A stretch of 64,000 bases of DNA from Sphingobacteriaceae bacterium. GTDB lineage: Bacteria; Bacteroidota; Bacteroidia; Sphingobacteriales; Sphingobacteriaceae. The position numbers and the translations under genes are program-made. This document shows, piece after piece, positions 1 to 64,000 of this stretch. A model generated the notes under the pieces. That model was not told the DNA's origin, did not search any database, and worked only from the letters and a program-made list of their open reading frames with translations. Where the stretch lies: contig JAQSWM010000009.1 in the NCBI GenBank assembly GCA_029266635.1, positions 124,001 through 188,000 of the forward strand. Direction: 5' to 3'. Numbering within the stretch: position 1 is the stretch's first letter; each line of letters begins with the position of its first letter.

Positions 1-595
1 CAAGCCGCGTGTTAATGAACCCTGGCGCAAGCCCCACCGTCCGGATGGAAGGTCCCCATTCAATTGTCAGGCTTTGGACTAGCGCTTTCAAGCCGGTTTT
101 TGCTACGTTGTAAGGGAAGCTTCCCGCCATGGTATTGTTGCTGTGTGCCGAGGAGTTTATAATGATCACTCCGCTCCCACTCTTCTCCAGGTAAGGTTTG
201 CAAAGCCTTGCCACATTCCAATGCGACTCCAGATTCAGGTTCATATTGAAAAGCCAATCGTCATGGCTGCAGCTTTCTGCTCCGCGAAAAACGTTAGTTC
301 CGGCGTTCGAAGCGAGGATGTCAATCCCAGAAAAAGCCTCAGCAGCTTTGTGGACGAAATCCTCCAGCTGCTCAACCTTTGTCACGTCCACCTGCACATA
401 CAAGGGTTTCTTGCCCGATTCTTCTTCCACCACTCTCACGAAACCCTGAGCGTTTGCGTGATCTGTGGGCTCGATGGCACAGCCGGCAATGTTCGCTCCT
501 GCACGTGCATAAACTTTTGCAATGCCGGCGCCGATACCGGAAGAAGCACCCGTAATTACTACCGTCTTACCGGAAAGGTCAATATTAAGAGGCAT
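1..595 (-). CDS. SDR-family oxidoreductase, C-terminus cut off by window edge
   Basis: About 198 codons are visible from an ATG at 595 and the frame stays open to base 1, so the C-terminal ~50 residues are missing. The N-terminal Rossmann fold shows TGASSGIG (about residues 15-22), the NAG motif near residue 90 and the catalytic YNVAK tetrad pair near 155, which together define a classical short-chain dehydrogenase using NAD(P)H. The substrate cannot be told. It is divergent from the alpha-galactosidase gene. A TACTTTCG sequence on the minus strand (607-614) resembles the Bacteroidota -7 box with one mismatch. Confidence 0.9.
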   Translation of the reverse strand, partial: MPLNIDLSGKTVVITGASSGIGAGIAKVYARAGANIAGCAIEPTDHANAQGFVRVVEEESGKKPLYVQVDVTKVEQLEDFVHKAAEAFSGIDILASNAGTNVFRGAESCSHDDWLFNMNLNLESHWNVARLCKPYLEKSGSGVIIINSSAHSNNTMAGSFPYNVAKTGLKALVQSLTIEWGPSIRTVGLAPGFINTRL

Positions 596-685
596 AGGTT
601 TTTGTTCGAAAGTAGCATATTTTCATAAAAGTATTGAAGTGTGTGGCTATGGCTGCGCAAACAATTGATTTGTCAAGCTAAAAGT

Positions 686-693
686 TATATTTG
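686..693 (+). promoter_or_regulatory. Bacteroidota-type -7 box TATATTTG
   Basis: Matches TAnnTTTG exactly and sits 18 bases before the ATG at 712 of the alpha-galactosidase. An upstream TTG start at 691 would lie inside this box, which is a reason to prefer 712. No convincing -33 TTTG was found at the best spacing. Confidence 0.5.
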
Positions 694-711
694 TTTCGCC
701 TGAACCTATTC

Positions 712-2898
712 ATGAAATCTTTAAAACAGCCAATTTTAGTAAGCCTGAAACTTGCCTTTTGCCTTAGCCTTAGCTTAGTTGTTTTTTCAGCTTCTTCCCA
801 AACAATAACTGAGACTAGTACGCCAAAGGGTTGGCTGATCAAGACAAAATCCTCCCAATATCAAATTGTGCTTACTCCGGCAGGAAAGGTTAAGCCTCTG
901 TATTTCGGTGTTGCCGGGCAAACAGACTACGGCAACAAAAACACGCCCTGGTTTGAAGATATAGATGAAGTGCCCGTACGGGGCGAGCTTCCTTTTAAAG
1001 TACCCGTGCTTGAGGTGATCTTTAGCGATCACGTGCGGGATGCTGCACTTGAATTTGTAAGCGCAGAGATCAGCAGCCTTGATAAGCACCCTTTGTTGAA
1101 GATCGTCCAGAAAGATAAAGTTTATCCGCTTCAAGTGACATCCTACATCCGGGTACTGCCTGAGTACGACATTCTTGAAAAATGGATCAGTGTTAGAAAT
1201 ACAGCAAAAAAGGGGAACATCCAGGTGGAAAATCTCTTGTCAGGAAGTATCGTGCTGCCATCCGACGAATACAAACTAACACAGCTTTCCGGACTTCCGA
1301 ACACCGAGTTTCAGATCGTCAAAACTGACGTCACTGCAGGAATGAAAACTATTGATATAAAAGGATCGAAATCTACATTCCATGCGCCATGGTTTTTGGC
1401 AGAGCCCAAGAGTTCCGACGGTTCAAGCGGCAGAGCCTGGTTTGGTTCGGTACATTACAGTGGCAACTGGGCGTTGCATTTCGACAAAGTTTTCAATGGC
1501 ACGCTCCAGATTGTCGGCGGGATTAACTTTTGGGATAGCGCCTTAACCCTTGAACCGCGTGAGTCATTTTCCACTCCGAAATTTTCGGTTGGCTTTACAA
1601 CTAAAGGTGCGGAAGGCGCAGCACGCAGTCATGCAGCTTATATCAGGAACGAGATTCTTCCTGAGCCACACAGAAATGACCTCCGCCCCGTTCTATACAA
1701 CAGCTGGTATGCTACCAAGCAGTATTTGAATGAAGATCAGCAGGTCGAACTGGCAAAAGTTGCGGCGGAAGTTGGCGCAGAATTGTTTATGGTAGATGCC
1801 GGATGGTATAAAGTGAGCGGCACTGACTGGCATGAGATCGGCGACTGGGAGATTGACAACAAAAAGTTTCCGAATGGATTAACTTCGCTAATACAGCGGG
1901 TAAATGCTTTGGGCATGAAATTCGGCCTATGGGTTGAGCCTGAAAACATTTATGTAACAAGCGAAACGTATAAGAAACATCCTGACTGGGCACTTCACTT
2001 TCCAAACCGCGATGGCAACCCGAGAAAAACCCTCAATCTTGCCAAAGAAGATGTCTATCAATATTTGCTGAACACGCTCGATGGAATATTGAGCAGCAAT
2101 AAAATCGATTACATCAAGTGGGATCAAAACAGTTTTCTGAGAGAGCCGGGCTGGCCCGATGCACCGGTGGAGATGCAGCGGGAAGTCCGCATTCGCATGA
2201 CAGCGAACTTATATCGATTGATAGACGAATTGAAAAAGCGGCACCCAAACGTATGGTTTGAGTCTTGTGCCAGCGGCGGCGGCAGAACGGATCCGGGCAT
2301 ACTCTCACGAATGGATATGGCTTGGGTAAGCGATAATACAACTGCGTTAGACAGATTGATGATTCAATATGGTTATCTGAGCGCCTTCCCTGCAAACACT
2401 ATGATATCCTGGGTAATTGGCGCCGGTCCGGTACAGTCGCTTGATTATAAGTTTGATGTTGCAATGTGCGGCGTGCTCGGCATTGGCGATAACATCTCAA
2501 AGTGGACTGCGGCTGACAAGGAAATTGCTAGGAAGAAGATAGAAACTTATAAACTGATCCGCCCGCTGATTCAGCAAGGCATTCTGTACAGGCTTCGGTC
2601 GCCGTTCACAACAGATAATTCTGCTCTCCAATATAACAGCCCAGACAGTTTGTCGTCTGTGCTCATTTGCCATAACATGGCGAAGTACTTAGAGGGAAGT
2701 CAGGACCGCACCAGAGGTTCCAAAACTTTAAGGCTGCAGGGATTACGCCCGGAGAAAAATTACGTCGTTAAAAACGCTGCCAACAAAGACGAAAAAGGAA
2801 CCGTGTACACTGGTGAGTTTTTAATGAATGTTGGTATTGCGTGGCCACTTACTAAAGAATACGAGAGCCGTATTATCCTCATCAACCCAACCAAATAG
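712..2898 (+). CDS. Alpha-galactosidase, glycoside hydrolase family 36, exported
   Basis: A 728-residue protein with a signal peptide ending near FSASSQT, so it acts in the periplasm or at the surface. Family GH36/clan GH-D marks are clear: KWDQN with the presumed nucleophile Asp471 and SCASGGGRTD with the presumed acid/base Asp527 (numbering from the ATG at 712). It should release alpha-1,6-linked galactose from raffinose-type oligosaccharides or galactomannan. Length is normal for bacterial GH36. It is followed after 14 bases by a sugar porter, which suggests a two-gene uptake unit; no SusC/SusD pair is nearby. Alpha-N-acetylgalactosaminidase activity is not excluded. Confidence 0.9.
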   Translation: MKSLKQPILVSLKLAFCLSLSLVVFSASSQTITETSTPKGWLIKTKSSQYQIVLTPAGKVKPLYFGVAGQTDYGNKNTPWFEDIDEVPVRGELPFKVPVLEVIFSDHVRDAALEFVSAEISSLDKHPLLKIVQKDKVYPLQVTSYIRVLPEYDILEKWISVRNTAKKGNIQVENLLSGSIVLPSDEYKLTQLSGLPNTEFQIVKTDVTAGMKTIDIKGSKSTFHAPWFLAEPKSSDGSSGRAWFGSVHYSGNWALHFDKVFNGTLQIVGGINFWDSALTLEPRESFSTPKFSVGFTTKGAEGAARSHAAYIRNEILPEPHRNDLRPVLYNSWYATKQYLNEDQQVELAKVAAEVGAELFMVDAGWYKVSGTDWHEIGDWEIDNKKFPNGLTSLIQRVNALGMKFGLWVEPENIYVTSETYKKHPDWALHFPNRDGNPRKTLNLAKEDVYQYLLNTLDGILSSNKIDYIKWDQNSFLREPGWPDAPVEMQREVRIRMTANLYRLIDELKKRHPNVWFESCASGGGRTDPGILSRMDMAWVSDNTTALDRLMIQYGYLSAFPANTMISWVIGAGPVQSLDYKFDVAMCGVLGIGDNISKWTAADKEIARKKIETYKLIRPLIQQGILYRLRSPFTTDNSALQYNSPDSLSSVLICHNMAKYLEGSQDRTRGSKTLRLQGLRPEKNYVVKNAANKDEKGTVYTGEFLMNVGIAWPLTKEYESRIILINPTK

Positions 2899-2912
2899 TT
2901 GCCTTGGATCTA

Positions 2913-4256
2913 ATGAAAACTAGTTTCAACAACTCATACATAATCGGGATCTCGTTTATCTCTGCCTTGGGCGGATATTTGTTCGGGTTTGATTTTGCTG
3001 TGATATCTGGCGCATTGCCTTTTTTGCGGACCGAGTTTAATCTTACTCCATGGTGGGAAGGCTTTTTAACCGGATCTCTGGCTTTGGGCTGTATCGCTGG
3101 CTGTTTGATTGCCGGGAAAATTGCTGACCGATATGGCAGAAGACCGGGATTGATGCTGGCTGCTGCGATATTCGCCGTGTCTTCCTTAGGAATGGCTTTC
3201 TCCGGCTCACTCACAACTTTTGTGATCATGCGTTTTGCAGCAGGGATTGGAGTGGGGATGGCTTCAATGCTTAGCCCGATGTACATCGCAGAAATTTCGC
3301 CGGCCGAAAAAAGAGGCCGCAATGTGGCTATCAACCAACTTACCATCGTAAGCGGCATTTTAATAACCAATCTGGTCAATTACATGCTTGCAGATAATGG
3401 TCCGGATGCCTGGCGCTGGATGTTTGGGCTCGGGTTTGTTCCGTCGCTCTTCTTTTTGCTTGGCGTGATATGGTTGCCCGAAAGCCCTCGATGGCTCATT
3501 CAGGCAGGTCACACACAGAAAGCCAAGATAATACTTGAAACCATCGGCGGTGAAGGCTTTTCTGAAAGCACGTTTGCGAATGTTCAGAAAACCTTGGCAA
3601 AATCTCCAGCCGAGCATGGAACGTATGCTGCCGTTTTTCACAGGAGCGTGCGACCGGCCGTGTTGGTGGGAATAGGGCTGGCAGTGATCCAGCAGTTTTG
3701 CGGCATTAATGTGGTGTTCAACTATACATCAACTATTTTCCAGGCGGTTGGAGCAAGCCTCGACCGACAACTTTTTGAGACCGTTGCTATAGGGGCGGTA
3801 AACCTGATCTTCACGCTTCTGGCTATGTGGCAGGTTGACAAGCTTGGGCGCAGGCCATTAATGCTGATCGGCTCCTTAGGGCTTTCAGTCATTTACATCG
3901 TCTTGGCAACTTTATTGCAAAACCAGGCTTCGCCAGCATGGATTTCCGTTTTCGTCCTGCTGGCTATCGCCATGTATGGCGCATCCCTTGCACCCGTTGT
4001 GTGGGTAATTATTTCAGAAATATTCCCGAACAACATTCGCGGAAAAGCGACTTCAGTTGCTGTTATTGCGTTGTGGGCCGCCTACTTTATCCTGGTGTTT
4101 ACCTTCCCCATACTTGCAAGTAAATTGGGCACATACGGTCCGTTCTACATGTACGCGGGCATATGCCTGGTCGCTTTCTTCTTCATAAAGGCAAAAGTGA
4201 AAGAAACAAAGGGTCAGACTTTAGAAAACCTGGAAGGGAGGTTTGGTGGGCATTAA
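2913..4256 (+). CDS. MFS sugar porter (sugar:H+ symporter)
   Basis: A 447-residue, 12-helix inner-membrane transporter of the Major Facilitator sugar-porter family. It carries the family signatures in order: GYLFGFD at the start of helix 1, DRYGRRPG after helix 2, PESPRWL after helix 6, QQFCGINV in helix 7, DKLGRRPL after helix 8, and the ETKGQTLE end tag. ATG at 2913 is preferred over an in-frame TTG at 2904. It follows the GH36 gene closely, so the likely cargo is galactose or another released monosaccharide (inference). Confidence 0.92.
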   Translation: MKTSFNNSYIIGISFISALGGYLFGFDFAVISGALPFLRTEFNLTPWWEGFLTGSLALGCIAGCLIAGKIADRYGRRPGLMLAAAIFAVSSLGMAFSGSLTTFVIMRFAAGIGVGMASMLSPMYIAEISPAEKRGRNVAINQLTIVSGILITNLVNYMLADNGPDAWRWMFGLGFVPSLFFLLGVIWLPESPRWLIQAGHTQKAKIILETIGGEGFSESTFANVQKTLAKSPAEHGTYAAVFHRSVRPAVLVGIGLAVIQQFCGINVVFNYTSTIFQAVGASLDRQLFETVAIGAVNLIFTLLAMWQVDKLGRRPLMLIGSLGLSVIYIVLATLLQNQASPAWISVFVLLAIAMYGASLAPVVWVIISEIFPNNIRGKATSVAVIALWAAYFILVFTFPILASKLGTYGPFYMYAGICLVAFFFIKAKVKETKGQTLENLEGRFGGH

Positions 4257-4325
4257 CCTCATTTCCGGAGAAATTACAAGCACCTCAAAGGTTCACCTTC
4301 TATCTCGTCTCTCCTATCGGGATTT

Positions 4326-4661
4326 TCAAACTGCCGTTGCCATTTGCTCGCAAGCTTGTGCGCAGGCTCTGCACGCAGCTGCACATTCCTGGCAATGATC
4401 CATATCATGGCTGCCACATTCTTCCGCACAGGCGTTACAAAGATCGGCACATACACGGCAAAGGTGATGACTGCACCCACTGCCAAGGCTCATCAACTCG
4501 GCAGCTGCACGGCATATCGCTGCACATTCCAGATCCATCTGTATGCATTTGGCCATCATTTTAGGATCTTCTTCCTGGAGGCATGAGGTAGCACAATGTG
4601 TACAGGCAACCGCACAGGCTACACAGGCATCAATACAGTCTTTGAATTGCTGATGTGACAT
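4326..4661 (-). CDS. Cys-rich four-helix-bundle protein, copper storage (Csp3/DUF326-like)
   Basis: 111 residues with 20 cysteines, mostly spaced CxxC or CxxxC along what would be amphipathic helices, plus several Met and His. This is the pattern of the DUF326/Csp family, whose members line the core of a four-helix bundle with Cys thiolates that hold many Cu(I) ions. There is no signal peptide, so this is a cytosolic (Csp3-type) form. It ends close to the sugar porter end (convergent). The next minus-strand gene upstream is a DUF305 lipoprotein, a family that also includes copper binders. Confidence 0.85.
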   Translation of the reverse strand: MSHQQFKDCIDACVACAVACTHCATSCLQEEDPKMMAKCIQMDLECAAICRAAAELMSLGSGCSHHLCRVCADLCNACAEECGSHDMDHCQECAAACRACAQACEQMATAV

Positions 4662-4808
4662 AACGTTTTGTTTTTAAGTGAAAGAATACGGCTCATGCCA
4701 ACGCGGATCGAAGCGCCATAAAAGCGTTTAATTTATTAACTCGCCGGAGCCGGAATGGTTTCTTTAAATCCATATCCTTCGCAAACAGACACGACCCTTC
4801 ACAAACAC

Positions 4809-5477
4809 CTACCGGTGCTTGCCCGACCATTCCTCCAGTTCCTTGATTTCCTGAGTCTGGTCTACTATCATTTTCCGTGTCATAGATTTAAACGCCTCAT
4901 CTTTTGCAAACTGCAGTATAGTGTTTGCCATGCTGACGCCGCTTCGGTGATGCAAGGTCATGAGCGTAGCAAACTGCTGGTCGGGCGTAGAGCCGGGACT
5001 TGCGGGCTTTTCCATCATAGCCGTCATTTCATCAGCCATTGCTTTGCCCAGGCCAGCACTTGTATTCGATGGATCGTAATCTTTAGGAGCGTCTTTGTAT
5101 TTTTCTGCGATTTGATCAAGCTGAGCGATCTCAGCCGATTGTGCATCTATGATCTTTTGAGCCATTGCCTTGAGTTGTTCATCGCTGCCCGAGGCAAGCT
5201 CTGCCTTTGACATTTCCACAGCACTTTCGTGATGCGCTTTCATGGCAGCCGCTAGGTCGTGGTCGGAATTTCCAGTCTTTTGCAGGCTGTGCATGTCAGC
5301 CATCATCTTATCCATAGAAGCCATCATGGCGTTTCCGCCAGCATCGTGATTGTGATCAGTTACGTGTTCGGATGCCATTCCCAGTGTATCTGTATCCTGT
5401 TCTCTTGATTGTCTATTCTGGCATGCTGAGGCGACAAATAGTATCGCGGTAGCGGCAATGATTGCTTTGGTGTTCAT
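4809..5477 (-). CDS. Lipoprotein with two DUF305 (ferritin-like) domains
   Basis: 222 residues beginning with a lipoprotein signal (lipobox VASAC, Cys19). A Met/His-rich segment (about residues 40-60) precedes two homologous helical repeats. The first has the motif AMKAHHESAVEMSKAEL and the second TLMTLHHRSGVSMANTI; each ends in an I..QxxEI.. segment. This HH..M.M signature is typical of DUF305, a periplasmic family with known copper-binding members. It lies 147 bases upstream of the Csp-like gene on the same strand, so both may serve metal buffering (inference). No regulator is nearby. Confidence 0.82.
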   Translation of the reverse strand: MNTKAIIAATAILFVASACQNRQSREQDTDTLGMASEHVTDHNHDAGGNAMMASMDKMMADMHSLQKTGNSDHDLAAAMKAHHESAVEMSKAELASGSDEQLKAMAQKIIDAQSAEIAQLDQIAEKYKDAPKDYDPSNTSAGLGKAMADEMTAMMEKPASPGSTPDQQFATLMTLHHRSGVSMANTILQFAKDEAFKSMTRKMIVDQTQEIKELEEWSGKHR

Positions 5478-5607
5478 TCGACATTCCGTTTATTAGTAAA
5501 CCTCGGTTCTGTCTAATGGTTTACGTATTTCTCAAAACCGAAAGGCAGCAGGATTTAGCTCCATTCTCGGGAACAATTTGCATATTAGCCTAACCAAATA
5601 GCCGAAC

Positions 5608-6894
5608 GTGAAAAAAGCATTTCTCGCACTTATCATCCTGACCTCTTTTTGTATCCAGGCATCCGCTCAAAAAAAGAAGCCAAATATCATTCTCATCATG
5701 GCTGATGACCTTGGCATGGAAACTTTAGGCTGCTATGGAAACGATGACCACCTCACTCCTAACCTCGACAAACTTGCTGCAAGCGGAATGCTGTTCGAGA
5801 ATTGCTATGCAACGCCCCTCTGCACACCGTCGCGGGTTCAGTTAATGACCGGGAAGTACAACAACCGCAACTATGTTGGTTTTGGCATTCTGGATTCAAA
5901 AGAAAAGACTTTTGCTGATGTACTAAAGCAACAGGGATACAAGACCTGTATTGCCGGTAAATGGCAGCTTTACGGCTATGAAAAACAGTGGCAACTCGCG
6001 GGTGGGCGAAAGGGCTCTTACCCGCAGGATTCAGGCTTTGACAAATTCTGCGTTTGGCAGGTAGACCAGGTGGGTTCAAGATACAAAGACCCGGTGGTTT
6101 ATTCAGACAATCTTAGATCAACCGAACTCAAAGGAAAGTTTGGCGATGATGTGTTCGTAAATTATATCGGAAACTTTATCTCGGAAAATCGTGAAGGGCC
6201 ATTTTTTGCCTATTACCCGATGTGCCTTACGCACGATCCTTTCATCCCCACTCCTGCTTCGGCCGACTACGAAAGTTCAGCCCCAAAAACAGACGATCCG
6301 AAATACTTTAAAGATATGCTGAGCTACATGGACCAGACCGTTGGCAAGCTGCTCGCCAAAGTAGATGAACTTGGGCTTAGGGAAGAAACGGTTATCATGT
6401 TTATTGGCGATAACGGCACTAGTCCGCTTATTACCTCACGCTTTAGAGGCGGCACTTACCAGGGCGACAAGGGCCAGACTACAGAACGTGGCACGCATGT
6501 TCCTCTTCTTGTGAGCTGGAAAGGCGTAGTTAAGCCGGGCAGCAAAAATACCTCCCTTGTTGATTTTACTGACTTTTTGCCAACCTTCCGGGATATTGCC
6601 GGCATGCAGCCTGCGCCCAAAACAGAGATACAAGACGGGCTCAGCTTTTATCCGCAGCTAAAAGGCAATTTGTCTACCAAACGTGATTGGGTATTTTGCC
6701 ACTACGATCCAAAATGGGGAACTTTCAAGGAGAAAACTTACGTCCACAACAAGGAATGGAAGCTGTACACAACCGGCGAAATCTTCAACGTACGTACTGA
6801 TCGCGACGAGTTGAAACCTTTAACCAAGGCAGAGCTTCCTGCTAGTGGGCTAAAAACAATCAAGGAGTTTGAAAAGGTGCTGAAGATAAAATGA
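5608..6894 (+). CDS. Sulfatase (arylsulfatase family), exported
   Basis: 428 residues with a Sec signal peptide (cleavage near ASAQ). The sulfatase core begins right after it: MADDLG supplies metal-binding Asp33/Asp34, LCTPSR at 71-76 contains Cys72, the residue that a formylglycine-generating enzyme or anSME must oxidise, and GDNGTS supplies the second metal-binding Asp/Asn pair. The start codon appears to be GTG at 5608. The substrate is unknown; the neighbouring alpha-galactosidase could hint at sulfated galactans, but no carrageenan- or porphyran-type partner enzyme is seen. Confidence 0.9.
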   Translation: MKKAFLALIILTSFCIQASAQKKKPNIILIMADDLGMETLGCYGNDDHLTPNLDKLAASGMLFENCYATPLCTPSRVQLMTGKYNNRNYVGFGILDSKEKTFADVLKQQGYKTCIAGKWQLYGYEKQWQLAGGRKGSYPQDSGFDKFCVWQVDQVGSRYKDPVVYSDNLRSTELKGKFGDDVFVNYIGNFISENREGPFFAYYPMCLTHDPFIPTPASADYESSAPKTDDPKYFKDMLSYMDQTVGKLLAKVDELGLREETVIMFIGDNGTSPLITSRFRGGTYQGDKGQTTERGTHVPLLVSWKGVVKPGSKNTSLVDFTDFLPTFRDIAGMQPAPKTEIQDGLSFYPQLKGNLSTKRDWVFCHYDPKWGTFKEKTYVHNKEWKLYTTGEIFNVRTDRDELKPLTKAELPASGLKTIKEFEKVLKIK

Positions 6895-6922
6895 AAGGCT
6901 AAATTCAAGTTTTTAGCCTTTC
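6893..6922. terminator. Stem-loop between convergent sulfatase and DUF3347 genes
   Basis: An 11-base perfect inverted repeat (6893-6903 GAAAGGCTAAA pairs with 6912-6922) with an 8-base loop. It overlaps the sulfatase stop codon and lies before the stop of the convergent gene. There is no long T-run after it, so it may work as a weak two-way terminator or as an mRNA end protector. Confidence 0.5.
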
Positions 6923-6936
6923 AAACCGTTGAAAGC

Positions 6937-7461
6937 TTATTGGGCTTTTATCTCTTCTTTTACTTCACCGCATTCCAGCATTTCGTCTCCGTAATATGGA
7001 TTTTTAATATCCTTTTCGGATGCGAGCCAATATGCGCCCTTACCTTCGTTTGCCATTGGGCAATACTGAACGAAAACATTGCCTGATTCTACCGGCATTT
7101 TCTTGATAAGGGGCAGTAAATCCTGGTTTAACGCAACGAAGTGTTCGCGTTGCTCGCTTATATTTTTAGACGATGAGATGCTGTCGGCGAGGCGGGCTGA
7201 AGTGAGGCAGCCATCGATCTGGCTGAGTGCTGATGAAAGCTTCACGGAAGCTTCCTTTGCAGCCGCAGAATTGGACTTTACAAGCGCATCTTTAAGCGTA
7301 ATATAGTTTTCATATGCAGACTGGATCTTGCTATCCTTAATCTTTACTTCGGTACCTTTTGTTGCAGACGAATCCTGTGCTGCACCGGTAGTTTTTTCCT
7401 GATTGTTGCATGCGGCAATCATCGCGGCAGCTGCAAGGCAGAAGAAATATCTCAATTTCAT
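6937..7461 (-). CDS. DUF3347 lipoprotein
   Basis: 174 residues with a lipoprotein signal (MIAAC, Cys18). The body has the DUF3347 layout: YITLKDALVKSN, then a helical stretch, then the Cys/Met-rich end QYCPMA...GAYWLAS..I.NPYYG..MLECGEV. In Bacteroidota this domain occurs both alone and fused to the end of CusB-type copper/silver efflux adaptors, and the CPM and ML.C.G motifs look metal binding. It is the third protein of copper-associated type within 3 kb (with the Csp-like and DUF305 genes), although a sulfatase gene on the other strand lies between them. Confidence 0.82.
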   Translation of the reverse strand: MKLRYFFCLAAAAMIAACNNQEKTTGAAQDSSATKGTEVKIKDSKIQSAYENYITLKDALVKSNSAAAKEASVKLSSALSQIDGCLTSARLADSISSSKNISEQREHFVALNQDLLPLIKKMPVESGNVFVQYCPMANEGKGAYWLASEKDIKNPYYGDEMLECGEVKEEIKAQ

Positions 7462-7582
7462 AGTTCAGTAATTTAGTTAACAAACATACTAAATTGTAGT
7501 TAAGGAGATGATTATATCCACGTGTCACGGATTATGGAATTTCATCTCACACGGCATCACTACTTCAAACAATCTCCTTATC

Positions 7583-8107
7583 ATGGCCGAATTAAATACC
7601 CCAGCTTCCGCCAACAAGGTTTCCGGAAGATTCAGCAGAAATGCACCCGCAAAAGTTGACCTCACAGCAATGGTTGACCTTGCCTTTCTCCTGATCACTT
7701 TTTTTATGCTGACTACCACCTTTGCTGAAAAGAAGGAATTGAAAGTCGCAATGCCGGTAGAGGGGCCTGCGGAAAAGATTGCAGATGATCGCAGCATGAC
7801 CATCTGCCTCGGAAAAAACAACAAGTTGCAATGGTTTGTCGGCTCGCCGGAGAATCCGATCAGCCCGCCTGCCGTGTGCGGCTTCGGCAGCAAGGGAATA
7901 CGTGATGCTATTTTCAGAACGGCTGCAGCGGTAAAGAGCGCCACAGGCAAACACCTCATTATATTGATAAAACCTTCGGATAAATCTAACATCCAGAACC
8001 TGGTGGACATTCTGGATGAGATGGAAATTGCGAAGGTGGAGACCTATGCAATCTCCGATCTGGGCAACATTGAGGCAGAACGGATGGCAAAAGCCGGGCT
8101 GCTCTGA
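7583..8107 (+). CDS. ExbD/TolR-family biopolymer transport protein
   Basis: 174 residues from the ATG at 7583 (MAELNTP); longer in-frame starts upstream would only add an untypical N-terminus. A single membrane helix with the essential Asp occurs in VDLTAMVDLAFLLITFFM, followed by a periplasmic domain. ExbD and TolR couple the proton gradient to TonB or TolA. No exbB or tonB gene is adjacent, which is common for extra exbD copies in this phylum, so the partner must be elsewhere. Confidence 0.88.
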   Translation: MAELNTPASANKVSGRFSRNAPAKVDLTAMVDLAFLLITFFMLTTTFAEKKELKVAMPVEGPAEKIADDRSMTICLGKNNKLQWFVGSPENPISPPAVCGFGSKGIRDAIFRTAAAVKSATGKHLIILIKPSDKSNIQNLVDILDEMEIAKVETYAISDLGNIEAERMAKAGLL

Positions 8108-8130
8108 ATTAATTTCCGTACCTTACATAT

Positions 8131-8730
8131 ATGAAAGCTCAATTACTTGTGATTGGCGCACTTGCCTTTTGCTCCTGTACATCCGCCGATGAAAACGTGC
8201 AGGTAAAAACGGTCAGCTACAAGGTGGATAGCACGGCGGACAGCAGCAACACCTATCGCATTGAACCCGACAGCACATATAAACCTTCCGACAGCTCTTT
8301 GGTGAACACCGGTTCAACAACGCCACAGGAGTTGGTAGCTTTTGCGCAAACGCTTACCAATATTCCTTATAAGTATGGCTCTATAGATCCGGCGCAGGGA
8401 TTTGATTGTTCAGGATTTGTTACATACGTTTTCAATCATTTCGGCATACAAGTGCCACGCAGTTCGGTTGACTTTGACGATCCTGCTGCCCACACAGTTC
8501 CGCTGAATGAAGCCCGGCCGGGAGACCTCATTCTATTCACCGGCACGGACAGCACAAAGAAAGTGGTTGGACATATGGGCATCATCATCTCAAATCCGAA
8601 TGAAGGTTTACGTTTCATTCATTCAACCTCCGGCAAAGCCGATGGAGTAACCGAGACTCCGCTAAATCCGTATTACCAGGGAAGGTTTATGAGAGCTATA
8701 CGGGTATTTAATCAGAACGATTCGCTCTAA
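8131..8730 (+). CDS. NlpC/P60 family cell-wall endopeptidase lipoprotein
   Basis: 199 residues with a lipoprotein signal (FCSC lipobox). After a Ser/Asp-rich linker comes the NlpC/P60 fold: FDCSGFVTYVF provides the catalytic Cys, GHMGIII the catalytic His and FIHSTSGK the third polar residue. Such enzymes cut D-gamma-Glu-diaminopimelate links in peptidoglycan stems. It starts 23 bases after exbD and may share its transcript. Its stop overlaps the stop of the convergent lipoprotein gene. Confidence 0.9.
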   Translation: MKAQLLVIGALAFCSCTSADENVQVKTVSYKVDSTADSSNTYRIEPDSTYKPSDSSLVNTGSTTPQELVAFAQTLTNIPYKYGSIDPAQGFDCSGFVTYVFNHFGIQVPRSSVDFDDPAAHTVPLNEARPGDLILFTGTDSTKKVVGHMGIIISNPNEGLRFIHSTSGKADGVTETPLNPYYQGRFMRAIRVFNQNDSL

Positions 8731-9299
8731 TCAATTCCCCGCTCATCCTTGTACTCGCCTACAGTTTTAAAAACCTTGTAAGGAAAATTGTACGGAAACT
8801 TACAATCCGAGCGGTCTAACGGCTTCTTTTGAGAATCTGTCAGCGTGTAAGTTGAATCAATGAGTTTGAATTTGCGGTTGTAATAATTGGTACTTTTTTC
8901 CATCGCGGCCCCACGCACGCATTCGCTGTGCAAAAAGTTGTTAAGCCGCTGAAAGGCGAAGATCTTACCGTCATTATCGAAATAACTTCTGTATGCGATA
9001 AACCAGTCGCTATTTTTGCTGAAAGGAAGTTCGGCGATGTAAACGGTCTTGCCGTTTTCATCCTTCACCACATTATAAGTGGCCTCCATATTTGGGGGAT
9101 ATTTATTTCCCTCCACTTTCACCAGCCGCTTTTCGCCCTCAACTTTAGCCAGGATCACAATAGACTTTTCCGTGATCATTGAATCTATGTGCTGTTTTTG
9201 CGCTTTAAGCTCGTCAAGTCCCGGCGACTTGCCCGACTTCGGCTTGCACGCTCCAGCAAAGAAAACTATCAGCAAAGAATAGAAAATCCGAGACCGCAT
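8727..9299 (-). CDS. Uncharacterised lipoprotein
   Basis: 190 residues. The N-terminus MRSRIFYSLLIVFFAGAC is a lipoprotein signal with Cys18. The rest contains many aromatic and Lys residues with a VVKDENGKTVYIAELPF hairpin-like segment and four Cys (two late in the chain) but no family I recognise. The start lies 2 bases from the end of the next minus-strand gene upstream, so the two are probably cotranscribed. Confidence 0.7.
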   Translation of the reverse strand: MRSRIFYSLLIVFFAGACKPKSGKSPGLDELKAQKQHIDSMITEKSIVILAKVEGEKRLVKVEGNKYPPNMEATYNVVKDENGKTVYIAELPFSKNSDWFIAYRSYFDNDGKIFAFQRLNNFLHSECVRGAAMEKSTNYYNRKFKLIDSTYTLTDSQKKPLDRSDCKFPYNFPYKVFKTVGEYKDERGID

Positions 9300-9301
9300 A
9301 T

Positions 9302-9493
9302 TTACGATGAATAAGACTGCATTACCACCTCATAAGGCTCGGCGGTGGTATAAACGATTGGCTCTTCCTCAAGATGTGATGCCTCAATAGTGATCTTAGT
9401 ACCCTGAAAAGCTGGCTCAATTTCAATCACCCGGCTCTTTTCCAGCCGCACAAGTTCGTCGCCGATTAAAACACTAAAAAAATTTGATGCCAT
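9302..9493 (-). CDS. Small conserved-looking protein of unknown function
   Basis: 63 residues, acidic, predicted to be mostly beta strand (FFSVLIGDELVRLEK, then TKITIEASHL). No signal or membrane segment. It directly precedes the uncharacterised lipoprotein gene on the same strand with a 2-base gap, which supports a real two-gene unit. Function unknown. Confidence 0.6.
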   Translation of the reverse strand: MASNFFSVLIGDELVRLEKSRVIEIEPAFQGTKITIEASHLEEEPIVYTTAEPYEVVMQSYSS

Positions 9494-9585
9494 AATTCAG
9501 ATAATTTTTCACTTCGTCAGCGTTATAGATAAACAACAATTCTAATCATTTGCGTAAAGCCCGACCAAACCTTAAGCTTACAACC

Positions 9586-9705
9586 ATGATCGTTATAAAA
9601 TTGTTGGCATTATCTTTCCTGTGGATGGCGTACGAATTTAGGAACGCCAGGGAAATTGAAGATGAGGAATCGAAAGGAGAAAAACCTTCGCTTAAGCATC
9701 GTTAG
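9586..9705 (+). CDS. 39-residue single-pass small membrane protein (tentative)
   Basis: An ATG at 9586 opens 39 codons ending TAG at 9703-9705. The first ~17 residues are a hydrophobic helix (VIKLLALSFLWMAYEF) and the remainder is highly charged (AREIEDEESKGEKPSLKHR). This bitopic layout is common for small inner-membrane proteins. It is transcribed divergently from the 63-residue gene and convergently to the RRM gene. It could be chance, but amphiphilic organisation argues otherwise. Confidence 0.45.
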   Translation: MIVIKLLALSFLWMAYEFRNAREIEDEESKGEKPSLKHR

Positions 9706-9713
9706 TATTGTTA

Positions 9714-9737
9714 TAAAAAAAGCCGGCTAAGCCGGCT
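9714..9737 (-). terminator. Intrinsic terminator of the RRM protein gene
   Basis: A 7-base perfect GC-rich stem (9721-9727 AGCCGGC with 9731-9737) and a 3-base loop. On the minus strand it is followed by a run of seven T (9714-9720), placing it 17 bases after the RRM stop. Confidence 0.8.
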
Positions 9738-9753
9738 TCTATATATTGAAACT

Positions 9754-10188
9754 TTAGTAACTATCTCTGCCGCCGCGATTGCCGCCATCGCGGTTGTAAC
9801 CACCGCCGCTGCCGCCTTTGTTGTAGCCGCCGCCACCGCCACCTTTGTTGTAGCCACCGCCACCGCCGTAACCTCCACCGCCGCTGCCGCCTTTATAGCC
9901 GCCACCGCCGCCACCTTTGTAGCCACCGCCACCAGAAGGCCTGTCGCCTCGTTCTTCAGCTTTGCTTACAGAAATTTTCCGTTCGTAAATTTCTGTGCCG
10001 TTCAACTCATCTATTGCTTTTTGAGCTTCTTCATCGTTTGGCATTACAACAAAACCAAAACCTTTTTTTCTACCGGTTTCCCGGTCTACAATCAATTTAA
10101 CCGAAGATACTTCGCCGTAATCTTCAAATGTCTCCTTGATGTCTACTTCCTCTAACTGAAAAGGAAGGCTGGCAACGAAAATGTTCAT
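9754..10188 (-). CDS. RRM-type RNA-binding protein with glycine-rich tail
   Basis: 144 residues. Residues 1-80 form one RNA recognition motif with RNP2 (IFVASL near the start) and RNP1 (KGFGFVVM). The remaining ~60 residues are Gly-rich with Tyr, Lys and Asn in repeats of the GGGGYK or GGGGYNKG kind. This matches the Bacteroidota and cyanobacterial Rbp proteins that bind single-stranded RNA and are often cold-induced. The tail may vary in repeat number and may drive self-association (inference). It has its own terminator, so it is probably monocistronic. Confidence 0.93.
   Translation of the reverse strand: MNIFVASLPFQLEEVDIKETFEDYGEVSSVKLIVDRETGRKKGFGFVVMPNDEEAQKAIDELNGTEIYERKISVSKAEERGDRPSGGGGYKGGGGGGYKGGSGGGGYGGGGGYNKGGGGGGYNKGGSGGGYNRDGGNRGGRDSY
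9778..9940. repeat. GC-rich tandem repeat coding for the Gly-rich tail
   Basis: Imperfect tandem units of the type gccaccgccgcc and cctttgttgtagcc recur through this stretch. They code for the GGGGYK/GGGGYNKG repeats of the RRM protein. Units are multiples of three bases, so expansion or contraction would keep frame. Confidence 0.75.
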
Positions 10189-10278
10189 CTATTGAATTTT
10201 TATCTAATATAAGGCTAAAAAAAAGATTTAGTTTCGGCCACATTAAAAAAAAATCGGATACTCAGTCCATTGCGCTAA

Positions 10279-10599
10279 TCAAAAGGCAATCTTAGAGCTA
10301 AACAGGTAGGCGATAAGGATCAGCACCGCCACAACAATCACAAAGCCGGCGACTGTCTTCTGCCGCTCCTTTCGCATTTCAGCTTCTCTCGCTTCATCCA
10401 GATAGAACCTCCCGGCTGCAGCCTCAACAAAAATTCCTTGTGCCACCATCCGCTTAAACATAAATCGAGGTTTCATATCGTTAACATCTACCGCGATAGC
10501 TGTATTTGGCGACATAGCGCCGGCTTCTTCAAACATTCTGATGAACCTGCGCCTGCGGACTGCCAGGGCGATGGCTGCTGTGTTGCCTGCTGAGTACAT
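10279..10599 (-). CDS. Uncharacterised C-tail-anchored membrane protein
   Basis: 106 residues. Residues 1-75 are basic and probably helical (AVRRRRFIRMFEEAGA, then a winged-helix-like FKRMVAQGIFVEAAAGRFYLD segment). A single membrane helix, VAGFVIVVAVLILIAYLF, lies at the C-terminus. The N-terminus would face the cytoplasm. Not recognised; the segment RMVAQGIFVEAAAGRFYLDE resembles the helix-plus-wing of a small DNA-binding fold, but this is only a resemblance. Confidence 0.65.
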   Translation of the reverse strand: MYSAGNTAAIALAVRRRRFIRMFEEAGAMSPNTAIAVDVNDMKPRFMFKRMVAQGIFVEAAAGRFYLDEAREAEMRKERQKTVAGFVIVVAVLILIAYLFSSKIAF

Positions 10600-10691
10600 A
10601 CAATTATTTAAGGTTTAAAAACAAATATTGCGATTTATTGCCAAATTGCCGTTGTAAAAAAGGCGGGATCAATCCTGCATCAATTCCATTC

Positions 10692-12062
10692 ATGATCAAA
10701 AGACTTCTACTTTATACCTGCATTTTTTGCCTGTCGTCTTTATATGCAGGCGCTCAGCTTAAGCTTCCCGAAAACATGTTTTTGCACACGCTGCCGAATG
10801 GGCTTGATGTGCTGGTAATTGAGGATAGCAGCGTGCCGCTGGCCACCATAGAAATTACCTGTAAAAATGGATCCTACACAGAGCCGCCACAGTTTAATGG
10901 CCTGAGTCACTTATACGAGCACATGTTCTTTAAGGCCAACAAGGATTTCGACAGCCAGGAAAAGTTCCTCGACAGGATCAGTGAGCTTGGGATGAACTTC
11001 AACGGGCAAACATCCGAAGAGAAAGTTGCCTATTACTTTACACTACCGAAATTTAACCTCACAGAAGGGTTGAAATTTATGAACTCCGCTATCCGTTATC
11101 CCAAATTCAAGGAAGAAGAGATGCGGAAAGAAAACATTGTGGTAGATGGGGAATTTCAAAGGAACGAATCGAACCCATTCTTTGCCCTGAATGATGAAAT
11201 GCAGCATCATATGTGGGGAGATTTGTACAGCAGAAAAAACGTGATCGGCAATCATGATGTTATCAGAAACGCCACTCCGGCTATGATGGACAGCATCAAG
11301 AACAAATATTACTGGCCGAACAATTCGTTGCTTACCGTAGGTGGCGATGTCAAACATGAGGATGTGTTCGCCCAGGTGGAGAGCATTTATGGCAGCTGGA
11401 AGCCTTCAAAGTTTGATCCGTTTAAGAAATGGCCGGTGCCTGAGTTCAAGCCGCTCACAAAACCGGATTATTTTGTGGTGAAATCGCCCATCGCAAACGT
11501 GCCCATCATCATGTTTGAATGGCAGGGGCCGGATACCAGAACTGACATCCCATCCACCTATGCCGCAGATGTATTTTCTTTCATCCTCAACCAGAACTCA
11601 TCGAAATTGAATCAGTCGCTGGTGGACGCCGGACTGGCTTTGCAGGTGGGAATCAACTATCTTACGTTGAAACACGTTGGCCCTATCTCGCTAATTGTAG
11701 TTCCAAATCCTGATAAGATAGAAGAATGCCTGGCTGAAGTTAAGCGGCAAATAGCCTTGTTCGACTCGGAAGATTATGTCACTGATGAGCAGGTGCAGAT
11801 TGCCAAACGGCAGCTGGAGATCAGGCAGGTTCAGGAGCAGGAAATTACATCCGACTTTGTGCAAACCCTCTCCTTTTGGTGGGCATCGGCTTCCATAGAT
11901 TACTTCACCACTTATACCGATAACCTGAACAAAGTAAAACGTGCCGACCTGCAGAACTACGTCCGCAAGTATATAAAAGGCAAGCCTTATTGCGCTGGGC
12001 TACTAATGAATCCGCAAATGGCTGCCCAAGTCCTTCCCGAACGTTTTTTTAAAGCTAACTGA
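10692..12062 (+). CDS. M16 zinc peptidase, catalytic subunit, exported
   Basis: 456 residues from ATG 10692 (MIKRLLLYTC), which begins a signal peptide ending near YAGAQ; an earlier ATG at 10638 would block the signal. The inverted zinc motif HLYEH (HxxEH) is intact and a distal Glu ligand is provided by VVDGEFQRNE, so this is an active M16 (insulinase/processing-peptidase type) protease. It lies 17 bases upstream of a second M16 gene without the motif; such pairs form heterodimers that digest unfolded peptides. Confidence 0.92.
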   Translation: MIKRLLLYTCIFCLSSLYAGAQLKLPENMFLHTLPNGLDVLVIEDSSVPLATIEITCKNGSYTEPPQFNGLSHLYEHMFFKANKDFDSQEKFLDRISELGMNFNGQTSEEKVAYYFTLPKFNLTEGLKFMNSAIRYPKFKEEEMRKENIVVDGEFQRNESNPFFALNDEMQHHMWGDLYSRKNVIGNHDVIRNATPAMMDSIKNKYYWPNNSLLTVGGDVKHEDVFAQVESIYGSWKPSKFDPFKKWPVPEFKPLTKPDYFVVKSPIANVPIIMFEWQGPDTRTDIPSTYAADVFSFILNQNSSKLNQSLVDAGLALQVGINYLTLKHVGPISLIVVPNPDKIEECLAEVKRQIALFDSEDYVTDEQVQIAKRQLEIRQVQEQEITSDFVQTLSFWWASASIDYFTTYTDNLNKVKRADLQNYVRKYIKGKPYCAGLLMNPQMAAQVLPERFFKAN

Positions 12063-12079
12063 GCCAAGCACTATATTCA

Positions 12080-13381
12080 ATGAAGAAGTTTTTCGCCTTT
12101 CTATCGTTCGCATTTATATCGGTTGCCAGCCTCGCTCAACCGGCTGCCACCTCCTTTGAAGTTGATGGTATTAAAGTAATTTTCAAGCCTACTGTGAAAG
12201 ACATCATTAATGTAAGGATGTATTTCCGAGGCGGCGTCACCAATTATCCGGCATCGAAATCGGGCATCGAAAACCTGGCACTTGTAGCTGCCACCGAGTG
12301 CGGCACCAAAAAATATCCGAAGAATACCTTCAAGAACATCCAGGATGAATACGGAATTGCAATCGGAGGATCTTCAGATTACGACTACGGTCGCATTGAG
12401 CTGAACTGCATTTCCAAGCATTTTAAGCAGGGCTGGGATCTGTTTGATGAAGCTGTGAACAATCCTACATTCGAGAGCCGCGAACTGGACCTGATCAAAA
12501 TCAAACTGATCAGTGCTATCAAGCAACGTGAATCTGACCCGGACAGCCATATTGAAGATCTGGCGATGCAAAGCGCATTCAAGAACACGCCTTATGCACA
12601 AGATCCCAATGGAACGGAAGATCTGGTTGCTTCTTCTACGCAGGCCGAAGTAGCAGCCTATTACCGCCAACTGCTAAATAAAAATCGCATGTTTCTGGTG
12701 GTTGTAGGCAAATTATCCAAAGAAGAGCTGCGCCAGAAAATACATGAGTCATTCGCGGGATTACCATCCAAGCCTTATGAGCCGGTTGCGCCCACAGTGC
12801 CCGACTTTACAAAAAACAGCCTTGTTACAGAAGCAAAACAGCTTTCTACAAACTATATCAGTGGTTTAGTAAGCGCCCCGCCAATGCTCAGCCCTGATTA
12901 CGTGCCATATCGCCTGGCTATCTCGCTCCTGGGCGGAGGTTTGTTTCGGGAGTTGCGCACCCGCCTGAACCTTTCCTACAATCCCGGAGCCGAAGTGAAT
13001 TTGTTAAGAGTGCCTTACGCTACTTTCTTTGTCTCCACCAACGATCCAAAAGCATCTGTAGAAGCAATTATCGATCAGATCAGGACACTAAAGTCAGGCA
13101 CGATCCGAAATGAAAACCTTAACTTTTTGAAGGGAAGCTACATCACCAATAACTATATGAAGCTTGAGAGTTCCGGCGATATTGCGGCGGGTTTAGGCGA
13201 GGCAGAAATTATGGGGGATTGGAGAATGGCTGAGGCTTTACCTGAAAAGATTGAAAAAGCAACTCCGCAGGATATTCTGGACGCTGCACGTAAATACATC
13301 ACGGGCATAAAATGGGCTTACATGGGCGATCTTAGCAAAGCAGAATCTACTTTGCCAGCCTTCAGGGAGCTGGTTTATTAG
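12080..13381 (+). CDS. M16 peptidase-like protein, non-catalytic subunit
   Basis: 433 residues with a signal peptide (ISVASLAQ). At the place where the active partner has HLYEH, this protein reads IENLALVAATE, so the zinc site is absent. The substrate-binding R...Y element of M16B proteins is kept (FRELRTRLNLSYNPG). It is the expected inactive partner of the peptidase encoded just upstream, as in mitochondrial processing peptidase and bacterial M16B heterodimers. Confidence 0.9.
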   Translation: MKKFFAFLSFAFISVASLAQPAATSFEVDGIKVIFKPTVKDIINVRMYFRGGVTNYPASKSGIENLALVAATECGTKKYPKNTFKNIQDEYGIAIGGSSDYDYGRIELNCISKHFKQGWDLFDEAVNNPTFESRELDLIKIKLISAIKQRESDPDSHIEDLAMQSAFKNTPYAQDPNGTEDLVASSTQAEVAAYYRQLLNKNRMFLVVVGKLSKEELRQKIHESFAGLPSKPYEPVAPTVPDFTKNSLVTEAKQLSTNYISGLVSAPPMLSPDYVPYRLAISLLGGGLFRELRTRLNLSYNPGAEVNLLRVPYATFFVSTNDPKASVEAIIDQIRTLKSGTIRNENLNFLKGSYITNNYMKLESSGDIAAGLGEAEIMGDWRMAEALPEKIEKATPQDILDAARKYITGIKWAYMGDLSKAESTLPAFRELVY

Positions 13382-13481
13382 ACTCCAAAGTTAACGGCAC
13401 ATTTGTTGCAAAGACTGTAGGCAAAATCGGCAAGCTCGTTATGAGCCGCTGCAGCCGGATAACAATATCTTCTAAATCAAA

Positions 13482-15185
13482 ATGTGTATGTATAAACCTA
13501 CAATGTTCCAACATATAAACCCTGGACAAAGATTCTTCTTATTTACTCTCCTCGGGCTTTCTTTCCTGTTCCTGGTGTCAATAAGCTCCTGCACCAGCAA
13601 ACCAAAAAATACTAGTGGCAGTAAAACTGCTGCTGTCGATAAAAACCAGCCTACTCTCGACAGTAATTACGTATGGAATTACTTCAAGAACGACCCGAAG
13701 TTAAAGGGGGAGTTAGAATGGGCAAAGGACTTCTATCGCGAGCATGGCTTCACCGTAGCATGGTTCAAAGACAACAAACTGGTTCCGCAAGCCCATGAGC
13801 TGCAGGAAGTCATTGCCAAGAGCGATGAGGATGGGCTTGATCCGAAAGATTATCAGGTGAAAGACCTAAACAAGATGTTTGCTGACCTGGAGGCTGCCAA
13901 GAAAGATGAGGCGAAATACGCAGAGCTTCAGAAGCAAACAGACTTAGCTTTATCAGGCACTTATTTCTTATGGGCATCTGATTTTTATCGCGGACGTGTA
14001 AATCCCAAGGAAAGCAAAGGCATTGATTGGGATGTGAAAAAGAATAAGATCAAGCTTCACAAGGCGCTGCTGACTGTACTGAACGAACGCGACAGCAAGT
14101 ATCCTTATGCAGATTTCAAACCGCTTCACCCGGAATATGCCCGTTTGAAAAATGCGCTTGCAAAATATCGCAAGGTACAGGCATCGGGTGGATGGCCCAG
14201 CCTTCCAACAAGTATCAAATTAAAGCCCGGCGATAAATCTGCAATGGTACCCGCGCTATCTAAGAGGCTTGCCGCAATAATGCCTGTTAAGCGGGCTGAT
14301 ACGTCTAACGTGTATGATCCGGGCTTAGTGGCAGCGGTGAAAAGCTTTCAGCAATTACAGGGTTTAAAACCTGATGGAGTAGTGGGCGGGGAAACGTTAA
14401 AGCAGTTGAATGTGCCGGTGGATAAAAGGATCACCCAGATTCTGCTTAACATGGAGCGCTGGCGCTGGATTCCTAAAAGCTTCGAGCCCGACTATTTGCT
14501 CGCAAACATTCCTGAATACAAACTTCACGTAGTTGAAAAAGGCAAAGAGGTTATGAGTATGAATGTGATTGTGGGAAAGGTCCTTCATGAAACAAAGGTA
14601 TTCAGCGATAAGCTTGAAACGGTTGTGTTGTCGCCTTACTGGAATGTGCCAACAAGTATCCTGCAAAATGAGATTGGTCCCAAGATGCTGTCTAACCCTG
14701 GTTACCTGGATCACCTGGACATGGAAGTGGTAAACTACAAAGGCCAGCAGGTAAGCCCGTCGGTAGTGAACTGGGCGAATGTGGATGAGAATATGAAGTA
14801 TATCGTTCGTCGCAGGCCAGGCCCGAAAAATGACCTTGGCGATGTTAAGTTCCTTTTTCCGAACACGAACAACATCTATTTCCATGACACTCCCCACGAT
14901 GAGCTGTTCAGCCAGAGCAAAAGAAACTTCAGCCACGGCTGTGTGCGCCTTGAGCGTCCGATTGATCTTGCCGAATATCTGTTAAGGGACATGCCGGGCT
15001 GGGACCGATCAAAAATTGAGAATACAATATCAGCCAGAAAGGAAAGACAGATTAAGCTTAAGAAAGTACTGCCTGTATATTTGGTGTACTTTACCAGCTG
15101 GGCAGATGACAATGGAAATGTGAGCTTCCGGGATGACATCTATGACCACGATACTGCATTAGCTAAGCTATTTTTCAAAAAATAG
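13482..15185 (+). CDS. L,D-transpeptidase (YcbB/LdtD type), lipoprotein
   Basis: Up to 567 residues; ATG codons at 13482, 13488 and 13503 are all possible. A hydrophobic N-terminus ends in the lipobox SISSC. Then come the scaffold domain, a peptidoglycan-binding segment (LKPGDKSAMVPALSKRL to LQGLKPDGVVGGETLKQLN) and a YkuD catalytic domain with SHGCVRLE, Cys487 (numbering from 13482) being the nucleophile. Proteins of this type make 3-3 cross-links in peptidoglycan or attach proteins to it. The gene ends in a strong terminator. Confidence 0.93.
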   Translation: MCMYKPTMFQHINPGQRFFLFTLLGLSFLFLVSISSCTSKPKNTSGSKTAAVDKNQPTLDSNYVWNYFKNDPKLKGELEWAKDFYREHGFTVAWFKDNKLVPQAHELQEVIAKSDEDGLDPKDYQVKDLNKMFADLEAAKKDEAKYAELQKQTDLALSGTYFLWASDFYRGRVNPKESKGIDWDVKKNKIKLHKALLTVLNERDSKYPYADFKPLHPEYARLKNALAKYRKVQASGGWPSLPTSIKLKPGDKSAMVPALSKRLAAIMPVKRADTSNVYDPGLVAAVKSFQQLQGLKPDGVVGGETLKQLNVPVDKRITQILLNMERWRWIPKSFEPDYLLANIPEYKLHVVEKGKEVMSMNVIVGKVLHETKVFSDKLETVVLSPYWNVPTSILQNEIGPKMLSNPGYLDHLDMEVVNYKGQQVSPSVVNWANVDENMKYIVRRRPGPKNDLGDVKFLFPNTNNIYFHDTPHDELFSQSKRNFSHGCVRLERPIDLAEYLLRDMPGWDRSKIENTISARKERQIKLKKVLPVYLVYFTSWADDNGNVSFRDDIYDHDTALAKLFFKK

Positions 15186-15251
15186 GCCTATATTTTGTAC
15201 ACAGATGTATTCTGTTGAATACAGAGTTTTGTAATTTGAATGTCTTTTTGG

Positions 15252-15284
15252 AGCGGATGAAAAAAAGTTTTCATCCGCTTTTTT
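15252..15284 (+). terminator. Strong intrinsic terminator after the L,D-transpeptidase gene
   Basis: A 12-base perfect stem (15252-15263 AGCGGATGAAAA with 15268-15279) and a 4-base loop AAAG, followed by six T. It lies about 65 bases after the stop. Confidence 0.9.
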
Positions 15285-15299
15285 ATGCATGCATAGCAT

Positions 15300-15531
15300 T
15301 CAAAAGTGCTAAAAAGCGGCTTTAAGGCCCCTAAAGTTAGAAAATGAACTCAGAACCGGGTAGGTCAGCGCCGACCAGTTTTCAACTTGGCATAATACTG
15401 GCCTTGCGCACAGCCCAAATTCAAAATAAATCAAAATAGTGCCCGTTTAAGATTAAGAAAAACATCAGAGCTAGCGCCTACCAACACGATAGCTCGGCAA
15501 AACTAAAGTTCTACTTATAAAACAAAGCAGT
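15300..15531 (+). promoter_or_regulatory. Leader/control region of the glucosaminidase gene
   Basis: No gene was seen in this non-coding stretch. It contains a near-perfect 14-base palindrome, GGTCAGCGCCGACC (15363-15376, one mismatched pair). About 10 bases further is TTGGCA (15387-15392) and, at the right spacing, TGGC (15399-15402), which resembles a -24/-12 sigma-54 promoter with one mismatch in the -12 part. A small inverted repeat GAGCTA/TAGCTC (15468-15473 and 15490-15495) would be in the leader. All roles are guesses. Confidence 0.3.
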
Positions 15532-16143
15532 ATGAAACAACTAGGAAGTTCTTTTAAAATCAAAAGCAGCGCCAACACTACGAAGACGAAAAGCCCGAAG
15601 AGATACATTATATATGTGTTGTTAGCAGGATTAAGCTATTTGGGAGGACTTTACTTTTCGCCGGTAAAAACAGCAGAGGCTATAGAAGCTGAGCAGTCGG
15701 CAAGCGTACGGGCAAACGAGCCGTTCTCTGAGCAAGCTTTACTTGCCTTCATGAAAAAATTGAAAATCAAATACCCTGAAACTGTTTTGTCTCAGGCGAG
15801 ATTAGAAACCGGAAACTTTACAAGCGATATCTTCAAAGAGAACCATAACCTGTTCGGGATGAAGCTTGCCGCGACAAGGCCAACAGCAGCAATCGGCGAG
15901 AACAGAGGCCACGCACAATACAGAAACTGGAAAGACTCGGTGGTTGATTATGCCTTACTTCAAAGCTATATCATTGCCAAGTTGCCAAAAAACAACAACG
16001 AGTCATATCGTAAATATATCCAGAAATTTTATTCAGAAACATCAGATTATCTGACACGCATCGACCGTACGGTTGAAGCGGATAAAGAACAAATTACGCT
16101 TGCATATAACGGTGGTTTATTGACAGGCAGCAAAGGCCTTTAG
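15532..16143 (+). CDS. Membrane-anchored glucosaminidase-domain protein
   Basis: 203 residues. A basic N-terminus precedes a membrane or uncleaved signal helix (YIIYVLLAGLSYLGGLYF). Residues ~65-180 form a lysozyme-like N-acetylglucosaminidase domain (Pfam Glucosaminidase): VLSQARLETGNFTS holds the presumed catalytic Glu, followed by the family's NHNLFGMK and YRNWKDSVVDYALL. It should cut the glycan chain of peptidoglycan. It stands alone between two terminators. Confidence 0.85.
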   Translation: MKQLGSSFKIKSSANTTKTKSPKRYIIYVLLAGLSYLGGLYFSPVKTAEAIEAEQSASVRANEPFSEQALLAFMKKLKIKYPETVLSQARLETGNFTSDIFKENHNLFGMKLAATRPTAAIGENRGHAQYRNWKDSVVDYALLQSYIIAKLPKNNNESYRKYIQKFYSETSDYLTRIDRTVEADKEQITLAYNGGLLTGSKGL

Positions 16144-16161
16144 TTTTGTAGGTTGGTTCAT

Positions 16162-16190
16162 AAAACCCGGTGGAGACATCGGGTTTTTTT
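16162..16190 (+). terminator. Intrinsic terminator after the glucosaminidase gene
   Basis: An 8-base stem (16162-16169 AAAACCCG with 16180-16187) and a 10-base loop, followed by T's to 16190. It lies 19 bases after the stop. Confidence 0.85.
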
Positions 16191-16478
16191 ATGTCTAATT
16201 TTTTCGGGTTGTGGGTTTATCAAGCATAGCCTCGACTTGGCTATCCAACAAAAGTTAATAAAAATTTTTTAACTTGCTTTGAGAATGACGGAAAGAAGGT
16301 TCTATACTCTTTATTTTTTGGGGATTATCTAAAATCATTGTCTTTTAAACAATGGAATTGTTGTTATGATAATCTTAATCGTCTGTTTCTTTTGGCTACT
16401 GGTGGAATAGAGTCGTTTTCTCGTGGTGGCTATCGTGACGCGAAATTTTTAAGCTACCCAACTAATTATTCAACATGA
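16191..16478 (+). pseudogene. Broken small gene A, in-frame TAG at codon 13
   Basis: From 16230 to a TGA at 16476-16478 there are 82 open codons in AT-rich DNA, reading as a plausible soluble protein (for example NDGKKVLYSLFFGDYLKSL and GGIESFSRGGYRDAKFL). No ATG lies within this stretch. The same frame can be traced back through an in-frame TAG at 16227-16229 to an ATG at 16191. The final TGA overlaps the ATG of the next small gene as ATGA, a typical operon junction. Not recognised; most simply a gene killed by a nonsense mutation or 5' loss. Confidence 0.45.
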
Positions 16479-16666
16479 TGAAACGCAAAATTTTTTCAAA
16501 CCCTCGTTTTTGGTTGCTCGGACCAATTTGCATTTCAATAGTGTTTTTGGTGATGGCCTTCCCGTACTATTTTAACAGATATTTTTTAATGGTGTTGGTT
16601 GGCCCTGCTTTTTTGATTGGCAAAACTTTTTTCAACAAGTACATCAGGAAAGTAGATGACTTTTAA
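16475..16666 (+). CDS. 63-residue two-helix membrane protein of unknown function
   Basis: A basic start (MMKRKIFSNPRFW) is followed by two hydrophobic helices (LLGPICISIVFLVMAF and YFLMVLVGPAFLIGKTFF) and a charged end. The ATG overlaps the stop of broken gene A (ATGA), and its own stop lies inside the start of broken gene C, so it is the only intact member of a tight three-gene row. The row is AT-rich compared with its neighbours, which suggests acquisition. No function can be assigned. Confidence 0.5.
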   Translation: MMKRKIFSNPRFWLLGPICISIVFLVMAFPYYFNRYFLMVLVGPAFLIGKTFFNKYIRKVDDF

Positions 16667-16955
16667 CCTCTGACTGTTCAGGCTCTTTGGGCTTGTTGGT
16701 GAGTTTGAAAAACAACCTGATATTATTGTCTTTGTCTCGGTTGCAATTTTCACCTTTGTGATCGCATCAACCGTCCGTGGCCTATCTGATGATCGGGATC
16801 CCGCCCAACCGTTTGAAAAACCTCGGCACTGGAATTGGAAATCTTCGTCGCCGTACTATGGAGTTTTATTAAGGTTTTACTACCCCACAAACCCTGTCGC
16901 TTTCTCCAGCGCCCTCTCCAGCCCTGAAATGTCCTTCCCTCCTGCCGTGGCATAA
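16656..16955 (+). pseudogene. Broken small gene C, in-frame TGA at codon 6, runs into alaS
   Basis: An ATG at 16656 overlaps the end of the 63-residue gene and is followed after five codons by TGA (16671-16673). The frame is then open for 93 codons to 16955. It encodes a membrane-helix segment (IIVFVSVAIFTFVIAS) and then a charged, aromatic region (PRHWNWKSSSPYYGVLLRFY). The last ~75 bases overlap the antisense end of alaS and are probably not original. A single TGG-to-TGA change would explain the break. Confidence 0.4.
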
Positions 16956-19552
16956 AATGGCTGACCGCCGCCGCCGCCTTGTATTTCTTTTGCGAGTTCT
17001 CGTACGATGTTGCCTGCGTTAAGCCCTTTTTCTTTTACCAGGTTTTCACTGAGCATCACCGTGATGTTCGGCTTGCCATCAATATCCGCAGCCAGAACCA
17101 GGAACAAATCTGAGACAATGTCTTTGATGGAATAAGCTAGATTTTTTACAGCATCGGCGTTTGGCAATGACACTTTTTGTGCGATGAAGTTGATGCCATT
17201 GATCTGTTCAGCTTTGGCAGCGATCTCGTGCTTCATGCCTGCAGATTTCTCCAGGATGCTTTTCTCCAGTTCCTTTTTCAGGCGATTATTTTCCTCAAGC
17301 AGGCTTTCAACGCTCTTGCTGATGTCTTTTGGATTTTTAAGAACGCCTTTTAATTCATTCACCAGGCGGCTTTGTTCGCTGATATACTGCTCCGCCTTCT
17401 CGCCCGTTATCGCTTCGATCCGACGCACGCCCGCAGCAACGGCACTTTCAGAAATGATTTTAAAATACCCTATTTGCCCGGTCGCCTTTACGTGCGTTCC
17501 GCCGCAAAGTTCTTTAGAGAATTGATCATCAAAAGTGATCATTCGCACAAATTCGCCGTATTTTTCGCCAAACAAAGCAGTTACGCCAGAGCTGATAGCT
17601 TCCTGGTAAGGTACATTCCGCCGCTCTTTTAACTGGATGTTCTCACGGATTTTGCGGTTCACGATCGACTCAATTTGCGACAGTTCCTCGTCTGTTACTT
17701 TCGCGAAGTGCGAAAAGTCGAAACGCAGATAATCGGCATTAACCAAAGATCCTTTTTGGTTTACGTGCGAACCCACAACCTCTTTCAAAGCAGCATGAAG
17801 CAAGTGCGTTGCCGAGTGATTATTCTCAGTTGAGGTACGGTTTACTGGATTTACCACTGCCCAGAATGAACCACCCATCTCTTCGGGCAGCATGTCTGTG
17901 AAGTGGATAATGAGCCCATTTTCTTTCTTAGTATCGGTTATTTCAAACTCAAACAGGCGTGAAAAATCTTCCAGTTTTCCGGTATCGCCAACCTGCCCGC
18001 CGCTCTCTGCATAAAAAGGCGTGCGGTCTAAAACCAGTTGGTATTGTTCCTTCCCTTTTGCGTTTACCTTGCGATATTTCAGGATTCGGCATTCGGTTTC
18101 GAGTTCATCGTAGCCGACAAATTCGGTTTCGTCACCTTCGTTTACGGTTACCCAGTCGCCGGTGTCGATGGCAGTAGCGGCACGGGAGCGGGATTTTTGC
18201 TGTTGGAGGGCAGCATTAAAGCCGTCCATATCAATTAAAACGCCTCTCTCACGCAGAATTAGCTGAATCAAATCAACTGGAAAGCCATAAGTATCGTAAA
18301 GCTCAAACACTTCCGATCCAGAAATACCCTTTGATGCAACTTGTTTTCCTTTTCCATCAATTAGGAGGGGGTGTTCTCCATCGGCTTCTATTTTATCAAA
18401 TAATTTGTCAAGCCTAACTAGTCCACTTTCGAGCGTTCTCAAAAATGCTGCTTCCTCCTCCAACACCACCTTCTGCACAAAGTCCTGCTGCGCCTTCAGC
18501 TCAGGAAACACTCCATCAAACTGCTCAGCTAAAACAGTCACAAGTTTGTTTAAAAACGGCTCTTTGAAGTTCAAATATTGATAGGCATAACGCACTGCCC
18601 GGCGCAAAATCCGGCGGATAACGTAGCCTGCTTTATTGTTCGATGGCAATTGCCCGTCGGCGATACAGAAACTTATGGCACGGATGTGATCGGCCATAAC
18701 ACGCATGGCAATGTCTGTTTTCTCGTCCTGTCCGTAAGGGATCTTTGCGTGTGTAGATATAAACTGGATCAGCGGCTGGAAAACATCTGTATCATAATTA
18801 GAACTTTTCCCCTGAAGCACACGCACCAGGCGCTCCAGCCCCATTCCCGTGTCCACATGCTTAGCCGGCAAGGGTTGCAATGAACCATCCTTAAGCCTGT
18901 TAAACTGCATAAATACGTTATTCCAGATTTCAATAACCTGCGGATGATCGGCATTAACCAAGCTTTTACCTTCTACCTTTTCCCTTTCAGCTTTATCGCG
19001 GCAATCCACATGAATTTCTGAGCAAGGGCCACACGGACCGGTTTCGCCCATCTCCCAAAAATTGTCCTTTTTATTTCCGAGGATTATCCTGTCTTCATCC
19101 ACAAACTGCTTCCACAAATCGAATGCTTCCTGATCCATCGGCAAGCCCTCTTTCTCATCTCCCGCGAAGACGGAAACATATAACTGATCTTTAGGGATCT
19201 TATAAACGTCGGTAAGCAACTCCCAGCTCCAGGCAGCGGCTTCGGCTTTAAAATAATCGCCAAAGCTCCAGTTGCCAAGCATCTCAAACATGGTATGGTG
19301 ATAGGTATCTATGCCAACCTCTTCCAGATCATTATGCTTGCCCGACACACGAAGGCAGCGTTGCGTATCGGCAACCCGGGGATATTTTACAGGAGCTTCG
19401 CCCAAAAAAATATCCTTAAACTGGTTCATGCCAGCGTTGGTGAACATCAGCGTTGGGTCGTTCTTTACAACTATCGGTGCCGATGATACAATCTGATGTC
19501 CTTTGCTTTCAAAAAAATCTAAAAATGCTTTCCTGATCTCCTTTGTGGTCAT
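16880..19552 (-). CDS. alaS: Alanyl-tRNA synthetase
   Basis: 890 residues, the usual full length. The class II catalytic domain opens with IRKAFLDFFESKGHQ; the editing domain carries NHSATHLLHAAL (HxxxH zinc/water motif) and ELCGGTHVKATGQIG; the C-terminal part is a coiled-coil and the DHHA1 domain with GGGGQPFYATAGG. It charges tRNA-Ala and edits Ser/Gly mischarges. A perfect TAnnTTTG box lies only four bases before the ATG, so the mRNA is probably leaderless. Confidence 0.98.
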   Translation of the reverse strand: MTTKEIRKAFLDFFESKGHQIVSSAPIVVKNDPTLMFTNAGMNQFKDIFLGEAPVKYPRVADTQRCLRVSGKHNDLEEVGIDTYHHTMFEMLGNWSFGDYFKAEAAAWSWELLTDVYKIPKDQLYVSVFAGDEKEGLPMDQEAFDLWKQFVDEDRIILGNKKDNFWEMGETGPCGPCSEIHVDCRDKAEREKVEGKSLVNADHPQVIEIWNNVFMQFNRLKDGSLQPLPAKHVDTGMGLERLVRVLQGKSSNYDTDVFQPLIQFISTHAKIPYGQDEKTDIAMRVMADHIRAISFCIADGQLPSNNKAGYVIRRILRRAVRYAYQYLNFKEPFLNKLVTVLAEQFDGVFPELKAQQDFVQKVVLEEEAAFLRTLESGLVRLDKLFDKIEADGEHPLLIDGKGKQVASKGISGSEVFELYDTYGFPVDLIQLILRERGVLIDMDGFNAALQQQKSRSRAATAIDTGDWVTVNEGDETEFVGYDELETECRILKYRKVNAKGKEQYQLVLDRTPFYAESGGQVGDTGKLEDFSRLFEFEITDTKKENGLIIHFTDMLPEEMGGSFWAVVNPVNRTSTENNHSATHLLHAALKEVVGSHVNQKGSLVNADYLRFDFSHFAKVTDEELSQIESIVNRKIRENIQLKERRNVPYQEAISSGVTALFGEKYGEFVRMITFDDQFSKELCGGTHVKATGQIGYFKIISESAVAAGVRRIEAITGEKAEQYISEQSRLVNELKGVLKNPKDISKSVESLLEENNRLKKELEKSILEKSAGMKHEIAAKAEQINGINFIAQKVSLPNADAVKNLAYSIKDIVSDLFLVLAADIDGKPNITVMLSENLVKEKGLNAGNIVRELAKEIQGGGGGQPFYATAGGKDISGLERALEKATGFVG

Positions 19553-19556
19553 GGTG

Positions 19557-19564
19557 CAAAGTTA
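19557..19564 (-). promoter_or_regulatory. -7 box TAACTTTG of alaS
   Basis: Plus-strand CAAAGTTA is TAACTTTG on the minus strand and ends four bases before the alaS ATG (19552). This placement would give transcription start at or next to the start codon. Confidence 0.6.
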
Positions 19565-19616
19565 GTTAAGAGTTATGTTATGAGTTGTATGTTCTAAGTG
19601 ATAAGTTGTAAGTGGG
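19564..19616. repeat. Degenerate AGTT-type short tandem repeat
   Basis: Repeated variants of gagttatgt, gagttgtat, ctaagtgat and aagttgtaag lie between the divergent alaS and MerR genes. Similar degenerate heptamer-type stretches occur inside bioA (34760-34793) and after queA (43916-43951). Origin unknown. Confidence 0.5.
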
Positions 19617-19693
19617 CTTACAGCGAGAATTATCTCAATAAATTTGCCCCGCAGCCATATACCTTATACCTTTATCCTTATTCCTCAATTGCC

Positions 19694-20029
19694 ATGCCTT
19701 ACAAAGAACGCGACATAAACAAGCTTTACTACACCATGGGCGAAGTGACCGAGATGTTTGATGTAAACGCTTCGCAGATACGTTTTTATGAGAAGGAGTT
19801 TGATATTTTACAGCCGAAGAAAAATAAAAAGGGCAACCGGCTCTTCTCTCCCGAAGATATCGAAAACCTGAAAGCCATCTTTCATCTGGTAAAAGATAAA
19901 GGATTTACGCTCCAAGGCGCAAAAGAGCACCTGAAAGCAAATAAAAACGACGTAAAAGAAAACCAAAAGATCATTTCATCGTTGGAGAAGCTGAAGCAAT
20001 TCCTGCTTGAGGTTAAAGAACAACTTTAA
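19694..20029 (+). CDS. MerR-family transcriptional regulator
   Basis: 111 residues from the ATG at 19694 (MPYKERD); a longer frame from 19598 would run through the repeat region and is unlikely. A winged-helix MerR DNA-binding domain is clear: YYTMGEVTEMFDVNASQIRFYEKEF, then a wing KKGNRLFSPEDIENL. The C-terminal ~30 residues form a coiled coil. It has no effector-binding Cys residues. This single-domain form is common in Bacteroidota; its target is unknown. Confidence 0.88.
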   Translation: MPYKERDINKLYYTMGEVTEMFDVNASQIRFYEKEFDILQPKKNKKGNRLFSPEDIENLKAIFHLVKDKGFTLQGAKEHLKANKNDVKENQKIISSLEKLKQFLLEVKEQL

Positions 20030-20073
20030 ATGATCCCACACCCCCTTCCCGCTGCTGTTTATAACTGCGCCCC

Positions 20074-20964
20074 GTGAAAGTATTATTCGTACTCAACTCA
20101 AAGTCGGGCAAGGGCTCCGGAGAAAATCTTGAGAAACTAATTACCGATTCGGCTGCCGAAGCAGGATACGAATACCGCATTTACAAGATGCAGGGAGGCG
20201 ATGAAGAAGCAAATGTTCGCAAAGAACTCAATTTGTATTCGCCTGATACTGTTGCCTGCGCTGGTGGCGATGGCACGGTGAACATGATGGCATGCATACT
20301 GGCTCACACAGAAACCAAACTGCTAATCATCCCGGCAGGATCGGCCAATGGGATGGCTAAAGAGCTACAGATCGATTCCCGCTTTCCCGAAGCACTTTCC
20401 CTCCTAAAAACCGGCACAGCGCACAAGATAGACTTATTGAAGGTAAACGGGAAAATATGCATCCATCTGGCTGATGTGGGGCTAAACGCACGCATTGTGA
20501 AGCGTTTTGAACAGGATTCCCGCCGCGGGATTGCCACTTACGCTAAGTACCTCATCAACGAAGTATTCCTGATAAAGCATTATCGCTTTTACATCAAACA
20601 CGATGATAAAGAAAGCGTTCACAAAGCCGTATCCCTAACTTTTGCCAACGCATCAAAGTACGGAACAGGTGCCGTTATTAATCCTGATGGAAAGGTGGAC
20701 GATGGCGTCTTCGAACTCGTGGTGATTAAACCTTTCCCAAGAATACATCTGCTCTCCATCGCCTGGAAAATGTTTATTGGGCGGCTGAACAACTCTGAAT
20801 TTGTGGAAGTAATTTGCTGCAAGCAGGCACAGGTGCGGTGCGATAAAAAGACCACCCTGCAAATAGATGGAGAAGTGATTGGCAAGGTTAACAAAATAAA
20901 GATTGAGATGCTGCCCGGTGCGCTGACCATGATTGTGCCTCCGCAAATTGCCAGCGAAGACTAA
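20074..20964 (+). CDS. Diacylglycerol/lipid kinase family protein (YegS/BmrU type)
   Basis: 296 residues starting at GTG (20074). Motifs of the DAGK catalytic domain are present: NSKSGKGSGE at the start, the nucleotide-binding AGGDGTVN and PAGSANGMAKEL (usually GTxNdfA). It should phosphorylate diacylglycerol or a related lipid with ATP at the inner membrane. Its stop overlaps the stop of the convergent phosphoesterase gene by four bases. Confidence 0.9.
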   Translation: MKVLFVLNSKSGKGSGENLEKLITDSAAEAGYEYRIYKMQGGDEEANVRKELNLYSPDTVACAGGDGTVNMMACILAHTETKLLIIPAGSANGMAKELQIDSRFPEALSLLKTGTAHKIDLLKVNGKICIHLADVGLNARIVKRFEQDSRRGIATYAKYLINEVFLIKHYRFYIKHDDKESVHKAVSLTFANASKYGTGAVINPDGKVDDGVFELVVIKPFPRIHLLSIAWKMFIGRLNNSEFVEVICCKQAQVRCDKKTTLQIDGEVIGKVNKIKIEMLPGALTMIVPPQIASED

Positions 20965-22010
20965 ATAATCTGGCGTTCATAAGCCAGTATTCCCTTCGCG
21001 ATCTTGGGATCTATCACCCAGGCAGAGCTGAAAACTGAACCATCGTTCTCAAACCTCAGCTTGAAAAAACCTTTCGCTTTCATCCCAAAAAGAAGATGTT
21101 TGCCACCCTGCAACACGTATTTTAGTTTTGAGCCCGAACCGCTTACGATATAATGGTTCTTGTTTTTGTGGACATACTGTAGATTATGTTCATGACCGGC
21201 AGCGTAGATCAGGTTTGGATAGCGGGCAAAAAGCTCCTTCAACCTGCTCCTGAGATTTCGATATCGCGGATGCGACATATCTTCTTTAGCGCCCAGCCAT
21301 TTCCGGTAGAGCGGAAGCAAAGAGCCAATGATCGGAAGCGGAATGTAGGCGTCGGGATCGTAGAGGGTGAGCGGAAAGATGTGATGTTTGAGCTTAAACC
21401 TGCCGCCATGGATTGCGTAGCTATAAACAGGATGATGACCTATAACCAAAATGTGGCGGTTCTTGTTCTCTTCCAGATACTCCTCCAGTAAGTCGAAAAA
21501 ATCTTCCTCCGACTTAGCTCTGCAACCGAATTGCTTTCCTACAGGCCGTACGCCGCCCTGCATCCACCATTGTGTGTTAATGGCAACAATGGCCACGTGT
21601 GGCGTAACGTTTATCTCCGCCGGACCCGGACAGCCGTTTGACGGAAGAAAGATATTTCTGCCATCAAACAGCTTTTCAATATACTTTTCCTGCCGGATGA
21701 CGTACTCAATTCCATCATCTCTGCCTTTATTATAGTCGTGGTTTCCGGGAATAAAAATCAGCTTTCCGTGATAATCCTTGAAAGTGTCATGATAAGTCTG
21801 GAGTATCCCTTCCGCTCCCTTCCGAAGCAGGTGCCCTTCCTCCGGCAAGCCGCGGGGATAGACGTTATCTCCGAGGAAAACTACGGCAGATTGTTGATCG
21901 GGCTTAAGGTGAGCCTTTAAAGTTTCAAGTACCTGGTCGGGTCTGCCGTTTGCGATACTGCCGGTATCGCCGATTAGAAAAACTTCGTAAGGATGTTTCG
22001 GCTCAGGCAT
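20961..22010 (-). CDS. Metallophosphoesterase (calcineurin-like)
   Basis: 349 residues without a signal peptide. The five-block metallophosphoesterase signature is complete: GDTGS near residue 14, GDNVYPRG, GNHDYNKG, GHHPVYS and AGHEHNLQ, which bind two metal ions. It resembles purple acid phosphatase-like bacterial enzymes. The substrate is unknown. Confidence 0.88.
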   Translation of the reverse strand: MPEPKHPYEVFLIGDTGSIANGRPDQVLETLKAHLKPDQQSAVVFLGDNVYPRGLPEEGHLLRKGAEGILQTYHDTFKDYHGKLIFIPGNHDYNKGRDDGIEYVIRQEKYIEKLFDGRNIFLPSNGCPGPAEINVTPHVAIVAINTQWWMQGGVRPVGKQFGCRAKSEEDFFDLLEEYLEENKNRHILVIGHHPVYSYAIHGGRFKLKHHIFPLTLYDPDAYIPLPIIGSLLPLYRKWLGAKEDMSHPRYRNLRSRLKELFARYPNLIYAAGHEHNLQYVHKNKNHYIVSGSGSKLKYVLQGGKHLLFGMKAKGFFKLRFENDGSVFSSAWVIDPKIAKGILAYERQII

Positions 22011-22071
22011 GCAGTGCTCAGCGGATGGTTTAATCTGGAACAGACATGCAGCGTTTCTGTTTGGTATCGGC

Positions 22072-22848
22072 TCACCACGAGAGCTTCTCCCCTTTCAAAA
22101 AACCGCCGATTCCTCGTTTGAAATCTTCAGTTCTTCGGGCATTTGCATTGGCATGAACCGCAGTGTTTAATGCCTGTTGAAGCGGCTGATTTTCTATGTC
22201 TATTAACAGTTGCTTTGTTAATCTTATGGAGCCAGCCGAGGTGCCTTGGCACAGCTCTTCAGCATATACTTTTACTTTTTCTGCTATCTCAGATTTATCT
22301 GCAACGAAGTTAATAAGCCCGTAGCTGCCTGCCGTTTGCGCATTAATCAGGTTCCCGCTCAGCAGTAACTCCTTTGCTCTGCCCTCTCCTATTTTCCGCA
22401 CCAGAAACGCTGCAACCAACGCCGGGATAAACCCGATCTTCACTTCAGTATAGCCAAACTTTGCTTCGGGAACAGCAAACACAAAGTCGCAAACCGTAGC
22501 GAGCCCGCAGCCGCCCGCAATGGCATGTCCTTCCACCTGCGCTATGGTAATCTTAGAGTTGTTGTAAATGCTTGTAAAAAGCTCTTTGAGCCGTTCCGAG
22601 TCGGCAATATTTTCTTCGTGGGAATTATTTTGAAGCTGCTGAAGATAAGCCAGATCGGCGCCGGCGCTAAAAATACCACCTTCAGCCTTCAGCACGATAA
22701 CTTTAACTGCGTCATCATCCTCCGCTTGCTTATATCCACGGGTCAATTCAGTTATCAATTCGGGATTTAAGGCATTCCGCTTTTCAGGCCTGTTCAGCGT
22801 GATCCACGCAACCCGGTTTTCAACTTTATAAAGTACAAGATCGTCCAT
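22072..22848 (-). CDS. Enoyl-CoA hydratase/isomerase family protein
   Basis: 258 residues from the ATG at 22848 (MDDLVLYKVE); an in-frame ATG at 22869 would overlap comEC. Crotonase-fold marks: FSAGADLAYL (oxyanion hole), GHAIAGGCGLATVCDFVFA, and PEAKFGYTEVKIGF in the active-site region. The usual second catalytic Glu is replaced in this last segment by G-Y-T-E-V, so the precise reaction is open (hydration, isomerisation or hydrolysis of an acyl-CoA). It follows comEC by four bases on the same strand. Confidence 0.88.
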   Translation of the reverse strand: MDDLVLYKVENRVAWITLNRPEKRNALNPELITELTRGYKQAEDDDAVKVIVLKAEGGIFSAGADLAYLQQLQNNSHEENIADSERLKELFTSIYNNSKITIAQVEGHAIAGGCGLATVCDFVFAVPEAKFGYTEVKIGFIPALVAAFLVRKIGEGRAKELLLSGNLINAQTAGSYGLINFVADKSEIAEKVKVYAEELCQGTSAGSIRLTKQLLIDIENQPLQQALNTAVHANANARRTEDFKRGIGGFLKGEKLSW

Positions 22849-22852
22849 GTTA

Positions 22853-24958
22853 TTATTCAAGGTTTGCAATATACGCGGCGTTTTTCTTTAGCACATACAG
22901 TTTACATCCCAGAACAGCCGCTTCCTGTTGCCATTGATGTATTTTATAATCCGGGTTTGTGCCGTCCACAAAGGCAATGTTAAAATGCAGCCAACTGACG
23001 AGTTCTTTCAGCTTCAGCTTCGGATTTCTCCTGAGGAGCACAGCGTCTACAAATATCGGTTCAGAAAATTGTTTGTAGTTGAACGTGCTGTCACACATCA
23101 GCATTTTCCACTTTCTGAATTGCAGGAAGCTTCCATCGGCGAACATGCTTCCAGACGCAAAAGGCTTTCCGGGCGAAAAGGTTTGAACATTTTCGAACCC
23201 GTTCGATTCAAGGCACGGGCGGACCGAAAAAGCAAATGCATTGTCGCGGGGCTGGAGATCAGTTAAAACAGAAGCCGTTGCTCCATCCAAAAACCCGATC
23301 GCAGTATTTTTTCGGAGGCTGAAAAACACGATTTGCTTCTGCTGCAACTGACCGGTTCTTTTTAGTGATGTGCTGACAACGAGGATTAGTAAAATCGCCG
23401 CAGAGGCATAAAGAAGCCTTTTGTTGTTGTACAAAATGCCAAAAGCTATCAGGAAGAGGAAAACGTAGATGAGCAGGTAAAACCAGGTACTGATCCAAAT
23501 TCCGTGCAAATTGGCGTAGGGTAGATTTTCAATATAAAACAAGCCTTTGTTGGTGAAGATTATCGTTTTTTCGAGCAACCAACCGAGCGCCTCCTGCAAA
23601 GCATCGATTGGAAAAATGATAAATGCCAATCCCGCATACATGATGAGCGTTACAGGCAACAGAATGAAAAGGTTGCTTATAATGAAGTACAGGGGGAACT
23701 GGTGGAAGTAAAACATGCTGATGGGAAACGTGGCTGCCTGTGCGGAAAAAGACAGGCTCACATAGCTCCAAAGTTTATCTCCTGCCCGGTTTTTGATGTA
23801 GATCGCATGATAAATTTTCGGATAGAAATAGATGAGCCCAAGCACAGCCAGGTACGACAGCTGAAAACCCACGTCTACCAGGAAATACGGATTGTAGAAC
23901 AGCAACAGCACCGCCGATGCGGCAACAAGATTGTAGCCATTTGATCTTCGGTTGATCGCTTTTCCAAAAACGACAATGGTAAGCATTAGCGCCGCCCGGC
24001 ACACCGATGGAGAAAAGCCAGTTAAAATCGCATAAAACCAAATGAGAAAAATCATAAGCACCGCCCGAATCATTCGCAAAGCATTGCTTCTATTCATGAA
24101 TTTCAGAAAAAACATTAACACGGTGAATACAATCATCACATGCATTCCCGAAACAGAAAGCACATGCATTGTTCCGGTTTTTGAATAGGCATCCAGCACC
24201 TCTCTGCTCAAATCTGCACGATAACCTAAAATTAGTGTGGAAGCCACCGCAGCGGCATCTTTGTCGTGAATGTAACAGTTGAATTTGGCGACAAGCTTTT
24301 GCCGCAGCTGATATGAAAAACTAATGATCGGGTTGCCTGCATTACGTCTGATCAGTTGAATCTGGTCCTGCCGGATAAACGCCTGAAAATAGACGGCGTG
24401 GTTAGCCAGGAAGTTCTTGAAATCAAATTCGGCAGGATTATATGGAGGTTCTATTTCGTTATATTCAGGCGGAATCATCAGCACATCGCCATACTTGAAA
24501 TCTACAGCCTCGCTGGTATCAGCTTTCAGGGCGATGAGCAGCTTGCCGCTGGTGCGATAAAAATTCTTTCCACGAAAGCCCTGCACCACATCCGCTTCGA
24601 AGCGCAGAATATCGCCTGTAAGCTTTGGCTCAGAGACAATCTTCACGGCTAAAGCCTGATATTCTTTTCCGGCGAAGTTTAGCTTGTCAAACTTCTGGCT
24701 TTTATGAACTGTGGCAGCATAGCCGAGGAAAAACACTAAGCATTGGAACAACAATCCAGGCAGCCATCTGCGGTTATAAACTTTTAAATAATTGTATAGC
24801 AGCAATAAGATAGAAAGCCCTGCAAAGCAAGCAACTGCGATTATCTCTGCCATGCTGAATGCCAGAGGCGACGCATAGAACAAAGCGAGTGCAATACCGC
24901 ACAAAAGCGGGATTAATATCCGGACAAATGGGATTTCGCCTTTAATGATCTCGTTCAT
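22853..24958 (-). CDS. ComEC/Rec2-family DNA-uptake channel
   Basis: 701 residues. Two or three N-terminal helices precede a soluble DUF4131 region (about 100-200), then comes the competence domain with the signature LSVSGMHVMIVF and GFSPSVCRAALML, within some ten membrane helices. The ~170-residue C-terminal part lacks the HxHxDH metallo-beta-lactamase motif of ComEC from Firmicutes and seems a degenerate remnant. It forms the inner-membrane pore for single-stranded DNA entry in naturally competent bacteria. Its start overlaps by one base the end of a helix-hairpin-helix outer-membrane protein gene. Confidence 0.9.
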   Translation of the reverse strand: MNEIIKGEIPFVRILIPLLCGIALALFYASPLAFSMAEIIAVACFAGLSILLLLYNYLKVYNRRWLPGLLFQCLVFFLGYAATVHKSQKFDKLNFAGKEYQALAVKIVSEPKLTGDILRFEADVVQGFRGKNFYRTSGKLLIALKADTSEAVDFKYGDVLMIPPEYNEIEPPYNPAEFDFKNFLANHAVYFQAFIRQDQIQLIRRNAGNPIISFSYQLRQKLVAKFNCYIHDKDAAAVASTLILGYRADLSREVLDAYSKTGTMHVLSVSGMHVMIVFTVLMFFLKFMNRSNALRMIRAVLMIFLIWFYAILTGFSPSVCRAALMLTIVVFGKAINRRSNGYNLVAASAVLLLFYNPYFLVDVGFQLSYLAVLGLIYFYPKIYHAIYIKNRAGDKLWSYVSLSFSAQAATFPISMFYFHQFPLYFIISNLFILLPVTLIMYAGLAFIIFPIDALQEALGWLLEKTIIFTNKGLFYIENLPYANLHGIWISTWFYLLIYVFLFLIAFGILYNNKRLLYASAAILLILVVSTSLKRTGQLQQKQIVFFSLRKNTAIGFLDGATASVLTDLQPRDNAFAFSVRPCLESNGFENVQTFSPGKPFASGSMFADGSFLQFRKWKMLMCDSTFNYKQFSEPIFVDAVLLRRNPKLKLKELVSWLHFNIAFVDGTNPDYKIHQWQQEAAVLGCKLYVLKKNAAYIANLE

Positions 24959-27015
24959 CAGAACTGGTAACGAAGCTGAATTTTAAAGTCCGATCGGACG
25001 CTGCCGTCAATCAGGTCAAGCCCGGAGCCGATGGTGTTTCTGTTGGTGTATTTGGTAACTGCATACCGCAGCCAAACATCCAGCCCACGCTTCAAAGTAT
25101 AGCGGCCATTTACGTAATATCGGAAGCCCTGATCCTGAAACCCAGGAATGGAATAGCTAAAAAGCACATCATTCTCGTATGCGTAGATCCGTGAGCTGAA
25201 TGATGGCGTGTTGAAATAAGCCAGCCGCATATTGCCCGAGAACTTTGATACAGGCGGATTGTAAATTAAGTCCTGATAGACGAGTAAGCCAAACTCGTTA
25301 GTTTCTGTTTTTTGATAATTAGAGACTTCGCCGCGAGTGCGAACCTGATAACTGTCATTTAATTTATAACTCAGCTCCGCACGGTAGTTGGCTTTTTCTA
25401 CATCTTCGAGGTAGTTGATCGTGTTATTGAGATCATCATTTTCCTGCTTATTCTTGAACTTGTAGCGAAGCGTTGCTTTCAGCTTCTTCTTGTACGAATA
25501 AGTTAGCTGCGAAAAGAATTCATATCCTTTTGAAGGAGCATCCACTCCGAACTTCAGCCAGGGGAATCTGAAAAAGTCAGCATAAGAGCTGATCTCGATC
25601 TGTGAAGTTGGATTTAGAATCAGCCCCGAGTAAAAGCCCTTTTCATTTACCGCATTGGTAGATTCGGCTATCGCCTGATTGAAAAAAGATTGGTAGTCAT
25701 TCTGATAATTTCGTTGAAGCAGCACCAGTGATGCCTTGGGCGATAAACTCGCGATAGCTCCGTTCAAATAGGCAAATCCACCATCGAGGCTGTGAGCGCC
25801 TTCACCGAAAAAGTAAAGATTCTTCCAGTTATAATCGTAGTAGACGCCAGTATTGGTCAGGCTTTTTCCTGCAAACTCATATTGGTTATAGGGAAGATTT
25901 CCGGGCTCAAAAGGGTGCCCGAAGTTCGTTTGATAAGCTATAGCACCTACGTTGAAGCGCTTTTCGGAATATTGAACCGCCATCCCATAAACCATTTGCG
26001 ACAATGAGCCTTTCTTGCTCACCTCGGATGCGGTGCGATGGAAGCCGGTTTCGCTCACGGAACTAACTTCTGTTTCATCAGTAATCAAAGCCGGATTGGT
26101 GTAAGAGGCATCCAAATCACGGTAGGATACAAACGGTGTTACATTAAACTTCTGCAGGTTAATAGTCGCAGCAAGCCCACGTAAAAACAGAGATTCGTTA
26201 GTGGATGAATATGGGCGCAGTCCGATGTTTTGCTTCGGCACCGTGGAAATGGCGGCTCCCTTCCCAAAACTCAATCCCGACCAGAGCGTTAGCCCCTGCC
26301 CAAATTGAAGAGCATAATCTCCGACTGCTATTTTGCTGATCTTCCCAACATTCCTGAAGAAAACGTTGCCCGAATAAAAATCGAAGCCGTAGCGCTGCCC
26401 TCCTGAAAAGAAAGCCTCTCCTGCATCCTTGTCCATCGTAAGCGATGCCGAAATATTTTGTCCGTAAGTGTACCGATATCGCAATAACAGCCGCTCCGGC
26501 GAGCCGAGGTAGTGAGATTTATCAGGATCATCGGGCGTATTAAAGCCCTGCTGATTTTCAATAAGCCGCCCGTACCTCAACATAAGGTCATTATGCCCCT
26601 TAGCCGCAAAATCTTTCAGGTTAGCATCTGCCAGGCTGTTTGAAGCAGAGATAGTGATGAAAGGGAGCAGCCGTTTTACCACCTCGGGATTAAAGCCGTC
26701 TATTGACTGAAGTTCAACCAACTCCAGCAGCGGACCGTTTTCGCTGATGTGCAGCAATAAGTTGTTGATCTGAGCTGGCGTTAAGAATACCAGTTCTTTT
26801 AATTGCGTGGCAGTAGCTTTATTAATATTGATTGGATTTCTGAGATAGTAGTTGAGCCGTTCCGCCAGTTCCGTATAATCGAAATACTCTCCGGCATCTT
26901 CCGCTACGGATTCAAGAATCTGTTCTATTACCTGATCTGTTTCCGTTTGTGCCTGAACATATCGCCCGCACAAAACCAGCATCCCGAACAAAAGAAACAG
27001 CCTTTTAAAACTCAT
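24958..27015 (-). CDS. Helix-hairpin-helix protein with C-terminal outer-membrane beta-barrel
   Basis: 685 residues. A signal peptide (GRYVQAQT) is followed by two or three helix-hairpin-helix units around residues 40-140: NPININKATATQLKEL..LTPAQI and ELVELQSIDGF..EVVKRLL, the same non-specific DNA-binding fold as ComEA. From about residue 150 to the end the sequence alternates polar and aromatic residues in beta hairpins, and it ends with ...LRYQF, the aromatic end of an outer-membrane barrel. The stop overlaps the start of comEC (TGATG-type junction). A role as outer-membrane DNA receptor or pore for ComEC is my inference. Confidence 0.8.
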   Translation of the reverse strand: MSFKRLFLLFGMLVLCGRYVQAQTETDQVIEQILESVAEDAGEYFDYTELAERLNYYLRNPININKATATQLKELVFLTPAQINNLLLHISENGPLLELVELQSIDGFNPEVVKRLLPFITISASNSLADANLKDFAAKGHNDLMLRYGRLIENQQGFNTPDDPDKSHYLGSPERLLLRYRYTYGQNISASLTMDKDAGEAFFSGGQRYGFDFYSGNVFFRNVGKISKIAVGDYALQFGQGLTLWSGLSFGKGAAISTVPKQNIGLRPYSSTNESLFLRGLAATINLQKFNVTPFVSYRDLDASYTNPALITDETEVSSVSETGFHRTASEVSKKGSLSQMVYGMAVQYSEKRFNVGAIAYQTNFGHPFEPGNLPYNQYEFAGKSLTNTGVYYDYNWKNLYFFGEGAHSLDGGFAYLNGAIASLSPKASLVLLQRNYQNDYQSFFNQAIAESTNAVNEKGFYSGLILNPTSQIEISSYADFFRFPWLKFGVDAPSKGYEFFSQLTYSYKKKLKATLRYKFKNKQENDDLNNTINYLEDVEKANYRAELSYKLNDSYQVRTRGEVSNYQKTETNEFGLLVYQDLIYNPPVSKFSGNMRLAYFNTPSFSSRIYAYENDVLFSYSIPGFQDQGFRYYVNGRYTLKRGLDVWLRYAVTKYTNRNTIGSGLDLIDGSVRSDFKIQLRYQF

Positions 27016-27811
27016 AACTCAAAGCTATTTGTGGTGAAATGCCGAGATCGGGATGAGTAGCAACAGCAGCATCAATCCGGAAATTATTGTACAGCAAACC
27101 AAAGCCCGCATATTGCCTGAACGGGTTGGCCGACACTCCTCCACGGAAGGCAAGCCAGTCAATTACCTGATATTCCAGGCCTGACCTGAAATCCGCTTTC
27201 AACTCAAGTTCCTTTACGAGTCCACTGTTTAGCAAAAGCTTGTTTGAAACCCGGTACGATGCGCCAACCTCATAAATTGAGGGGATGACCGTGCTTAGCT
27301 GATTGCTGTATTTGCTGCTGGACGGATTTGCCAGATGGGCGCCCAGCAAGAGGTTTTCGGAAAGGAAATATTGTGCGCCGGCTTCAAAAGAATAGGCTTT
27401 CGCATCGCCATATTGCGGAATTTTCACTTGGTGATAATTGAAAGCTAAGGCTGCGAAAAGCTTCCCGCCAAAGTTTTTAGCGTAACTGAACGAGGCTTTC
27501 TGTTCGTTATATGCTGAAAAGCCGTAGCTCTCAAAACTAAGGCCAAGAGCATTCCCCTGCAAAGGATAAACGAGGACCGCAGATTTTGTGCTTAGATCAG
27601 GGTTTAGATACTGGCTTTGATATGCTGCGGAAAGCGCCGGCCGTTTAACTGCAGCTATCCCTGCCTGGTTGCTCTGCATGCTCCATTTATCCTGCAGCGC
27701 CACGCCCGTCATCCCAAGCGCTGTGGCACGAGGCCCGGGATTGGTTTGAGCGGAAGCCCAAACCGGCAGCCACAAAAGCGAGGCTGCCGCGATAAGCTTG
27801 TTAGTTTTCAG
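27005..27811 (-). CDS. Outer-membrane barrel protein (PorV/PorQ or FadL-like), CTG start
   Basis: The frame from 27811 codes for LKTNKLIAAASLLWLPVWASAQT, a textbook signal peptide, but its first codon is CTG; the codon-to-stop stretch upstream (in-frame TAG) has no ATG, GTG or TTG. A TTG at 27775 would cut the signal peptide to 11 residues. The mature protein (~245 residues) begins TALGMTGVALQDKWSMQSNQAG, as in PorV/PorQ and FadL-type proteins, and ends YEF. It overlaps the HhH-barrel gene by 11 bases and heads the same transcript. Confidence 0.7.
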   Translation of the reverse strand: MKTNKLIAAASLLWLPVWASAQTNPGPRATALGMTGVALQDKWSMQSNQAGIAAVKRPALSAAYQSQYLNPDLSTKSAVLVYPLQGNALGLSFESYGFSAYNEQKASFSYAKNFGGKLFAALAFNYHQVKIPQYGDAKAYSFEAGAQYFLSENLLLGAHLANPSSSKYSNQLSTVIPSIYEVGASYRVSNKLLLNSGLVKELELKADFRSGLEYQVIDWLAFRGGVSANPFRQYAGFGLLYNNFRIDAAVATHPDLGISPQIALSYEF

Positions 27812-27925
27812 TGTGTTGTGATTTAGGTAGTACTAATATAAAAATTATTCAGATTAAAATTATTTAGATGTACGGGCAGTAACAAAAGCTGTAATTTCAC
27901 GTCTTATTCCAAAGAAAAAACACAC

Positions 27926-28591
27926 ATGAAAAAATTAGTATTGAGTGCAGCCATTGCATTGATTGCCACGGGCGCATTCGCTCAAAACAAGATTAAAGAA
28001 GGGACGATTGTTTACTCGGCAGAGTACACTTTGCCTGCGGGCATGGAAGCGATGGCAAGCCAGCTTCCTAAAGAGCTCACTGTTTATTTCAAAGGCGATT
28101 CTGCTGTGAGCGTACAAAAAATGGGCATGGCAAACATCAACATGATTACTAACAAAAAAACAGATTACATGCGTTTGCTACTTGATATCCCGGTTGCAGG
28201 TAAAAAGTATTCTGTAAAATTTACCCCTGCAGATCAGGAAATGATGAGCGATAAATTCCCGGAATGGGAAGCAACAGCAGGTACTGAAACTAAAACAATT
28301 GGTGCTTACAAAGTGCAGAAGTACACGCTGAAAGATAAAAAATCAGGAAAAGAATTTGAGGGCTGGTTTACAAAAGATATTGATGTTCCTGTAAATTCGT
28401 TTACGATGTTGTTTGACCCGTCATACGGAGTTCCTGTTGAGTTTAGCTCAATTCAGAACGGCGTTACTTCAAAACTCACCGTAAAAGAATTGAAAGAAGG
28501 GCCTGTTCCAGCAAATTCATTTACTGCGGGCAATGATTTCGAAGAAATTACCGCAGAGCAGTTGCAGGCAATGCAAGGCGGCCGCCGTTAA
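27926..28591 (+). CDS. Exported GLPGLI/DUF4412-like protein
   Basis: 221 residues with a signal peptide (ATGAFAQ). The pattern KEGTIVYSAEY, a long beta-rich body with IGAYKVQKYTLKDKKSGKEFEGWFTKDIDVP and a pro-rich end resembles the GLPGLI and DUF4412 families, abundant periplasmic proteins of unknown job in Bacteroidota. It may resemble lipoprotein carriers in fold (inference). It is likely monocistronic. Confidence 0.75.
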   Translation: MKKLVLSAAIALIATGAFAQNKIKEGTIVYSAEYTLPAGMEAMASQLPKELTVYFKGDSAVSVQKMGMANINMITNKKTDYMRLLLDIPVAGKKYSVKFTPADQEMMSDKFPEWEATAGTETKTIGAYKVQKYTLKDKKSGKEFEGWFTKDIDVPVNSFTMLFDPSYGVPVEFSSIQNGVTSKLTVKELKEGPVPANSFTAGNDFEEITAEQLQAMQGGRR

Positions 28592-28633
28592 TAGCTGAAC
28601 TTTTTGAGGCTTTTTAACATACAAGCTAAAGTT

Positions 28634-28641
28634 TACCTTTG
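28634..28641 (+). promoter_or_regulatory. -7 box TACCTTTG, six bases before the ATG
   Basis: Exact TAnnTTTG. The next gene's ATG is at 28648, so the transcript would have almost no leader. An in-frame TTG at 28639 lies inside the box and is not the start. Confidence 0.55.
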
Positions 28642-28647
28642 AAGCCT

Positions 28648-30504
28648 ATGTTAAAAAGCCTTCTTTTTTGCCTGCGGTTTTTTTGCTTTTGGCTGATATT
28701 CTTCTTCGCAGACCGGCTCATCTTTCTTTTTTATTTCCACGATAAAGTATCTACTCTCGGTTTTGGCAACATTGCCAGGACATTTTTATATGGGCTGTGG
28801 ATGGACGCCTCAATGGCTGGATATCTTTCCGTCATACCATTGCTCGGGCTTCTTTTGGTTTGGGCAATCCCCTCCCTGAAAATATCCAGAAAGCCTGTCC
28901 TGATTTATTCCTGGCTGCTCATCGTTCCATTCTCCATCATCGTGGCAGCAAATTTCAATATCTACCGCGAGTGGGGCAGCAAGATCAATTACAGGGCGCT
29001 TGATTTCTTTTTCAACTCTACCCGTGAAGCAGTAGCATCCAGCAGCACATCGCCTGTACTTCTCTCCTTTTCTATCATCGGAGCGCTTATCATATTTTTT
29101 ATCTGGCTATCGCGAAAGCTAATCAAACCCATTCCGCCGCTGCCTGGCGCCCAACGTGCAGTACTGGGCTTTGTGCTCATCGCCCTGACCTTTCTCGCTA
29201 TCCGCGGAGGCTGGCAACTGTCGCCAATGAACGAGAGCATGGCATATTTTTCTGAAAAGCCTATCCTTAACCATGCAGCAATTAACACCGATTGGGCTTT
29301 GATGCATGATATCCTGGCGAATAAATACGGTACAAAAAATCCGTACGCCTATTTCAAGCCCGAAGAAGCAAAAAATATTGTTGCTGATTTATATGCGGTT
29401 CCGAACACCAATACTGAAACCATCCTTACAACCCAGCGCCCCAACGTGGTGGTGATTATCATGGAAAGCTTTACAGCGGACGTGATTGAGAGCCTTGGCG
29501 GCGAGCCGGGCGTTGCCCCGAATATGGAAAAGCTGGCTGCTGATGGGATTTTATTTACGAACATCTATGCTTCCGGCGACCGCACTGATAAAGGCCTGAT
29601 TGGGATATTGAGCGGCTTCCCATCACAGGCTACCCGCAGCATTATCAAGTCGAACAACAAACAGGAAAAACTGCCTTCGCTCTCGCAAACGCTGGCTAAA
29701 CAGGGCTACAAAACTTCATTCTACTATGGCGGAGAAAGCGAGTTTTTCAATGTCAAATCGTACGTACTGAGCCACAATTATCAGAAGCTGGTTGACAAAC
29801 CGACGTTCGACAAAAAGGATATGAACTCCAAGTGGGGTGCCTACGACCATGCGGTTTACAACAAGGCTTTAGCCGATGCAGAGCACGAGCCACAGCCCTT
29901 CTTCTGCGCCATCCAGACGCTCACCAACCACGAGCCATTTGAGCTGCCGGGCACACCAAAGTTCAAGGGAAAAGACGTATCGAACGAGTTCCGCAGCACA
30001 GCCTTTTACTCAGATTCTACACTTGCAGATTATCTCACACAGGCAAAAACTAAGCCCTGGTATAAAAACACTTTGTTCATCGTTGTCGCCGACCATGGGC
30101 ATTTGCTGCCAAAAGCAAAATACGAAATCCAGGATCCGCACCGTTTTCGTATTCCTTTGCTGTTCTATGGCGGGGCTTTAAAGGAGGATGTGCGGGGCAG
30201 GAAAGTTGAGAAGATTGGCAATCAGACGGATATTGCTGCCACCCTTTTTGCTCAAATGAACATTGATCACAGCGACTTCCATTGGAGCAAAGATCTACTG
30301 AACCCCGGAACAAAAGAGTTCAGCTTTTTCGATTGGGATAATGGCTTTGGATTTGTGACGCCGCAACAGGCGGTTTCTTTTGACAACGTGGGTAAGAATG
30401 TTATTTATACGAGAGAAAAACAAGCTGAAGCTGTAGACGATTCCTTAATTAGACAGGGTAAGGCGTATATGCAGAGGGTTTTTCAGGAGTATTTGGATTA
30501 TTGA
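28648..30504 (+). CDS. LTA-synthase-family sulfatase-fold membrane enzyme
   Basis: 618 residues from ATG 28648. About five membrane helices fill residues 1-185. The extracellular domain (about 260-560) has the alkaline-phosphatase fold of LtaS/EptA-type phosphotransferases: VVIIMESFTADVI with metal ligand Glu, GDRTDKGLIG with the Thr nucleophile, and VADHGHLLP with Asp-His ligands. In Gram-negatives such enzymes move phosphoglycerol or phosphoethanolamine onto envelope glycans or lipids. The acceptor is unknown. Confidence 0.88.
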   Translation: MLKSLLFCLRFFCFWLIFFFADRLIFLFYFHDKVSTLGFGNIARTFLYGLWMDASMAGYLSVIPLLGLLLVWAIPSLKISRKPVLIYSWLLIVPFSIIVAANFNIYREWGSKINYRALDFFFNSTREAVASSSTSPVLLSFSIIGALIIFFIWLSRKLIKPIPPLPGAQRAVLGFVLIALTFLAIRGGWQLSPMNESMAYFSEKPILNHAAINTDWALMHDILANKYGTKNPYAYFKPEEAKNIVADLYAVPNTNTETILTTQRPNVVVIIMESFTADVIESLGGEPGVAPNMEKLAADGILFTNIYASGDRTDKGLIGILSGFPSQATRSIIKSNNKQEKLPSLSQTLAKQGYKTSFYYGGESEFFNVKSYVLSHNYQKLVDKPTFDKKDMNSKWGAYDHAVYNKALADAEHEPQPFFCAIQTLTNHEPFELPGTPKFKGKDVSNEFRSTAFYSDSTLADYLTQAKTKPWYKNTLFIVVADHGHLLPKAKYEIQDPHRFRIPLLFYGGALKEDVRGRKVEKIGNQTDIAATLFAQMNIDHSDFHWSKDLLNPGTKEFSFFDWDNGFGFVTPQQAVSFDNVGKNVIYTREKQAEAVDDSLIRQGKAYMQRVFQEYLDY

Positions 30505-30552
30505 TTCTGTGCCGAAATATGATTATATTAGATTTAAAAAGATGGAGAAAAA

Positions 30553-30605
30553 TCATCCATATCTACCGGTATATGGGGAGATATGGATGAAAAAATCATC
30601 CATAT
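30553..30605 (+). promoter_or_regulatory. Three-part inverted repeat able to form two exclusive hairpins
   Basis: Segment 1 (30553-30564, TCATCCATATCT) is perfectly complementary to segment 2 (30579-30590, AGATATGGATGA) with a 14-base loop. Segment 3 (30596-30605, TCATCCATAT) repeats segment 1 and can pair with the last ten bases of segment 2 across a 5-A loop. Only one of the two hairpins can form at a time. The second ends nine bases before the ATG of the orphan lipoprotein gene (30615), so it could hide its translation start. Confidence 0.5.
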
Positions 30606-30614
30606 ATATTAGTT

Positions 30615-31118
30615 ATGCACCATTTTATGCGACACATCCTAAGCTTCATAGTACTTAATTTGACACTTGCTGCTTGTGGTAACAACTCAGCTCACAACGG
30701 TGCTCATCAGTCTGACACAACTCGACAGACTTTGGCTGCTTCGGCGACGAATTTTGCAAATAACGACACACTTATCGTTGACAGACAAGCTGCCGTGTTT
30801 ATAGAGCCTGACAGCATTAGAATTGAACGGGAGAAAAAACAATCAAGTGAAGAAGATTTTTATACTGCAGCTGACGACTATCTGTATTACCTAAGTTCAG
30901 TGAACAAGTTTCTCGATAGCGTTAAACTTAGGAAACTTTATACGACAGACAAGAAATACATTAAGTTCATTAGTAACGACAAGTCTGAGCAATTGATTAA
31001 AATTGACGAACTGCCACAATTATGGAGCATCTATTTCTTTGACCCGAGAAAAAAAGCAAAGGACATAGATATGACTATGGTTTGGGAAGAATACGAGGAA
31101 TATTATAGTAAAAAATAA
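30615..31118 (+). CDS. Orphan lipoprotein, AT-rich, unknown function
   Basis: 167 residues with a lipoprotein signal (NLTLAAC); ATG at 30615 or 30627. The mature part is Asp/Ser/Thr-rich, then charged (IRIEREKKQSSEEDFYTAADDYLYYL) and ends with WEEYEEYYSKK. No family is recognised. Base composition is more AT-rich than the neighbours. It sits between a switch-like repeat and an attC-like inverted repeat, so it has the look of a mobile cassette gene. Confidence 0.65.
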   Translation: MHHFMRHILSFIVLNLTLAACGNNSAHNGAHQSDTTRQTLAASATNFANNDTLIVDRQAAVFIEPDSIRIEREKKQSSEEDFYTAADDYLYYLSSVNKFLDSVKLRKLYTTDKKYIKFISNDKSEQLIKIDELPQLWSIYFFDPRKKAKDIDMTMVWEEYEEYYSKK

Positions 31119-31144
31119 CTCGCTTTTCAGACAGACCAAAAACG

Positions 31145-31280
31145 GTGCATAACACAGCCTTTGCAAAATGGCGGTTGACGTTGTTCTCGATATTTTTCTA
31201 CATTTAACTAAGTTTTGTGCCGGGTGACAATGAAGTGCTTTCTATCCGCCATCTTCGCAAAGCCTTAACCGTTAGCTGCT
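31145..31280. repeat. attC-like imperfect inverted repeat
   Basis: The left arm 31155-31174 (CAGCCTTTGCAAAATGGCGG) pairs with the right arm 31246-31264 (CCGCCATCTTCGCAAAGCC) with one bulged base and two mismatches, around a 71-base centre. Outside the arms lie TAAC (31150-31153) and, in inverted order, GTTAGCT (31271-31277). This order of outer TAAC/GTTA boxes, spacers, inner arms with an extrahelical base and a variable loop is that of integron attC sites. The outer box deviates from GTTRRRY at one position. No integrase is in the window. Confidence 0.45.
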
Positions 31281-31588
31281 ATAATCGAGAGCCAACAGAT
31301 CCTTCTCGATGAAAGTAAGCCAGCCATCTTCGACACTCGTGGGAAATAGGGCCATTCAGGTTGTTCATTAATGAATATTCACAGTCTAAGCTGGCGCCCG
31401 CGTGCCATGTATGCTTTAATATAGCGAATTCCTGTTTGTAATGAGTGCTTACAACAGTTTTTCAAATAACCCTCCAATAAATTATTCAGTTCAAGTCCAC
31501 GAGTAAGTTATACTCAAAATAACTGCAGACATTAAAACAGGATCGGCTTACATGAGGTTTTTGTATACAGAGGTAAGACAAAAACTAA
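31281..31588. other. Non-coding stretch before cbpA
   Basis: No convincing gene. A 27-codon minus-strand reading frame (31272-31355, ATG to TAA, ending ...WLTFIEKDLLALDYSS) abuts the attC-like right box and could be the tail of a lost gene, but chance cannot be ruled out. The 3' half should contain the cbpA promoter; no clear TAnnTTTG box is seen there. Confidence 0.3.
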
Positions 31589-32500
31589 ATGGAATTCATC
31601 GACTATTATAAAACCTTAGGCATTCCGAAGACAGCCACAGAATCGGAAATCAAATCGGCTTACCGGAAACTTGCCCGTAAGTACCACCCCGACGTAAATC
31701 CCGGAAACAAAGAAGCTGAAGCAAAATTTAAAGAGCTTAATGAGGCAAACGAGGTTTTAAGCAATGCTGAAAACCGCAAGAAATACGACAAATACGGCAA
31801 AGACTGGAAGCACGGCGAGGAGTATGAAAAAGCCCGGGCGCAGCAAAGCCAACAGCAACAACAGTATTCTTCACGCCAGTCCGGATACGGCGGCTTTGGC
31901 GGCCAGGACTATTCTGACTTTTTTGAATCCATGTTTGGAGGTGGCGGGTCATCATTCAACCAGGGGCACGGCAGCAGGTTTAAAGGCCAGGATTTCAACG
32001 CCGAATTGCACCTCGACTTAAAAGACGTTTACACCACGCAATCGCAAATCTTAGACGTAAACGGTGAAAAGATCAGATTAACCATCCCGTCAGGTGTAGA
32101 AAACGGGCAGACGATCAAAATAAAAGGCAAAGGTGCGCCCGGAGCAAATGGCGGGCCAGCCGGCGATCTCTACATCAGGTTCAATGTAAATAACCACACA
32201 GATTTCAAACGCGAAGGCAGCACTTTGTATCAGAACGTAGATTTAAACCTCTACACTTCTGTTTTGGGCGGCGAGATTAATGTAAAAACTTTCGACGGGA
32301 AGGTGAAACTGAAGGTGCCGCCCGGCACTAAAAACGGCACGAAAGTGAAGCTTAAAGGAAAAGGATTTCCGGTGTATAAGAAGGATGGAGAGTTTGGCGA
32401 TATGATTATAACATACCAGATCCAAATCCCAACCAATTTGAGTGAAAAAGAAATCGAGTTGTTTAAAGAACTTCAAAAAATCAGCACCAATGAACACTAA
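31589..32500 (+). CDS. cbpA: CbpA-type DnaJ co-chaperone
   Basis: 303 residues. Residues 1-70 are a J-domain with HPD at 33-35, then a Gln-rich and Gly/Phe linker ([31 protein letters not shown]) and a C-terminal DnaJ substrate-binding double barrel. It lacks the Cys-rich zinc finger, so it is a CbpA/type II J protein that stimulates DnaK. The last bases overlap cbpM by 11, as in other cbpAM operons. Confidence 0.92.
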
Positions 32501-32783
32501 GCAGCTAATACCGGCACAAATTCTTTGTTCGCACTATAACATTGAGGTCTCATTCTTTGATTCCTTGTACAAGATGGGTTTGATCCAGATTGAGGTTGTC
32601 GGGCAGGACCAATTTGTACATCAGGATAGGATCAATGATCTGGAGAAAATAATCAGGCTCCACAATGAACTCCACGTGAACCTGGAGGGCATTGATGTAA
32701 TCTTCAATTTACTGGAAAAAGAGCGTGAACTTCGGGAAGAATTAATTGCTCTTCAGAATAGGTTGAGGCTTTATGAGGAGTAA
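32490..32783 (+). CDS. cbpM: CbpM-type chaperone modulator (MerR-like)
   Basis: 97 residues from the ATG at 32490, inside the end of cbpA. The sequence ([27 protein letters not shown], then a coiled C-terminus [17 protein letters not shown]) is a MerR-like helical fold of the CbpM family, which binds the J domain of CbpA and blocks its action on DnaK. Gene order and overlap support this. Confidence 0.85.
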
Positions 32784-32813
32784 GTGAGGCAGGGGCTTTA
32801 ATTCTCGGACATC

Positions 32814-32828
32814 CTCGTTGCAAACGAG
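32814..32828. repeat. Short palindromic hairpin after cbpM
   Basis: CTCGTT (32814-32819) pairs with AACGAG (32823-32828) around GCA. There is no T-run. It could be a REP-type palindrome relic or a weak transcript end between the convergent cbpM and the orphan gene. Confidence 0.35.
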
Positions 32829-32867
32829 CATGTGAAGGCGAATGGGAATCCAGCTACTCTTTTTCTA

Positions 32868-33332
32868 CTATCTCTTTTGTTTTTTCTTATAATGAGGTAT
32901 AAAGTCTTGTGCATAGCAAGCCTTATCCGTTTTAAAAATACTTTTCTCAAACGCTTCTTTATGTAACTCTGGCAATTTCTTAAATCTTTTCATGCGAAGC
33001 CTATCAACCTTCTTGAGAGTTATAAAGTCATAAGTACCGCGTAACATCAGCACAACCTCGACCTGATCACAGTAATCTGAAAGCTTTATAGATGCTAACT
33101 CTATTCCCACACTTCTAAATAATACCGTATTCACGGAATTGGGTATCTCTACTTGGAAAAAACCATCTAAGTCTGTTTTGCCAACTTCAACGGTATCATT
33201 AATGATAATTGATACGTATGGCAAAGTTTCCAGGTCGTCATCAATTACCCTTCCTTTAAGTATTCTATTCTGAGAATAAAGGCTACTGATCGAAAACGCC
33301 AATACAATACAAACGACTAATAGCTTCTTCAT
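32868..33332 (-). CDS. Exported carboxypeptidase-regulatory-like domain protein, orphan
   Basis: 154 residues from ATG 33332 (MKKLLVVCIVLAFSISSLYS is the signal peptide; an ATG at 33359 adds nine residues). The mature N-terminus is a CarboxypepD_reg-like (SusC N-terminal extension) fold: LKGRVIDDDLETLPYVSIIINDTV..GKTDLDGFFQVEIP. The basic C-terminus ends HYKKKQKR. It is a free-standing version with no barrel attached. It is AT-rich, and upstream lies a hairpin with GTTAGAA, so it may also be a cassette-type insertion. Confidence 0.7.
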   Translation of the reverse strand: MKKLLVVCIVLAFSISSLYSQNRILKGRVIDDDLETLPYVSIIINDTVEVGKTDLDGFFQVEIPNSVNTVLFRSVGIELASIKLSDYCDQVEVVLMLRGTYDFITLKKVDRLRMKRFKKLPELHKEAFEKSIFKTDKACYAQDFIPHYKKKQKR

Positions 33333-33388
33333 CTTGATTATCAAAAAAACATAGAACAATTGCGCTAGTTTCTAACGAAGCGCTTACA

Positions 33389-33421
33389 ACGGCTCTGCGA
33401 CTCCTTTTGCCAATGAGCCGT
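33389..33421. repeat. Inverted repeat upstream of the orphan gene
   Basis: ACGGCTC (33389-33395) pairs perfectly with GAGCCGT (33415-33421). On the minus strand the stem is followed by GTTGTAAGCGCTTCGTTAGAAAC. It lies between the ferritin-like gene end and the orphan gene start and could be a terminator without T-run or half of a recombination site. Confidence 0.35.
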
Positions 33422-33424
33422 AAA

Positions 33425-34072
33425 TCATCCCACCTCCACCAACTCCCCCTCCAGCGCTTTCACCCATTCACCAAACAATCTCGCCTCAATCTCTACCGCT
33501 TTTTCCGCATGCCTTTCCCATTCAGGTGAAAATTGCTTTAACTGGTTCAGCATCTCCTCCAAATGTCCTTCTTCTTCTAAAATAATCGACTTTACATTTA
33601 CCCGGCTTCCCGCTTCATCCAGCGCCTGCTGATAAACAGGATAAAGCTCATCCGCCCTCACTTCTATCGCGTAAGTAACCAATAAATAAGCTGCAAACTT
33701 GAGATCGTATCCGCGTAAGCCTAACTCAGATTTCAAATACTTGCAAACTTCCACGTCTAACTTGTTAAGGTACAAACGGCTGTCGGCAGGTGCCAGCAGG
33801 TATTCGTCGGCATAAGTGGGACAATCTGTTTCGGAAAGTTTGCCTATTTGCTTCTTGAGATAATACGCGTGCCGGTGCTCTTCTGCCGCATGTTTCAAAA
33901 TGATAAGCGTCACCTCAGTTTTATGCTCGCAGGCAGAAATTTTGCGGGCACCGGTATTCTCCATCAGCGAAAGCGTGTTCAGCAGGCGGGCATGCAGGGC
34001 ATTATCAGCAACAAGTTGGGCAAAGAGCTTGGTCAAATCCATATCGGCAGGTATTTGGTCCAAAAATATCAT
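33425..34072 (-). CDS. Ferritin-like (diiron) protein coupled to bioA
   Basis: 215 residues, no signal peptide. Four helices carry carboxylate/His positions spaced as in diiron proteins: Glu38, Glu65-x-x-His68 (AEEHRHAY), Glu137 (YAIEVRADELY) and Glu167-x-x-His170 (LEEEGHLEEM). The ATG overlaps the bioA stop as TAATG, so translation is coupled. A distant link to the MiaE or rubrerythrin-like oxygenase group is possible. Pairing with biotin synthesis is unexplained; an oxidative step in pimelate supply is one thought (inference). Confidence 0.7.
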   Translation of the reverse strand: MIFLDQIPADMDLTKLFAQLVADNALHARLLNTLSLMENTGARKISACEHKTEVTLIILKHAAEEHRHAYYLKKQIGKLSETDCPTYADEYLLAPADSRLYLNKLDVEVCKYLKSELGLRGYDLKFAAYLLVTYAIEVRADELYPVYQQALDEAGSRVNVKSIILEEEGHLEEMLNQLKQFSPEWERHAEKAVEIEARLFGEWVKALEGELVEVG

Positions 34073-35346
34073 TAAAAACGGTCCAGCGCTTCTTCAATTT
34101 TAGAATAGACAAAGCTCAGTTCATCGTTGGTGATGCAATACGGCGGCAAAATGTAAACGATGTTTCCAAGAGGTCGCAGGATTATCCCGGCGTCGAGAAA
34201 GAAGTTGTACAGCATATCGCGTAAGCCGGCGAAATAAGAAGTATCCTGATTTGTCTCCCACTCAAAAGCGATGATGGTTCCGGTTTGCCGCACGTCCCTA
34301 AGCTTCGGATGTCCGGCTATCTTCTCCCTGAAGGCTGCATGTTGCTCCGTTATCCGATTGAGGTTGTTAAACGTTTCAGTGCTGAGCAACAGGTCCATAC
34401 TGGCCAATGCCGCAGCACACGCCACAGGATTTGCCGTAAAAGAATGCCCGTGAAACAAGGTTTTCAGCTTATCATCCGAAAGGAACGCCTCATAAATTTC
34501 GTTTGTACAGGAAGTTGCGCCCAAAGCCATGGTGCCGCCGGTAATACCTTTTGAAAAACACATAATATCCGGCTGTTGCTTCAAGTGATCGGAGGCAAAC
34601 AGTTCGCCCGTGCGCCCGAAGCCGGTCATCACTTCATCGCAGATCGTTAAAATCCCGCTCTCTTTACAGCATCTGATCAGTTCATCCAGATAGTGCGCCT
34701 CATACATTAGCATGCCCCCGGAACCCAGGATCAGCGGCTCAAAAATGAAAGAAGAAACCTGAGATTTGAGATTTGAGATCTGAGATTTGAGAGCCTGGAT
34801 ATTTTCAGCGTTAGGGAGGTCGATGTATTCCACGTCGAACAGCAGCTTTTCAAAGGGAGCAGTAAATGCGCTACGAGCGCTCACAGCCATGGCTCCAAAA
34901 GTATCGCCGTGGTAAGAATTTTTGAACGCGATGACCTTCGGCCGCTCTTCCCCCCTGTTGCTGAAAAACTGGAAGCACATTTTCAGAGCCACCTCCACGG
35001 CTGTGGAACCGTTATCGGAATAGAAAATCTTCTTCTGGTTTCCCGGAAGGATTTTCAGCAGCCTTTCGGCGAGTTCGACTGCGGTGGGATGAGTGAAGCC
35101 CGCGAAAATGGCGTGTTCAAGGGTTAACAATTGCTCGGCAACTTTCTTAGCGATGTAAGGATGCGAGTGTCCATGGATGTTTACCCACCAGGAAGAAATT
35201 GCATCTAAATACCGTGTTCCATCCTCGGCTATCAGATAAGCGCCCTCGCCCCGAACAATCGGAATTGGCGGCTGAGCAAGCTTCATCTGTGTGTAGGGAT
35301 GCCAGATTACTGCTTTATCCCGTTCTACTATATTTTGTTCTTCCAT
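34072..35346 (-). CDS. bioA: Adenosylmethionine-8-amino-7-oxononanoate aminotransferase
   Basis: 424 residues from ATG 35346 (MEEQNIVERDK); an in-frame upstream start at 35427 would lie deep in the NUDIX gene. Class III PLP enzyme with HPYTQMK, YSDNGSTAVEVALKM, CDEVMTGFGRTGELF and FSKGITGGTMAL (the PLP lysine). It makes DAPA in biotin synthesis. Just before FIFEPLILGSGG the gene contains a 7-base tandem repeat coding for LKSQISNLKSQ. It overlaps the NUDIX gene by 19 bases and the ferritin-like gene by one. Confidence 0.93.
   Translation of the reverse strand: MEEQNIVERDKAVIWHPYTQMKLAQPPIPIVRGEGAYLIAEDGTRYLDAISSWWVNIHGHSHPYIAKKVAEQLLTLEHAIFAGFTHPTAVELAERLLKILPGNQKKIFYSDNGSTAVEVALKMCFQFFSNRGEERPKVIAFKNSYHGDTFGAMAVSARSAFTAPFEKLLFDVEYIDLPNAENIQALKSQISNLKSQVSSFIFEPLILGSGGMLMYEAHYLDELIRCCKESGILTICDEVMTGFGRTGELFASDHLKQQPDIMCFSKGITGGTMALGATSCTNEIYEAFLSDDKLKTLFHGHSFTANPVACAAALASMDLLLSTETFNNLNRITEQHAAFREKIAGHPKLRDVRQTGTIIAFEWETNQDTSYFAGLRDMLYNFFLDAGIILRPLGNIVYILPPYCITNDELSFVYSKIEEALDRF
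34760..34793. repeat. Heptamer tandem repeat inside bioA
   Basis: Four complete TGAGATT-type units (the third reads TGAGATC) and a partial fifth in a row. The unit is not a multiple of three, so gain or loss of one copy would shift the bioA frame. Confidence 0.85.
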
Positions 35347-35777
35347 TGCTGCTTTAACATTTCTACAACTTTTTGATCGGTGGGGAAGGTGGCGTCTTCG
35401 GCACAAAGTTCGGGTATCGCTTTCCACCTGAATGCCTGGAGCAAATCGCCCTCGCCATCAAAGTCGAATATTTTTTCTTTGAAGTTTAGTTTAAGCGGAT
35501 GTTTCGGCTTTACCAGATAATACACGCTGATGATCTGACTATCGTTGAACGCCGATTTCACGAAGAAGTCTGTGGTATAAAAATGCTCCAGCACATCAAC
35601 TTCGGCATTGCATTCTTCCATAAACTCACGCTTCAGCCCATCTATCAAGCCTTCGCCATATTCCAGTCCGCCGCCGGGAAACTTGCTAAAGCGGACGCCA
35701 TGCTCCTGCTCATCGCTGATCAGAATCCGCCCATCCTCAATCAGCAAGCCGTAAACCCTCACATTAAACATGTACAT
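35328..35777 (-). CDS. NUDIX hydrolase
   Basis: 149 residues. The Nudix box is present as G(x5)E(x7)REFMEECN: GGLEYGEGLIDGLKREFMEE, with Asn at the position of the final Gly. It hydrolyses a nucleoside diphosphate linked to another group; substrate unknown. ATG codons at 35777 and 35771 are both possible. It heads the bioA transcript. CGAAATTA at 35794-35801 (minus-strand TAATTTCG) is a one-mismatch -7 box. Confidence 0.88.
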   Translation of the reverse strand: MYMFNVRVYGLLIEDGRILISDEQEHGVRFSKFPGGGLEYGEGLIDGLKREFMEECNAEVDVLEHFYTTDFFVKSAFNDSQIISVYYLVKPKHPLKLNFKEKIFDFDGEGDLLQAFRWKAIPELCAEDATFPTDQKVVEMLKQQWKNKI

Positions 35778-35823
35778 ATTTGTTGTTTGATGGCGAAATT
35801 AAGTAACAAGAATTAAACCGGGG

Positions 35824-35831
35824 TATCTTTG
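35824..35831 (+). promoter_or_regulatory. -7 box TATCTTTG
   Basis: Exact TAnnTTTG on the plus strand, 120 bases before the histidine kinase ATG. It would give a long leader. Confidence 0.35.
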
Positions 35832-35951
35832 AAAATGCGGCGGAGAAATGTAGTTTAGTATCTGTGTAGCATCCACGACAATACACAAGTAAATTAAATT
35901 AATATTTTTGCTGCTCAACCACGAGGTACTTATCAGCTCTTTCCATTATTA

Positions 35952-37910
35952 ATGCCCGTTGCCCGACTGTTTCCTTTTCTACTGATCCTCTTTTTTTGCA
36001 ATGTGAATGGAGCAGCATCAGCAGAAAACCCCGTCGAACAGCCAAAAACCATAGCTTATTACGATAAGCTTGTTAGCCGTTACCGCTATTACAAACCCGA
36101 TTCAGCCATATTCTTCGCTCAGAAAGGCATTGCGCTCGCCCAGAAACTGGGAGACCCGAATGGTTTAGCTGCCATGTACAATCAGTTAGGGATGATTGAT
36201 GATAATCTTGGCAAATACGAGGAATCTACGCAGAAGTATTTACTGGCAAAGTCCATATATAGACGTGCCGACAACCGGAAAGGAGTGGCTACCGAAACCA
36301 TCCGGCTTGGCGTGGTGCAGCTTAGAAAAGGAAATTATGATAAAGCAATCGGCTTCTTTCTGGAAGCTTTACGAATAAGCGAAAGGATTAAGGACAAGCC
36401 CGGACAGTTGGAGGCTTACGTTACCCTCGGGGAAGGCTATATGGGCCAGCATAAGTACGACACGGCTCTCAAGTACTTAAACATTGCCGAAAAGCTTGAT
36501 TCAACGCTGCCCCAATCTACCATATCGCTGAACCTGCTGAATAATCTTGGTATTGTTTATCGGGAGAAGGGCGACTACCCAAAGGCAATTGCCTCTTTCC
36601 AAAAAGGTATCCACGAAAGCGACAAGCCCCAATTTCAGGGGCATTTTATTACGCTTACAAACAATCTTGCTACCGTTTATGCCCGACAAGGGCTAAAGCA
36701 AAAATCCATAGCACTTCAAAAAGCAGCTCTGGCAAAAGCCCGGGAAATAAAAAACTATCTCAGGGAGCTCCAAACACTAAACGGCCTTGCTTACACGTAC
36801 GGCAAAAGTGATCCGGCAAACGCATTGATCTATTTAAACCAGGCTTATCAATTAGCTAAAGACAACAAAGCCTATAAAGAACAGGTGGGAATCCTTGATA
36901 ATATCGCCAGGATGTACAAAGCTCAGAACCGCTTTGAAGAAGCCTTCCAAGCCAAAGACCAGCAATATGCCCTCGCCGACAGCTTCTTTTACGACGAAAT
37001 GTCTAAGCAAATTGCCAGCCTGCAAGCCGAGTATCAGCTAAGCAAGTCGAAGGTTAAGATTGAGCAGCTTAAAAACATCAACACCCGGCAGCAATTCAAA
37101 AACAACATCATTCTTGCCGCCACAATTGCGACTGGAATCTTACTGCTGATCTTTGCATTTTATTACTATAAAACAAGGAAACTGAACATTCTGTTAAACA
37201 ATGCCAACAACAAGCTACAGGATGAAAACACTATAAAAGACAAGCTCTTTTCTGTGCTTGCACACGATCTGCGCTCTCCCCTTGCTTCTATCATCAACCT
37301 GCTTGCGCTGATAGACGATGATGAGTTTAACCAGGCAGAACGCAAAATACTGTTCGAGAAATTATCCGCTACCAGCCATGCCTCGCTCGACACCCTGGAC
37401 TCATTGCTCAAATGGGGCGAAACGCAGTTGAAAGGCGTCCGACTGCAGCCCATTGAGTTTAAACCAAGGGAAATAACAGAACGAAATATTGCACTTCTTA
37501 CCGCAAATGCAGAGGCAAAATCTTTGCGGGTAAGCAATCTGATTCCTGAAAACGCTACCGTTGTGGCAGACCCGGATCACTACGATTTCATCATCCGAAA
37601 CCTGCTTTCTAATGCTATCAAATTCACCCCGGATGAAGGCTCAATTACCATCAGCGCCCGCAGCAGTTCAGAAACAGGTGACGTAATTTTTGCTGTAAAA
37701 GACAGTGGCGTGGGCATTGCTCAGGACAGGCTGGAGAGCATTTTCACCATCGGAAATGTGAGCACAAAAGGTACCAACAACGAAAAGGGCACGAGCATTG
37801 GGCTCGCAATTTGTAAAGAATTTGTAGAAGCGAATGGGGGCACCATTACAGCGAGAAGCGAATCTGGAAAAGGATCAGAGTTCAGCTTTTCGTTAAAGGG
37901 CAGTATCTAG
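35952..37910 (+). CDS. TPR-repeat sensor histidine kinase
   Basis: 652 residues. A signal peptide, then about six tetratricopeptide repeats (residues ~30-340) in the periplasm, one membrane helix (IILAATIATGILLLIFAFYYY), a coiled linker and a kinase core: H-box VLAHDLRSPLASI with the phospho-His, N-box IIRNLLSNAIKFTP, G1 VKDSGVGI and G2 GTSIGLAICKEF. The TPRs probably read a protein or peptide signal. No response regulator is adjacent, so it is an orphan. Confidence 0.92.
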   Translation: MPVARLFPFLLILFFCNVNGAASAENPVEQPKTIAYYDKLVSRYRYYKPDSAIFFAQKGIALAQKLGDPNGLAAMYNQLGMIDDNLGKYEESTQKYLLAKSIYRRADNRKGVATETIRLGVVQLRKGNYDKAIGFFLEALRISERIKDKPGQLEAYVTLGEGYMGQHKYDTALKYLNIAEKLDSTLPQSTISLNLLNNLGIVYREKGDYPKAIASFQKGIHESDKPQFQGHFITLTNNLATVYARQGLKQKSIALQKAALAKAREIKNYLRELQTLNGLAYTYGKSDPANALIYLNQAYQLAKDNKAYKEQVGILDNIARMYKAQNRFEEAFQAKDQQYALADSFFYDEMSKQIASLQAEYQLSKSKVKIEQLKNINTRQQFKNNIILAATIATGILLLIFAFYYYKTRKLNILLNNANNKLQDENTIKDKLFSVLAHDLRSPLASIINLLALIDDDEFNQAERKILFEKLSATSHASLDTLDSLLKWGETQLKGVRLQPIEFKPREITERNIALLTANAEAKSLRVSNLIPENATVVADPDHYDFIIRNLLSNAIKFTPDEGSITISARSSSETGDVIFAVKDSGVGIAQDRLESIFTIGNVSTKGTNNEKGTSIGLAICKEFVEANGGTITARSESGKGSEFSFSLKGSI

Positions 37911-38209
37911 TGCGTAGTTGACGGTACCATCGCCATCATCCGATAATATTCGTAGGCGTTTATCTTAATCGCGGGATCAGCAGAGATAAGTGCTTTTACT
38001 TGTTCTTCGCTGTCAACAGCCAAAATGCCGAAGCCATAAGCCCCGTTAGGGTCGAGCACAGGGCCAATTGCAACTACAATTCCCTGATCAAGATATTGCT
38101 GCCAGTAAATAATGTGCTCCTGCATAATTACTTTTTCATTATCCGTCATATCATGAGCGAATGTCGGGCGTGAAGGCACCAGCTTGATAGCGTAATATTG
38201 CTTTTCCAT
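37907..38209 (-). CDS. YciI-like protein
   Basis: 100 residues from ATG 38209 (MEKQYYAIKL). The small ferredoxin-like fold of YciI is recognisable: YYAIKLVPSRPTF, DNEKVIMQEHIIYWQQYLDQG, GPVLDPNGAYGFGILAVDSEEQVKAL. YciI proteins are putative dehydratases or ligand binders with a conserved His/Asp. The start lies one base after the CDF gene stop, so they are cotranscribed. Confidence 0.85.
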   Translation of the reverse strand: MEKQYYAIKLVPSRPTFAHDMTDNEKVIMQEHIIYWQQYLDQGIVVAIGPVLDPNGAYGFGILAVDSEEQVKALISADPAIKINAYEYYRMMAMVPSTTH

Positions 38210-38210
38210 A

Positions 38211-39185
38211 TTATTCAAAGTGTTTTTGATTCCGGGTCACGTTTTCCATGTTCCAGACAATGTCGGTATTTTTTTCATGGCTGCGCACCGGGCAATCTTT
38301 CATCCGGCAGTAATGGCAGCATTGCGGCAGGCAGGGATCAGCGTGGATAAAGAACTCTGTTCGCACCTCGCTCTTGGCGTTCATCAGCGTGTCAATCTTT
38401 GAGATTTCTTCATGAACATGGTTGAGGTCGAAATAATATGGCAGCGTAACGTGGCAGTCAATGTGCAACTCGTGGCCGTATTGCTGAGTGCGCAGGTTGT
38501 GAATGTCGATCCACGGATCTCTCCTGTTGTCGTTCAGAATAGATATTACTTTTCCCACCTTCACAAAGTCAGACTCATCCATCAGCCCGGCAACTGATTT
38601 CCTTACCAGCTTGTATCCGTTAAAAACGATGTAGAATCCGAGCGCTATCGAAAGCACGCTGTCCAGATACCAGATTCCTGTAAAGTAAATCAGCATCAAA
38701 CCCACGACCAACCCGGCGCTACTGTAAGCATCCGTTTTCAGGTGCTTTCCATCCGCGTAAAGCGTGATAGAATTGTACTTCTTGCTTGAATTGACCAGAT
38801 ACTGCCCCATCACAAAATTGATTACTCCCGTGATGGCGATGATTATAGAACCATCGAACAAAGAACTTATCTGCTGAGGGTTAAAGAGGTTATAAATCGA
38901 CTTTAAACCTATGAGAACTCCCGCAATCATGATCAGGATGCCCTCCACAAACATGGAGAAAAACTCAACCTTCCCGTGTCCGTAAGGATGGTTTATATCC
39001 CGCGGCTGCGATGAAAGATAGATGCTATAAAAGGCAAAGGCGCTTGCCAGCACATTTACGATACTTTCGGCAGCATCGGTCAGAATTGCATTAGATCCTG
39101 TGATTAAATAGGCCGCAAACTTCCCCAGCATTAGCAATGCGCTAATGACAAGGGCTAAGAGGATGATCTTTTTTTGCGATTGCAA
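38211..39185 (-). CDS. Cation diffusion facilitator (CDF) metal exporter with Cys-rich tail
   Basis: 324 residues, six membrane helices. It shows the CDF metal site in helix 2 (TDAAES) and NHPYGHGKVE between helices 2 and 3, and a second site in helix 5 (SSAGLVVG, after KHLKTDAY). The cytosolic ferredoxin-like domain is followed by a tail with HADPCLPQCCHYCRMKDCP: six Cys plus His, likely an extra metal-sensing site. Substrates are probably Zn(II) or Fe(II)/Co(II). Confidence 0.9.
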   Translation of the reverse strand: MQSQKKIILLALVISALLMLGKFAAYLITGSNAILTDAAESIVNVLASAFAFYSIYLSSQPRDINHPYGHGKVEFFSMFVEGILIMIAGVLIGLKSIYNLFNPQQISSLFDGSIIIAITGVINFVMGQYLVNSSKKYNSITLYADGKHLKTDAYSSAGLVVGLMLIYFTGIWYLDSVLSIALGFYIVFNGYKLVRKSVAGLMDESDFVKVGKVISILNDNRRDPWIDIHNLRTQQYGHELHIDCHVTLPYYFDLNHVHEEISKIDTLMNAKSEVRTEFFIHADPCLPQCCHYCRMKDCPVRSHEKNTDIVWNMENVTRNQKHFE

Positions 39186-39281
39186 TTGCTGATTTTTTGA
39201 ACCGCTAAATTAAGACGGCAGATGTTGATTAAAGACTGATATTTAAGATAAAAATTGTAGCCGCTAATTGTTTCAGGTTTA

Positions 39282-39289
39282 TATCTTTG
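39282..39289 (+). promoter_or_regulatory. -7 box TATCTTTG of the aminotransferase-hldA operon
   Basis: Exact TAnnTTTG, 16 bases before the ATG at 39306. Confidence 0.6.
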
Positions 39290-39305
39290 CCTTTTTATAA
39301 GAATT

Positions 39306-40526
39306 ATGGCAGTTTTATCAGAAAGAATCAATAATTTATCAGAATCCGCTACTATAAAAATGGCAAAGCTCGGCCGTGAGCTGGCTGCAAAAGGTGTGGA
39401 TGTGATCAGCTTAAGTTTAGGCGAAACTGATTTTTACACTCCAGACTTTGTAAAGCAGGCGGCGAAGGATGCCATCGATCAAAATTACTCGTATTACACT
39501 CCTGTAGCCGGATATCCTGAGTTGAGAAAAGCCATCGCTGCCAAGCTTAAACGCGAAAATAATCTCGATTATACTTTCGATCAGGTAGTCGTTTCTACGG
39601 GAGCTAAGCAATCTTTAGCTAACGCGATCATGTGCTTGATCAATCCGGGAGATGAAGTAATCATCCCTACGCCATATTGGGTTTCGTATTCTGAACTGGT
39701 AAAGCTTGCTGAAGGCGAATCGGTTTTCATCAACGCCACCATAGAGACGGATTTTAAGATCACTCCTGAGGAACTCGAAGCTGCCATCACACCAAAAAGC
39801 AAGCTGTTCATGTTCTCATCGCCAAACAACCCTACGGGCTCTGTTTACACCCGCGATGAGCTTGCCGCTTTGGTAAAAGTTTTTGAAAAACACCCTGAAA
39901 TCTACATCATCTCTGACGAGATTTACGAGCATATCAACTTCCTCGACAAGCACGTTTCTATTGCTGAATTTGAGAGCGTAAAAGACCGTGTAATCATCAT
40001 CAATGGCTTGTCTAAAGCTTACGCGATGACAGGCTGGCGCATTGGCTATTCAGTTAGCAACAAGGAAATTGCTGCTGCCTGCGATAAATTGCAGAGCCAG
40101 ATCACCTCAGGCACCTGCTCCATCACTCAACGTGCAGGTATTGCCGCTTACGAAGGCGGATTGGAAACTATCAAAGAAATGCGTGAAGTGTTCCAGTGCC
40201 GCAGAGACCTTGTTTATGGTTTGCTGAAAGACATTCCCGGTGTGAAAGTCAATCTTCCCGGCGGTGCATTCTATTTCTTCCCTGATGTGAGTTCTTTCTT
40301 CGGAAAAACCAGCGAAGATGGCGAATTAATCAAAGATGCCGATGACTTGGCTTTATACATCTTGAATAAAGGCCATGTGGCTGTGGTAAGCGGAGATGCG
40401 TTTGGCGATCCAAATTCTATCCGTATTTCTTACGCTGCTGCCGATGAGAAATTGGTTGAAGCCTGCAAGCGGATACGGTTTGCTCTTGAAGGTTTGAAAG
40501 ATGCAAAACCTGTTTCAGCAGTTTAA
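39306..40526 (+). CDS. Class I PLP aminotransferase (aspartate aminotransferase type)
   Basis: 406 residues. Fold type I subgroup Ib aminotransferase: SLGETDFYTP, SSPNNPTGSVYT, ISDEIYEHI (PLP Asp/Tyr), NGLSKAYAMTGWRIGY with the PLP lysine, and SGDAFGDPNSIRISYA with the substrate-binding Arg. It most likely transfers amino groups between aspartate and 2-oxoglutarate; prephenate is a possible extra substrate. The end overlaps hldA by 26 bases. Confidence 0.93.
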   Translation: MAVLSERINNLSESATIKMAKLGRELAAKGVDVISLSLGETDFYTPDFVKQAAKDAIDQNYSYYTPVAGYPELRKAIAAKLKRENNLDYTFDQVVVSTGAKQSLANAIMCLINPGDEVIIPTPYWVSYSELVKLAEGESVFINATIETDFKITPEELEAAITPKSKLFMFSSPNNPTGSVYTRDELAALVKVFEKHPEIYIISDEIYEHINFLDKHVSIAEFESVKDRVIIINGLSKAYAMTGWRIGYSVSNKEIAAACDKLQSQITSGTCSITQRAGIAAYEGGLETIKEMREVFQCRRDLVYGLLKDIPGVKVNLPGGAFYFFPDVSSFFGKTSEDGELIKDADDLALYILNKGHVAVVSGDAFGDPNSIRISYAAADEKLVEACKRIRFALEGLKDAKPVSAV

Positions 40527-41475
40527 TAGCCTAACAGTTCTAATTATCGGAGATGTAATGCTCGATGCCTACCTGTGGGGCAAAGTCGAGCGCATTTCGC
40601 CTGAAGCGCCGGTGCCTGTAGTTACGGTCCGGAAGAAGGAAAGCAGGCTTGGCGGGGCTGCAAACGTTGCCCTGAATATCATGGCACTGGGCGCAAAGCC
40701 GATTATCTGTTCTGCCATAGGCGATGACAAAGAGGGCGACGAATTCCTCGAGATCATCCAAAAACACAATTTCACGAGCGAGAGGATCATACGAATTTCG
40801 GGAAGGCCAACAACCGTAAAGTCCAGAGTTATTGCCCACAACCAGCACGTTGTCCGGATTGATTCTGAAACGGATAAGCCTTTAAAGGAAGCTGATACAG
40901 CAGTTTTGCTTGGGAAAATAAAGGAGCTTATTTCGGATCAAACTATAGACTGTATTCTGTTTGAAGATTACGATAAAGGAGTGATCACGCCCTCGTTAAT
41001 TCAGGAAGTGGTGGAACTGGCTAATCAGAAAAACATCATCACGGTAGTTGACCCCAAAAAGCGAAATTTCCTGGAGTACAAGAACGTCACTTTATTTAAG
41101 CCTAATCTTAAAGAGCTGAAAGAAGGATTGAAAGTTAACCCGGATCAAAAAGATAAGAGCCAGCTTGACGAAGCTGTGAACAAGTTACGAGAAGTGCTGC
41201 AAGCAAAGCAGGTGATGGTAACATTATCGGAAGATGGCGTTTACATTAATTCCGACAACGGAGAAAAGGTTATACCCGCCCACGTCCGTACTATTGCCGA
41301 TGTCTCGGGTGCCGGGGATACGGTAATCGCAACTGCTGCACTCTGCCTTGCTGCCGGGCTCGACGAATTTAAAACTGCGGAGATCTCCAATCTGGCGGGC
41401 GGACTGGTATGTGAGCACGTGGGAGCTGTTCCTATTGATAAGCAGCAATTACTGGAAGAAGCAATGAAGTTGTAA
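40501..41475 (+). CDS. hldA: D-glycero-beta-D-manno-heptose-7-phosphate kinase (HldE N-domain type)
   Basis: 324 residues, a PfkB-family sugar kinase. GDVMLDAYLWGKVERISPEAPVPV is near-diagnostic for RfaE/HldA kinases, followed by RLGGAANVALNI and DVSGAGDTVIATAAL (anion hole and catalytic Asp). It phosphorylates heptose 7-phosphate at C1 for ADP-heptose in the LPS core. It lacks the nucleotidyltransferase half of E. coli HldE, so that must be separate. Its translation overlaps the aminotransferase gene. Confidence 0.9.
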   Translation: MQNLFQQFNSLTVLIIGDVMLDAYLWGKVERISPEAPVPVVTVRKKESRLGGAANVALNIMALGAKPIICSAIGDDKEGDEFLEIIQKHNFTSERIIRISGRPTTVKSRVIAHNQHVVRIDSETDKPLKEADTAVLLGKIKELISDQTIDCILFEDYDKGVITPSLIQEVVELANQKNIITVVDPKKRNFLEYKNVTLFKPNLKELKEGLKVNPDQKDKSQLDEAVNKLREVLQAKQVMVTLSEDGVYINSDNGEKVIPAHVRTIADVSGAGDTVIATAALCLAAGLDEFKTAEISNLAGGLVCEHVGAVPIDKQQLLEEAMKL

Positions 41476-41478
41476 TCT

Positions 41479-42726
41479 CTACTTGCTCCTTATCGCCTCC
41501 ACAGGATCCAACCGCGATGCCATAAACGCCGGTATAATCCCCGACAACAATCCAATCACGGTCGATATCACGAAAGTCAATATCACCTTGCCGAAATCCA
41601 CGACTATGTTCAAATCGCCGAACGTTGTAGCCAAATAGGCCAGCAGGTAAACTATTCCGAGCCCGACGACCCCACCCATCAGGCACAACACCACAGATTC
41701 AATCAGAAACTGGAGCAAAATAAAGTAATTCTTAGCTCCAAGCGACTTTTGAATCCCAATGATGTTTGTTCTCTCTTTCACAGAAACGAACATGATATTC
41801 GCGATTCCAAAGCCGCCCACCAGGATTGAGAAAATCCCGATAAACCCTCCCGCAAAGTTTATGATGCCGAACATTGAGTCCAGTTGAGCGGTGAGAATTG
41901 TGGATTTATTCAGCGCAAAATCATCTTCCTGCCTTGGGCTCAGGCGGTGGATTGATCGCATAACTCCCCGCAACTCGCTCTCAAGCTCATTGATGGAAAT
42001 ATTATCTCTCCCTTTTACAGTAATCTGCGGTCCGTAGCGGTCATCCTCAACGTCTATGATATTTCTGGTGAAGTTTAGTGGCAACAGAATTGTTTTGTCC
42101 GAAGACACACCCAGCAGGTCCTCCCCTTCTTTCGCGAATACGCCAATCACGGTAACCTTTCGCCCCAAAACATTAATAACTTTTCCAATTGGGCTACCCG
42201 AGGGAAAAAGCCCGTCGGCTATGTCTGTTCCGATAAGTGCCACAGGGCTGCCCGCCTTTGATTCAGAGTCTGTAAAATATCGGCCTTCGGCAAAATCAAA
42301 GATTCTGGTTTTATAATAATCGTGTGATGCTGCCGACAGTTGCGCCCCTTCTACACTATTGCTTTTGTATTTGATAAGCCGATTACCGATCCCTATCTCG
42401 TAAGCCATGCCCTCGGCTCCTTCCACCCTATCCGCAAGTTTATTATAATCGCGAATGCTTGGGTTCGGACGGCTCAGGTATTTCCACCAGGGATAATCGC
42501 CACCAAAAGCCCACGGCCATTTCTGGATGTAAATGGTATTGCTACCCAGCTTCTCTACGCTGCTCTGAAGGTTGTTACGCAACGTATCTACCGCCGAAAA
42601 AACGCCTATGATGGTCATAATACCAATGGTAATGCCCAAAAGCGAAAGAAAAGTGCGGAGTTTGTTTTGCCTTAGTGCGGCAAACGCGAAGTTGAAGCTT
42701 TCTCCAAGCAGTTTGAAAAACATCAT
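41479..42726 (-). CDS. FtsX/MacB-type ABC transporter permease
   Basis: 415 residues. The N-terminal helix segment NKLRTFLSLLGITIGIMTII, a periplasmic MacB_PCD domain (about 60-270) and three C-terminal helices with FVSVKERTNIIGIQKSLGA and LDPVEAIRSK are the standard MacB layout. It works with an ATPase of the LolD/MacB type to export or lift envelope cargo. The only such ATPase nearby is at 45939-46682. A TACTTTTG box lies at 42740-42747. Confidence 0.9.
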   Translation of the reverse strand: MMFFKLLGESFNFAFAALRQNKLRTFLSLLGITIGIMTIIGVFSAVDTLRNNLQSSVEKLGSNTIYIQKWPWAFGGDYPWWKYLSRPNPSIRDYNKLADRVEGAEGMAYEIGIGNRLIKYKSNSVEGAQLSAASHDYYKTRIFDFAEGRYFTDSESKAGSPVALIGTDIADGLFPSGSPIGKVINVLGRKVTVIGVFAKEGEDLLGVSSDKTILLPLNFTRNIIDVEDDRYGPQITVKGRDNISINELESELRGVMRSIHRLSPRQEDDFALNKSTILTAQLDSMFGIINFAGGFIGIFSILVGGFGIANIMFVSVKERTNIIGIQKSLGAKNYFILLQFLIESVVLCLMGGVVGLGIVYLLAYLATTFGDLNIVVDFGKVILTFVISTVIGLLSGIIPAFMASRLDPVEAIRSK

Positions 42727-42739
42727 ATGGCTGTTAGAG

Positions 42740-42747
42740 CAAAAGTA
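42740..42747 (-). promoter_or_regulatory. -7 box TACTTTTG of the permease gene
   Basis: CAAAAGTA on the plus strand, 13 bases upstream of the minus-strand ATG at 42726; exact TAnnTTTG. Confidence 0.55.
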
Positions 42748-42827
42748 GTCAAAAACGTTACAGCATCTCCCACATCATTTGCCGAAGCAAACCAGCTTAC
42801 CCATTCATTTATAAAGATTTATTTTTC

Positions 42828-42835
42828 TAACTTTG
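42828..42835 (+). promoter_or_regulatory. -7 box TAACTTTG of queA
   Basis: Exact TAnnTTTG, 25 bases before the queA ATG at 42861. Confidence 0.6.
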
Positions 42836-42860
42836 CGCCCTGAAATTTACATAAACTCAT

Positions 42861-43910
42861 ATGAAATTATCCCAGTTCAAGTTCGATTTGCCCGATTCTT
42901 TGATAGCAAGTACGCCGGCAGAGAACCGCGATGAGGCACGTTTAATGGTCCTTGACCGAAAGACCGGTGCCATTGAACATAAAATATTTAAAGATATTTT
43001 AGGATATTTCGATGAGCAGGATGTGATGATCCTGAATAACACCAAGGTTTTCCCTGCCCGTATGTACGGAAACAAGGAAAAAACAGGTGCAACTATCGAG
43101 GTCTTTCTTCTTCGCGAGTTGAACAACGAGCTTCGCCTGTGGGATGTGCTGGTTGATCCTGCACGCAAGATCCGGGTAGGAAACAAGCTCTATTTCGGCG
43201 ATGATGACCTGTTGGTAGCAGAAGTTGTGGATAACACAACCTCAAGAGGCCGTACTATTCGCTTCTTATTTGACGGCACAGATGAAGAGTTCAGAAGAAA
43301 TATTGAAATTTTAGGCGAGACTCCGCTTCCTAAGTACATCAAACGCAAAGCTACTCTAGAAGATAAGGAGCGATATCAAACGGTTTTCGCTAAGAAAGAG
43401 GGAGCTGTTGCGGCTCCAACTGCTGGTTTACACTTCAGCCGCGAGCTGATGAAAAGACTTGAGCTTAAAGGTGTAGAATTTGCAGAAGTTACTCTGCACG
43501 TTGGCCTCGGCACGTTCCGCTCGGTTGAGGTAGAGGATCTCACCAAACATAAGATGGATTCTGAGCAGTTTATCATTGAGCGAAAAGACGCAGAGATTGT
43601 AAATAAGGGAATCGAAAATAAAAAACGAGTTTGCGCAGTGGGCACTACATCCATGCGTGCTATAGAGTCGGCGGTTTCTGCAAATCACAGGCTTAAACAA
43701 GCTAACGACTGGACAAGCAAGTTCATTTTCCCGCCTTACGAGTTTAGCATTGCGAACTGTATGGTTACTAATTTCCACACGCCAGAATCTACCTTATTAA
43801 TGATGATTTGCGCCTTCGGCGGATACGAGAACGTGATGAACGCGTATCAGGTAGCGATCAAAGAAAAATACAAATTCTACAGCTACGGCGATGCTATGCT
43901 GATAATCTAA
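42861..43910 (+). CDS. queA: S-adenosylmethionine:tRNA ribosyltransferase-isomerase
   Basis: 349 residues, full length. It carries [23 protein letters not shown] at the N-terminus, [38 protein letters not shown] and [19 protein letters not shown], all typical of QueA. It moves the ribosyl part of SAM to 7-aminomethyl-7-deazaguanine in tRNA, giving epoxyqueuosine. The other queuosine genes are not in the window. Confidence 0.96.
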
Positions 43911-44024
43911 GTAGATTAAGATGTTAGATTGGAGAATTGAGAATTGCTGCACCGATGACAAAGCTCAGCTCTCCTCTGCTTTCAACTTCATATCTGCGAT
44001 TTTCTTTCTGACCTTTTTTATCCG

Positions 44025-44693
44025 GTGTTGAAATATTACGCCATATTGGTAGCAGGCGGCTCTGGAAGCCGGATGAACGCTGCACTGCCTAAGCAATTCA
44101 TGCTTTTAAATGGTAGGCCAGTCTTGATGCATACCATAGACGCGTTTGCAAATTCTGATTACAGACCGGAGATTCTGGTTGCTTTGCCTTCAACTTTTCA
44201 CGAGTACTGGAAAAAGTGTTGCACCGAATTCGGCTTTACCACTCCGCATCAGATAGTAAGCGGTGGCTCAACGCGATTTGAATCTGTAAAACATGGATTG
44301 AATGAAATCCATGGAGAAGCTGTCATTGCAATACATGATGCAGTCCGACCGGTAATATCTAACGAGATTATCAGCGAGTCATTCCAAGTTGCTGAAGAAA
44401 AAGGCACCGCCGTAACAGCGATTAAAAGCCGCGATTCTGTGCGTCAGGCAACAGGCAACACTTCCAGAGCGCTGAACAGAGAAAATATTTACTTAATTCA
44501 GACCCCACAAACTTTTAAGATTGAGCTCTTAAAAAAAGCTTATGAACAAGAGTTTTCTGATGAGTTTACAGATGACGCCAGCGTTGTTGAGAAACTTGGA
44601 ACAGAGATAAATCTGATAGAAGGCAGCCCGAAAAACCTAAAGATCACATTTCCCGAAGACCTTTTTATCGCCGGGCATTTTTTGAAAAAATAA
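44025..44693 (+). CDS. ispD: 2-C-methyl-D-erythritol 4-phosphate cytidylyltransferase
   Basis: 222 residues with GTG start (44025). LVAGGSGSRMNAALPKQFMLLNG is the nucleotide-binding loop, followed by IHDAVRPVIS, AVTAIKSRDSVR, and QTPQTFKIELLKKAYE. It makes CDP-ME in the MEP isoprenoid pathway. No ispF partner is present. Confidence 0.94.
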   Translation: MLKYYAILVAGGSGSRMNAALPKQFMLLNGRPVLMHTIDAFANSDYRPEILVALPSTFHEYWKKCCTEFGFTTPHQIVSGGSTRFESVKHGLNEIHGEAVIAIHDAVRPVISNEIISESFQVAEEKGTAVTAIKSRDSVRQATGNTSRALNRENIYLIQTPQTFKIELLKKAYEQEFSDEFTDDASVVEKLGTEINLIEGSPKNLKITFPEDLFIAGHFLKK

Positions 44694-44696
44694 AAA

Positions 44697-44715
44697 AACC
44701 CGGCGAAGCCGGGTT
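44697..44715 (-). terminator. Intrinsic terminator between ispD and the small membrane gene
   Basis: An 8-base stem AACCCGGC/GCCGGGTT (44697-44704 and 44708-44715) with loop GAA. On the minus strand a T-run follows, fitting the end of the 50-residue gene at 44738-44890. On the plus strand it could also end ispD transcription but has few T's. Confidence 0.75.
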
Positions 44716-44737
44716 CTCATTATCAATATTTAGCTGC

Positions 44738-44890
44738 CTAAGCGGCTCCTCTTATCACCCTCAGCAAGATAGCAATGATTGCTATTACCAATAAAATGTG
44801 GATAATGCCTCCAGTAGCATAGCCACCGAAAAAGCTCACAGCCCAGATTATGATCAGGATAACTGCGATGATGTAAAGTAAATTGCCCAT
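44738..44890 (-). CDS. 50-residue Lmo0937-family membrane protein
   Basis: An ATG at 44890 opens 50 codons ending TAG. The protein is two hydrophobic helices, YIIAVILIIIWAVSFFGG and HILLVIAIIAILLRVI, joined by YATGGII. This is the widely conserved small Lmo0937-type protein (IIWLLGFF...GGIIHLLLVIAVI) often found in stress or phage-shock contexts. Its terminator follows. Confidence 0.85.
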   Translation of the reverse strand: MGNLLYIIAVILIIIWAVSFFGGYATGGIIHILLVIAIIAILLRVIRGAA

Positions 44891-45041
44891 TGTTTTAAGT
44901 TTTGATTATCAGATAGATATTTAATTAATATTGACTGAATAATATCAAAACCGGCACAATTGTTTAAACTATTTAAAAAATAATGCTTATTTAGCTGTGC
45001 TACTTTCTTTTAAGCTAAAAAACGTTGGTGCAAAAAACGCT

Positions 45042-45263
45042 CTAATATTCGTCTTCGTTAAAGAAGAAATCATCTTTTGTAGGATAATCAGGCCAAATTT
45101 CTTCTATGTTTTCGTAAGGCTCGCCATCATCCTCCAGGGCCTGTAAATTTTCAATCACTTCAACAGGAGCACCAGAACGTATTGCATAATCAATCAATTC
45201 ATCCTTAGTAGCCGGCCATGGTGCATCTTCCAGATGCGATGCTAATTCTAATGTCCAATACAT
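45042..45263 (-). CDS. DUF2795 domain protein
   Basis: 73 residues, acidic. MYWTLELASHLEDAPWPATKDELIDYAIRSG and VIENLQALEDDGEPYE...EIWPDYPTKDDFFFNEDEY are strongly conserved across Bacteroidota. Function unknown; the fold is thought helical. A TACTTTTG box lies 34 bases upstream. Confidence 0.88.
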   Translation of the reverse strand: MYWTLELASHLEDAPWPATKDELIDYAIRSGAPVEVIENLQALEDDGEPYENIEEIWPDYPTKDDFFFNEDEY

Positions 45264-45297
45264 ATTTCTTTAAAATTTTTGAATTTTAAAATTTTCG

Positions 45298-45305
45298 CAA
45301 AAGTA
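45298..45305 (-). promoter_or_regulatory. -7 box TACTTTTG of the DUF2795 gene
   Basis: CAAAAGTA on the plus strand; exact TAnnTTTG, 34 bases before the ATG at 45263. Confidence 0.55.
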
Positions 45306-45348
45306 TAATAAAAAATATAAGAATATAAAATAATTTTTAGCGGAGACT

Positions 45349-45897
45349 TCAAATCCGTGGATGCCACTCATTCTCAGCGTTTCCAGAATCGAAACACAGC
45401 TTTCTTGCAAGCACGAATAGGTAATCGCTTAGCCGGTTAAGATAAACAATCACCATTTGATCAACCAGGCTTTCCTCGCTCAAATGCACCGTGAGGCGCT
45501 CAGCCCTGCGGCAAACGCATCGGGCAACATGGCAAAAAGATGCTGGCGCACCGCCCCCAGGTAACACGAAATGCCGCAGCTCCGGCAGAGCCGAGGTCAT
45601 GGCGTCAATGGCTTTCTCCAGCCGCTCAATATCCGCTTCATGAAGATCAGGAACTTTCATTTTCGACTTCTCAGGATCCGAAGCCAGTAAGGAGCCAATA
45701 GTGAAAAGCCTGTCCTGAATCTCTTTCAGATCAGATTTCACTCCGGCATCAATGTCCTGCTCACGTATCAACCCGACATAAGAATTCAGCTCATCAACAG
45801 TGCCGTAACACTCTATACGAAGATGGTATTTTGGAACACGCACCCCGCCTATCAGCGAAGTATAGCCTTTATCACCGATCTTGGTATATATCTTCAT
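45349..45897 (-). CDS. Cob(I)alamin adenosyltransferase, PduO type
   Basis: 182 residues. MKIYTKIGDKGYTSL is the ATP-binding N-terminus, RIECYGTVDELNSYVGL and RCVCRRAERLTVHL follow, and a C-terminal LNRLSDYLFVLARK closes the active site. It transfers adenosyl from ATP to Co(I) cobalamin. The product is the cofactor of methylmalonyl-CoA mutase, whose large subunit is encoded at 57699-59246. Confidence 0.93.
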   Translation of the reverse strand: MKIYTKIGDKGYTSLIGGVRVPKYHLRIECYGTVDELNSYVGLIREQDIDAGVKSDLKEIQDRLFTIGSLLASDPEKSKMKVPDLHEADIERLEKAIDAMTSALPELRHFVLPGGGAPASFCHVARCVCRRAERLTVHLSEESLVDQMVIVYLNRLSDYLFVLARKLCFDSGNAENEWHPRI

Positions 45898-45938
45898 TCC
45901 GGCAAATAAGTAAAAAAGAGGAAGGTTAACAAGAAATA

Positions 45939-46682
45939 TTAAAGAGCATCAGCAGAAGATTCTTCTTTGCGGTTGCGAACGGTTTTAATGTTGTCGTTGA
46001 CGTAGTCGTTTTCGACAAGGCCATCCCGCATGCGTACTATTCGGTGAGCGTGCTGGGCAATGTCTTCTTCGTGCGTTACCAGGATGATTGTATTTCCCTT
46101 TTGATGGATTTCCTCCAGCAAGCCCATAATCTCTACGGAAGTTTTGGTGTCGAGATTTCCTGTGGGCTCATCGGCGAGGATGATAGAGGGATTGTTTATG
46201 AGTGCCCTCGCTACAGCCACCCGCTGTCTCTGTCCGCCCGAAAGCTCATTCGGCTTGTGCCCTACCCGGTTCCCAAGGCCCACGTTTTCAAGTGCCTTTT
46301 GCGCCCGCTCTTCCCGATCGCTCCGGCTCACTCCGGCATACACCAGCGGCAAAGCAACGTTATCTAAAGACGATGATCGCGGAAGCAGGTTAAACGTTTG
46401 GAAAACGAAACCGATCTCCTTATTCCGCACCTCAGCCAGCTCACTATCGCTCATTTCACTTACGTGGATGCCGTTCAGGATATAATCGCCTTTTGTAGGC
46501 GTATCCAGGCATCCCAAAATATTCATCAAAGTAGACTTGCCCGAGCCGGATGGCCCCATGAGCGCTACAAATTCGCCTTTGTTGATGTCGAGCGTTACCG
46601 ATTTAAGGGCATGTATGGTTTCAGAACCAATTACATACTTTCTGCCGATATCGTTTATGTGGATGAGGGGTTCGTTAGCCAT
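45939..46682 (-). CDS. ABC transporter ATPase (MacB/LolD type)
   Basis: 247 residues with the full set: Walker [14 protein letters not shown]-loop [11 protein letters not shown], signature [15 protein letters not shown], Walker [13 protein letters not shown] and switch His in LVTHEED. It groups with ATPases that pair with FtsX/MacB permeases; two such permeases are in the window at 41479-42726 and 60318-61562, neither adjacent. Confidence 0.92.
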
Positions 46683-46722
46683 ACTTTCTTAATTAGATTG
46701 CTTGTTGCGTTGAATGTTACAG

Positions 46723-47016
46723 CTAACTCTTTTCAATAACCTTTGCCACTCTGAAATACTTGCCGTCCTGCTCAGGAGCATTCGACAGCGCTTCTGGAAC
46801 TGTAATTTCCTGCTTTACGGCATCCTCGCGGTAGACATTTATCTCGTCAGTCAGATAAATAAGTGGTTCCACGCCTGTAGTGTCAAGCTCATTCAACTTT
46901 TCCATGAAGCTTAGTATGTTGTTCATATCCTTCAACAATGCTGGTTTATCCGCATCGCTCACCTCCAGCCTCGCTAAATGAGCAATCCTGTCTATCGTCT
47001 GATTATCAATTTTCAT
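46723..47016 (-). CDS. gatC: Asp/Glu-tRNA amidotransferase subunit C
   Basis: 97 residues: DNQTIDRIAHLARLEVSDAD, then NNILSFMEKLNELDTTGVEPL and YLTDEINVYREDAV. GatC holds GatA and GatB together for making Gln-tRNA and/or Asn-tRNA. gatA and gatB are not nearby. It is on the same strand as plsC (gap 9 bases). Confidence 0.93.
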   Translation of the reverse strand: MKIDNQTIDRIAHLARLEVSDADKPALLKDMNNILSFMEKLNELDTTGVEPLIYLTDEINVYREDAVKQEITVPEALSNAPEQDGKYFRVAKVIEKS

Positions 47017-47025
47017 GTCTATTGT

Positions 47026-47784
47026 CTAAGGCTGAAGTACTATTTGTTGTGATCGCTGTTTCGCCAACTCAGTTGAGAGAACATCAAAAACTTGCTCCTT
47101 CAATATATCAGCATTATCAACACTCATTCCTGAAGTCTCAATGGGCTTGTGAACGCAAATATGAGCAATGCCGGGCGTAGTTCCATACGTTTTGCCATCG
47201 TCCCACATCAATTTCCACGCGTCAGTTATGGTTACCGGAATTATCGCAGCGCCCTGTTCAATAGCAAGCCTGAATGGCCCGTTTTTGAATGGCTGCAATA
47301 CTGGCGGATAAGCTTCATCTATTTTACCTTCCGGGAAGATAATCAGGCTCATACCCTTCTGCAAGTACTCGCCGGCTCGTTTGAAAGCCCGAAAGGATGA
47401 TATTTTGGAATCGCGGTTTAGAGGGATATCAATAGTAGTAAAAAATAAACCAGTCACGGGGTTGCCCAAAAGCTCTTCCTTCCCCAAAAAAGCAAAATTG
47501 GTGCGCATTAGTAAAGTGCATACAAATATATCGAGATTGGAACTGTGGTTGGGGCAGATGATGTATTTCTTAGACCAGTCTATATTTTGTTCAAACCTAA
47601 ACTTGAAAAAAAATCCGGACAGAGCCGTTATTGAAAGCGCAAGCACATAGCGAAACTTGTTTAATGTTTTATATCGCTCCGGCTTCCGCGAAAAAAAATA
47701 GAGGAAAGGGTACAGGAGCGTAAAGACCAGAATAATCGCAAACAGGTAAAAATACACATGAGCCTTTTTCAACATCCTCTTCAT
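47026..47784 (-). CDS. plsC: 1-acyl-sn-glycerol-3-phosphate acyltransferase
   Basis: 252 residues from ATG 47784; a TTG at 47793 is less likely. Two N-terminal hydrophobic segments; then the acyltransferase motifs NHSSNLDIF (HX4D), PLNRDSKISSFRAF, FPEGKIDEAYPPVL and a VTI block. It makes phosphatidate at the inner membrane. It is transcribed divergently from trpS. Confidence 0.9.
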   Translation of the reverse strand: MKRMLKKAHVYFYLFAIILVFTLLYPFLYFFSRKPERYKTLNKFRYVLALSITALSGFFFKFRFEQNIDWSKKYIICPNHSSNLDIFVCTLLMRTNFAFLGKEELLGNPVTGLFFTTIDIPLNRDSKISSFRAFKRAGEYLQKGMSLIIFPEGKIDEAYPPVLQPFKNGPFRLAIEQGAAIIPVTITDAWKLMWDDGKTYGTTPGIAHICVHKPIETSGMSVDNADILKEQVFDVLSTELAKQRSQQIVLQP

Positions 47785-47823
47785 CTCCACCAAAAATAGA
47801 AAAAATCCTTACTTTCGCCACCT

Positions 47824-48819
47824 ATGGAAACTGTTGTAAGCGGCATCAGAAGCACAGGAAAGTTGCATTTAGGCAACTATTATGGAGCGGTTAAAAACTT
47901 CGTAAAGATGCAGGATGAGTATAAGTGCTTTTTCTTCATTGCTGATTATCATTCGCTTACTACGCACCCTACTCCCGCTAATCTCCACGACAATGTTCGT
48001 TCTGTTCTGGTGGAATATTTGGCAGCAGGCATTGATCCTGAAAAAGCAACTATTTATGTCCAGTCTGATGTTCCCGAAGTAGTTGAACTCTATCTCTATT
48101 TGAATATGAACGCCTACATGGGCGAGCTTGAGCGAAGCACTTCGTTTAAAGATAAAGTGCGGTCGCATCCGGACAACGTAAACGCCGGATTGTTAACCTA
48201 CCCGGTTTTAATGGCGGCCGATATCCTTATCCACAAGGCGACGAAAGTCCCGGTAGGGAAAGATCAGGAGCAACATCTGGAAATGTCACGCACGTTTGGC
48301 AATCGTTTTAACCGGATGTATGGCCACGAGTTTTTCCCGGAACCATACGCTTTCAACTTCACTGATAAGCTGGTAAAGGTGCCCGGGCTTGATGGCAAAG
48401 GCAAGATGGGGAAGTCTGAAGGCGAGGGGAATGCGGTTTACCTACGCGACACACCGGAGATCATCCGCAAAAAAGTGATGAAAGCTGTGAGCGATGGCGG
48501 TCCCAGCGAGGAAAACCAGCCAAAACCCGAAGCAATACAGAACCTGTTCGATTTAATGAAGATCGTGTCAGCAGAAGATACATACGCCCACTTCGACAAC
48601 CTTTACAACAACTGCCAGATACGTTATGGCGATTTTAAAAAGCAGTTAGCCGAAGATATGATCGTGGCGACACAGCCGGTTCGTGAACGCATCAGCGAGA
48701 TTGAGGCTAACAAAACATATCTGCGGGAAGTTGCCCGATACGGTGCGATTAAGGCTCGTGAAAGTGCTTCTAAAACCATCCGCGAAGTGCGAGAAATTAT
48801 TGGGTTCAAAAATTTCTGA
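47824..48819 (+). CDS. trpS: Tryptophanyl-tRNA synthetase
   Basis: 331 residues, class I synthetase. HIGH-like HLGNYYGA after SGIRSTGKL, an ERST substrate region, and the KMSKS-type loop GKMGKSEGEGN. A TACTTTCG sequence lies just before the ATG (47809-47816), the same variant -7 box as seen before the SDR gene at the window start. Confidence 0.96.
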   Translation: METVVSGIRSTGKLHLGNYYGAVKNFVKMQDEYKCFFFIADYHSLTTHPTPANLHDNVRSVLVEYLAAGIDPEKATIYVQSDVPEVVELYLYLNMNAYMGELERSTSFKDKVRSHPDNVNAGLLTYPVLMAADILIHKATKVPVGKDQEQHLEMSRTFGNRFNRMYGHEFFPEPYAFNFTDKLVKVPGLDGKGKMGKSEGEGNAVYLRDTPEIIRKKVMKAVSDGGPSEENQPKPEAIQNLFDLMKIVSAEDTYAHFDNLYNNCQIRYGDFKKQLAEDMIVATQPVRERISEIEANKTYLREVARYGAIKARESASKTIREVREIIGFKNF

Positions 48820-48860
48820 TTCGGTAGGTTCCGGTATTTTTTTAATTATAATTTTACAGC

Positions 48861-49475
48861 ATGCACATTGCAATTGTAGGAAATATCGGAGCCGGAAAGA
48901 CTACTCTTACCGAGCTTCTGGCAAAACATCTTGGCTTTGAGCCACAGTTTGAAGCGGTGGATCACAACCCCTATCTGGAAGACTTTTATAGCGATATGAA
49001 GCGCTGGAGTTTCAACCTTCAGATATATTTCCTCAACAGCAGGTTCCAGCAAATTACGGATATCCAAAAAGAGAACCGGAACATTGTACAGGATCGGACC
49101 ATTTATGAGGACGCCTATATTTTTGCGGAGAACCTGCACGATATGGGGCTGATGACGACACGTGATTACGAGAATTATCGGTCAATCTTTGACAATATCA
49201 CAGGTTTTATCAAAGCACCCGATCTCCTGATTTACTTAAGAGCTTCTGTACCAACTTTAGTAAATAACATTCAGCGGCGTGGCAGGGAATATGAAGCTGG
49301 CATCAGGCTTGACTACCTTTCTAAGCTGAACGATAAATACACAAAGTGGATAGACGGCTACAAAGAAGGCAAACTGCTGGTTTTAGACAAAGACAAGCTC
49401 GATTTTGCTAAGAATCCGGAAGATCTTGGTTTTATAATCCAGTCGATTGAGCGGGAGTTGCACGGGCTGTTTTAG
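48861..49475 (+). CDS. Deoxynucleoside kinase
   Basis: 204 residues: P-loop GNIGAGKTTLTELLA, DRTIYEDAYIFAENLHDMG (DRS-type motif), LIYLRASVPTLVNNIQRRGR with the lid arginines. It belongs to the dNK family (dAK/dGK or multi-substrate) that salvages deoxynucleosides. It lies 41 bases after trpS and 36 before kdsB. Confidence 0.92.
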   Translation: MHIAIVGNIGAGKTTLTELLAKHLGFEPQFEAVDHNPYLEDFYSDMKRWSFNLQIYFLNSRFQQITDIQKENRNIVQDRTIYEDAYIFAENLHDMGLMTTRDYENYRSIFDNITGFIKAPDLLIYLRASVPTLVNNIQRRGREYEAGIRLDYLSKLNDKYTKWIDGYKEGKLLVLDKDKLDFAKNPEDLGFIIQSIERELHGLF

Positions 49476-49511
49476 CCGACGCTAGTCACCTCATAATAAT
49501 CCAAGTCGATT

Positions 49512-50258
49512 GTGAAAATCCTAGGCATCATCCCCGCCCGCCACGCCTCCACCCGATTCCCGGGCAAGCCGTTGGTTGATATTTTAGGAAAAAGTATGAT
49601 CCAGCGTGTTTATGAACAGGCGAAGAAATCCAGTTCCCTTGATGACGTTGTGGTAGCCACAGACGATGAACGCATCCTGCTGCACGTGCATGGATTTGGC
49701 GGGAGAGCCATTTTAACCTCCGATAAACACCAGAGCGGCACAGACCGGTGTGCAGAAGTACTGAGTAAACTGCATGGCTTTGACGTTGTGATCAATATCC
49801 AAGGCGATGAGCCTTTCATCGACCCACGTCAGATCACACTTCTTTGCACTTGTTTCGCAACAGCCGACACTGAACTTGGGACGCTTGTCAAGAAAATAAA
49901 TTCAGCCGAAGAACTACAGAATCCAAACAGCCCCAAAGTTGTTTTGAACCTCCGCCATGAAGCTGTTTATTTTAGCCGAAGCGCAATCCCGCACCTCCGC
50001 GGACAGGAGTTGGAGAATTGGCACAAGCTGTTTCCATATTACAAGCACATCGGCATTTACGGGTATCGCAGCAGCACGCTGCAGGCTATTACGCAGCTTC
50101 CTGTTTCATCGCTCGAACAAGCAGAAGGCTTGGAACAGCTCCGCTGGATTGAGAATGGCTACCGCATTAAAGTTGCAGTTACCGACATTGAAACCGCAGC
50201 AGTAGACACTCCGGAGGATCTGGAGAAGATCCTCTCCTCAAGGCTTCCCGAATCCTAA
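49512..50258 (+). CDS. kdsB: 3-deoxy-manno-octulosonate cytidylyltransferase
   Basis: 248 residues, start GTG (49512). IPARHASTRFPGKPLVDI is the CTP-binding loop; TDDERIL, INIQGDEPFID and YFSRSAIPHLR are KdsB marks. It activates Kdo for lipid A-core synthesis, in line with hldA elsewhere in the window. Confidence 0.96.
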   Translation: MKILGIIPARHASTRFPGKPLVDILGKSMIQRVYEQAKKSSSLDDVVVATDDERILLHVHGFGGRAILTSDKHQSGTDRCAEVLSKLHGFDVVINIQGDEPFIDPRQITLLCTCFATADTELGTLVKKINSAEELQNPNSPKVVLNLRHEAVYFSRSAIPHLRGQELENWHKLFPYYKHIGIYGYRSSTLQAITQLPVSSLEQAEGLEQLRWIENGYRIKVAVTDIETAAVDTPEDLEKILSSRLPES

Positions 50259-50262
50259 AAAG

Positions 50263-50547
50263 CTATTTCGCTCGCTGCACAAATTTGTGGAAGGTGCTTG
50301 TCTCGCCGTCAGCCTTTTTATCCTGATACAAGAAGTCAAGCTTATTTTCCTCAAAGTTTGCAAAGAAATCATCCCATTCTACTTCTTCGAAACGATCGTC
50401 ATTGTCGCTGTTTTTAGGGAAGTGGATGCGCAAAACACCGTCGTCTTCGTCTTTACCAGTGCCTTTTATCTTAGCCGGAACACCGCCGCGGTCTTCTGCC
50501 CATTCTTTTATCTTTTGATGATCGTGGGTTTGATTTGATGTGCTCAT
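50263..50547 (-). CDS. Small conserved protein of unknown function
   Basis: 94 residues, charged, no signal. KIKEWAEDRGGVPAKIKGTGKDEDDGVLRIHFPKNSD and WDDFFANFEENKLDFLYQ recur in Bacteroidota and other phyla. In databases similar proteins are sometimes labelled 1,4-alpha-glucan branching enzyme, which the short sequence cannot support. It may have a DNA/RNA-binding or stress job. It follows the 77-residue membrane gene. Confidence 0.72.
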   Translation of the reverse strand: MSTSNQTHDHQKIKEWAEDRGGVPAKIKGTGKDEDDGVLRIHFPKNSDNDDRFEEVEWDDFFANFEENKLDFLYQDKKADGETSTFHKFVQRAK

Positions 50548-50572
50548 TTTACATGGAGTATAAAGCCAAACT

Positions 50573-50608
50573 GAGATCCCCAGATCGCAAAAAGCGTTCG
50601 GGGATCTC
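50573..50608. repeat. Stable stem-loop between two stress-type genes
   Basis: GAGATCCCC (50573-50581) pairs perfectly with GGGGATCTC (50600-50608); an inner CGC/GCG stem closes an A5 (T5 on the minus strand) loop. It has no T-run on either side. It lies between the 77-residue membrane gene and the 94-residue gene on the minus strand, as a leader or mRNA end structure. Confidence 0.55.
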
Positions 50609-50631
50609 CTGCTGGCAAATCAGAACTTGGA

Positions 50632-50865
50632 TTAATCGTGCCCTTCTACTTTTACAATTTTGTTGTAAGTTCCAAGTAGCAGAAATGGTGCAGCCCATTG
50701 GCCAACGAAAAGTGCAGTGTGTTTTCTGCCTGAAAGCTTAAGTGCAAGCGAAACGCCCATAGCGCCAAGTGCGGCCCACAAAAACAGATCAGACGGTAAT
50801 TTTGCGGTTTGTTCTTCAATAGCTTTTGCAACCTTGCCTTCGCTATGTTCCGGATTTAAATTCAT
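50632..50865 (-). CDS. 77-residue membrane protein, unknown
   Basis: A charged N-terminus (EHSEGKVAKAIEEQTAKLP) precedes two hydrophobic helices (LFLWAALGAMGVSLAL, ALFVGQWAAPFLLLGTY). This type is found beside stress proteins in Bacteroidota. It shares a leader motif with the SDR gene upstream. Confidence 0.7.
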   Translation of the reverse strand: MNLNPEHSEGKVAKAIEEQTAKLPSDLFLWAALGAMGVSLALKLSGRKHTALFVGQWAAPFLLLGTYNKIVKVEGHD

Positions 50866-50876
50866 TGTATGTCCTC

Positions 50877-50894
50877 CATTAATTTTTAGATGTA
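50877..50894 (-). promoter_or_regulatory. Shared leader motif, copy 1
   Basis: On the minus strand TACATCTAAAAATTAATG, 12 bases before the ATG at 50865. A nearly identical copy precedes the SDR gene at 51817. Confidence 0.4.
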
Positions 50895-50947
50895 TATGCT
50901 TAACAAGCCTTCAAATAGTTTGTTATCATTATTTTAAAATACCTCTT

Positions 50948-51817
50948 CTATCCGTTAATAATTTCTCCTCCATTGGGATGGATAATTTGACCGGTGATGT
51001 AGCTGGCATCTTCAGAAGCGAGGAAAACATACGCTGGAGCAACTTCTTCGGGCTGACCTGCACGCTTCATCGGTACATCGCTGCCAAATTTGGCAACCTT
51101 CTCGGCTTCGAATGTGGACGGGATTAGTGGCGTCCAGATCGGACCCGGAGCCACGCCGTTCACACGAATACCTTTATCAGCTAACGATGCAGATAAGGAT
51201 CTGATGAAGCCAACAATGGCGCCTTTCGTAGAAGCATAGTCAATGAGTTCCTTGCTACCGCGATAAGCAGTTACGGATGTGGTACATATTATAGAACTTC
51301 CTTTCTTCAGATGCGGCAGAGCAGCTTTGGTTAAATAGAAGTGCGGGAATATGTTTGTTTTAAAAGTCTTCTCCAGTTGTTCGGCTGTAATACCTTCAAG
51401 ATTCTTTTGCGGATACTGCACCGCCGCATTGTTCACCACAATATCCACCTGACCGAAGTTGTCTATGCATTGCTGAACAATCTTTTTGCAATGTTCTTCG
51501 TTGGCTATATCGCCTGGAACTAAAACACATTGCTGGTTGTATTCCTGAATATGCCGACTGGTTTCTTCAGCATCGCTGTGTTCTTCCAGGTAAGATATCA
51601 CCACGTGAGCTCCTTCGCGGGCAAATGCAACTGCCACCGCACGGCCTATACCGCTGTCGCCGCCTGTAATGATGGCAACTTTGCCGGCGAGCTTTGAAAA
51701 CACATCCTGTCGTTCACCTTCGTACTTCGGCTTGGGTGTCATCTCAGACTCTATTCCGGGCTGATGGTCCTGATGTTGTTCAGGGCGTTGCTTCTGTTCT
51801 TCATTAGACTTTTGCAT
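50948..51817 (-). CDS. Stress-type SDR oxidoreductase (YdaD/YhdF-like)
   Basis: 289 residues. A Gln/Glu-rich N-terminal arm of ~45 residues precedes the Rossmann domain: ITGGDSGIGRAVAVAFAREG, NNAAVQYP, catalytic Ser in CTTSVTAYRG and YASTKGA. This layout is the glucose-1-dehydrogenase-like SDR group that is induced by general stress in many bacteria. Substrate unknown. Confidence 0.9.
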   Translation of the reverse strand: MQKSNEEQKQRPEQHQDHQPGIESEMTPKPKYEGERQDVFSKLAGKVAIITGGDSGIGRAVAVAFAREGAHVVISYLEEHSDAEETSRHIQEYNQQCVLVPGDIANEEHCKKIVQQCIDNFGQVDIVVNNAAVQYPQKNLEGITAEQLEKTFKTNIFPHFYLTKAALPHLKKGSSIICTTSVTAYRGSKELIDYASTKGAIVGFIRSLSASLADKGIRVNGVAPGPIWTPLIPSTFEAEKVAKFGSDVPMKRAGQPEEVAPAYVFLASEDASYITGQIIHPNGGEIING

Positions 51818-51819
51818 AA

Positions 51820-51836
51820 CATTAATTTTAGATGTA
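51820..51836 (-). promoter_or_regulatory. Shared leader motif, copy 2
   Basis: On the minus strand TACATCTAAAATTAATG, three bases before the ATG at 51817; compare 50877-50894. Confidence 0.4.
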
Positions 51837-51930
51837 CCATTTGAAACATCGGCAAAAGCGGGGAGTTTAAAAAAACTGAAATAATGCCGGTAACAAAACT
51901 TTACTGGCTTATCTTACCTTTACCTGTATC

Positions 51931-52551
51931 ATGCTTATACGCATCTACGAAGAAAATCCAAATGAAAAAGCCATTCAGCAAGTTGTTGATGTGCTGAAAA
52001 AAGGGGGGCTGATTATTTATCCAACCGATACCGTTTACGGATTGGGCTGTGACATCACCAACCAAAAGGCAATTGAAAAGGTGTGCCGCATCCGCGGGAT
52101 AAAACCTGAGAAGGCGAATTTCTCTTTTGTCTGCTACGACCTCAGCCACATTGCAGACTACATTAAACCGATAGATACCACGGTATTCAGAGTGATAAAA
52201 AAAGCTTTGCCGGGACCGTTTACATTCATTTTCAATGCTAACAACAACGTACCAAAACTGCTAAGTTCAAATAAGAAAACTGCGGGCATCCGTGTGCCGG
52301 ATAATAACATTGCCCGCTGTATTGTAAAAATGCTCGGCAACCCAATCCTCTCCACGTCCATTCACGATGAAGATGACATCCTGGAGTATTCAACAGATCC
52401 AGAATTGATCCACGAAAAATTTGAAACCTTGGTAGATATGGTAATTGACGGCGGCTACGGCGAAAACGTACCTTCCACAGTGGTTGACTGCACTGAAGGA
52501 GACTTTGAGATTATAAGGCAGGGAAAAGGCATGCTGGAGGAATTTATTTGA
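51931..52551 (+). CDS. L-threonylcarbamoyladenylate synthase (Sua5/YrdC/YciO family)
   Basis: 206 residues. PTDTVYGLGCDITNQ, KPEKANFSFVCYDLS, LPGPFTFIF and SNKKTAGIRVPDN (KxR-type nucleotide site) define the YrdC fold. It makes threonylcarbamoyl-AMP for t6A in ANN-decoding tRNAs, or is the YciO paralogue. No C-terminal Sua5 domain. Confidence 0.87.
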   Translation: MLIRIYEENPNEKAIQQVVDVLKKGGLIIYPTDTVYGLGCDITNQKAIEKVCRIRGIKPEKANFSFVCYDLSHIADYIKPIDTTVFRVIKKALPGPFTFIFNANNNVPKLLSSNKKTAGIRVPDNNIARCIVKMLGNPILSTSIHDEDDILEYSTDPELIHEKFETLVDMVIDGGYGENVPSTVVDCTEGDFEIIRQGKGMLEEFI

Positions 52552-52571
52552 ACACGGGTTACACCTGAATT

Positions 52572-55001
52572 TTACTCCTTCAACTCAAACTCCTTTTTCA
52601 GCCTGATATCTTCCGAAGAGCTTCCCATCATCACCTGGAACTTGCCGGGCTCAACAGTCCAGTTCATATTTTTATCTAACAATGCAAGGTCATCTGGGCG
52701 AATAGTAAAGTTCACGGTTTTCTTCTCCCCTGGCTTTAAGTTGATGCGTTCAAATCCGCGGAGATCATATTCGTAAGTTGTCACGCTGCTGATCTCGTCC
52801 TTCACATACAACTGCACAACCTCGTCACCGGCCACCTTTCCGGTATTGCTCACATCCACCGACACAAGCACCGTACTCTTCGTATTGGTGCCCTGCGGAT
52901 TAACAACCAGGTTGCTGTAAGCGAAGGTGGTATAGCTCAACCCGTAACCAAACGGATATAATGCGCCATTGACACTTGTGCGGCTGTAATCATTGCGACT
53001 GTTTGGTCCAATAGATTGTTGATTAGCGTGGGATGCGGGTTTGAACGGAAAATTTAGCTCGATCTGCCCAACCGTTTTCGGGAAGGTGATTGGTAGCTTT
53101 CCTCCGGGATTGTAGGCGCCAAAAAGTGCTTCCGCGATAGCTTTTGCTCCCAGCGGTCCAGGAAACCACGCTTCAAGTATTGCTGGCACGTAGCGATTTT
53201 CCCAGTTGATTGTAAGCGGCTGGCCGTTGATCATCACCATCACCAGAGGCTTGCCAGTTGCCTGTAGTGCTTGTATTAATTGCAACTGCCTTCCGGGAAG
53301 GTTCAATCCGGTGCGGGATAAGGACTCTCCCACCTGCTTCTCGGTCTCACCGACTATAGCAATGATTACATCCGATTGTTTTGCCTCCGCGACAGCACTA
53401 TCAATTGCTGCCTGCTCTTCGCCAGTAAGCGGTGTATAGATGATCTCGCTTTCAGGCCAGGTTGCATCAATAACATTGCAGCCTTTTATATTTTTAATCT
53501 GAACAGCATTGCCAAGGAAGTTCTTAATGCCCTCCAAAACTGACATCTCCGGATTATTAACAGGACCGTAGCGGCTGGTGGTGTAGCCGGTCTCAGTTGC
53601 GAGCGGCCCAGTTACCAGAACCTTCTTTAGTTTTTTTGCATCCAGCGGAAGCAAGTTGCCCTGATTTTTTAGTAACACCAACGATTCACGGTTCAGCTGC
53701 AAAGCAAATTCATCATCCGCTTTTGTATGAACCGTTTTGTCCGCTTCTTTCGGATTCGCTATGTACGGATTGTCAAACAAACCAAGTTTAAATTTTACCC
53801 GCAGCACATCCGCAACTCTATCATCAAGAGTCTTCATCGACACACTTCCTTCTTTAATCAACTCCCGCAAAGGCAAGATGTAAGTTTCCGGCGGTGTGAA
53901 ATTGGTGCGCACATCTAGTCCGGCTTCTATTGCCTGCTTTACGCCGCCTTTCTGATTTTCCGCCACATGATGCTTGTAAGAAATGTATTCCACAGCTTCA
54001 CTGTCCGACACGATGTATCCTGTAAAGCCAAACTTCTGCCTCAATAGCTCGGTTAAAAAGTAATAACTGCCGGTAATCGGAACGCCATCCCAGTCATTGT
54101 AACTGCTCATCACGCCCATTGGCGCAGCCTCCTGAATCACCCGCCTGAATGGATACAGGTACATCTGGTACATTTCGCGGGGAGCAACATGCGGGTCGGT
54201 GCGGGCTTCGCCATCTCGGCCGCCTTTGGGAACGCTGTACACTGCATAATGCTTCAGGGTAGATGCAATACCATTTTCCTGGATTCCTAGCACCATTTGC
54301 TTTCCGAGTTCCGCAATATGAAAGGGATTTTCGCCATAGCACTCCACTACCCTGCCCCAGCGTTGATCGCGGGCCACATCCAGGATTGGTGCGTAAACAT
54401 TTGTATAGCCCAGAGCTTTTGCTTCCCGCCCCACGGTATTCCCAGCCTGTCGAACCAGCGCTTTATTCCACGTGCTGCCAATGCTGATTGGTGCGGGGAG
54501 CGGGGTGGCTCTGTCCTGGTTGAGCCCATGGATCCCTTCATTGGTAAAATCAACAGGGATGCCTAAGCGTGTTTCTTCCACAAACCAGCGCTGCACATTC
54601 ATCAGGGCTTCATTATGCTTGCTGAAGGGAAAAGAATATTGCGTTTTTGCCTTAGCACTTCCGGCTCCTGTAAGGTTCTCATCAATGTTGGCGATGCCAT
54701 CTTTCCATATTTTGTTATTCCATTCGGGAGTGGGCTGCTCATCCTTCAACACCCGCCCGTATCCGTACAAGGTTGCTGTCTGACAGGTTTTTTCATCTAC
54801 CGTCATCTGCGAAAGCAAATTCTCGATACGTTTTTCCACGTGTGCAGACGGATCTTCAAACACATCCATGCGACCGTTTTTATTGAAATCTATCCAACTT
54901 TTATGATAAATATTTTTGGTTTGTGCCTGGCTATAGGTGCAAAACAACAGGCTTGTGGTTGTGAGCAATAAAGCCTTGCGTACAGCGGATTTCGCGATCA
55001 T
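52572..55001 (-). CDS. Glycoside hydrolase family 3 (beta-glucosidase type), exported
   Basis: 809 residues from ATG 55001, which begins a signal peptide (TYSQAQ). Residues ~40-60 (WIDFNKNGRMDVFEDP) resemble an EF-hand-like calcium loop, followed by the GH3 N-domain with GYIVSDSEAV (nucleophile Asp), the C-domain (GETEKQVGESLSRTGLNLPG) and a C-terminal fibronectin III-like domain. Substrates may be beta-glucosides or xylosides. No transporter is adjacent. Confidence 0.92.
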   Translation of the reverse strand: MIAKSAVRKALLLTTTSLLFCTYSQAQTKNIYHKSWIDFNKNGRMDVFEDPSAHVEKRIENLLSQMTVDEKTCQTATLYGYGRVLKDEQPTPEWNNKIWKDGIANIDENLTGAGSAKAKTQYSFPFSKHNEALMNVQRWFVEETRLGIPVDFTNEGIHGLNQDRATPLPAPISIGSTWNKALVRQAGNTVGREAKALGYTNVYAPILDVARDQRWGRVVECYGENPFHIAELGKQMVLGIQENGIASTLKHYAVYSVPKGGRDGEARTDPHVAPREMYQMYLYPFRRVIQEAAPMGVMSSYNDWDGVPITGSYYFLTELLRQKFGFTGYIVSDSEAVEYISYKHHVAENQKGGVKQAIEAGLDVRTNFTPPETYILPLRELIKEGSVSMKTLDDRVADVLRVKFKLGLFDNPYIANPKEADKTVHTKADDEFALQLNRESLVLLKNQGNLLPLDAKKLKKVLVTGPLATETGYTTSRYGPVNNPEMSVLEGIKNFLGNAVQIKNIKGCNVIDATWPESEIIYTPLTGEEQAAIDSAVAEAKQSDVIIAIVGETEKQVGESLSRTGLNLPGRQLQLIQALQATGKPLVMVMINGQPLTINWENRYVPAILEAWFPGPLGAKAIAEALFGAYNPGGKLPITFPKTVGQIELNFPFKPASHANQQSIGPNSRNDYSRTSVNGALYPFGYGLSYTTFAYSNLVVNPQGTNTKSTVLVSVDVSNTGKVAGDEVVQLYVKDEISSVTTYEYDLRGFERINLKPGEKKTVNFTIRPDDLALLDKNMNWTVEPGKFQVMMGSSSEDIRLKKEFELKE

Positions 55002-55128
55002 GGGGATTGTGAGTGAAATATTACGTTGAGCTACAATATTGCAAAACTTAATCAAGCGTTCAAAATACAAAGCCCAAACAGAACATGTATGCTCTATACG
55101 ATGTTAAACTTTTGGCATCTCCACTAAA

Positions 55129-56016
55129 ATGAAAAAATTAACGCTCATTCTTGCCCTGTTTTGCTTTAGTGCAAGCATTGCACAAACCACAAACCAGTGC
55201 GGCATATTGGTTCCACCATCCTCATTGAAGTCAAGTTTCCTTGATGTTTATGAAGCAAAGCGGGTGGTTGAGACTGTACTTGATAGTATAAACTGGAAGC
55301 AGAACTTTTATTTACAAGAACAAAATGGCATTAACAATGCCTACGCCACTGTTATACGAGGACAGCGCTTTATAATTTACGATAACAACTTTTTAAGCAA
55401 TCTGGACGAGTTTGCCGGTACGCGGTGGGCATCGATCAGCGTACTGGCGCACGAAATGGGCCATCATTATTTCAACCATGTACTGGATCGCGGCGGCAGC
55501 ACACCTGAGCGGGAACTGGAGGCAGATTATTTTTCCGGCTACGTAATGGCTAAGCTCGGCAGCAGTTTAAATCAGGCCACTGTTGCTATCCAAAAGATAT
55601 CATCCCCGCAGGCAAGTTCAACACATCCGGGAAAAGCTGACCGTGTAACAGCCATTCAACGTGGGTGGAATTATGCAAGAGGGCTGAATACGCCGAGCAA
55701 CAGCGGGGTGAGAAATCCGGCACCCCAGCCGCAAAAGAATCCACCGCCAACTGCTAATGAGACCGGGTGGATCACACTTTCTCAGTACGGAAATACTGAC
55801 ATGATAGTTTACCTGTCTGATGATGGAAGAACCTACGCTCCTGCCCGCATAAAAACCACTCAGCCGTTTACCTTCAGATATGAGATTTATAATTACGGCT
55901 GGATGCGCTTTGTTGATGACCCGCGGGCTTTAACCTATAAACTTATGCACGGAAAGAACTATTCCATAATCTGGAACCAGCGGACGAACAACTGGACGGT
56001 GGTTCAGGTGAAGTGA
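55129..56016 (+). CDS. Exported M48-like zinc metallopeptidase
   Basis: 295 residues with a signal peptide (SASIAQT). VLAHEMGHHYFNHV gives the HExxH zinc site and ELEADYFSGYVM the third ligand Glu; both fit the M48 group. The C-terminal ~100 residues (after a Pro-rich linker) form a beta-rich domain I do not recognise. It may act in envelope quality control. Confidence 0.85.
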   Translation: MKKLTLILALFCFSASIAQTTNQCGILVPPSSLKSSFLDVYEAKRVVETVLDSINWKQNFYLQEQNGINNAYATVIRGQRFIIYDNNFLSNLDEFAGTRWASISVLAHEMGHHYFNHVLDRGGSTPERELEADYFSGYVMAKLGSSLNQATVAIQKISSPQASSTHPGKADRVTAIQRGWNYARGLNTPSNSGVRNPAPQPQKNPPPTANETGWITLSQYGNTDMIVYLSDDGRTYAPARIKTTQPFTFRYEIYNYGWMRFVDDPRALTYKLMHGKNYSIIWNQRTNNWTVVQVK

Positions 56017-56036
56017 TCTGAAAATCCTCCAATAAA

Positions 56037-56067
56037 AAAGCCGCAATGAGAATTGCGGCTTTCTTTT
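56037..56067. terminator. Two-way intrinsic terminator between peptidase and dnaA genes
   Basis: An 11-base perfect stem (56037-56047 AAAGCCGCAAT with 56052-56062) and loop GAGA. T-rich ends on both strands serve the convergent genes on each side. Confidence 0.9.
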
Positions 56068-56078
56068 TAAACAAGCAT

Positions 56079-57506
56079 TTAGCTCATTTTCAATTTCTTC
56101 TGTATGTCGTGCACATACGCTTTGAACTTCTTGTCGGTGTCAATTAAATCTTCTACGGTTTGGCAAGCGTAGATTACTGTTGAGTGATCACGACCGCCGA
56201 AAAATGCACCTATAGACTTCAAAGATGTTTTGGTGTGGCTTTTAGCAAGATACATGGAAATTTGGCGAGCCTGCACAATCTCCCGTTTACGAGTTTGTGA
56301 TTTTACCATTTCAACAGGTACTTCAAAGTACTCGCAAACCAGTTTCTGAATGTATTCCATGGAAATCTCTTTTGAAGAATTCTTGATGAAATTCTTCAGC
56401 ATAGACTTTGCCAGATTCAGGTCTATTTCCTTTTTGTTCAATGTAGATTGAGCGAGTAAAGAAACCATTGCACCTTCCAGTTCACGAACATTATTGTCGA
56501 TGTTATGAGCGACGTATTCAATCACCTCTCCCGGAAGCTCAATTCCATCTGTGTACATCTTCTTTTTCAGGATGGCCATGCGAGTCTCCAGATCAGGGAT
56601 TTGAAGATCAGCGCTCAAGCCCCATTTGAAGCGGCTTAGCAAACGCTCTTCCAAACCTGTGATATCCTTCGGTGCCTTATCGGAAGTCAGGATAACCTGT
56701 TTGCCCGATTGGTGCAGGTGGTTGAAGATGTGGAAGAAAATATCCTGAGTTTTCTCCTTACCGGCGAAGTTGTGGATATCATCCATGATGATCACATCCA
56801 TTGCCTGGTAGAAGTTTACGAAATCATTGATTGTGTTATTCTTCAGGGAATCAACAAACTGGCTGCAGAATCTCTCGCACGATACGTAAATTACCAGTTT
56901 GTCCGGCAGATTACGTTTCACCTCGTTACCGATTGCCTGAGCCAGGTGGGTTTTGCCTAAGCCAACGCCGCCGTAGATCATCAACGGATTAAAAGATGTG
57001 CCACCGGGCTTTCCAGCAACTGCATAGCCTGCAGACCGTGCCAACCTGTTGCAATCTCCCTCAATAAAATTCTCGAAGCTATAGTTTGGATTTAACTGCG
57101 GATCAACCTGCAACTTGCGCAAACCGGGTATTACAAAAGGATTTTTGATGTCTTTGTTCAAGGAAACAGGCATCGGCATAGATTGATTCTTGCCTGCTGC
57201 TCCATTTCCGTTGGATGGCATATTGGTAGTAAACGGCTTAGCGCTCGATGATTTCTCTACTACTATATTGTACTCAAGCCGGCCCTCTTCGCCTAACTGC
57301 TTTTTAACAGTCTTGCGTAACAGTCCAACGTAATGCTCTTCCAACCACTCGTAAAAAAACAAGCTGGGTACTTGAATGGTAAGTACATTCCCCTCCAGCC
57401 TTAGCGCTTTGATCGGCTCAAACCAAGTTTTAAAACTTTGAGCAGGAATGTTATCTTTTATGATTTGAAGACAATTATTCCATACGATAGCACTAGTTTT
57501 TTCCAT
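56079..57506 (-). CDS. dnaA: Chromosomal replication initiator protein DnaA
   Basis: 475 residues. Domain I is residues 1-85; a poorly conserved linker follows; domain III has Walker A GGVGLGKT (179-186), Walker B VIIMDDIHNF and RELEGAMVSLL; domain IV has the signature FFGGRDHSTVIYA. It melts the origin in its ATP form. No 9-base DnaA-box cluster is seen next to the gene, so the origin is probably elsewhere. The 192-base AT-rich upstream region holds a direct repeat TCATCGA (57553-57559 and 57569-57575). Confidence 0.98.
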   Translation of the reverse strand: MEKTSAIVWNNCLQIIKDNIPAQSFKTWFEPIKALRLEGNVLTIQVPSLFFYEWLEEHYVGLLRKTVKKQLGEEGRLEYNIVVEKSSSAKPFTTNMPSNGNGAAGKNQSMPMPVSLNKDIKNPFVIPGLRKLQVDPQLNPNYSFENFIEGDCNRLARSAGYAVAGKPGGTSFNPLMIYGGVGLGKTHLAQAIGNEVKRNLPDKLVIYVSCERFCSQFVDSLKNNTINDFVNFYQAMDVIIMDDIHNFAGKEKTQDIFFHIFNHLHQSGKQVILTSDKAPKDITGLEERLLSRFKWGLSADLQIPDLETRMAILKKKMYTDGIELPGEVIEYVAHNIDNNVRELEGAMVSLLAQSTLNKKEIDLNLAKSMLKNFIKNSSKEISMEYIQKLVCEYFEVPVEMVKSQTRKREIVQARQISMYLAKSHTKTSLKSIGAFFGGRDHSTVIYACQTVEDLIDTDKKFKAYVHDIQKKLKMS

Positions 57507-57698
57507 ACAAAAAAATTAATAATCTGATTTACAAGGTCTGGTGAAGGAAAACTCATCGATCCTTCGGGTCATCGAATATTCAAAAACTTTTTAACTTAAT
57601 AAACTAAAAATGAAAATTAATATTAACTCACTGTTAAGCAAGCTGATAATATTTTTTTCATGCCTTTTTGGCTTCTGAGCACAGATTTGGCAGTTTTT

Positions 57699-59246
57699 CT
57701 ACACTGTAGAATACTCACCGAACACTTTTCTTAATAGGTTAGAAATTTCCCCAACCGTGGCGTAACTTTCTACACAGTTAAGGACAGCCGGCATCACATT
57801 TTCGCCTGCTTTAGCCGTTCTTTCTAGATCATTCAGTGCCTCACGCAGATACACGTTGTTACGTGAAGACTTTAATGATGCGATCTTCTCCATCTGCATT
57901 TTCCTGATCGAATCATTCACACGGAATGTTTCAGGATTTATCTCTTCTTTATCACCATAGCTGTTAAGCCCGACTATCTTTCGCTCCTCACTTTCCACCT
58001 CTTTTTGATAGTCGTATGATGCGGCGGCAATTTCCTCCTGAATATATCCAAGCTCGATGGCATTGACTGCGCCGCCCATAGCATCAATCTTTTCAATATA
58101 CTGCCATGCTGCCGCCTCTACTTCGTCCGTCAATGCTTCCACAAAGTAAGAGCCTGCTAATGGATCAACGGTATCAGCAGCGCCACTCTCGAAGGCAATG
58201 ATTTGCTGCGTACGCAAAGCGATGCGGGCAGCTGCCTCTGTGGGCAGGGATAGTGCCTCGTCGTAGCCGTTGGTGTGCAAGGACTGAGTACCTCCCAAAA
58301 CTGCAGCCAGCGCCTGATTGGTAACACGTATTATATTATTAAGCGGCTGCTGAGCGGTGAGCGTTGAGCCACCGGTTTGCGTATGGAACCGCAGCTTTTG
58401 TGCCGAAGGATCTGTTGCACCAAGCTCCTTGGTGATGTTTGCCCACATGCGGCGGGCTGCCCGAAACTTGGCAATCTCCTCGAAAAAGTTATTGTGGCAA
58501 TTGAAGAAGAACGAAAGCCGCTTTGCGAATACATTTATATCTAAACCCTTCTCTATTGCAGCCTTTAGGTAGGCCTTCCCGTTTGCCAGCGTGAATGCCA
58601 GTTCCTGAACGGCTGTTGAGCCGGCTTCGCGAATGTGGTATCCCGATATAGAAATAGTGTTCCATTTTGGCACTTCCTTGCTGCAGTATTCGAAAATATC
58701 AGTAATGAGCCGCATGGAAGGCTTTGGCGGATAAATGTAAGTCCCGCGTGCAGCGTATTCCTTTAAAATGTCGTTTTGAATAGTGCCCGAAATTAGTTTG
58801 ATGTCAGCGCCCTGTTTTTTAGCCACTGCGATGTACATCGCCAGCAATATTGCTGCAGTTGAGTTGATCGTCATAGACGTGCTTACTTTCTGAAGATCAA
58901 TCCCATCAAAAAGCAGCTCCATATCCTGCAAAGAATCAATAGCCACCCCAACTTTTCCAACTTCGCCTTCCGACATCGGATCATCTGAATCGTAGCCGAT
59001 TTGAGTAGGAAGATCGAAGGCAACCGACAGTCCGGTTGTGCCTTGCGAAAGAAGATAATGATACCGTCTGTTCGATTCTTCGGCTGTAGAAAACCCGGCA
59101 TATTGGCGCATGGTCCACATTTTACCGCGGTACATATCCTTCTGAATGCCTCGTGTATAAGGAAACTCGCCGGGCAGTTCGCTCAGGTTTTTAGGCTCGG
59201 TATAAACCTCCTTTATTTCAATCCCCGAAGTGGTTTTAATTTGCAT
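57699..59246 (-). CDS. Methylmalonyl-CoA mutase family, catalytic (large-chain) subunit
   Basis: 515 residues, the TIM-barrel part only. [31 protein letters not shown] and [19 protein letters not shown] are typical mutase substrate sites, as are SGYHIREAG and [15 protein letters not shown]. The ~130-residue B12-binding domain (DxHxxG) is absent, so a separate small subunit must supply it, as in archaeal-type and isobutyryl-CoA-type mutases. It isomerises an acyl-CoA, most likely (R)-methylmalonyl-CoA. Confidence 0.92.
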
Positions 59247-59250
59247 CGCC

Positions 59251-59781
59251 TTAAAATAGAACCTCTATGTCACGCTTTATCAAAGCAATAGCTGAATCAT
59301 ATGGATTCTCTTCTACAGTTGCAAGCTGATTAAGTATCGCTTTGCTTAGATCTACTGAGGAAGCATGCTCCGGCATAATGGCGGAAACATTATTGATCAT
59401 TGCTACAGAATCTTCCTTAAGCTTTTTTACAACAGCCCACGACCGGGAACTTACATACAGTTGCTGAGCAGTGTTGTGCTGATACTCGGCACGGATATCT
59501 GAAAGAAGCATGTTGTGCATTTCCCTGGCACTTATGCCAGACACATGAAGCCTCACTAGCATATTAGAAGGATTAATACGTTCCAGAAACAAGATCATAC
59601 GCTCATAGGCCTGAAGGCGTAGAGGTAAAGTATGTGCCTGCGACGCTTTTTTTAGTTCGATCAGTTTAAGCGAACGAGCTTCATCGATGTAAGACTTTAA
59701 CACGTAAAACACTACAAAAAAGACGATGAGACCTGAGATTGAATACTTAAAAATGTCTGTTAAAAGGTCAGGGAAATTCAT
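59251..59781 (-). CDS. Conserved membrane-anchored protein, unknown
   Basis: 176 residues. One N-terminal helix ([16 protein letters not shown]) and a long helical domain ([49 protein letters not shown]). The gene lies 4 bases before the mutase, on the same strand, an arrangement that I believe recurs in Bacteroidota. A function in the mutase pathway is not implied by the sequence. Confidence 0.78.
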
Positions 59782-59847
59782 AGTGATTAGTTTGTTGAGC
59801 GATGGCCATTAATGACCTCGGCAACAGCAAAAGTGTGCATTTTAGCT

Positions 59848-59855
59848 TATATTTG
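59848..59855 (+). promoter_or_regulatory. -7 box TATATTTG of the IscA-type gene
   Basis: Exact TAnnTTTG, 41 bases before the ATG at 59897. Confidence 0.55.
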
Positions 59856-59896
59856 TGTGTCAAAATAAAAAAATCGCACAGTTTCAGATTAATACA

Positions 59897-60250
59897 ATGG
59901 CAATAGCTACAGAGATTTCGGCAGCACCGGTCACACTTACAGAAGGTGCAGTGAAAGAAGTAAAAAAACTGATGGACCAGCAGGAGTTTGACGAAACCTT
60001 CGGGTTGCGTTTAGGTGTTGAGGGTGGCGGATGTTCAGGCATGAACTACGTACTCGGCTTCGACCAGAAAAAAGAAGGCGATCAGGAATACACTATACAA
60101 GGTATAAAAGTTTATATGCACAAAGCCCATGGCTTGTACCTGGTGGGCATGGAAGTGGATTTTCAGGACGGGCTAAACGCACGAGGCTTTGTTTTTAACA
60201 ACCCGAATGCGGCAAGCACCTGTGGATGCGGCACTTCTTTCTCCGTATAA
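59897..60250 (+). CDS. IscA/HesB-family iron-sulfur cluster assembly protein
   Basis: 117 residues from ATG 59897; a longer frame from 59855 would begin in the promoter. The three conserved Cys are present: GGGCSGMNYV and STCGCGTSF. It carries Fe-S clusters to target proteins. It stands alone with a terminator behind. Confidence 0.92.
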   Translation: MAIATEISAAPVTLTEGAVKEVKKLMDQQEFDETFGLRLGVEGGGCSGMNYVLGFDQKKEGDQEYTIQGIKVYMHKAHGLYLVGMEVDFQDGLNARGFVFNNPNAASTCGCGTSFSV

Positions 60251-60276
60251 CTTCTCAAACTTGTAACAAATACTGT

Positions 60277-60309
60277 AGTCCTGCGGTCAAACCGCAGGAC
60301 TTTTCTATT
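60277..60309 (+). terminator. Intrinsic terminator after the IscA-type gene
   Basis: An 11-base perfect stem (60277-60287 AGTCCTGCGGT with 60291-60301), loop CAA, then TTTTCTATTTTT. It ends just before the next gene's ATG at 60318. Confidence 0.9.
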
Positions 60310-60317
60310 TTTATACC

Positions 60318-61562
60318 ATGGCCGTACAAATGAGTTACAAGGAGAATGTTAAGCTTGCGCTCCAATCCATTGGAAGCAACAAACTCCGGACGTTTTTAAC
60401 TGCACTCATTATAGCCATCGGTTTAACCGCATTGGTGGGCATCCTGACATCGATTGATGCCATAAAAAGTTCGCTCAACAGCACTTTTACAAGCATGGGA
60501 GCCAACTCCTTTACAATTCGTAACCGCGGGATTGGAATTCGCATTGGCGGAGGCGGCAAAAGGCCAAAACCGTATAAATCTATAACCTACGACGAAGCAA
60601 CCGCTTTTAAAACGAATTTCTCCTATCCGGCGACGGTATCTGTAAACGTTTTCGCTTCATTTAACGGAACAGCGAAATATGGAAATGAAAAAACTAACCC
60701 AAACATTGCAGTCTTAGGTGCCGACGATAACTATCTCTACACGGGTGGCTACAAACTTGCCGCTGGCCGGAACTTCTCGCAAGGCGAACTGGAATATGGC
60801 AGTAATGTGGTGATCATCGGAGATGAGGTAAAAACTAAGTTGTTTAAAGACACTGATCCAATTGACCACATAATTACCGTTGGCAGCGACAAGTTCCGTG
60901 TGATTGGGCTTTTTGCGCCGAAAGGCTCAAGTATGGGATTCGGAGGCGATAAGGTTTGTGTAATTCCCTTGGTCAAGGCAAAGCAGGTCCTGACGAGCAA
61001 CAATCCCTCCTACACAATCGCCGTAATGGCTGCTGACGCTCAAAAGTCGGACATTGCTGTTGGCGAGGCCACCGCTCTCTTTCGGAACATCCGGGGGCTG
61101 CATGTAAAGCAGGATAATAACTTTGAGATAACCAAGAGCGATGCCATCGCCCAAACCCTGCTTGAAAACCTTAAATACGTAACGCTGGCGGCAATCATCA
61201 TCGGGTTTGTGACGCTCATGGGCGCATCGATAGGCTTGATGAACATTATGCTCGTTTCTGTGACTGAGCGCACCCGTGAAATCGGCATCCGTAAAGCCAT
61301 TGGCGCCACTCCTACTGTGATTAAAAGACAATTCCTCATGGAAGCTATTGTAATCTGCCTCATGGGCGGAGGAACAGGAATTGTGCTGGGAATAGCTATC
61401 GGCAACCTTGTGGCTATGCTTTTGGGCGCAGCATTTCTGGTGCCGTGGGCGTGGATGGTACTGGGGGTGGCAATTTGTATCGGTGTTGGAGTTGTATCAG
61501 GATTTTATCCCGCTTCAAAAGCATCAAAGCTTGACCCAATCGAGTCGTTACGCTACGAATAA
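60318..61562 (+). CDS. FtsX/MacB-type ABC transporter permease
   Basis: 414 residues. SNKLRTFLTALIIAIGLTALVG, a periplasmic domain, then three helices with LVSVTERTREIGIRKAIGA and ASKLDPIESLRYE. It is homologous to the permease at 41479-42726 over its length and more canonical in the E-R-T-R-E-I-G-I-R-K-A-I-G coupling motif. Cargo unknown. Confidence 0.9.
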   Translation: MAVQMSYKENVKLALQSIGSNKLRTFLTALIIAIGLTALVGILTSIDAIKSSLNSTFTSMGANSFTIRNRGIGIRIGGGGKRPKPYKSITYDEATAFKTNFSYPATVSVNVFASFNGTAKYGNEKTNPNIAVLGADDNYLYTGGYKLAAGRNFSQGELEYGSNVVIIGDEVKTKLFKDTDPIDHIITVGSDKFRVIGLFAPKGSSMGFGGDKVCVIPLVKAKQVLTSNNPSYTIAVMAADAQKSDIAVGEATALFRNIRGLHVKQDNNFEITKSDAIAQTLLENLKYVTLAAIIIGFVTLMGASIGLMNIMLVSVTERTREIGIRKAIGATPTVIKRQFLMEAIVICLMGGGTGIVLGIAIGNLVAMLLGAAFLVPWAWMVLGVAICIGVGVVSGFYPASKASKLDPIESLRYE

Positions 61563-61563
61563 T

Positions 61564-62307
61564 CTAGAAGAGCAACTCGTTCTGTAGCTGGTAATCTGTT
61601 AACAGGCGATACAGATATGGCGTTTTAAGGGCACTTTTCAGTGCAGCCGCATGGCGAATATGGTGCATATCGCTGCCGATAAAATCAATCAAATAGTTGT
61701 CTATCATTTGCTCGGCCGCGGTCTGGGCAGGTTTACCGTAATACCCGGTGAGTGAGATTGTATTTAACTGCAGGTAGCAGCCCGCGTCTTTAATCCGGCT
61801 ATAATTGTCCATAGACCCAATTAGGAAAGGATAGCGCTCTGGATGCGCCATTAATGGAGTGTAGCCCGCATCATGTATCTTGGCAATCACCTCCAAAAGG
61901 TTCTGCGGATAATTGATAAATGATAGCTCAAACAGCAGGTACTTTCCACCAAGCGTCAACATTTTCTCACTTTCCAACTTACGCTCGAAGGATTCATCAA
62001 GATAATATTCGGCAGCGGCTTCGATCTGAATGTCGATATTCTGGGCTTTAAGCTCTTGTTTTATCAGCTCAAGGCCCGGGAGGATTGTATCAGGACCATT
62101 CCTGTAAAAATCCGCCATGACGTGCGGCGTTGTAATGATCTTTTTATACCCGAGTTCAGCTATTCGCTTTATAAGCTCGATGGAGTCCTCAAGCGTTTGG
62201 GCGCCATCATCAATCCCGGGTATGAGGTGCGAATGCAGGTCTACCTTTATCGAAGAATAATCAATTTGTGATACAACTTCTTTCTTCTTAAAAAGGTTAA
62301 ACAGCAT
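61564..62307 (-). CDS. CpsB/CapC/YwqE-type PHP tyrosine phosphatase
   Basis: 247 residues. The PHP fold shows DLHSHLIPGIDDGAQTLEDS, TTPHVMADFY, LLFELSF, LMAHPERYPFL and FIGSDMHHI as metal ligands. It dephosphorylates the BY-kinase that controls polysaccharide export. It starts where rfbB ends (1-base overlap), as part of a polysaccharide locus. Confidence 0.9.
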   Translation of the reverse strand: MLFNLFKKKEVVSQIDYSSIKVDLHSHLIPGIDDGAQTLEDSIELIKRIAELGYKKIITTPHVMADFYRNGPDTILPGLELIKQELKAQNIDIQIEAAAEYYLDESFERKLESEKMLTLGGKYLLFELSFINYPQNLLEVIAKIHDAGYTPLMAHPERYPFLIGSMDNYSRIKDAGCYLQLNTISLTGYYGKPAQTAAEQMIDNYLIDFIGSDMHHIRHAAALKSALKTPYLYRLLTDYQLQNELLF

Positions 62308-63356
62308 TAGCGATGATCATATTGTTCTTCGTAGTACGACTGATAATTCCCGGAGGTGACATCATCGAGCCACTCTTCGTTGGCAAGGTACCAGTCTACG
62401 GTTTTTGCTAACCCTTCTTCAAACTGCAGGCTTGGTGCCCAACCTAACTCACGTTGCAGTTTGCTCGAATCGATGGCGTATCGCAGGTCGTGGCCGGCAC
62501 GGTCGGTTACAAAAGTGATGAGCTTTTCTGAAGTTCCTTCTTCCCTGCCCAGCTTCTGGTCCATCAGCTTACACAACAAGCGGATAAGATCAATGTTTTT
62601 CCACTCATTATGACCGCCGATGTTGTAGGTCTGTCCAGACTTTGCATTATGAAAAATAACGTCAATTGCACGTGCGTGGTCTTCTACCCAAAGCCAGTCG
62701 CGGATGTTTTCACCCTTCCCGTAAACCGGCACTGGTTTGTTGTTCTTGATGTTGTTTAAAGCAAGCGGGATTAGCTTTTCAGGAAAATGGTAGGAGCCGT
62801 AGTTGTTGGAGCAGTTGGATATTACGGTATTAATCCCGTAAGTATCCTGATAAGCCCGCACGAAATGGTCTGAACTTGCTTTAGAAGCAGAGTACGGGCT
62901 GTGCGGATCGTAAGCTGTCTCTTCTGTAAACATTCCTGTTTCGCCCAGGGTGCCATAAACTTCATCCGTGGAAACATGGTAAAAGCGGTTCTCCGCATAC
63001 TTTCCTGCCCAATGCTTTCGGGCTGCGTTCAGGAGATTTACAGTCCCAACAACGTTCGTCATTACGAAATCGAGTGGGCTGGTGATAGAGCGGTCAACGT
63101 GCGATTCGGCTGCGAGGTGAATCACCGCATCGAACTGTTCTTCAGCAAACAGGTTGTCGATAAATGCAGCATCCACGATATCGCCCTTTACAAAACTGTA
63201 GTTCGGCTTATCCTCAATATCCTTCAGATTCGCCAGATTACCGGCATAAGTAAGCTTGTCAAGGTTGACAATCTGATAGTTTGGATACGTATTTACAAAC
63301 CTCCGCACCACATGCGAGCCGATAAAGCCCGCACCTCCTGTAACTAATATTTTCAT
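62307..63356 (-). CDS. rfbB: dTDP-glucose 4,6-dehydratase
   Basis: 349 residues from ATG 63356 (MKILVTGGAGFIGSH); an upstream start at 63398 would enter galE. NAD-binding GGAGFIGS, HLAAESHVDRSI, STDEVYGTLG and catalytic YSASKASSDH. It makes dTDP-4-keto-6-deoxyglucose, the precursor of rhamnose and other deoxysugars. Confidence 0.95.
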   Translation of the reverse strand: MKILVTGGAGFIGSHVVRRFVNTYPNYQIVNLDKLTYAGNLANLKDIEDKPNYSFVKGDIVDAAFIDNLFAEEQFDAVIHLAAESHVDRSITSPLDFVMTNVVGTVNLLNAARKHWAGKYAENRFYHVSTDEVYGTLGETGMFTEETAYDPHSPYSASKASSDHFVRAYQDTYGINTVISNCSNNYGSYHFPEKLIPLALNNIKNNKPVPVYGKGENIRDWLWVEDHARAIDVIFHNAKSGQTYNIGGHNEWKNIDLIRLLCKLMDQKLGREEGTSEKLITFVTDRAGHDLRYAIDSSKLQRELGWAPSLQFEEGLAKTVDWYLANEEWLDDVTSGNYQSYYEEQYDHR

Positions 63357-63361
63357 CAATC

Positions 63362-64000
63362 TTAACTGAATGGATGTTCCTTGATATACTGTTCCCAAGC
63401 CCAGGCTGAACGCATCATTTCCTCAACTCCAAGCTCAGCTTTCCAGTTCAGGAATGCCTGCGATTTGCTTACATCTCCCCATACCTGCTCAATATCGCCT
63501 TCTCTGCGCTCGCCAATCTGGTAATTGAGCTTTACACCAGTTGATTTTTCAAATGCGTTGATTACTTCCAGAACCGAACTACCTTTGCCTGTCCCGATAT
63601 TGAAGACCTCATAATTTCCAACAACCGCTCCAGCTTCCATACGCTTGATAGCCGCCACGTGAGCTTTAGCCAGATCAACTACATGGATATAATCGCGGAT
63701 ACAGCTGCCGTCAGGAGTGCTATAGTCATCACCGTAAACAGTTATCGGGCCACGCTTTCCAATTGCACTTTGCGTGATAAAAGGTACCAGGTTTTGAGGC
63801 ACACCTCTTGGAAGCTCCCCGATCAGGGCAGATTCGTGCGCTCCAACCGGATTGAAATAGCGCAAAGAAATGAACTTGTAATTTTCGTTCACCTTTGCAG
63901 TATCCTGCAAGATTTCCTCTGCAATTTGCTTGGTATTGCCATACGGCGATTCCGCTTTCTTTACCGGTGCATCTTCTGTAACCGGCAAAACATCCGGCTG
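63362..64000 (-). CDS. galE: UDP-glucose 4-epimerase, C-terminal part (5' end beyond window)
   Basis: The frame is open to the window end, so the N-terminal ~130 residues (NAD-binding GxxGxxG) are outside. Visible: YGNTKQIAEEIL (catalytic Tyr), LRYFNPVGAHES, VYGDDYSTPDGSCIRDYIHVVDLAKAHV, and FNIGTGKGSSVLE. It interconverts UDP-glucose and UDP-galactose. It lies just upstream of rfbB on the same strand. Confidence 0.93.
   Translation of the reverse strand, partial: QPDVLPVTEDAPVKKAESPYGNTKQIAEEILQDTAKVNENYKFISLRYFNPVGAHESALIGELPRGVPQNLVPFITQSAIGKRGPITVYGDDYSTPDGSCIRDYIHVVDLAKAHVAAIKRMEAGAVVGNYEVFNIGTGKGSSVLEVINAFEKSTGVKLNYQIGERREGDIEQVWGDVSKSQAFLNWKAELGVEEMMRSAWAWEQYIKEHPFS

Follow-up and report, generated by a model that had tools for sequence, protein, structure and literature searches.

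Organization of the Locus

The window analysed here is a stretch of 64,000 nucleotides from a Sphingobacteriaceae genome (G000), the nearest named relatives of which are Pedobacter and its allies. On its minus strand, analysis of the open reading frames (ORFs) confirms an operon that had been proposed in the first-pass annotation, in which a PorV/FadL-like gene, the gene of a 685-residue protein combining a helix-hairpin-helix (HhH) domain with a barrel (referred to below by the working name HHB), and comEC overlap end to end (Table 1). The overlap between the PorV-like gene and HHB amounts to 11 nt, and that between HHB and comEC to 1 nt. The next gene after comEC, running in the same direction, encodes an enoyl-CoA hydratase/isomerase, and it is so placed in only a minority of the family loci. 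On the other side of the operon, the divergent neighbour (27926–28591) encodes a GLPGLI-like secreted protein with a score of 25 bits, which is under the cut-off; such a gene lies upstream in about one-third of the named family loci. Matches to sigma-70-type promoters are no more frequent than expected by chance (8 compared with 8.2). The PorV-like ORF has no ATG, GTG, or TTG at the expected start, the first such codon being the TTG at 27775, and a CTG at 27811 would give the protein the usual signal peptide beginning with MK.

Table 1. Genes and domains of the operon and the gene that follows it, in window coordinates.
Feature	Position	Strand	Length	Remarks
PorV/FadL-like outer-membrane barrel (14 strands, predicted)	27005..27811	-	268 aa	likely CTG start at 27811
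HHB	24958..27015	-	685 aa	signal peptide, HhH domain, and predicted ~24-strand barrel
HhH domain of HHB	26653..26835	-	aa 61–121	hairpin glycines lost
Barrel domain of HHB	24958..26595	-	aa 141–685	based on the AlphaFold2 model; stop codon included
ComEC	22853..24958	-	701 aa	DUF4131 and Competence domains; no Lactamase_B match
Enoyl-CoA hydratase/isomerase	22072..22848	-		ORF 22072–22869, probable ATG at 22848; ECH_1, E 1.2e-53

Structure of the Encoded Proteins

ComEC matches the Pfam family Competence (PF03772) with 203 bits (cut-off 23, E 8e-60), as well as DUF4131 (E 5e-25), and scores above the cut-off of TIGR00360. Its sequence gives no Pfam match to Lactamase_B, so that a nuclease domain that would degrade the non-imported strand is not recognisable; this domain is present in only about half of ComEC/Rec2-type proteins (PMC6299819).

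The second barrel that had been noticed upstream of HHB, and overlapping it, is borne out by an AlphaFold2 model with the 14-strand fold of the FadL/PorV type (pLDDT 90.9), for which Foldseek returns FadL and PorV of F. johnsoniae (8gl6_F, TMq 0.79). The sequence profile of this partner protein also matches PorV (6h3i_F, E 2.5e-7), and its score against the NCBIfam family PorV_fam (NF033709), 43 bits, stays under the cut-off of 90 and places it outside that family.

HHB starts with a signal peptide, MSFKRLFLLFGMLVLCGRYVQAQ, and ends with a phenylalanine. The family HHH_3 of Pfam is matched above its cut-off at residues 61–121 (E 4.7e-7), so that the signal peptide and the HhH region described earlier both stand, with the "two or three HhH units" being one domain of two HhH motifs. 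HHH_3 is the only family scoring above cut-off in Pfam and NCBIfam, the barrel having no family in either, and a literature search returned no publication describing the HHB barrel family. The AlphaFold2 model of HHB, computed from an alignment of 32 homologues (A1), has a pLDDT of 84.6 and a pTM of 0.83, with helices within residues 26–119 and 24 long strands within residues 141–684. Both Foldseek and VIA-align group this model with large outer-membrane barrels. MtrB is the first match in Foldseek, and VIA-align gives Z-scores of 14–16 to the barrels of AlgE, FimD, and PapC. The matches that span the whole barrel are those to the 24-strand ushers FimD and PapC (Z ~15, 360–378 residues aligned), and the match to AlgE (Z 16) extends over part of the chain. 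HHB thus combines the signal peptide, predicted transmembrane barrel, and C-terminal aromatic residue of an outer-membrane β-barrel protein, from which we infer its location in the outer membrane, and the model predicts a large outer-membrane barrel preceded by an N-terminal HhH domain. The barrel had been expected to comprise 14–18 strands; a confident barrel ending in an aromatic residue is indeed predicted, but with about 24 strands.

The HhH Domain

The residues of the hairpins and the charge of the N-terminal domain (residues 24–140) were surveyed in 179 non-redundant HHBs. In hairpin 1, the first glycine position (77) is mostly occupied by Phe or Leu, with Gly in five of the 179 proteins, and the second glycine position (79) by Ser, Asn, or Thr, with Gly in none (0/179). 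The second glycine position of hairpin 2 (109) is Asp in 133 of the 179 and Gly in two. The mean net charge of residues 24–140 in these proteins is −11, compared with +7 to +15 for the soluble part of the ComEA-like controls, and the ComEA-like proteins of related genomes all have GIG in repeat 2. Neither the G-h-G hairpins nor the basic DNA-binding domain of the ComEA type is found in HHB, and its score against the comEA family TIGR01259 is 17 bits, under the cut-off of 152.

The HhH domain matches the ComEA structure 8dss with an E-value of 0.0086 as a single sequence and of 1.9e-6 by profile, and the profile also matches another ComEA structure, 8dfk; judged by these sequence matches, the HhH domain of HHB is homologous to ComEA. 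It also aligns with the third, GIG-less repeat of the ComEA-like triple-HhH protein of Bacteroidota, and the absence of GIG on both sides of this alignment suggests that the two may represent a common protein-docking module. The first-pass annotation had assigned the capture of DNA to the HhH domain, and this was not borne out: direct capture appears unlikely, because both hairpins have lost the glycines of G-h-G and acidity is a feature of the domain across the protein family. The barrel part of HHB is net positive (mean charge +17), which would leave the passage of DNA through it possible.

Occurrence of HHB in Bacteroidia

Among 356 Bacteroidia genomes, HHB is matched in 317 at E 1e-3 and strongly in about 284 (~80%), with the 33 matches weaker than ~1e-25 (hand count), which are probably HhH-only, taken as absent. 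The PorV-like gene is directly upstream of HHB in most lineages and has been lost in several. ComEC scores above the cut-off in 348 of the 356 genomes and SprA in 347, and the ComEA-like triple-HhH protein is matched in 350 at E 1e-3. ComEC is found in 279 of the 284 genomes with HHB and in 69 of the 72 without it, a co-occurrence that is uninformative because ComEC is nearly universal. ComEC is kept in lineages without HHB, among them the Flavobacteriaceae (group f53, so assigned because G110 and 7jil, which we take to be the F. johnsoniae ribosome structure, have identical ribosomal protein S3 sequences over 221 residues).

HHB is not confined to genomes containing the SprA core of the type IX secretion system (T9SS). 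It is present in six of the nine SprA-negative genomes, including the single-contig G015, so that T9SS is not required for HHB, and a dependence of HHB on this system was rejected. HHB and the ComEA-like protein do not trade off against each other either, since most genomes have both and the HHB-less families have the ComEA-like protein. The ComEA-like triple-HhH protein, present in nearly all other Bacteroidia, gives no clear match in the genome of the window (best E 4.5e-7); this absence may be a gap in the 95.8% complete assembly.

Linkage of HHB to comEC

The family set consists of 49 Sphingobacteriaceae genomes, that of the window included, and 38 of them have a full HHB (hand count). comEC follows HHB within 100 nt and on the same strand in 36 of these 38, the exceptions being G027 and G044, and the order of PorV-like gene, HHB, and comEC is not due to chance, since it recurs to this extent. 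Of the 42 named loci of the family, 41 reach far enough to show the gene after HHB, and in 39 this gene is comEC, with a junction that mostly measures from −12 to +9 nt. In the same loci the enoyl-CoA hydratase gene and the upstream neighbours are variable, and 11 loci lack the PorV-like gene. Three further genomes of one genus have strongly diverged HHBs, and the operon is intact in the two loci that were read (L179 and L180), where the diverged HHB still lies between the PorV-like gene and comEC. The genomes of this genus (G010 and G048 for these loci) measure 1.8–2.0 Mb, and their HHBs are shorter, with frames of 500–615 residues. In another genus, which has neither SprA nor the PorV-like protein (L190 and L191, from G015 and G037), HHB is directly before comEC. 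Group g14, presumably Mucilaginibacter, has comEC with neither HHB nor a PorV-like gene beside it. A search of papers returned no report of natural transformation in Sphingobacteriaceae.

On a tree of 173 HHBs, in which long branches make the deep placements unsure, the link to comEC requires three changes, compared with 48 for shuffled labels. This fits one gain and two losses, that is, approximately one origin of the link.

Outside the family, HHB and comEC are adjacent in none of 28 genomes of other families having both genes, in none of 60 loci from 38 other families, and in none of 26 further loci, three sets that share some genomes and families. The sole non-family case is a MAG titled only "Bacteroidetes bacterium" (L093). 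A pairing of the two genes across Bacteroidota, as envisaged at the outset, thus stands for Sphingobacteriaceae but not for the other families sampled. In 18 of the 60 non-family loci, purE is directly upstream of the PorV-like/HHB pair, often with purK before it and hpt–adk diverging; loci in which the pair lies behind purE include L031, L032, L036, L042, L044, L136, L147, and L256. This neighbourhood may represent an old gene order or a link to purines.

Proposed Function

We propose, with a probability of roughly 0.4, that HHB serves the ComEC-dependent import of DNA in Sphingobacteriaceae as a conduit through the outer membrane. HHB would be the main subunit of a conduit that dates far back in the class Bacteroidia, that usually shares its locus with the gene of a small partner barrel of the PorV/FadL type, and that would have been coupled to comEC in the ancestor of Sphingobacteriaceae. 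Its N-terminal, HhH-derived domain would be positioned on the periplasmic side of the ~24-strand barrel, where it would have no grip on DNA and would probably act as a plug or as a site at which periplasmic partners, for example a ComEA-type protein, could dock. In this family, HHB would most likely provide DNA with a passage through the outer membrane for uptake by ComEC. This proposal is favoured by the predicted 24-strand fold with its usher-like neighbours, by the tight junction with comEC that persists in the family while flanking genes change and that is retained even by strongly diverged HHBs, by the few changes that the link needs on the tree, by the homology of the HhH domain to ComEA, and by the positive charge of the barrel; for P. 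gingivalis, moreover, no route of DNA through the outer membrane is known (PMC11532111). Several findings count against such a conduit: HHB occurs in about 284 of the 356 Bacteroidia genomes but is adjacent to comEC in one family and one MAG, its presence does not track that of ComEC, the Mucilaginibacter-like genomes keep comEC without the PorV-like gene and HHB, the HhH domain is acidic and without its hairpin glycines, and natural transformation in the family is absent from the papers searched. In addition, the screen in R. anatipestifer (PMC8459023) and the deletions in P. gingivalis (PMC11532111) implicate a smaller HhH protein of the ComEA type and, in R. anatipestifer, a different outer-membrane protein.

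Quite possibly, HHB and its PorV-like partner are instead a general transporter or exporter, found across Bacteroidia, for a cargo other than DNA; their operon with comEC would have a single origin and would have been kept by inertia or shared expression. A distribution throughout the class that is independent of ComEC, neighbours that vary elsewhere and are most often purK–purE, the single origin of the comEC link, and the degenerate, acidic HhH domain would all agree with an unrelated cargo. However, inertia explains poorly a coupling that outlasts both the turnover of the flanks and the loss of the PorV-like gene across many genera, and the relationship of the N-terminal domain to ComEA also counts against this alternative.

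A wider form of the DNA conduit, in which HHB would be the import pore of much of Bacteroidia in place of the PilQ secretin and pilus, the route used by other competent Gram-negatives, is doubtful. Under this reading, another system would replace HHB in Flavobacteriaceae, and the tie to comEC would be visible only in Sphingobacteriaceae. That the HHB/PorV-like pair is a component of type IX secretion is very improbable; the PorV/FadL fold of the partner and its weak sequence link to PorV of F. johnsoniae point in that direction, but HHB is found in most of the SprA-less genomes, is missing from Flavobacteriaceae, which do have SprA, and persists in several lineages that have lost the PorV-like gene. 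Little credence can be given to a Bacteroidota-wide route in which the HhH domain captures DNA directly and hands it to ComEC, since the comEC operon of one family and the HhH homology, which would suit it, are offset by the loss of G-h-G from both hairpins, the negative charge of the N-terminal domain, and the absence of any link to comEC in the sampled genomes and loci of other families.

For the crossing of the outer membrane by DNA in Bacteroidota, the conduit reading makes HHB a concrete candidate. Even with a non-DNA cargo, a barrel that is carried by ~80% of Bacteroidia genomes and whose family has no Pfam or NCBIfam entry has a function worth finding.

Comparison with Known Systems

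The ushers FimD and PapC resemble HHB in having a single-chain barrel of 24 strands (Z ~15), but the identity is ~8% and HHB has an HhH domain at its N terminus; the common fold shows no common function. SprA of T9SS is, like HHB, a large barrel with a PorV-like barrel partner. It is a 36-strand barrel, with frames of ~2,400 residues as opposed to the 685 residues and ~24 strands of HHB, which is kept without SprA; a PDB sequence search with HHB gave no match to SprA. ComEA (TIGR01259/HHH_3) is in the same Pfam family as the HhH domain of HHB, which differs from it in the absence of GIG hairpins, in its acidic character, and in the presence of an additional barrel of ~545 residues.

According to the R. 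anatipestifer study (PMC8459023), transformation in this species requires ComEC, DprA, ComF, RecA, a triple-HhH protein, a DUF1343 protein, and an outer-membrane/surface pair. The P. gingivalis study (PMC11532111) describes a requirement for ComEC and ComEA, with the ComEA domain spanning 94–165, and considers it unclear how DNA passes the outer membrane. HHB is not named in the parts of either report that were consulted, and in these two species, the Bacteroidota whose transformation has been studied genetically, the required HhH protein is a smaller one of the ComEA type. The outer-membrane/surface proteins RA0C_RS04915 and RS04920 of R. anatipestifer are comparable to HHB in the outer-membrane step of DNA uptake proposed for them; RS04915, unlike HHB, is described as a β-barrel with a carboxypeptidase-regulatory domain and without HhH (PMC8459023). 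The triple-HhH protein of the RA0C_RS02645 type, reported there as essential in R. anatipestifer (PMC8459023), and with which the ComEA-like proteins are equated here by the description in that paper and not by sequence, resembles HHB in that its third, GIG-less repeat aligns with the HhH domain of HHB. It differs from HHB in being a basic protein of ~300 residues that is likely anchored in the membrane by its N-terminal end, keeps the GIG of repeat 2, has no barrel, and is near-universal in the class.

Follow-up and report, generated by a model that had tools for sequence, protein, structure and literature searches.

This locus raises the question of what an attC-like site without a neighbouring integrase is doing behind a single small gene in a Bacteroidota chromosome. 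It lies in a stretch of 64,000 nucleotides, referred to here as the window (G000:C17:124001-188000), from a genome of 18 contigs and 3.6 Mb that is 95.8% complete. G000 denotes this genome and C2, C3, C5, C8, C9, C10 and C17 its contigs, while the remaining G and L numbers denote other genomes and loci. The initial annotation had described an attC-like recombination site behind the gene and considered a lone cassette of the CALIN type. Judging from the comparison with related sequences, we consider it very probable that an integron-like system has an outpost with one cassette here, composed of an attI copy, a cassette and an attC-like hairpin site (Table 1).

Table 1. Features of the outpost and its neighbours, in window positions.
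Feature	Position	Strand	Basis or remark
Left neighbour, presumably sulfatase/LTA-synthase-like (named from its sequence)	28639-30504	+	ORF; ends 43 bp before the attI copy
attI-like landing site	30548-30612	+	93% identical, over 59 bases, to the attI of the contig-8 integrase
attI boxes TCATCCATAT	30553-30562 and 30597-30606		direct
attI box ATATGGATGA	30581-30590		inverted
GTT triplet closing the attI-like site	30612-30614		
Start of the cassette, left side of the outer arm in the circular form	30612-30626	+	14/15 complementary to 31139-31153 (repeat search)
Cassette	30613-31271	+	659 bp; delimited by the complementary ends and the attI copy
Cassette gene, small putative lipoprotein	30615-31118	+	ORF
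Cassette end, right half of the outer arm	31139-31153	+	contains R'' GCATAAC
attC-like hairpin site	31147-31277	-	bottom strand modelled; covariance models R1 151.2 bits, R2 128.9 bits
R'' box GCATAAC	31147-31153	+	inside the cassette end
L'' inner arm	31157-31174	+	pairs with L'
Loop	31175-31245		71 nt, between L'' and L'
L' inner arm	31246-31264	+	pairs with L''
R' box GTTAGCT	31271-31277	+	poor pairing with its own R'' beyond GTTA
Right neighbour, dnaJ/cbpA-like gene	31589-32500	+	ORF; followed by a merR-like gene in 27/29 relatives

The complementarity of the two cassette ends is expected, because the site of a circular integron cassette consists of the cassette's own two ends, and it is the sequence mark of a cassette that circularises and re-integrates. 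By analogy with the classical system, the cut would fall between G and TT at the cassette borders, and the variable bases of R' are part of the right flank and not of the window cassette. The cassette gene had no Pfam match at 1e-5, with LPAM_1 appearing weakly and under its cut-off. Its likelier start is the second methionine at 30627, which opens a predicted signal peptide with LAAC, because position 30615 falls inside the recombination box. The sulfatase gene adjoins dnaJ in none of 29 other dnaJ loci, and the comparison with an empty site was thus without result; the genome samples held no other member of the genus. The right flank opens like a cassette (GTTAGCTGCTATA), but neither a matching end nor a second site could be identified, and a second cassette was therefore rejected. 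The only exact match of a 13-mer from this flank was the site itself, with five places at two mismatches.

The inner arms of the site pair, with TAAC, the end of R'', and GTTAGC outside them, so that the description as an attC-like site behind the gene holds. Taken by itself, the single-strand fold of the window site lacked significance (z -0.96; equalled by 32 of 200 shuffles), and the site is accepted as real because of the comparison with homologous sites. For this, a covariance model was built from 23 subtype-A sites (R1), followed by a second model (R2). Unfiltered scoring of window positions 20000-45000 with R2 gave the site as the sole strong match at 128.9 bits, compared to 13.3 bits for the best other place and 14.4 bits for the site's own opposite strand. 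A second copy lies at C5:24510-24625 with 90% identity, and altogether the genome contains seven more full-length sites and two partial ones at contig ends. A covariance hit and further copies in the genome, the two checks proposed in the initial annotation, were both obtained. Searches of Rfam up to E 1 and of plasmid and phage collections gave no match to the window site, and an exact 19-mer of it was absent from viral contigs. Several contigs of the genome end within sites or just behind an integrase (C5:1-71, C9:59353-59423, C10:1-220 and C3:7091 to the end), and the cassette start at the end of C3 has the same sequence as the one at the end of C10. The assembly thus breaks at cassette arrays and probably lacks further cassettes.

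Related DNA turned up in 15 of the 301 family genomes, several of them with two copies on one contig, and the sites recur with high identity for one subtype. From 31 hand-listed sites, two subtypes with swapped inner stem cores were distinguished, GGCGG/CCGCC and GCCCG/CGGGC. R1 matched both, as well as many-site arrays such as L039, L038 and L033. The sites have the form of an imperfect palindrome with R and L boxes, an unpaired spacer and a terminal loop. In a MAFFT alignment of 23 homologous sites, made independently of the model, 93.2% of the cells are paired as named, as opposed to 43-56% with the partners slid. Among 147 sites, in an alignment fitted to the model, the values are 93.3% and 36-50%; here, 20 of the 23 pairs changed on both sides, with a covariation of 0.643 against 0.07-0.12 when slid. 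RNAalifold on the top-strand MAFFT alignment returned only four pairs, because MAFFT misaligns the two subtypes; the subtypes were then split and the structure named by hand. The inner stem has no bulged base in 132 of the 147 sites, and the commonest bulge column is occupied in nine, which argues that the extrahelical bases read by I2 are not conserved either. On the bottom strand, 294 G.T cells face 91 A.C cells; G on L' with T on L'' occurs 239 times and the reverse 14 times in this model-fitted alignment, and in the unfitted one two of the wobbles are present in 21 and 22 of the 23 sites.

If the sites close circular cassettes, the start of each cassette should be complementary to its own end rather than to the half-site across the border. 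This was examined without the model's pairs on 200 array sites, a hand-copied subset that excludes some low-scoring matches and many loci with a single site. Requiring intact GTT and AAC left 140 of 149 spaced pairs. In these 140 adjacent pairs, cassette start and own end are complementary at the variable positions 5-7 in 87%, whereas agreement is 34% between the R' and R'' boxes of a single physical site (188 sites) and 32% between shuffled partners, where the highest value is 39.5%. The complementarity extends to position 15 and at position 16 is down to 6%; within it, position 11 carries a single fixed mismatch (A.C on the top strand, T.G on the bottom strand) in 104 of the 140 pairs. In other genomes of the class, at loci taken from the best matches of the class sample (121 of 126 matches used), the corresponding values are 94.5% and 30.5% for 91 pairs from 20 loci in 20 genomes. 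The cassettes carry both halves of their own site, the sequence signature of a circular form. Their longest sense ORF exceeds the longest antisense ORF in 195 of 209 cases, with medians of 202 and 60 amino acids.

The integrases found in the genome all lie on contigs other than that of the window, as two full platforms on contig 8 and C10. In 49 integrase neighbourhoods, nine from site-bearing genomes and 40 hand-chosen from the integrase matches, sites stand downstream in the same orientation in 33, upstream in opposite orientation in seven and are absent in nine, in a tally over both models; L155, with one weak opposite-strand match 7.3 kb upstream, is counted among the last. Of the nine site-less neighbourhoods, eight come within 1.6 kb of a contig end, the pattern that repeats would produce, and L161 is intact without a site. 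In contrast to the codirectional majority, the seven integrases of L176-L182 show the classical divergent layout. In 80 named loci, R2 matched 21 of 39 from Bacteroidota, assigned by record name, and none of 41 others, with 47 sites downstream and two upstream. Hosts include Flavobacterium aciduliphilum, Algoriphagus ornithinivorans, Winogradskyella ursingii and Algibacter onchidii. As in integrons, tandem cassettes of one orientation stand beside the integrase, and an attI adjoins its gene. R2 scored no higher than 21.7 bits on 338,646 bases from E. coli and from loci outside Bacteroidota; this value belongs to L253 (Calditrichia), a locus with a canonical IntI, where the weak matches at 1657-1792 and 2636-2771 are perhaps ordinary attC sites.

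R1 matched 84 of the 301 family genomes and the integrase profile 73. Both occur in 57 genomes, sites only in 27 and integrase only in 16 (Fisher p 3.7e-26, with kinship ignored). In the wider sample, R2 matched 267 of 395 genomes of the class, from 146 of the 197 genera represented, a roughly calibrated figure for which 20 best-match loci were checked by end complementarity. Going by the named relatives, the class is probably Bacteroidia.

IntI-like proteins are found with TIGR02249 in most site-bearing genomes, over its cut-off in none of 15. The catalytic R, K, H, R, H and Y motifs are invariant in nine aligned integrases and present in both integrases of the genome. From the K motif to H..LRH, 64-71 residues were counted in the site-associated integrases, compared to 72-74 in Xer-like proteins and 107 in canonical IntI; for a few IntI rows the pattern returned a wrong distance or none. 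Opposite 67 residues of VchIntIA (2a3v) there are 25, so that, as aligned, these integrases are without the I2 insert of IntI of about 42 residues. Two features by which integrons are recognised, the IntI-specific I2 domain and conserved extrahelical bases in the attC sites, were not found. The best NCBIfam model is NF040815 (XerA, cut-off 220 bits), which three of the nine aligned integrases pass; the contig-8 protein scores 218.4. An AlphaFold2 model of the F. aciduliphilum integrase (pLDDT 90) has 2a3v as its best Foldseek match (E 3e-18), and VIA-align gave XerA with Z 24.3 (rmsd 15.1, 267 aligned) and 2a3v with Z 22.6 (rmsd 3.1, 267 aligned). VIA-align puts XerA and IntI4 first for the integrase, in a list from which the absence of other families carries no weight. 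The codirectional integrases have an extra N-terminal domain, which, folded alone (pLDDT 84.6), has the SMARCAL1 HARP domain (4o66) at Foldseek rank 1 with a weak E of 0.68; HARP was absent from the VIA list, and Pfam and PDB sequence searches gave no match. The integrases of L037, L069 and L205 have longer N-termini, in which the domain with the WS..K.W.P motif is seemingly repeated.

Canonical IntI scored over the cut-off in 84 of 296 genomes of the phylum, and only one of the carriers listed belongs to the same class. In a tree of 100 rows, 51 short integrases of Bacteroidota lie on one side of a branch with an SH-aLRT of about 91, below the starred level, and 14 canonical IntI rows, with one IntI row of misread distance, group together (SH-aLRT 100). 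Constraining IntI and the Bacteroidota clade together was not rejected (p-AU 0.72, log-likelihood 15.6 higher), and this quick tree does not fix the place of IntI; a sister of IntI from before the gain of I2 and a loss of I2 both fit it. Further relatives without I2 stand near IntI from outside Bacteroidota: L208 (Spirochaetota), L211 (Firmicutes), L214, L229, L252 and L254 (archaea), and L233, L237, L246 and L257 (Patescibacteria). R2 found no sites beside them, and other site types may exist there.

The attI of the contig-8 integrase lies 91 bp behind the integrase stop. Besides the window copy, copies occur at C5:211407-211471 (86%) and C2:85959-86020 (87%), each heading one cassette, and the attI of the second integrase (C10) recurs at 96% before a three-cassette array at 25 kb of C5. 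Since its left flank is an attI copy, the window site represents an attI outpost and not a randomly stranded attC. The genome G076 has similar attI pairs with 99% and 71%, with a broken integrase frame (C5:70065-70274 of that genome, one stop) near the 99% copy. An attI pair of G156 with 64% did not surpass the best of 300 random stretches, and it was not counted. Generally, the left end of first cassettes is found mostly 60-150 bp behind the integrase stop, after a core like CATATATACAA|GTT, in a survey in which the best boundary of several loci was farther off or low-scoring. In one array (L041, G030:C12), two attI-like sequences precede the cassettes ending at 12405 and 10463. To go by these sequences, an attI-carrying segment could have been captured into the array, a possible route by which attI copies spread. 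Near the G156 array, L070:12577-13431 encodes a second recombinase of another type (K-to-H distance 73).

We propose that an integrase acts in trans from elsewhere in the chromosome. The cassette would excise as a circle whose bottom strand folds into a hairpin with an outer arm of 15 bp, formed by the cassette's own two ends, an inner arm of about 16 bp and a long loop. This hairpin would be recombined by the integrase with double-stranded attI at the GTT triplet, and several attI copies around the chromosome would gain and lose cassettes in this way. The integrase would act without the I2 of IntI, on sites without conserved extrahelical bases. Strand choice may rest on the fixed G.T wobbles, whose top-strand counterparts are A.C mismatches, and the N-terminal domain, a beta-beta-alpha-beta-beta fold with weak likeness to HARP, may help to recognise the hairpin. 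The system works like an integron but is without the domain that defines membership; the recombination itself we infer from the sequences. Counting against this reading are the family genomes that have sites but no integrase at the cut-off applied, or an integrase but no site, as well as the intact neighbourhood L161 and the insignificant fold of the window site alone.

There is close to an even chance that the outpost is a dead relic, left behind when the integrase was deleted from a platform between the sulfatase and dnaJ genes, which would concern its origin and not the nature of the site. The broken integrase frame near the 99% attI copy in G076 indicates that outposts can be relics, and the two full platforms in the genome are compatible with such an origin. 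However, the gap between the sulfatase stop and attI in the window measures only 43 bp and bears no trace of an integrase, and integrase searches found three attI copies of one type with no integrase adjoining. A canonical cassette, whose I2-bearing IntI is lost or in the unassembled part of the genome, would explain the attC-like architecture, and the incomplete assembly with contigs ending in sites leaves room for it; it is improbable, as TIGR02249 passed its cut-off in none of the site-bearing genomes, the arrays adjoin integrases without I2 instead, and the sites show no conserved extrahelical bases.

Host XerC/XerD, rather than the adjacent integrases, could also move the cassettes, given that XerCD can act on a folded single-stranded phage site, that of CTXphi, as a passage of PMC4792948 states. 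This is a very improbable explanation, since arrays and attI are tied to one recombinase clade apart from the host Xer rows. Least credible of all are hairpins that transpose as REP- or MITE-like repeats and merely lie between genes. Such repeats would account for sites recurring with high identity in one subtype, but not for the complementarity of the cassette ends, the attI boundaries and the excess of sense ORFs.

The one-cassette outpost, as preferred here, can be compared to known systems. The classical integron has an outer arm of 7 bp, whereas it measures 15 bp here. Like a chromosomal integron, the system has tandem cassettes, mostly with one sense ORF each, a hairpin site at the cassette end, GTT/AAC boxes, an attI beside the integrase, and a tyrosine recombinase with an IntI-like SP(L/F)D tail. 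Unlike it, the integrase is without I2 and the sites without a conserved extrahelical base, many integrases are codirectional and upstream of the array, there are several attI copies per genome, and the codirectional group carries the extra N-terminal domain. No cassette arrays are known to be served by XerA; these integrases share with XerA-type archaeal recombinases (NF040815) the best NCBIfam model and the missing I2, but only three of nine pass the cut-off, and they stand beside cassette arrays. Loot and colleagues are said to have described, in 2024, attG insertions of single cassettes, which resemble the window in that a single cassette lies far from an integrase; here, however, the left flank is a full attI copy and not a simple genomic site. 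A CALIN likewise has attC-like sites away from an integrase, but the window and the stretch around the site hold one site only, behind an attI copy, with the matching integrase elsewhere in the genome, and the usual threshold in the relevant section of PMC9024848 is at least two attC sites. From the CALIN reading of the initial annotation there remains the single cassette closed by an attC-type site with no integrase beside it, while CALIN itself does not apply. The annotation was right about an attC-type site, and it missed the attI copy, the two matching integrases on other contigs and the non-canonical nature of integrases and sites.

According to sections of PMC9024848, IntI is recognised by its extra domain and one complete integron is reported for Bacteroidetes proper, in Salinibacter; a passage of PMC9668308 calls the IntI-specific domain a defining characteristic. 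The attC models of PMC8352920 cover 11 taxa, and the word "bacteroid" is absent from its main text. Our literature search returned no description of an integron without I2 in Bacteroidia, though one may be in print, as most subscription journals and all preprints were outside the search. Somewhat more tentatively than for the relic, we suggest that most genomes of the sampled class carry an I2-less sister system of IntI, one whose hairpins make no use of extrahelical bases and whose several attI copies are served in trans. Integron searches based on I2 would read it at best as CALIN. The findings also suggest a large bacterial class with a gene-shuffling system mostly unseen by such searches. 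The strand choice of attC is directed by extrahelical bases (PMC2727003), and the joint origin of I2 and these bases was described as a "chicken-egg paradox" that intermediate forms could solve, in a passage of Escudero et al., 2016 (PMC4792948). If the lineage branched off before the gain of I2, it would be such an intermediate form. Cassettes, attI and attC-like hairpins without I2 or conserved extrahelical bases also make the need of I2 for single-strand recombination directly testable.

Finally, the cargo was surveyed by a Pfam scan of 100 proteins, in which no family had more than two matches. They comprise the protein of the window cassette plus 99 products of cassette ORFs, out of 198 such ORFs with 70 amino acids or more. 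Genes for streptomycin adenylyltransferase (2 of 100), mercury transport (MerT, 2) and restriction or abortive infection (GmrSD, Abi_alpha) are among the cargo of the cassettes in L033-L340, together with beta-lactamase-family proteins and superoxide dismutase.
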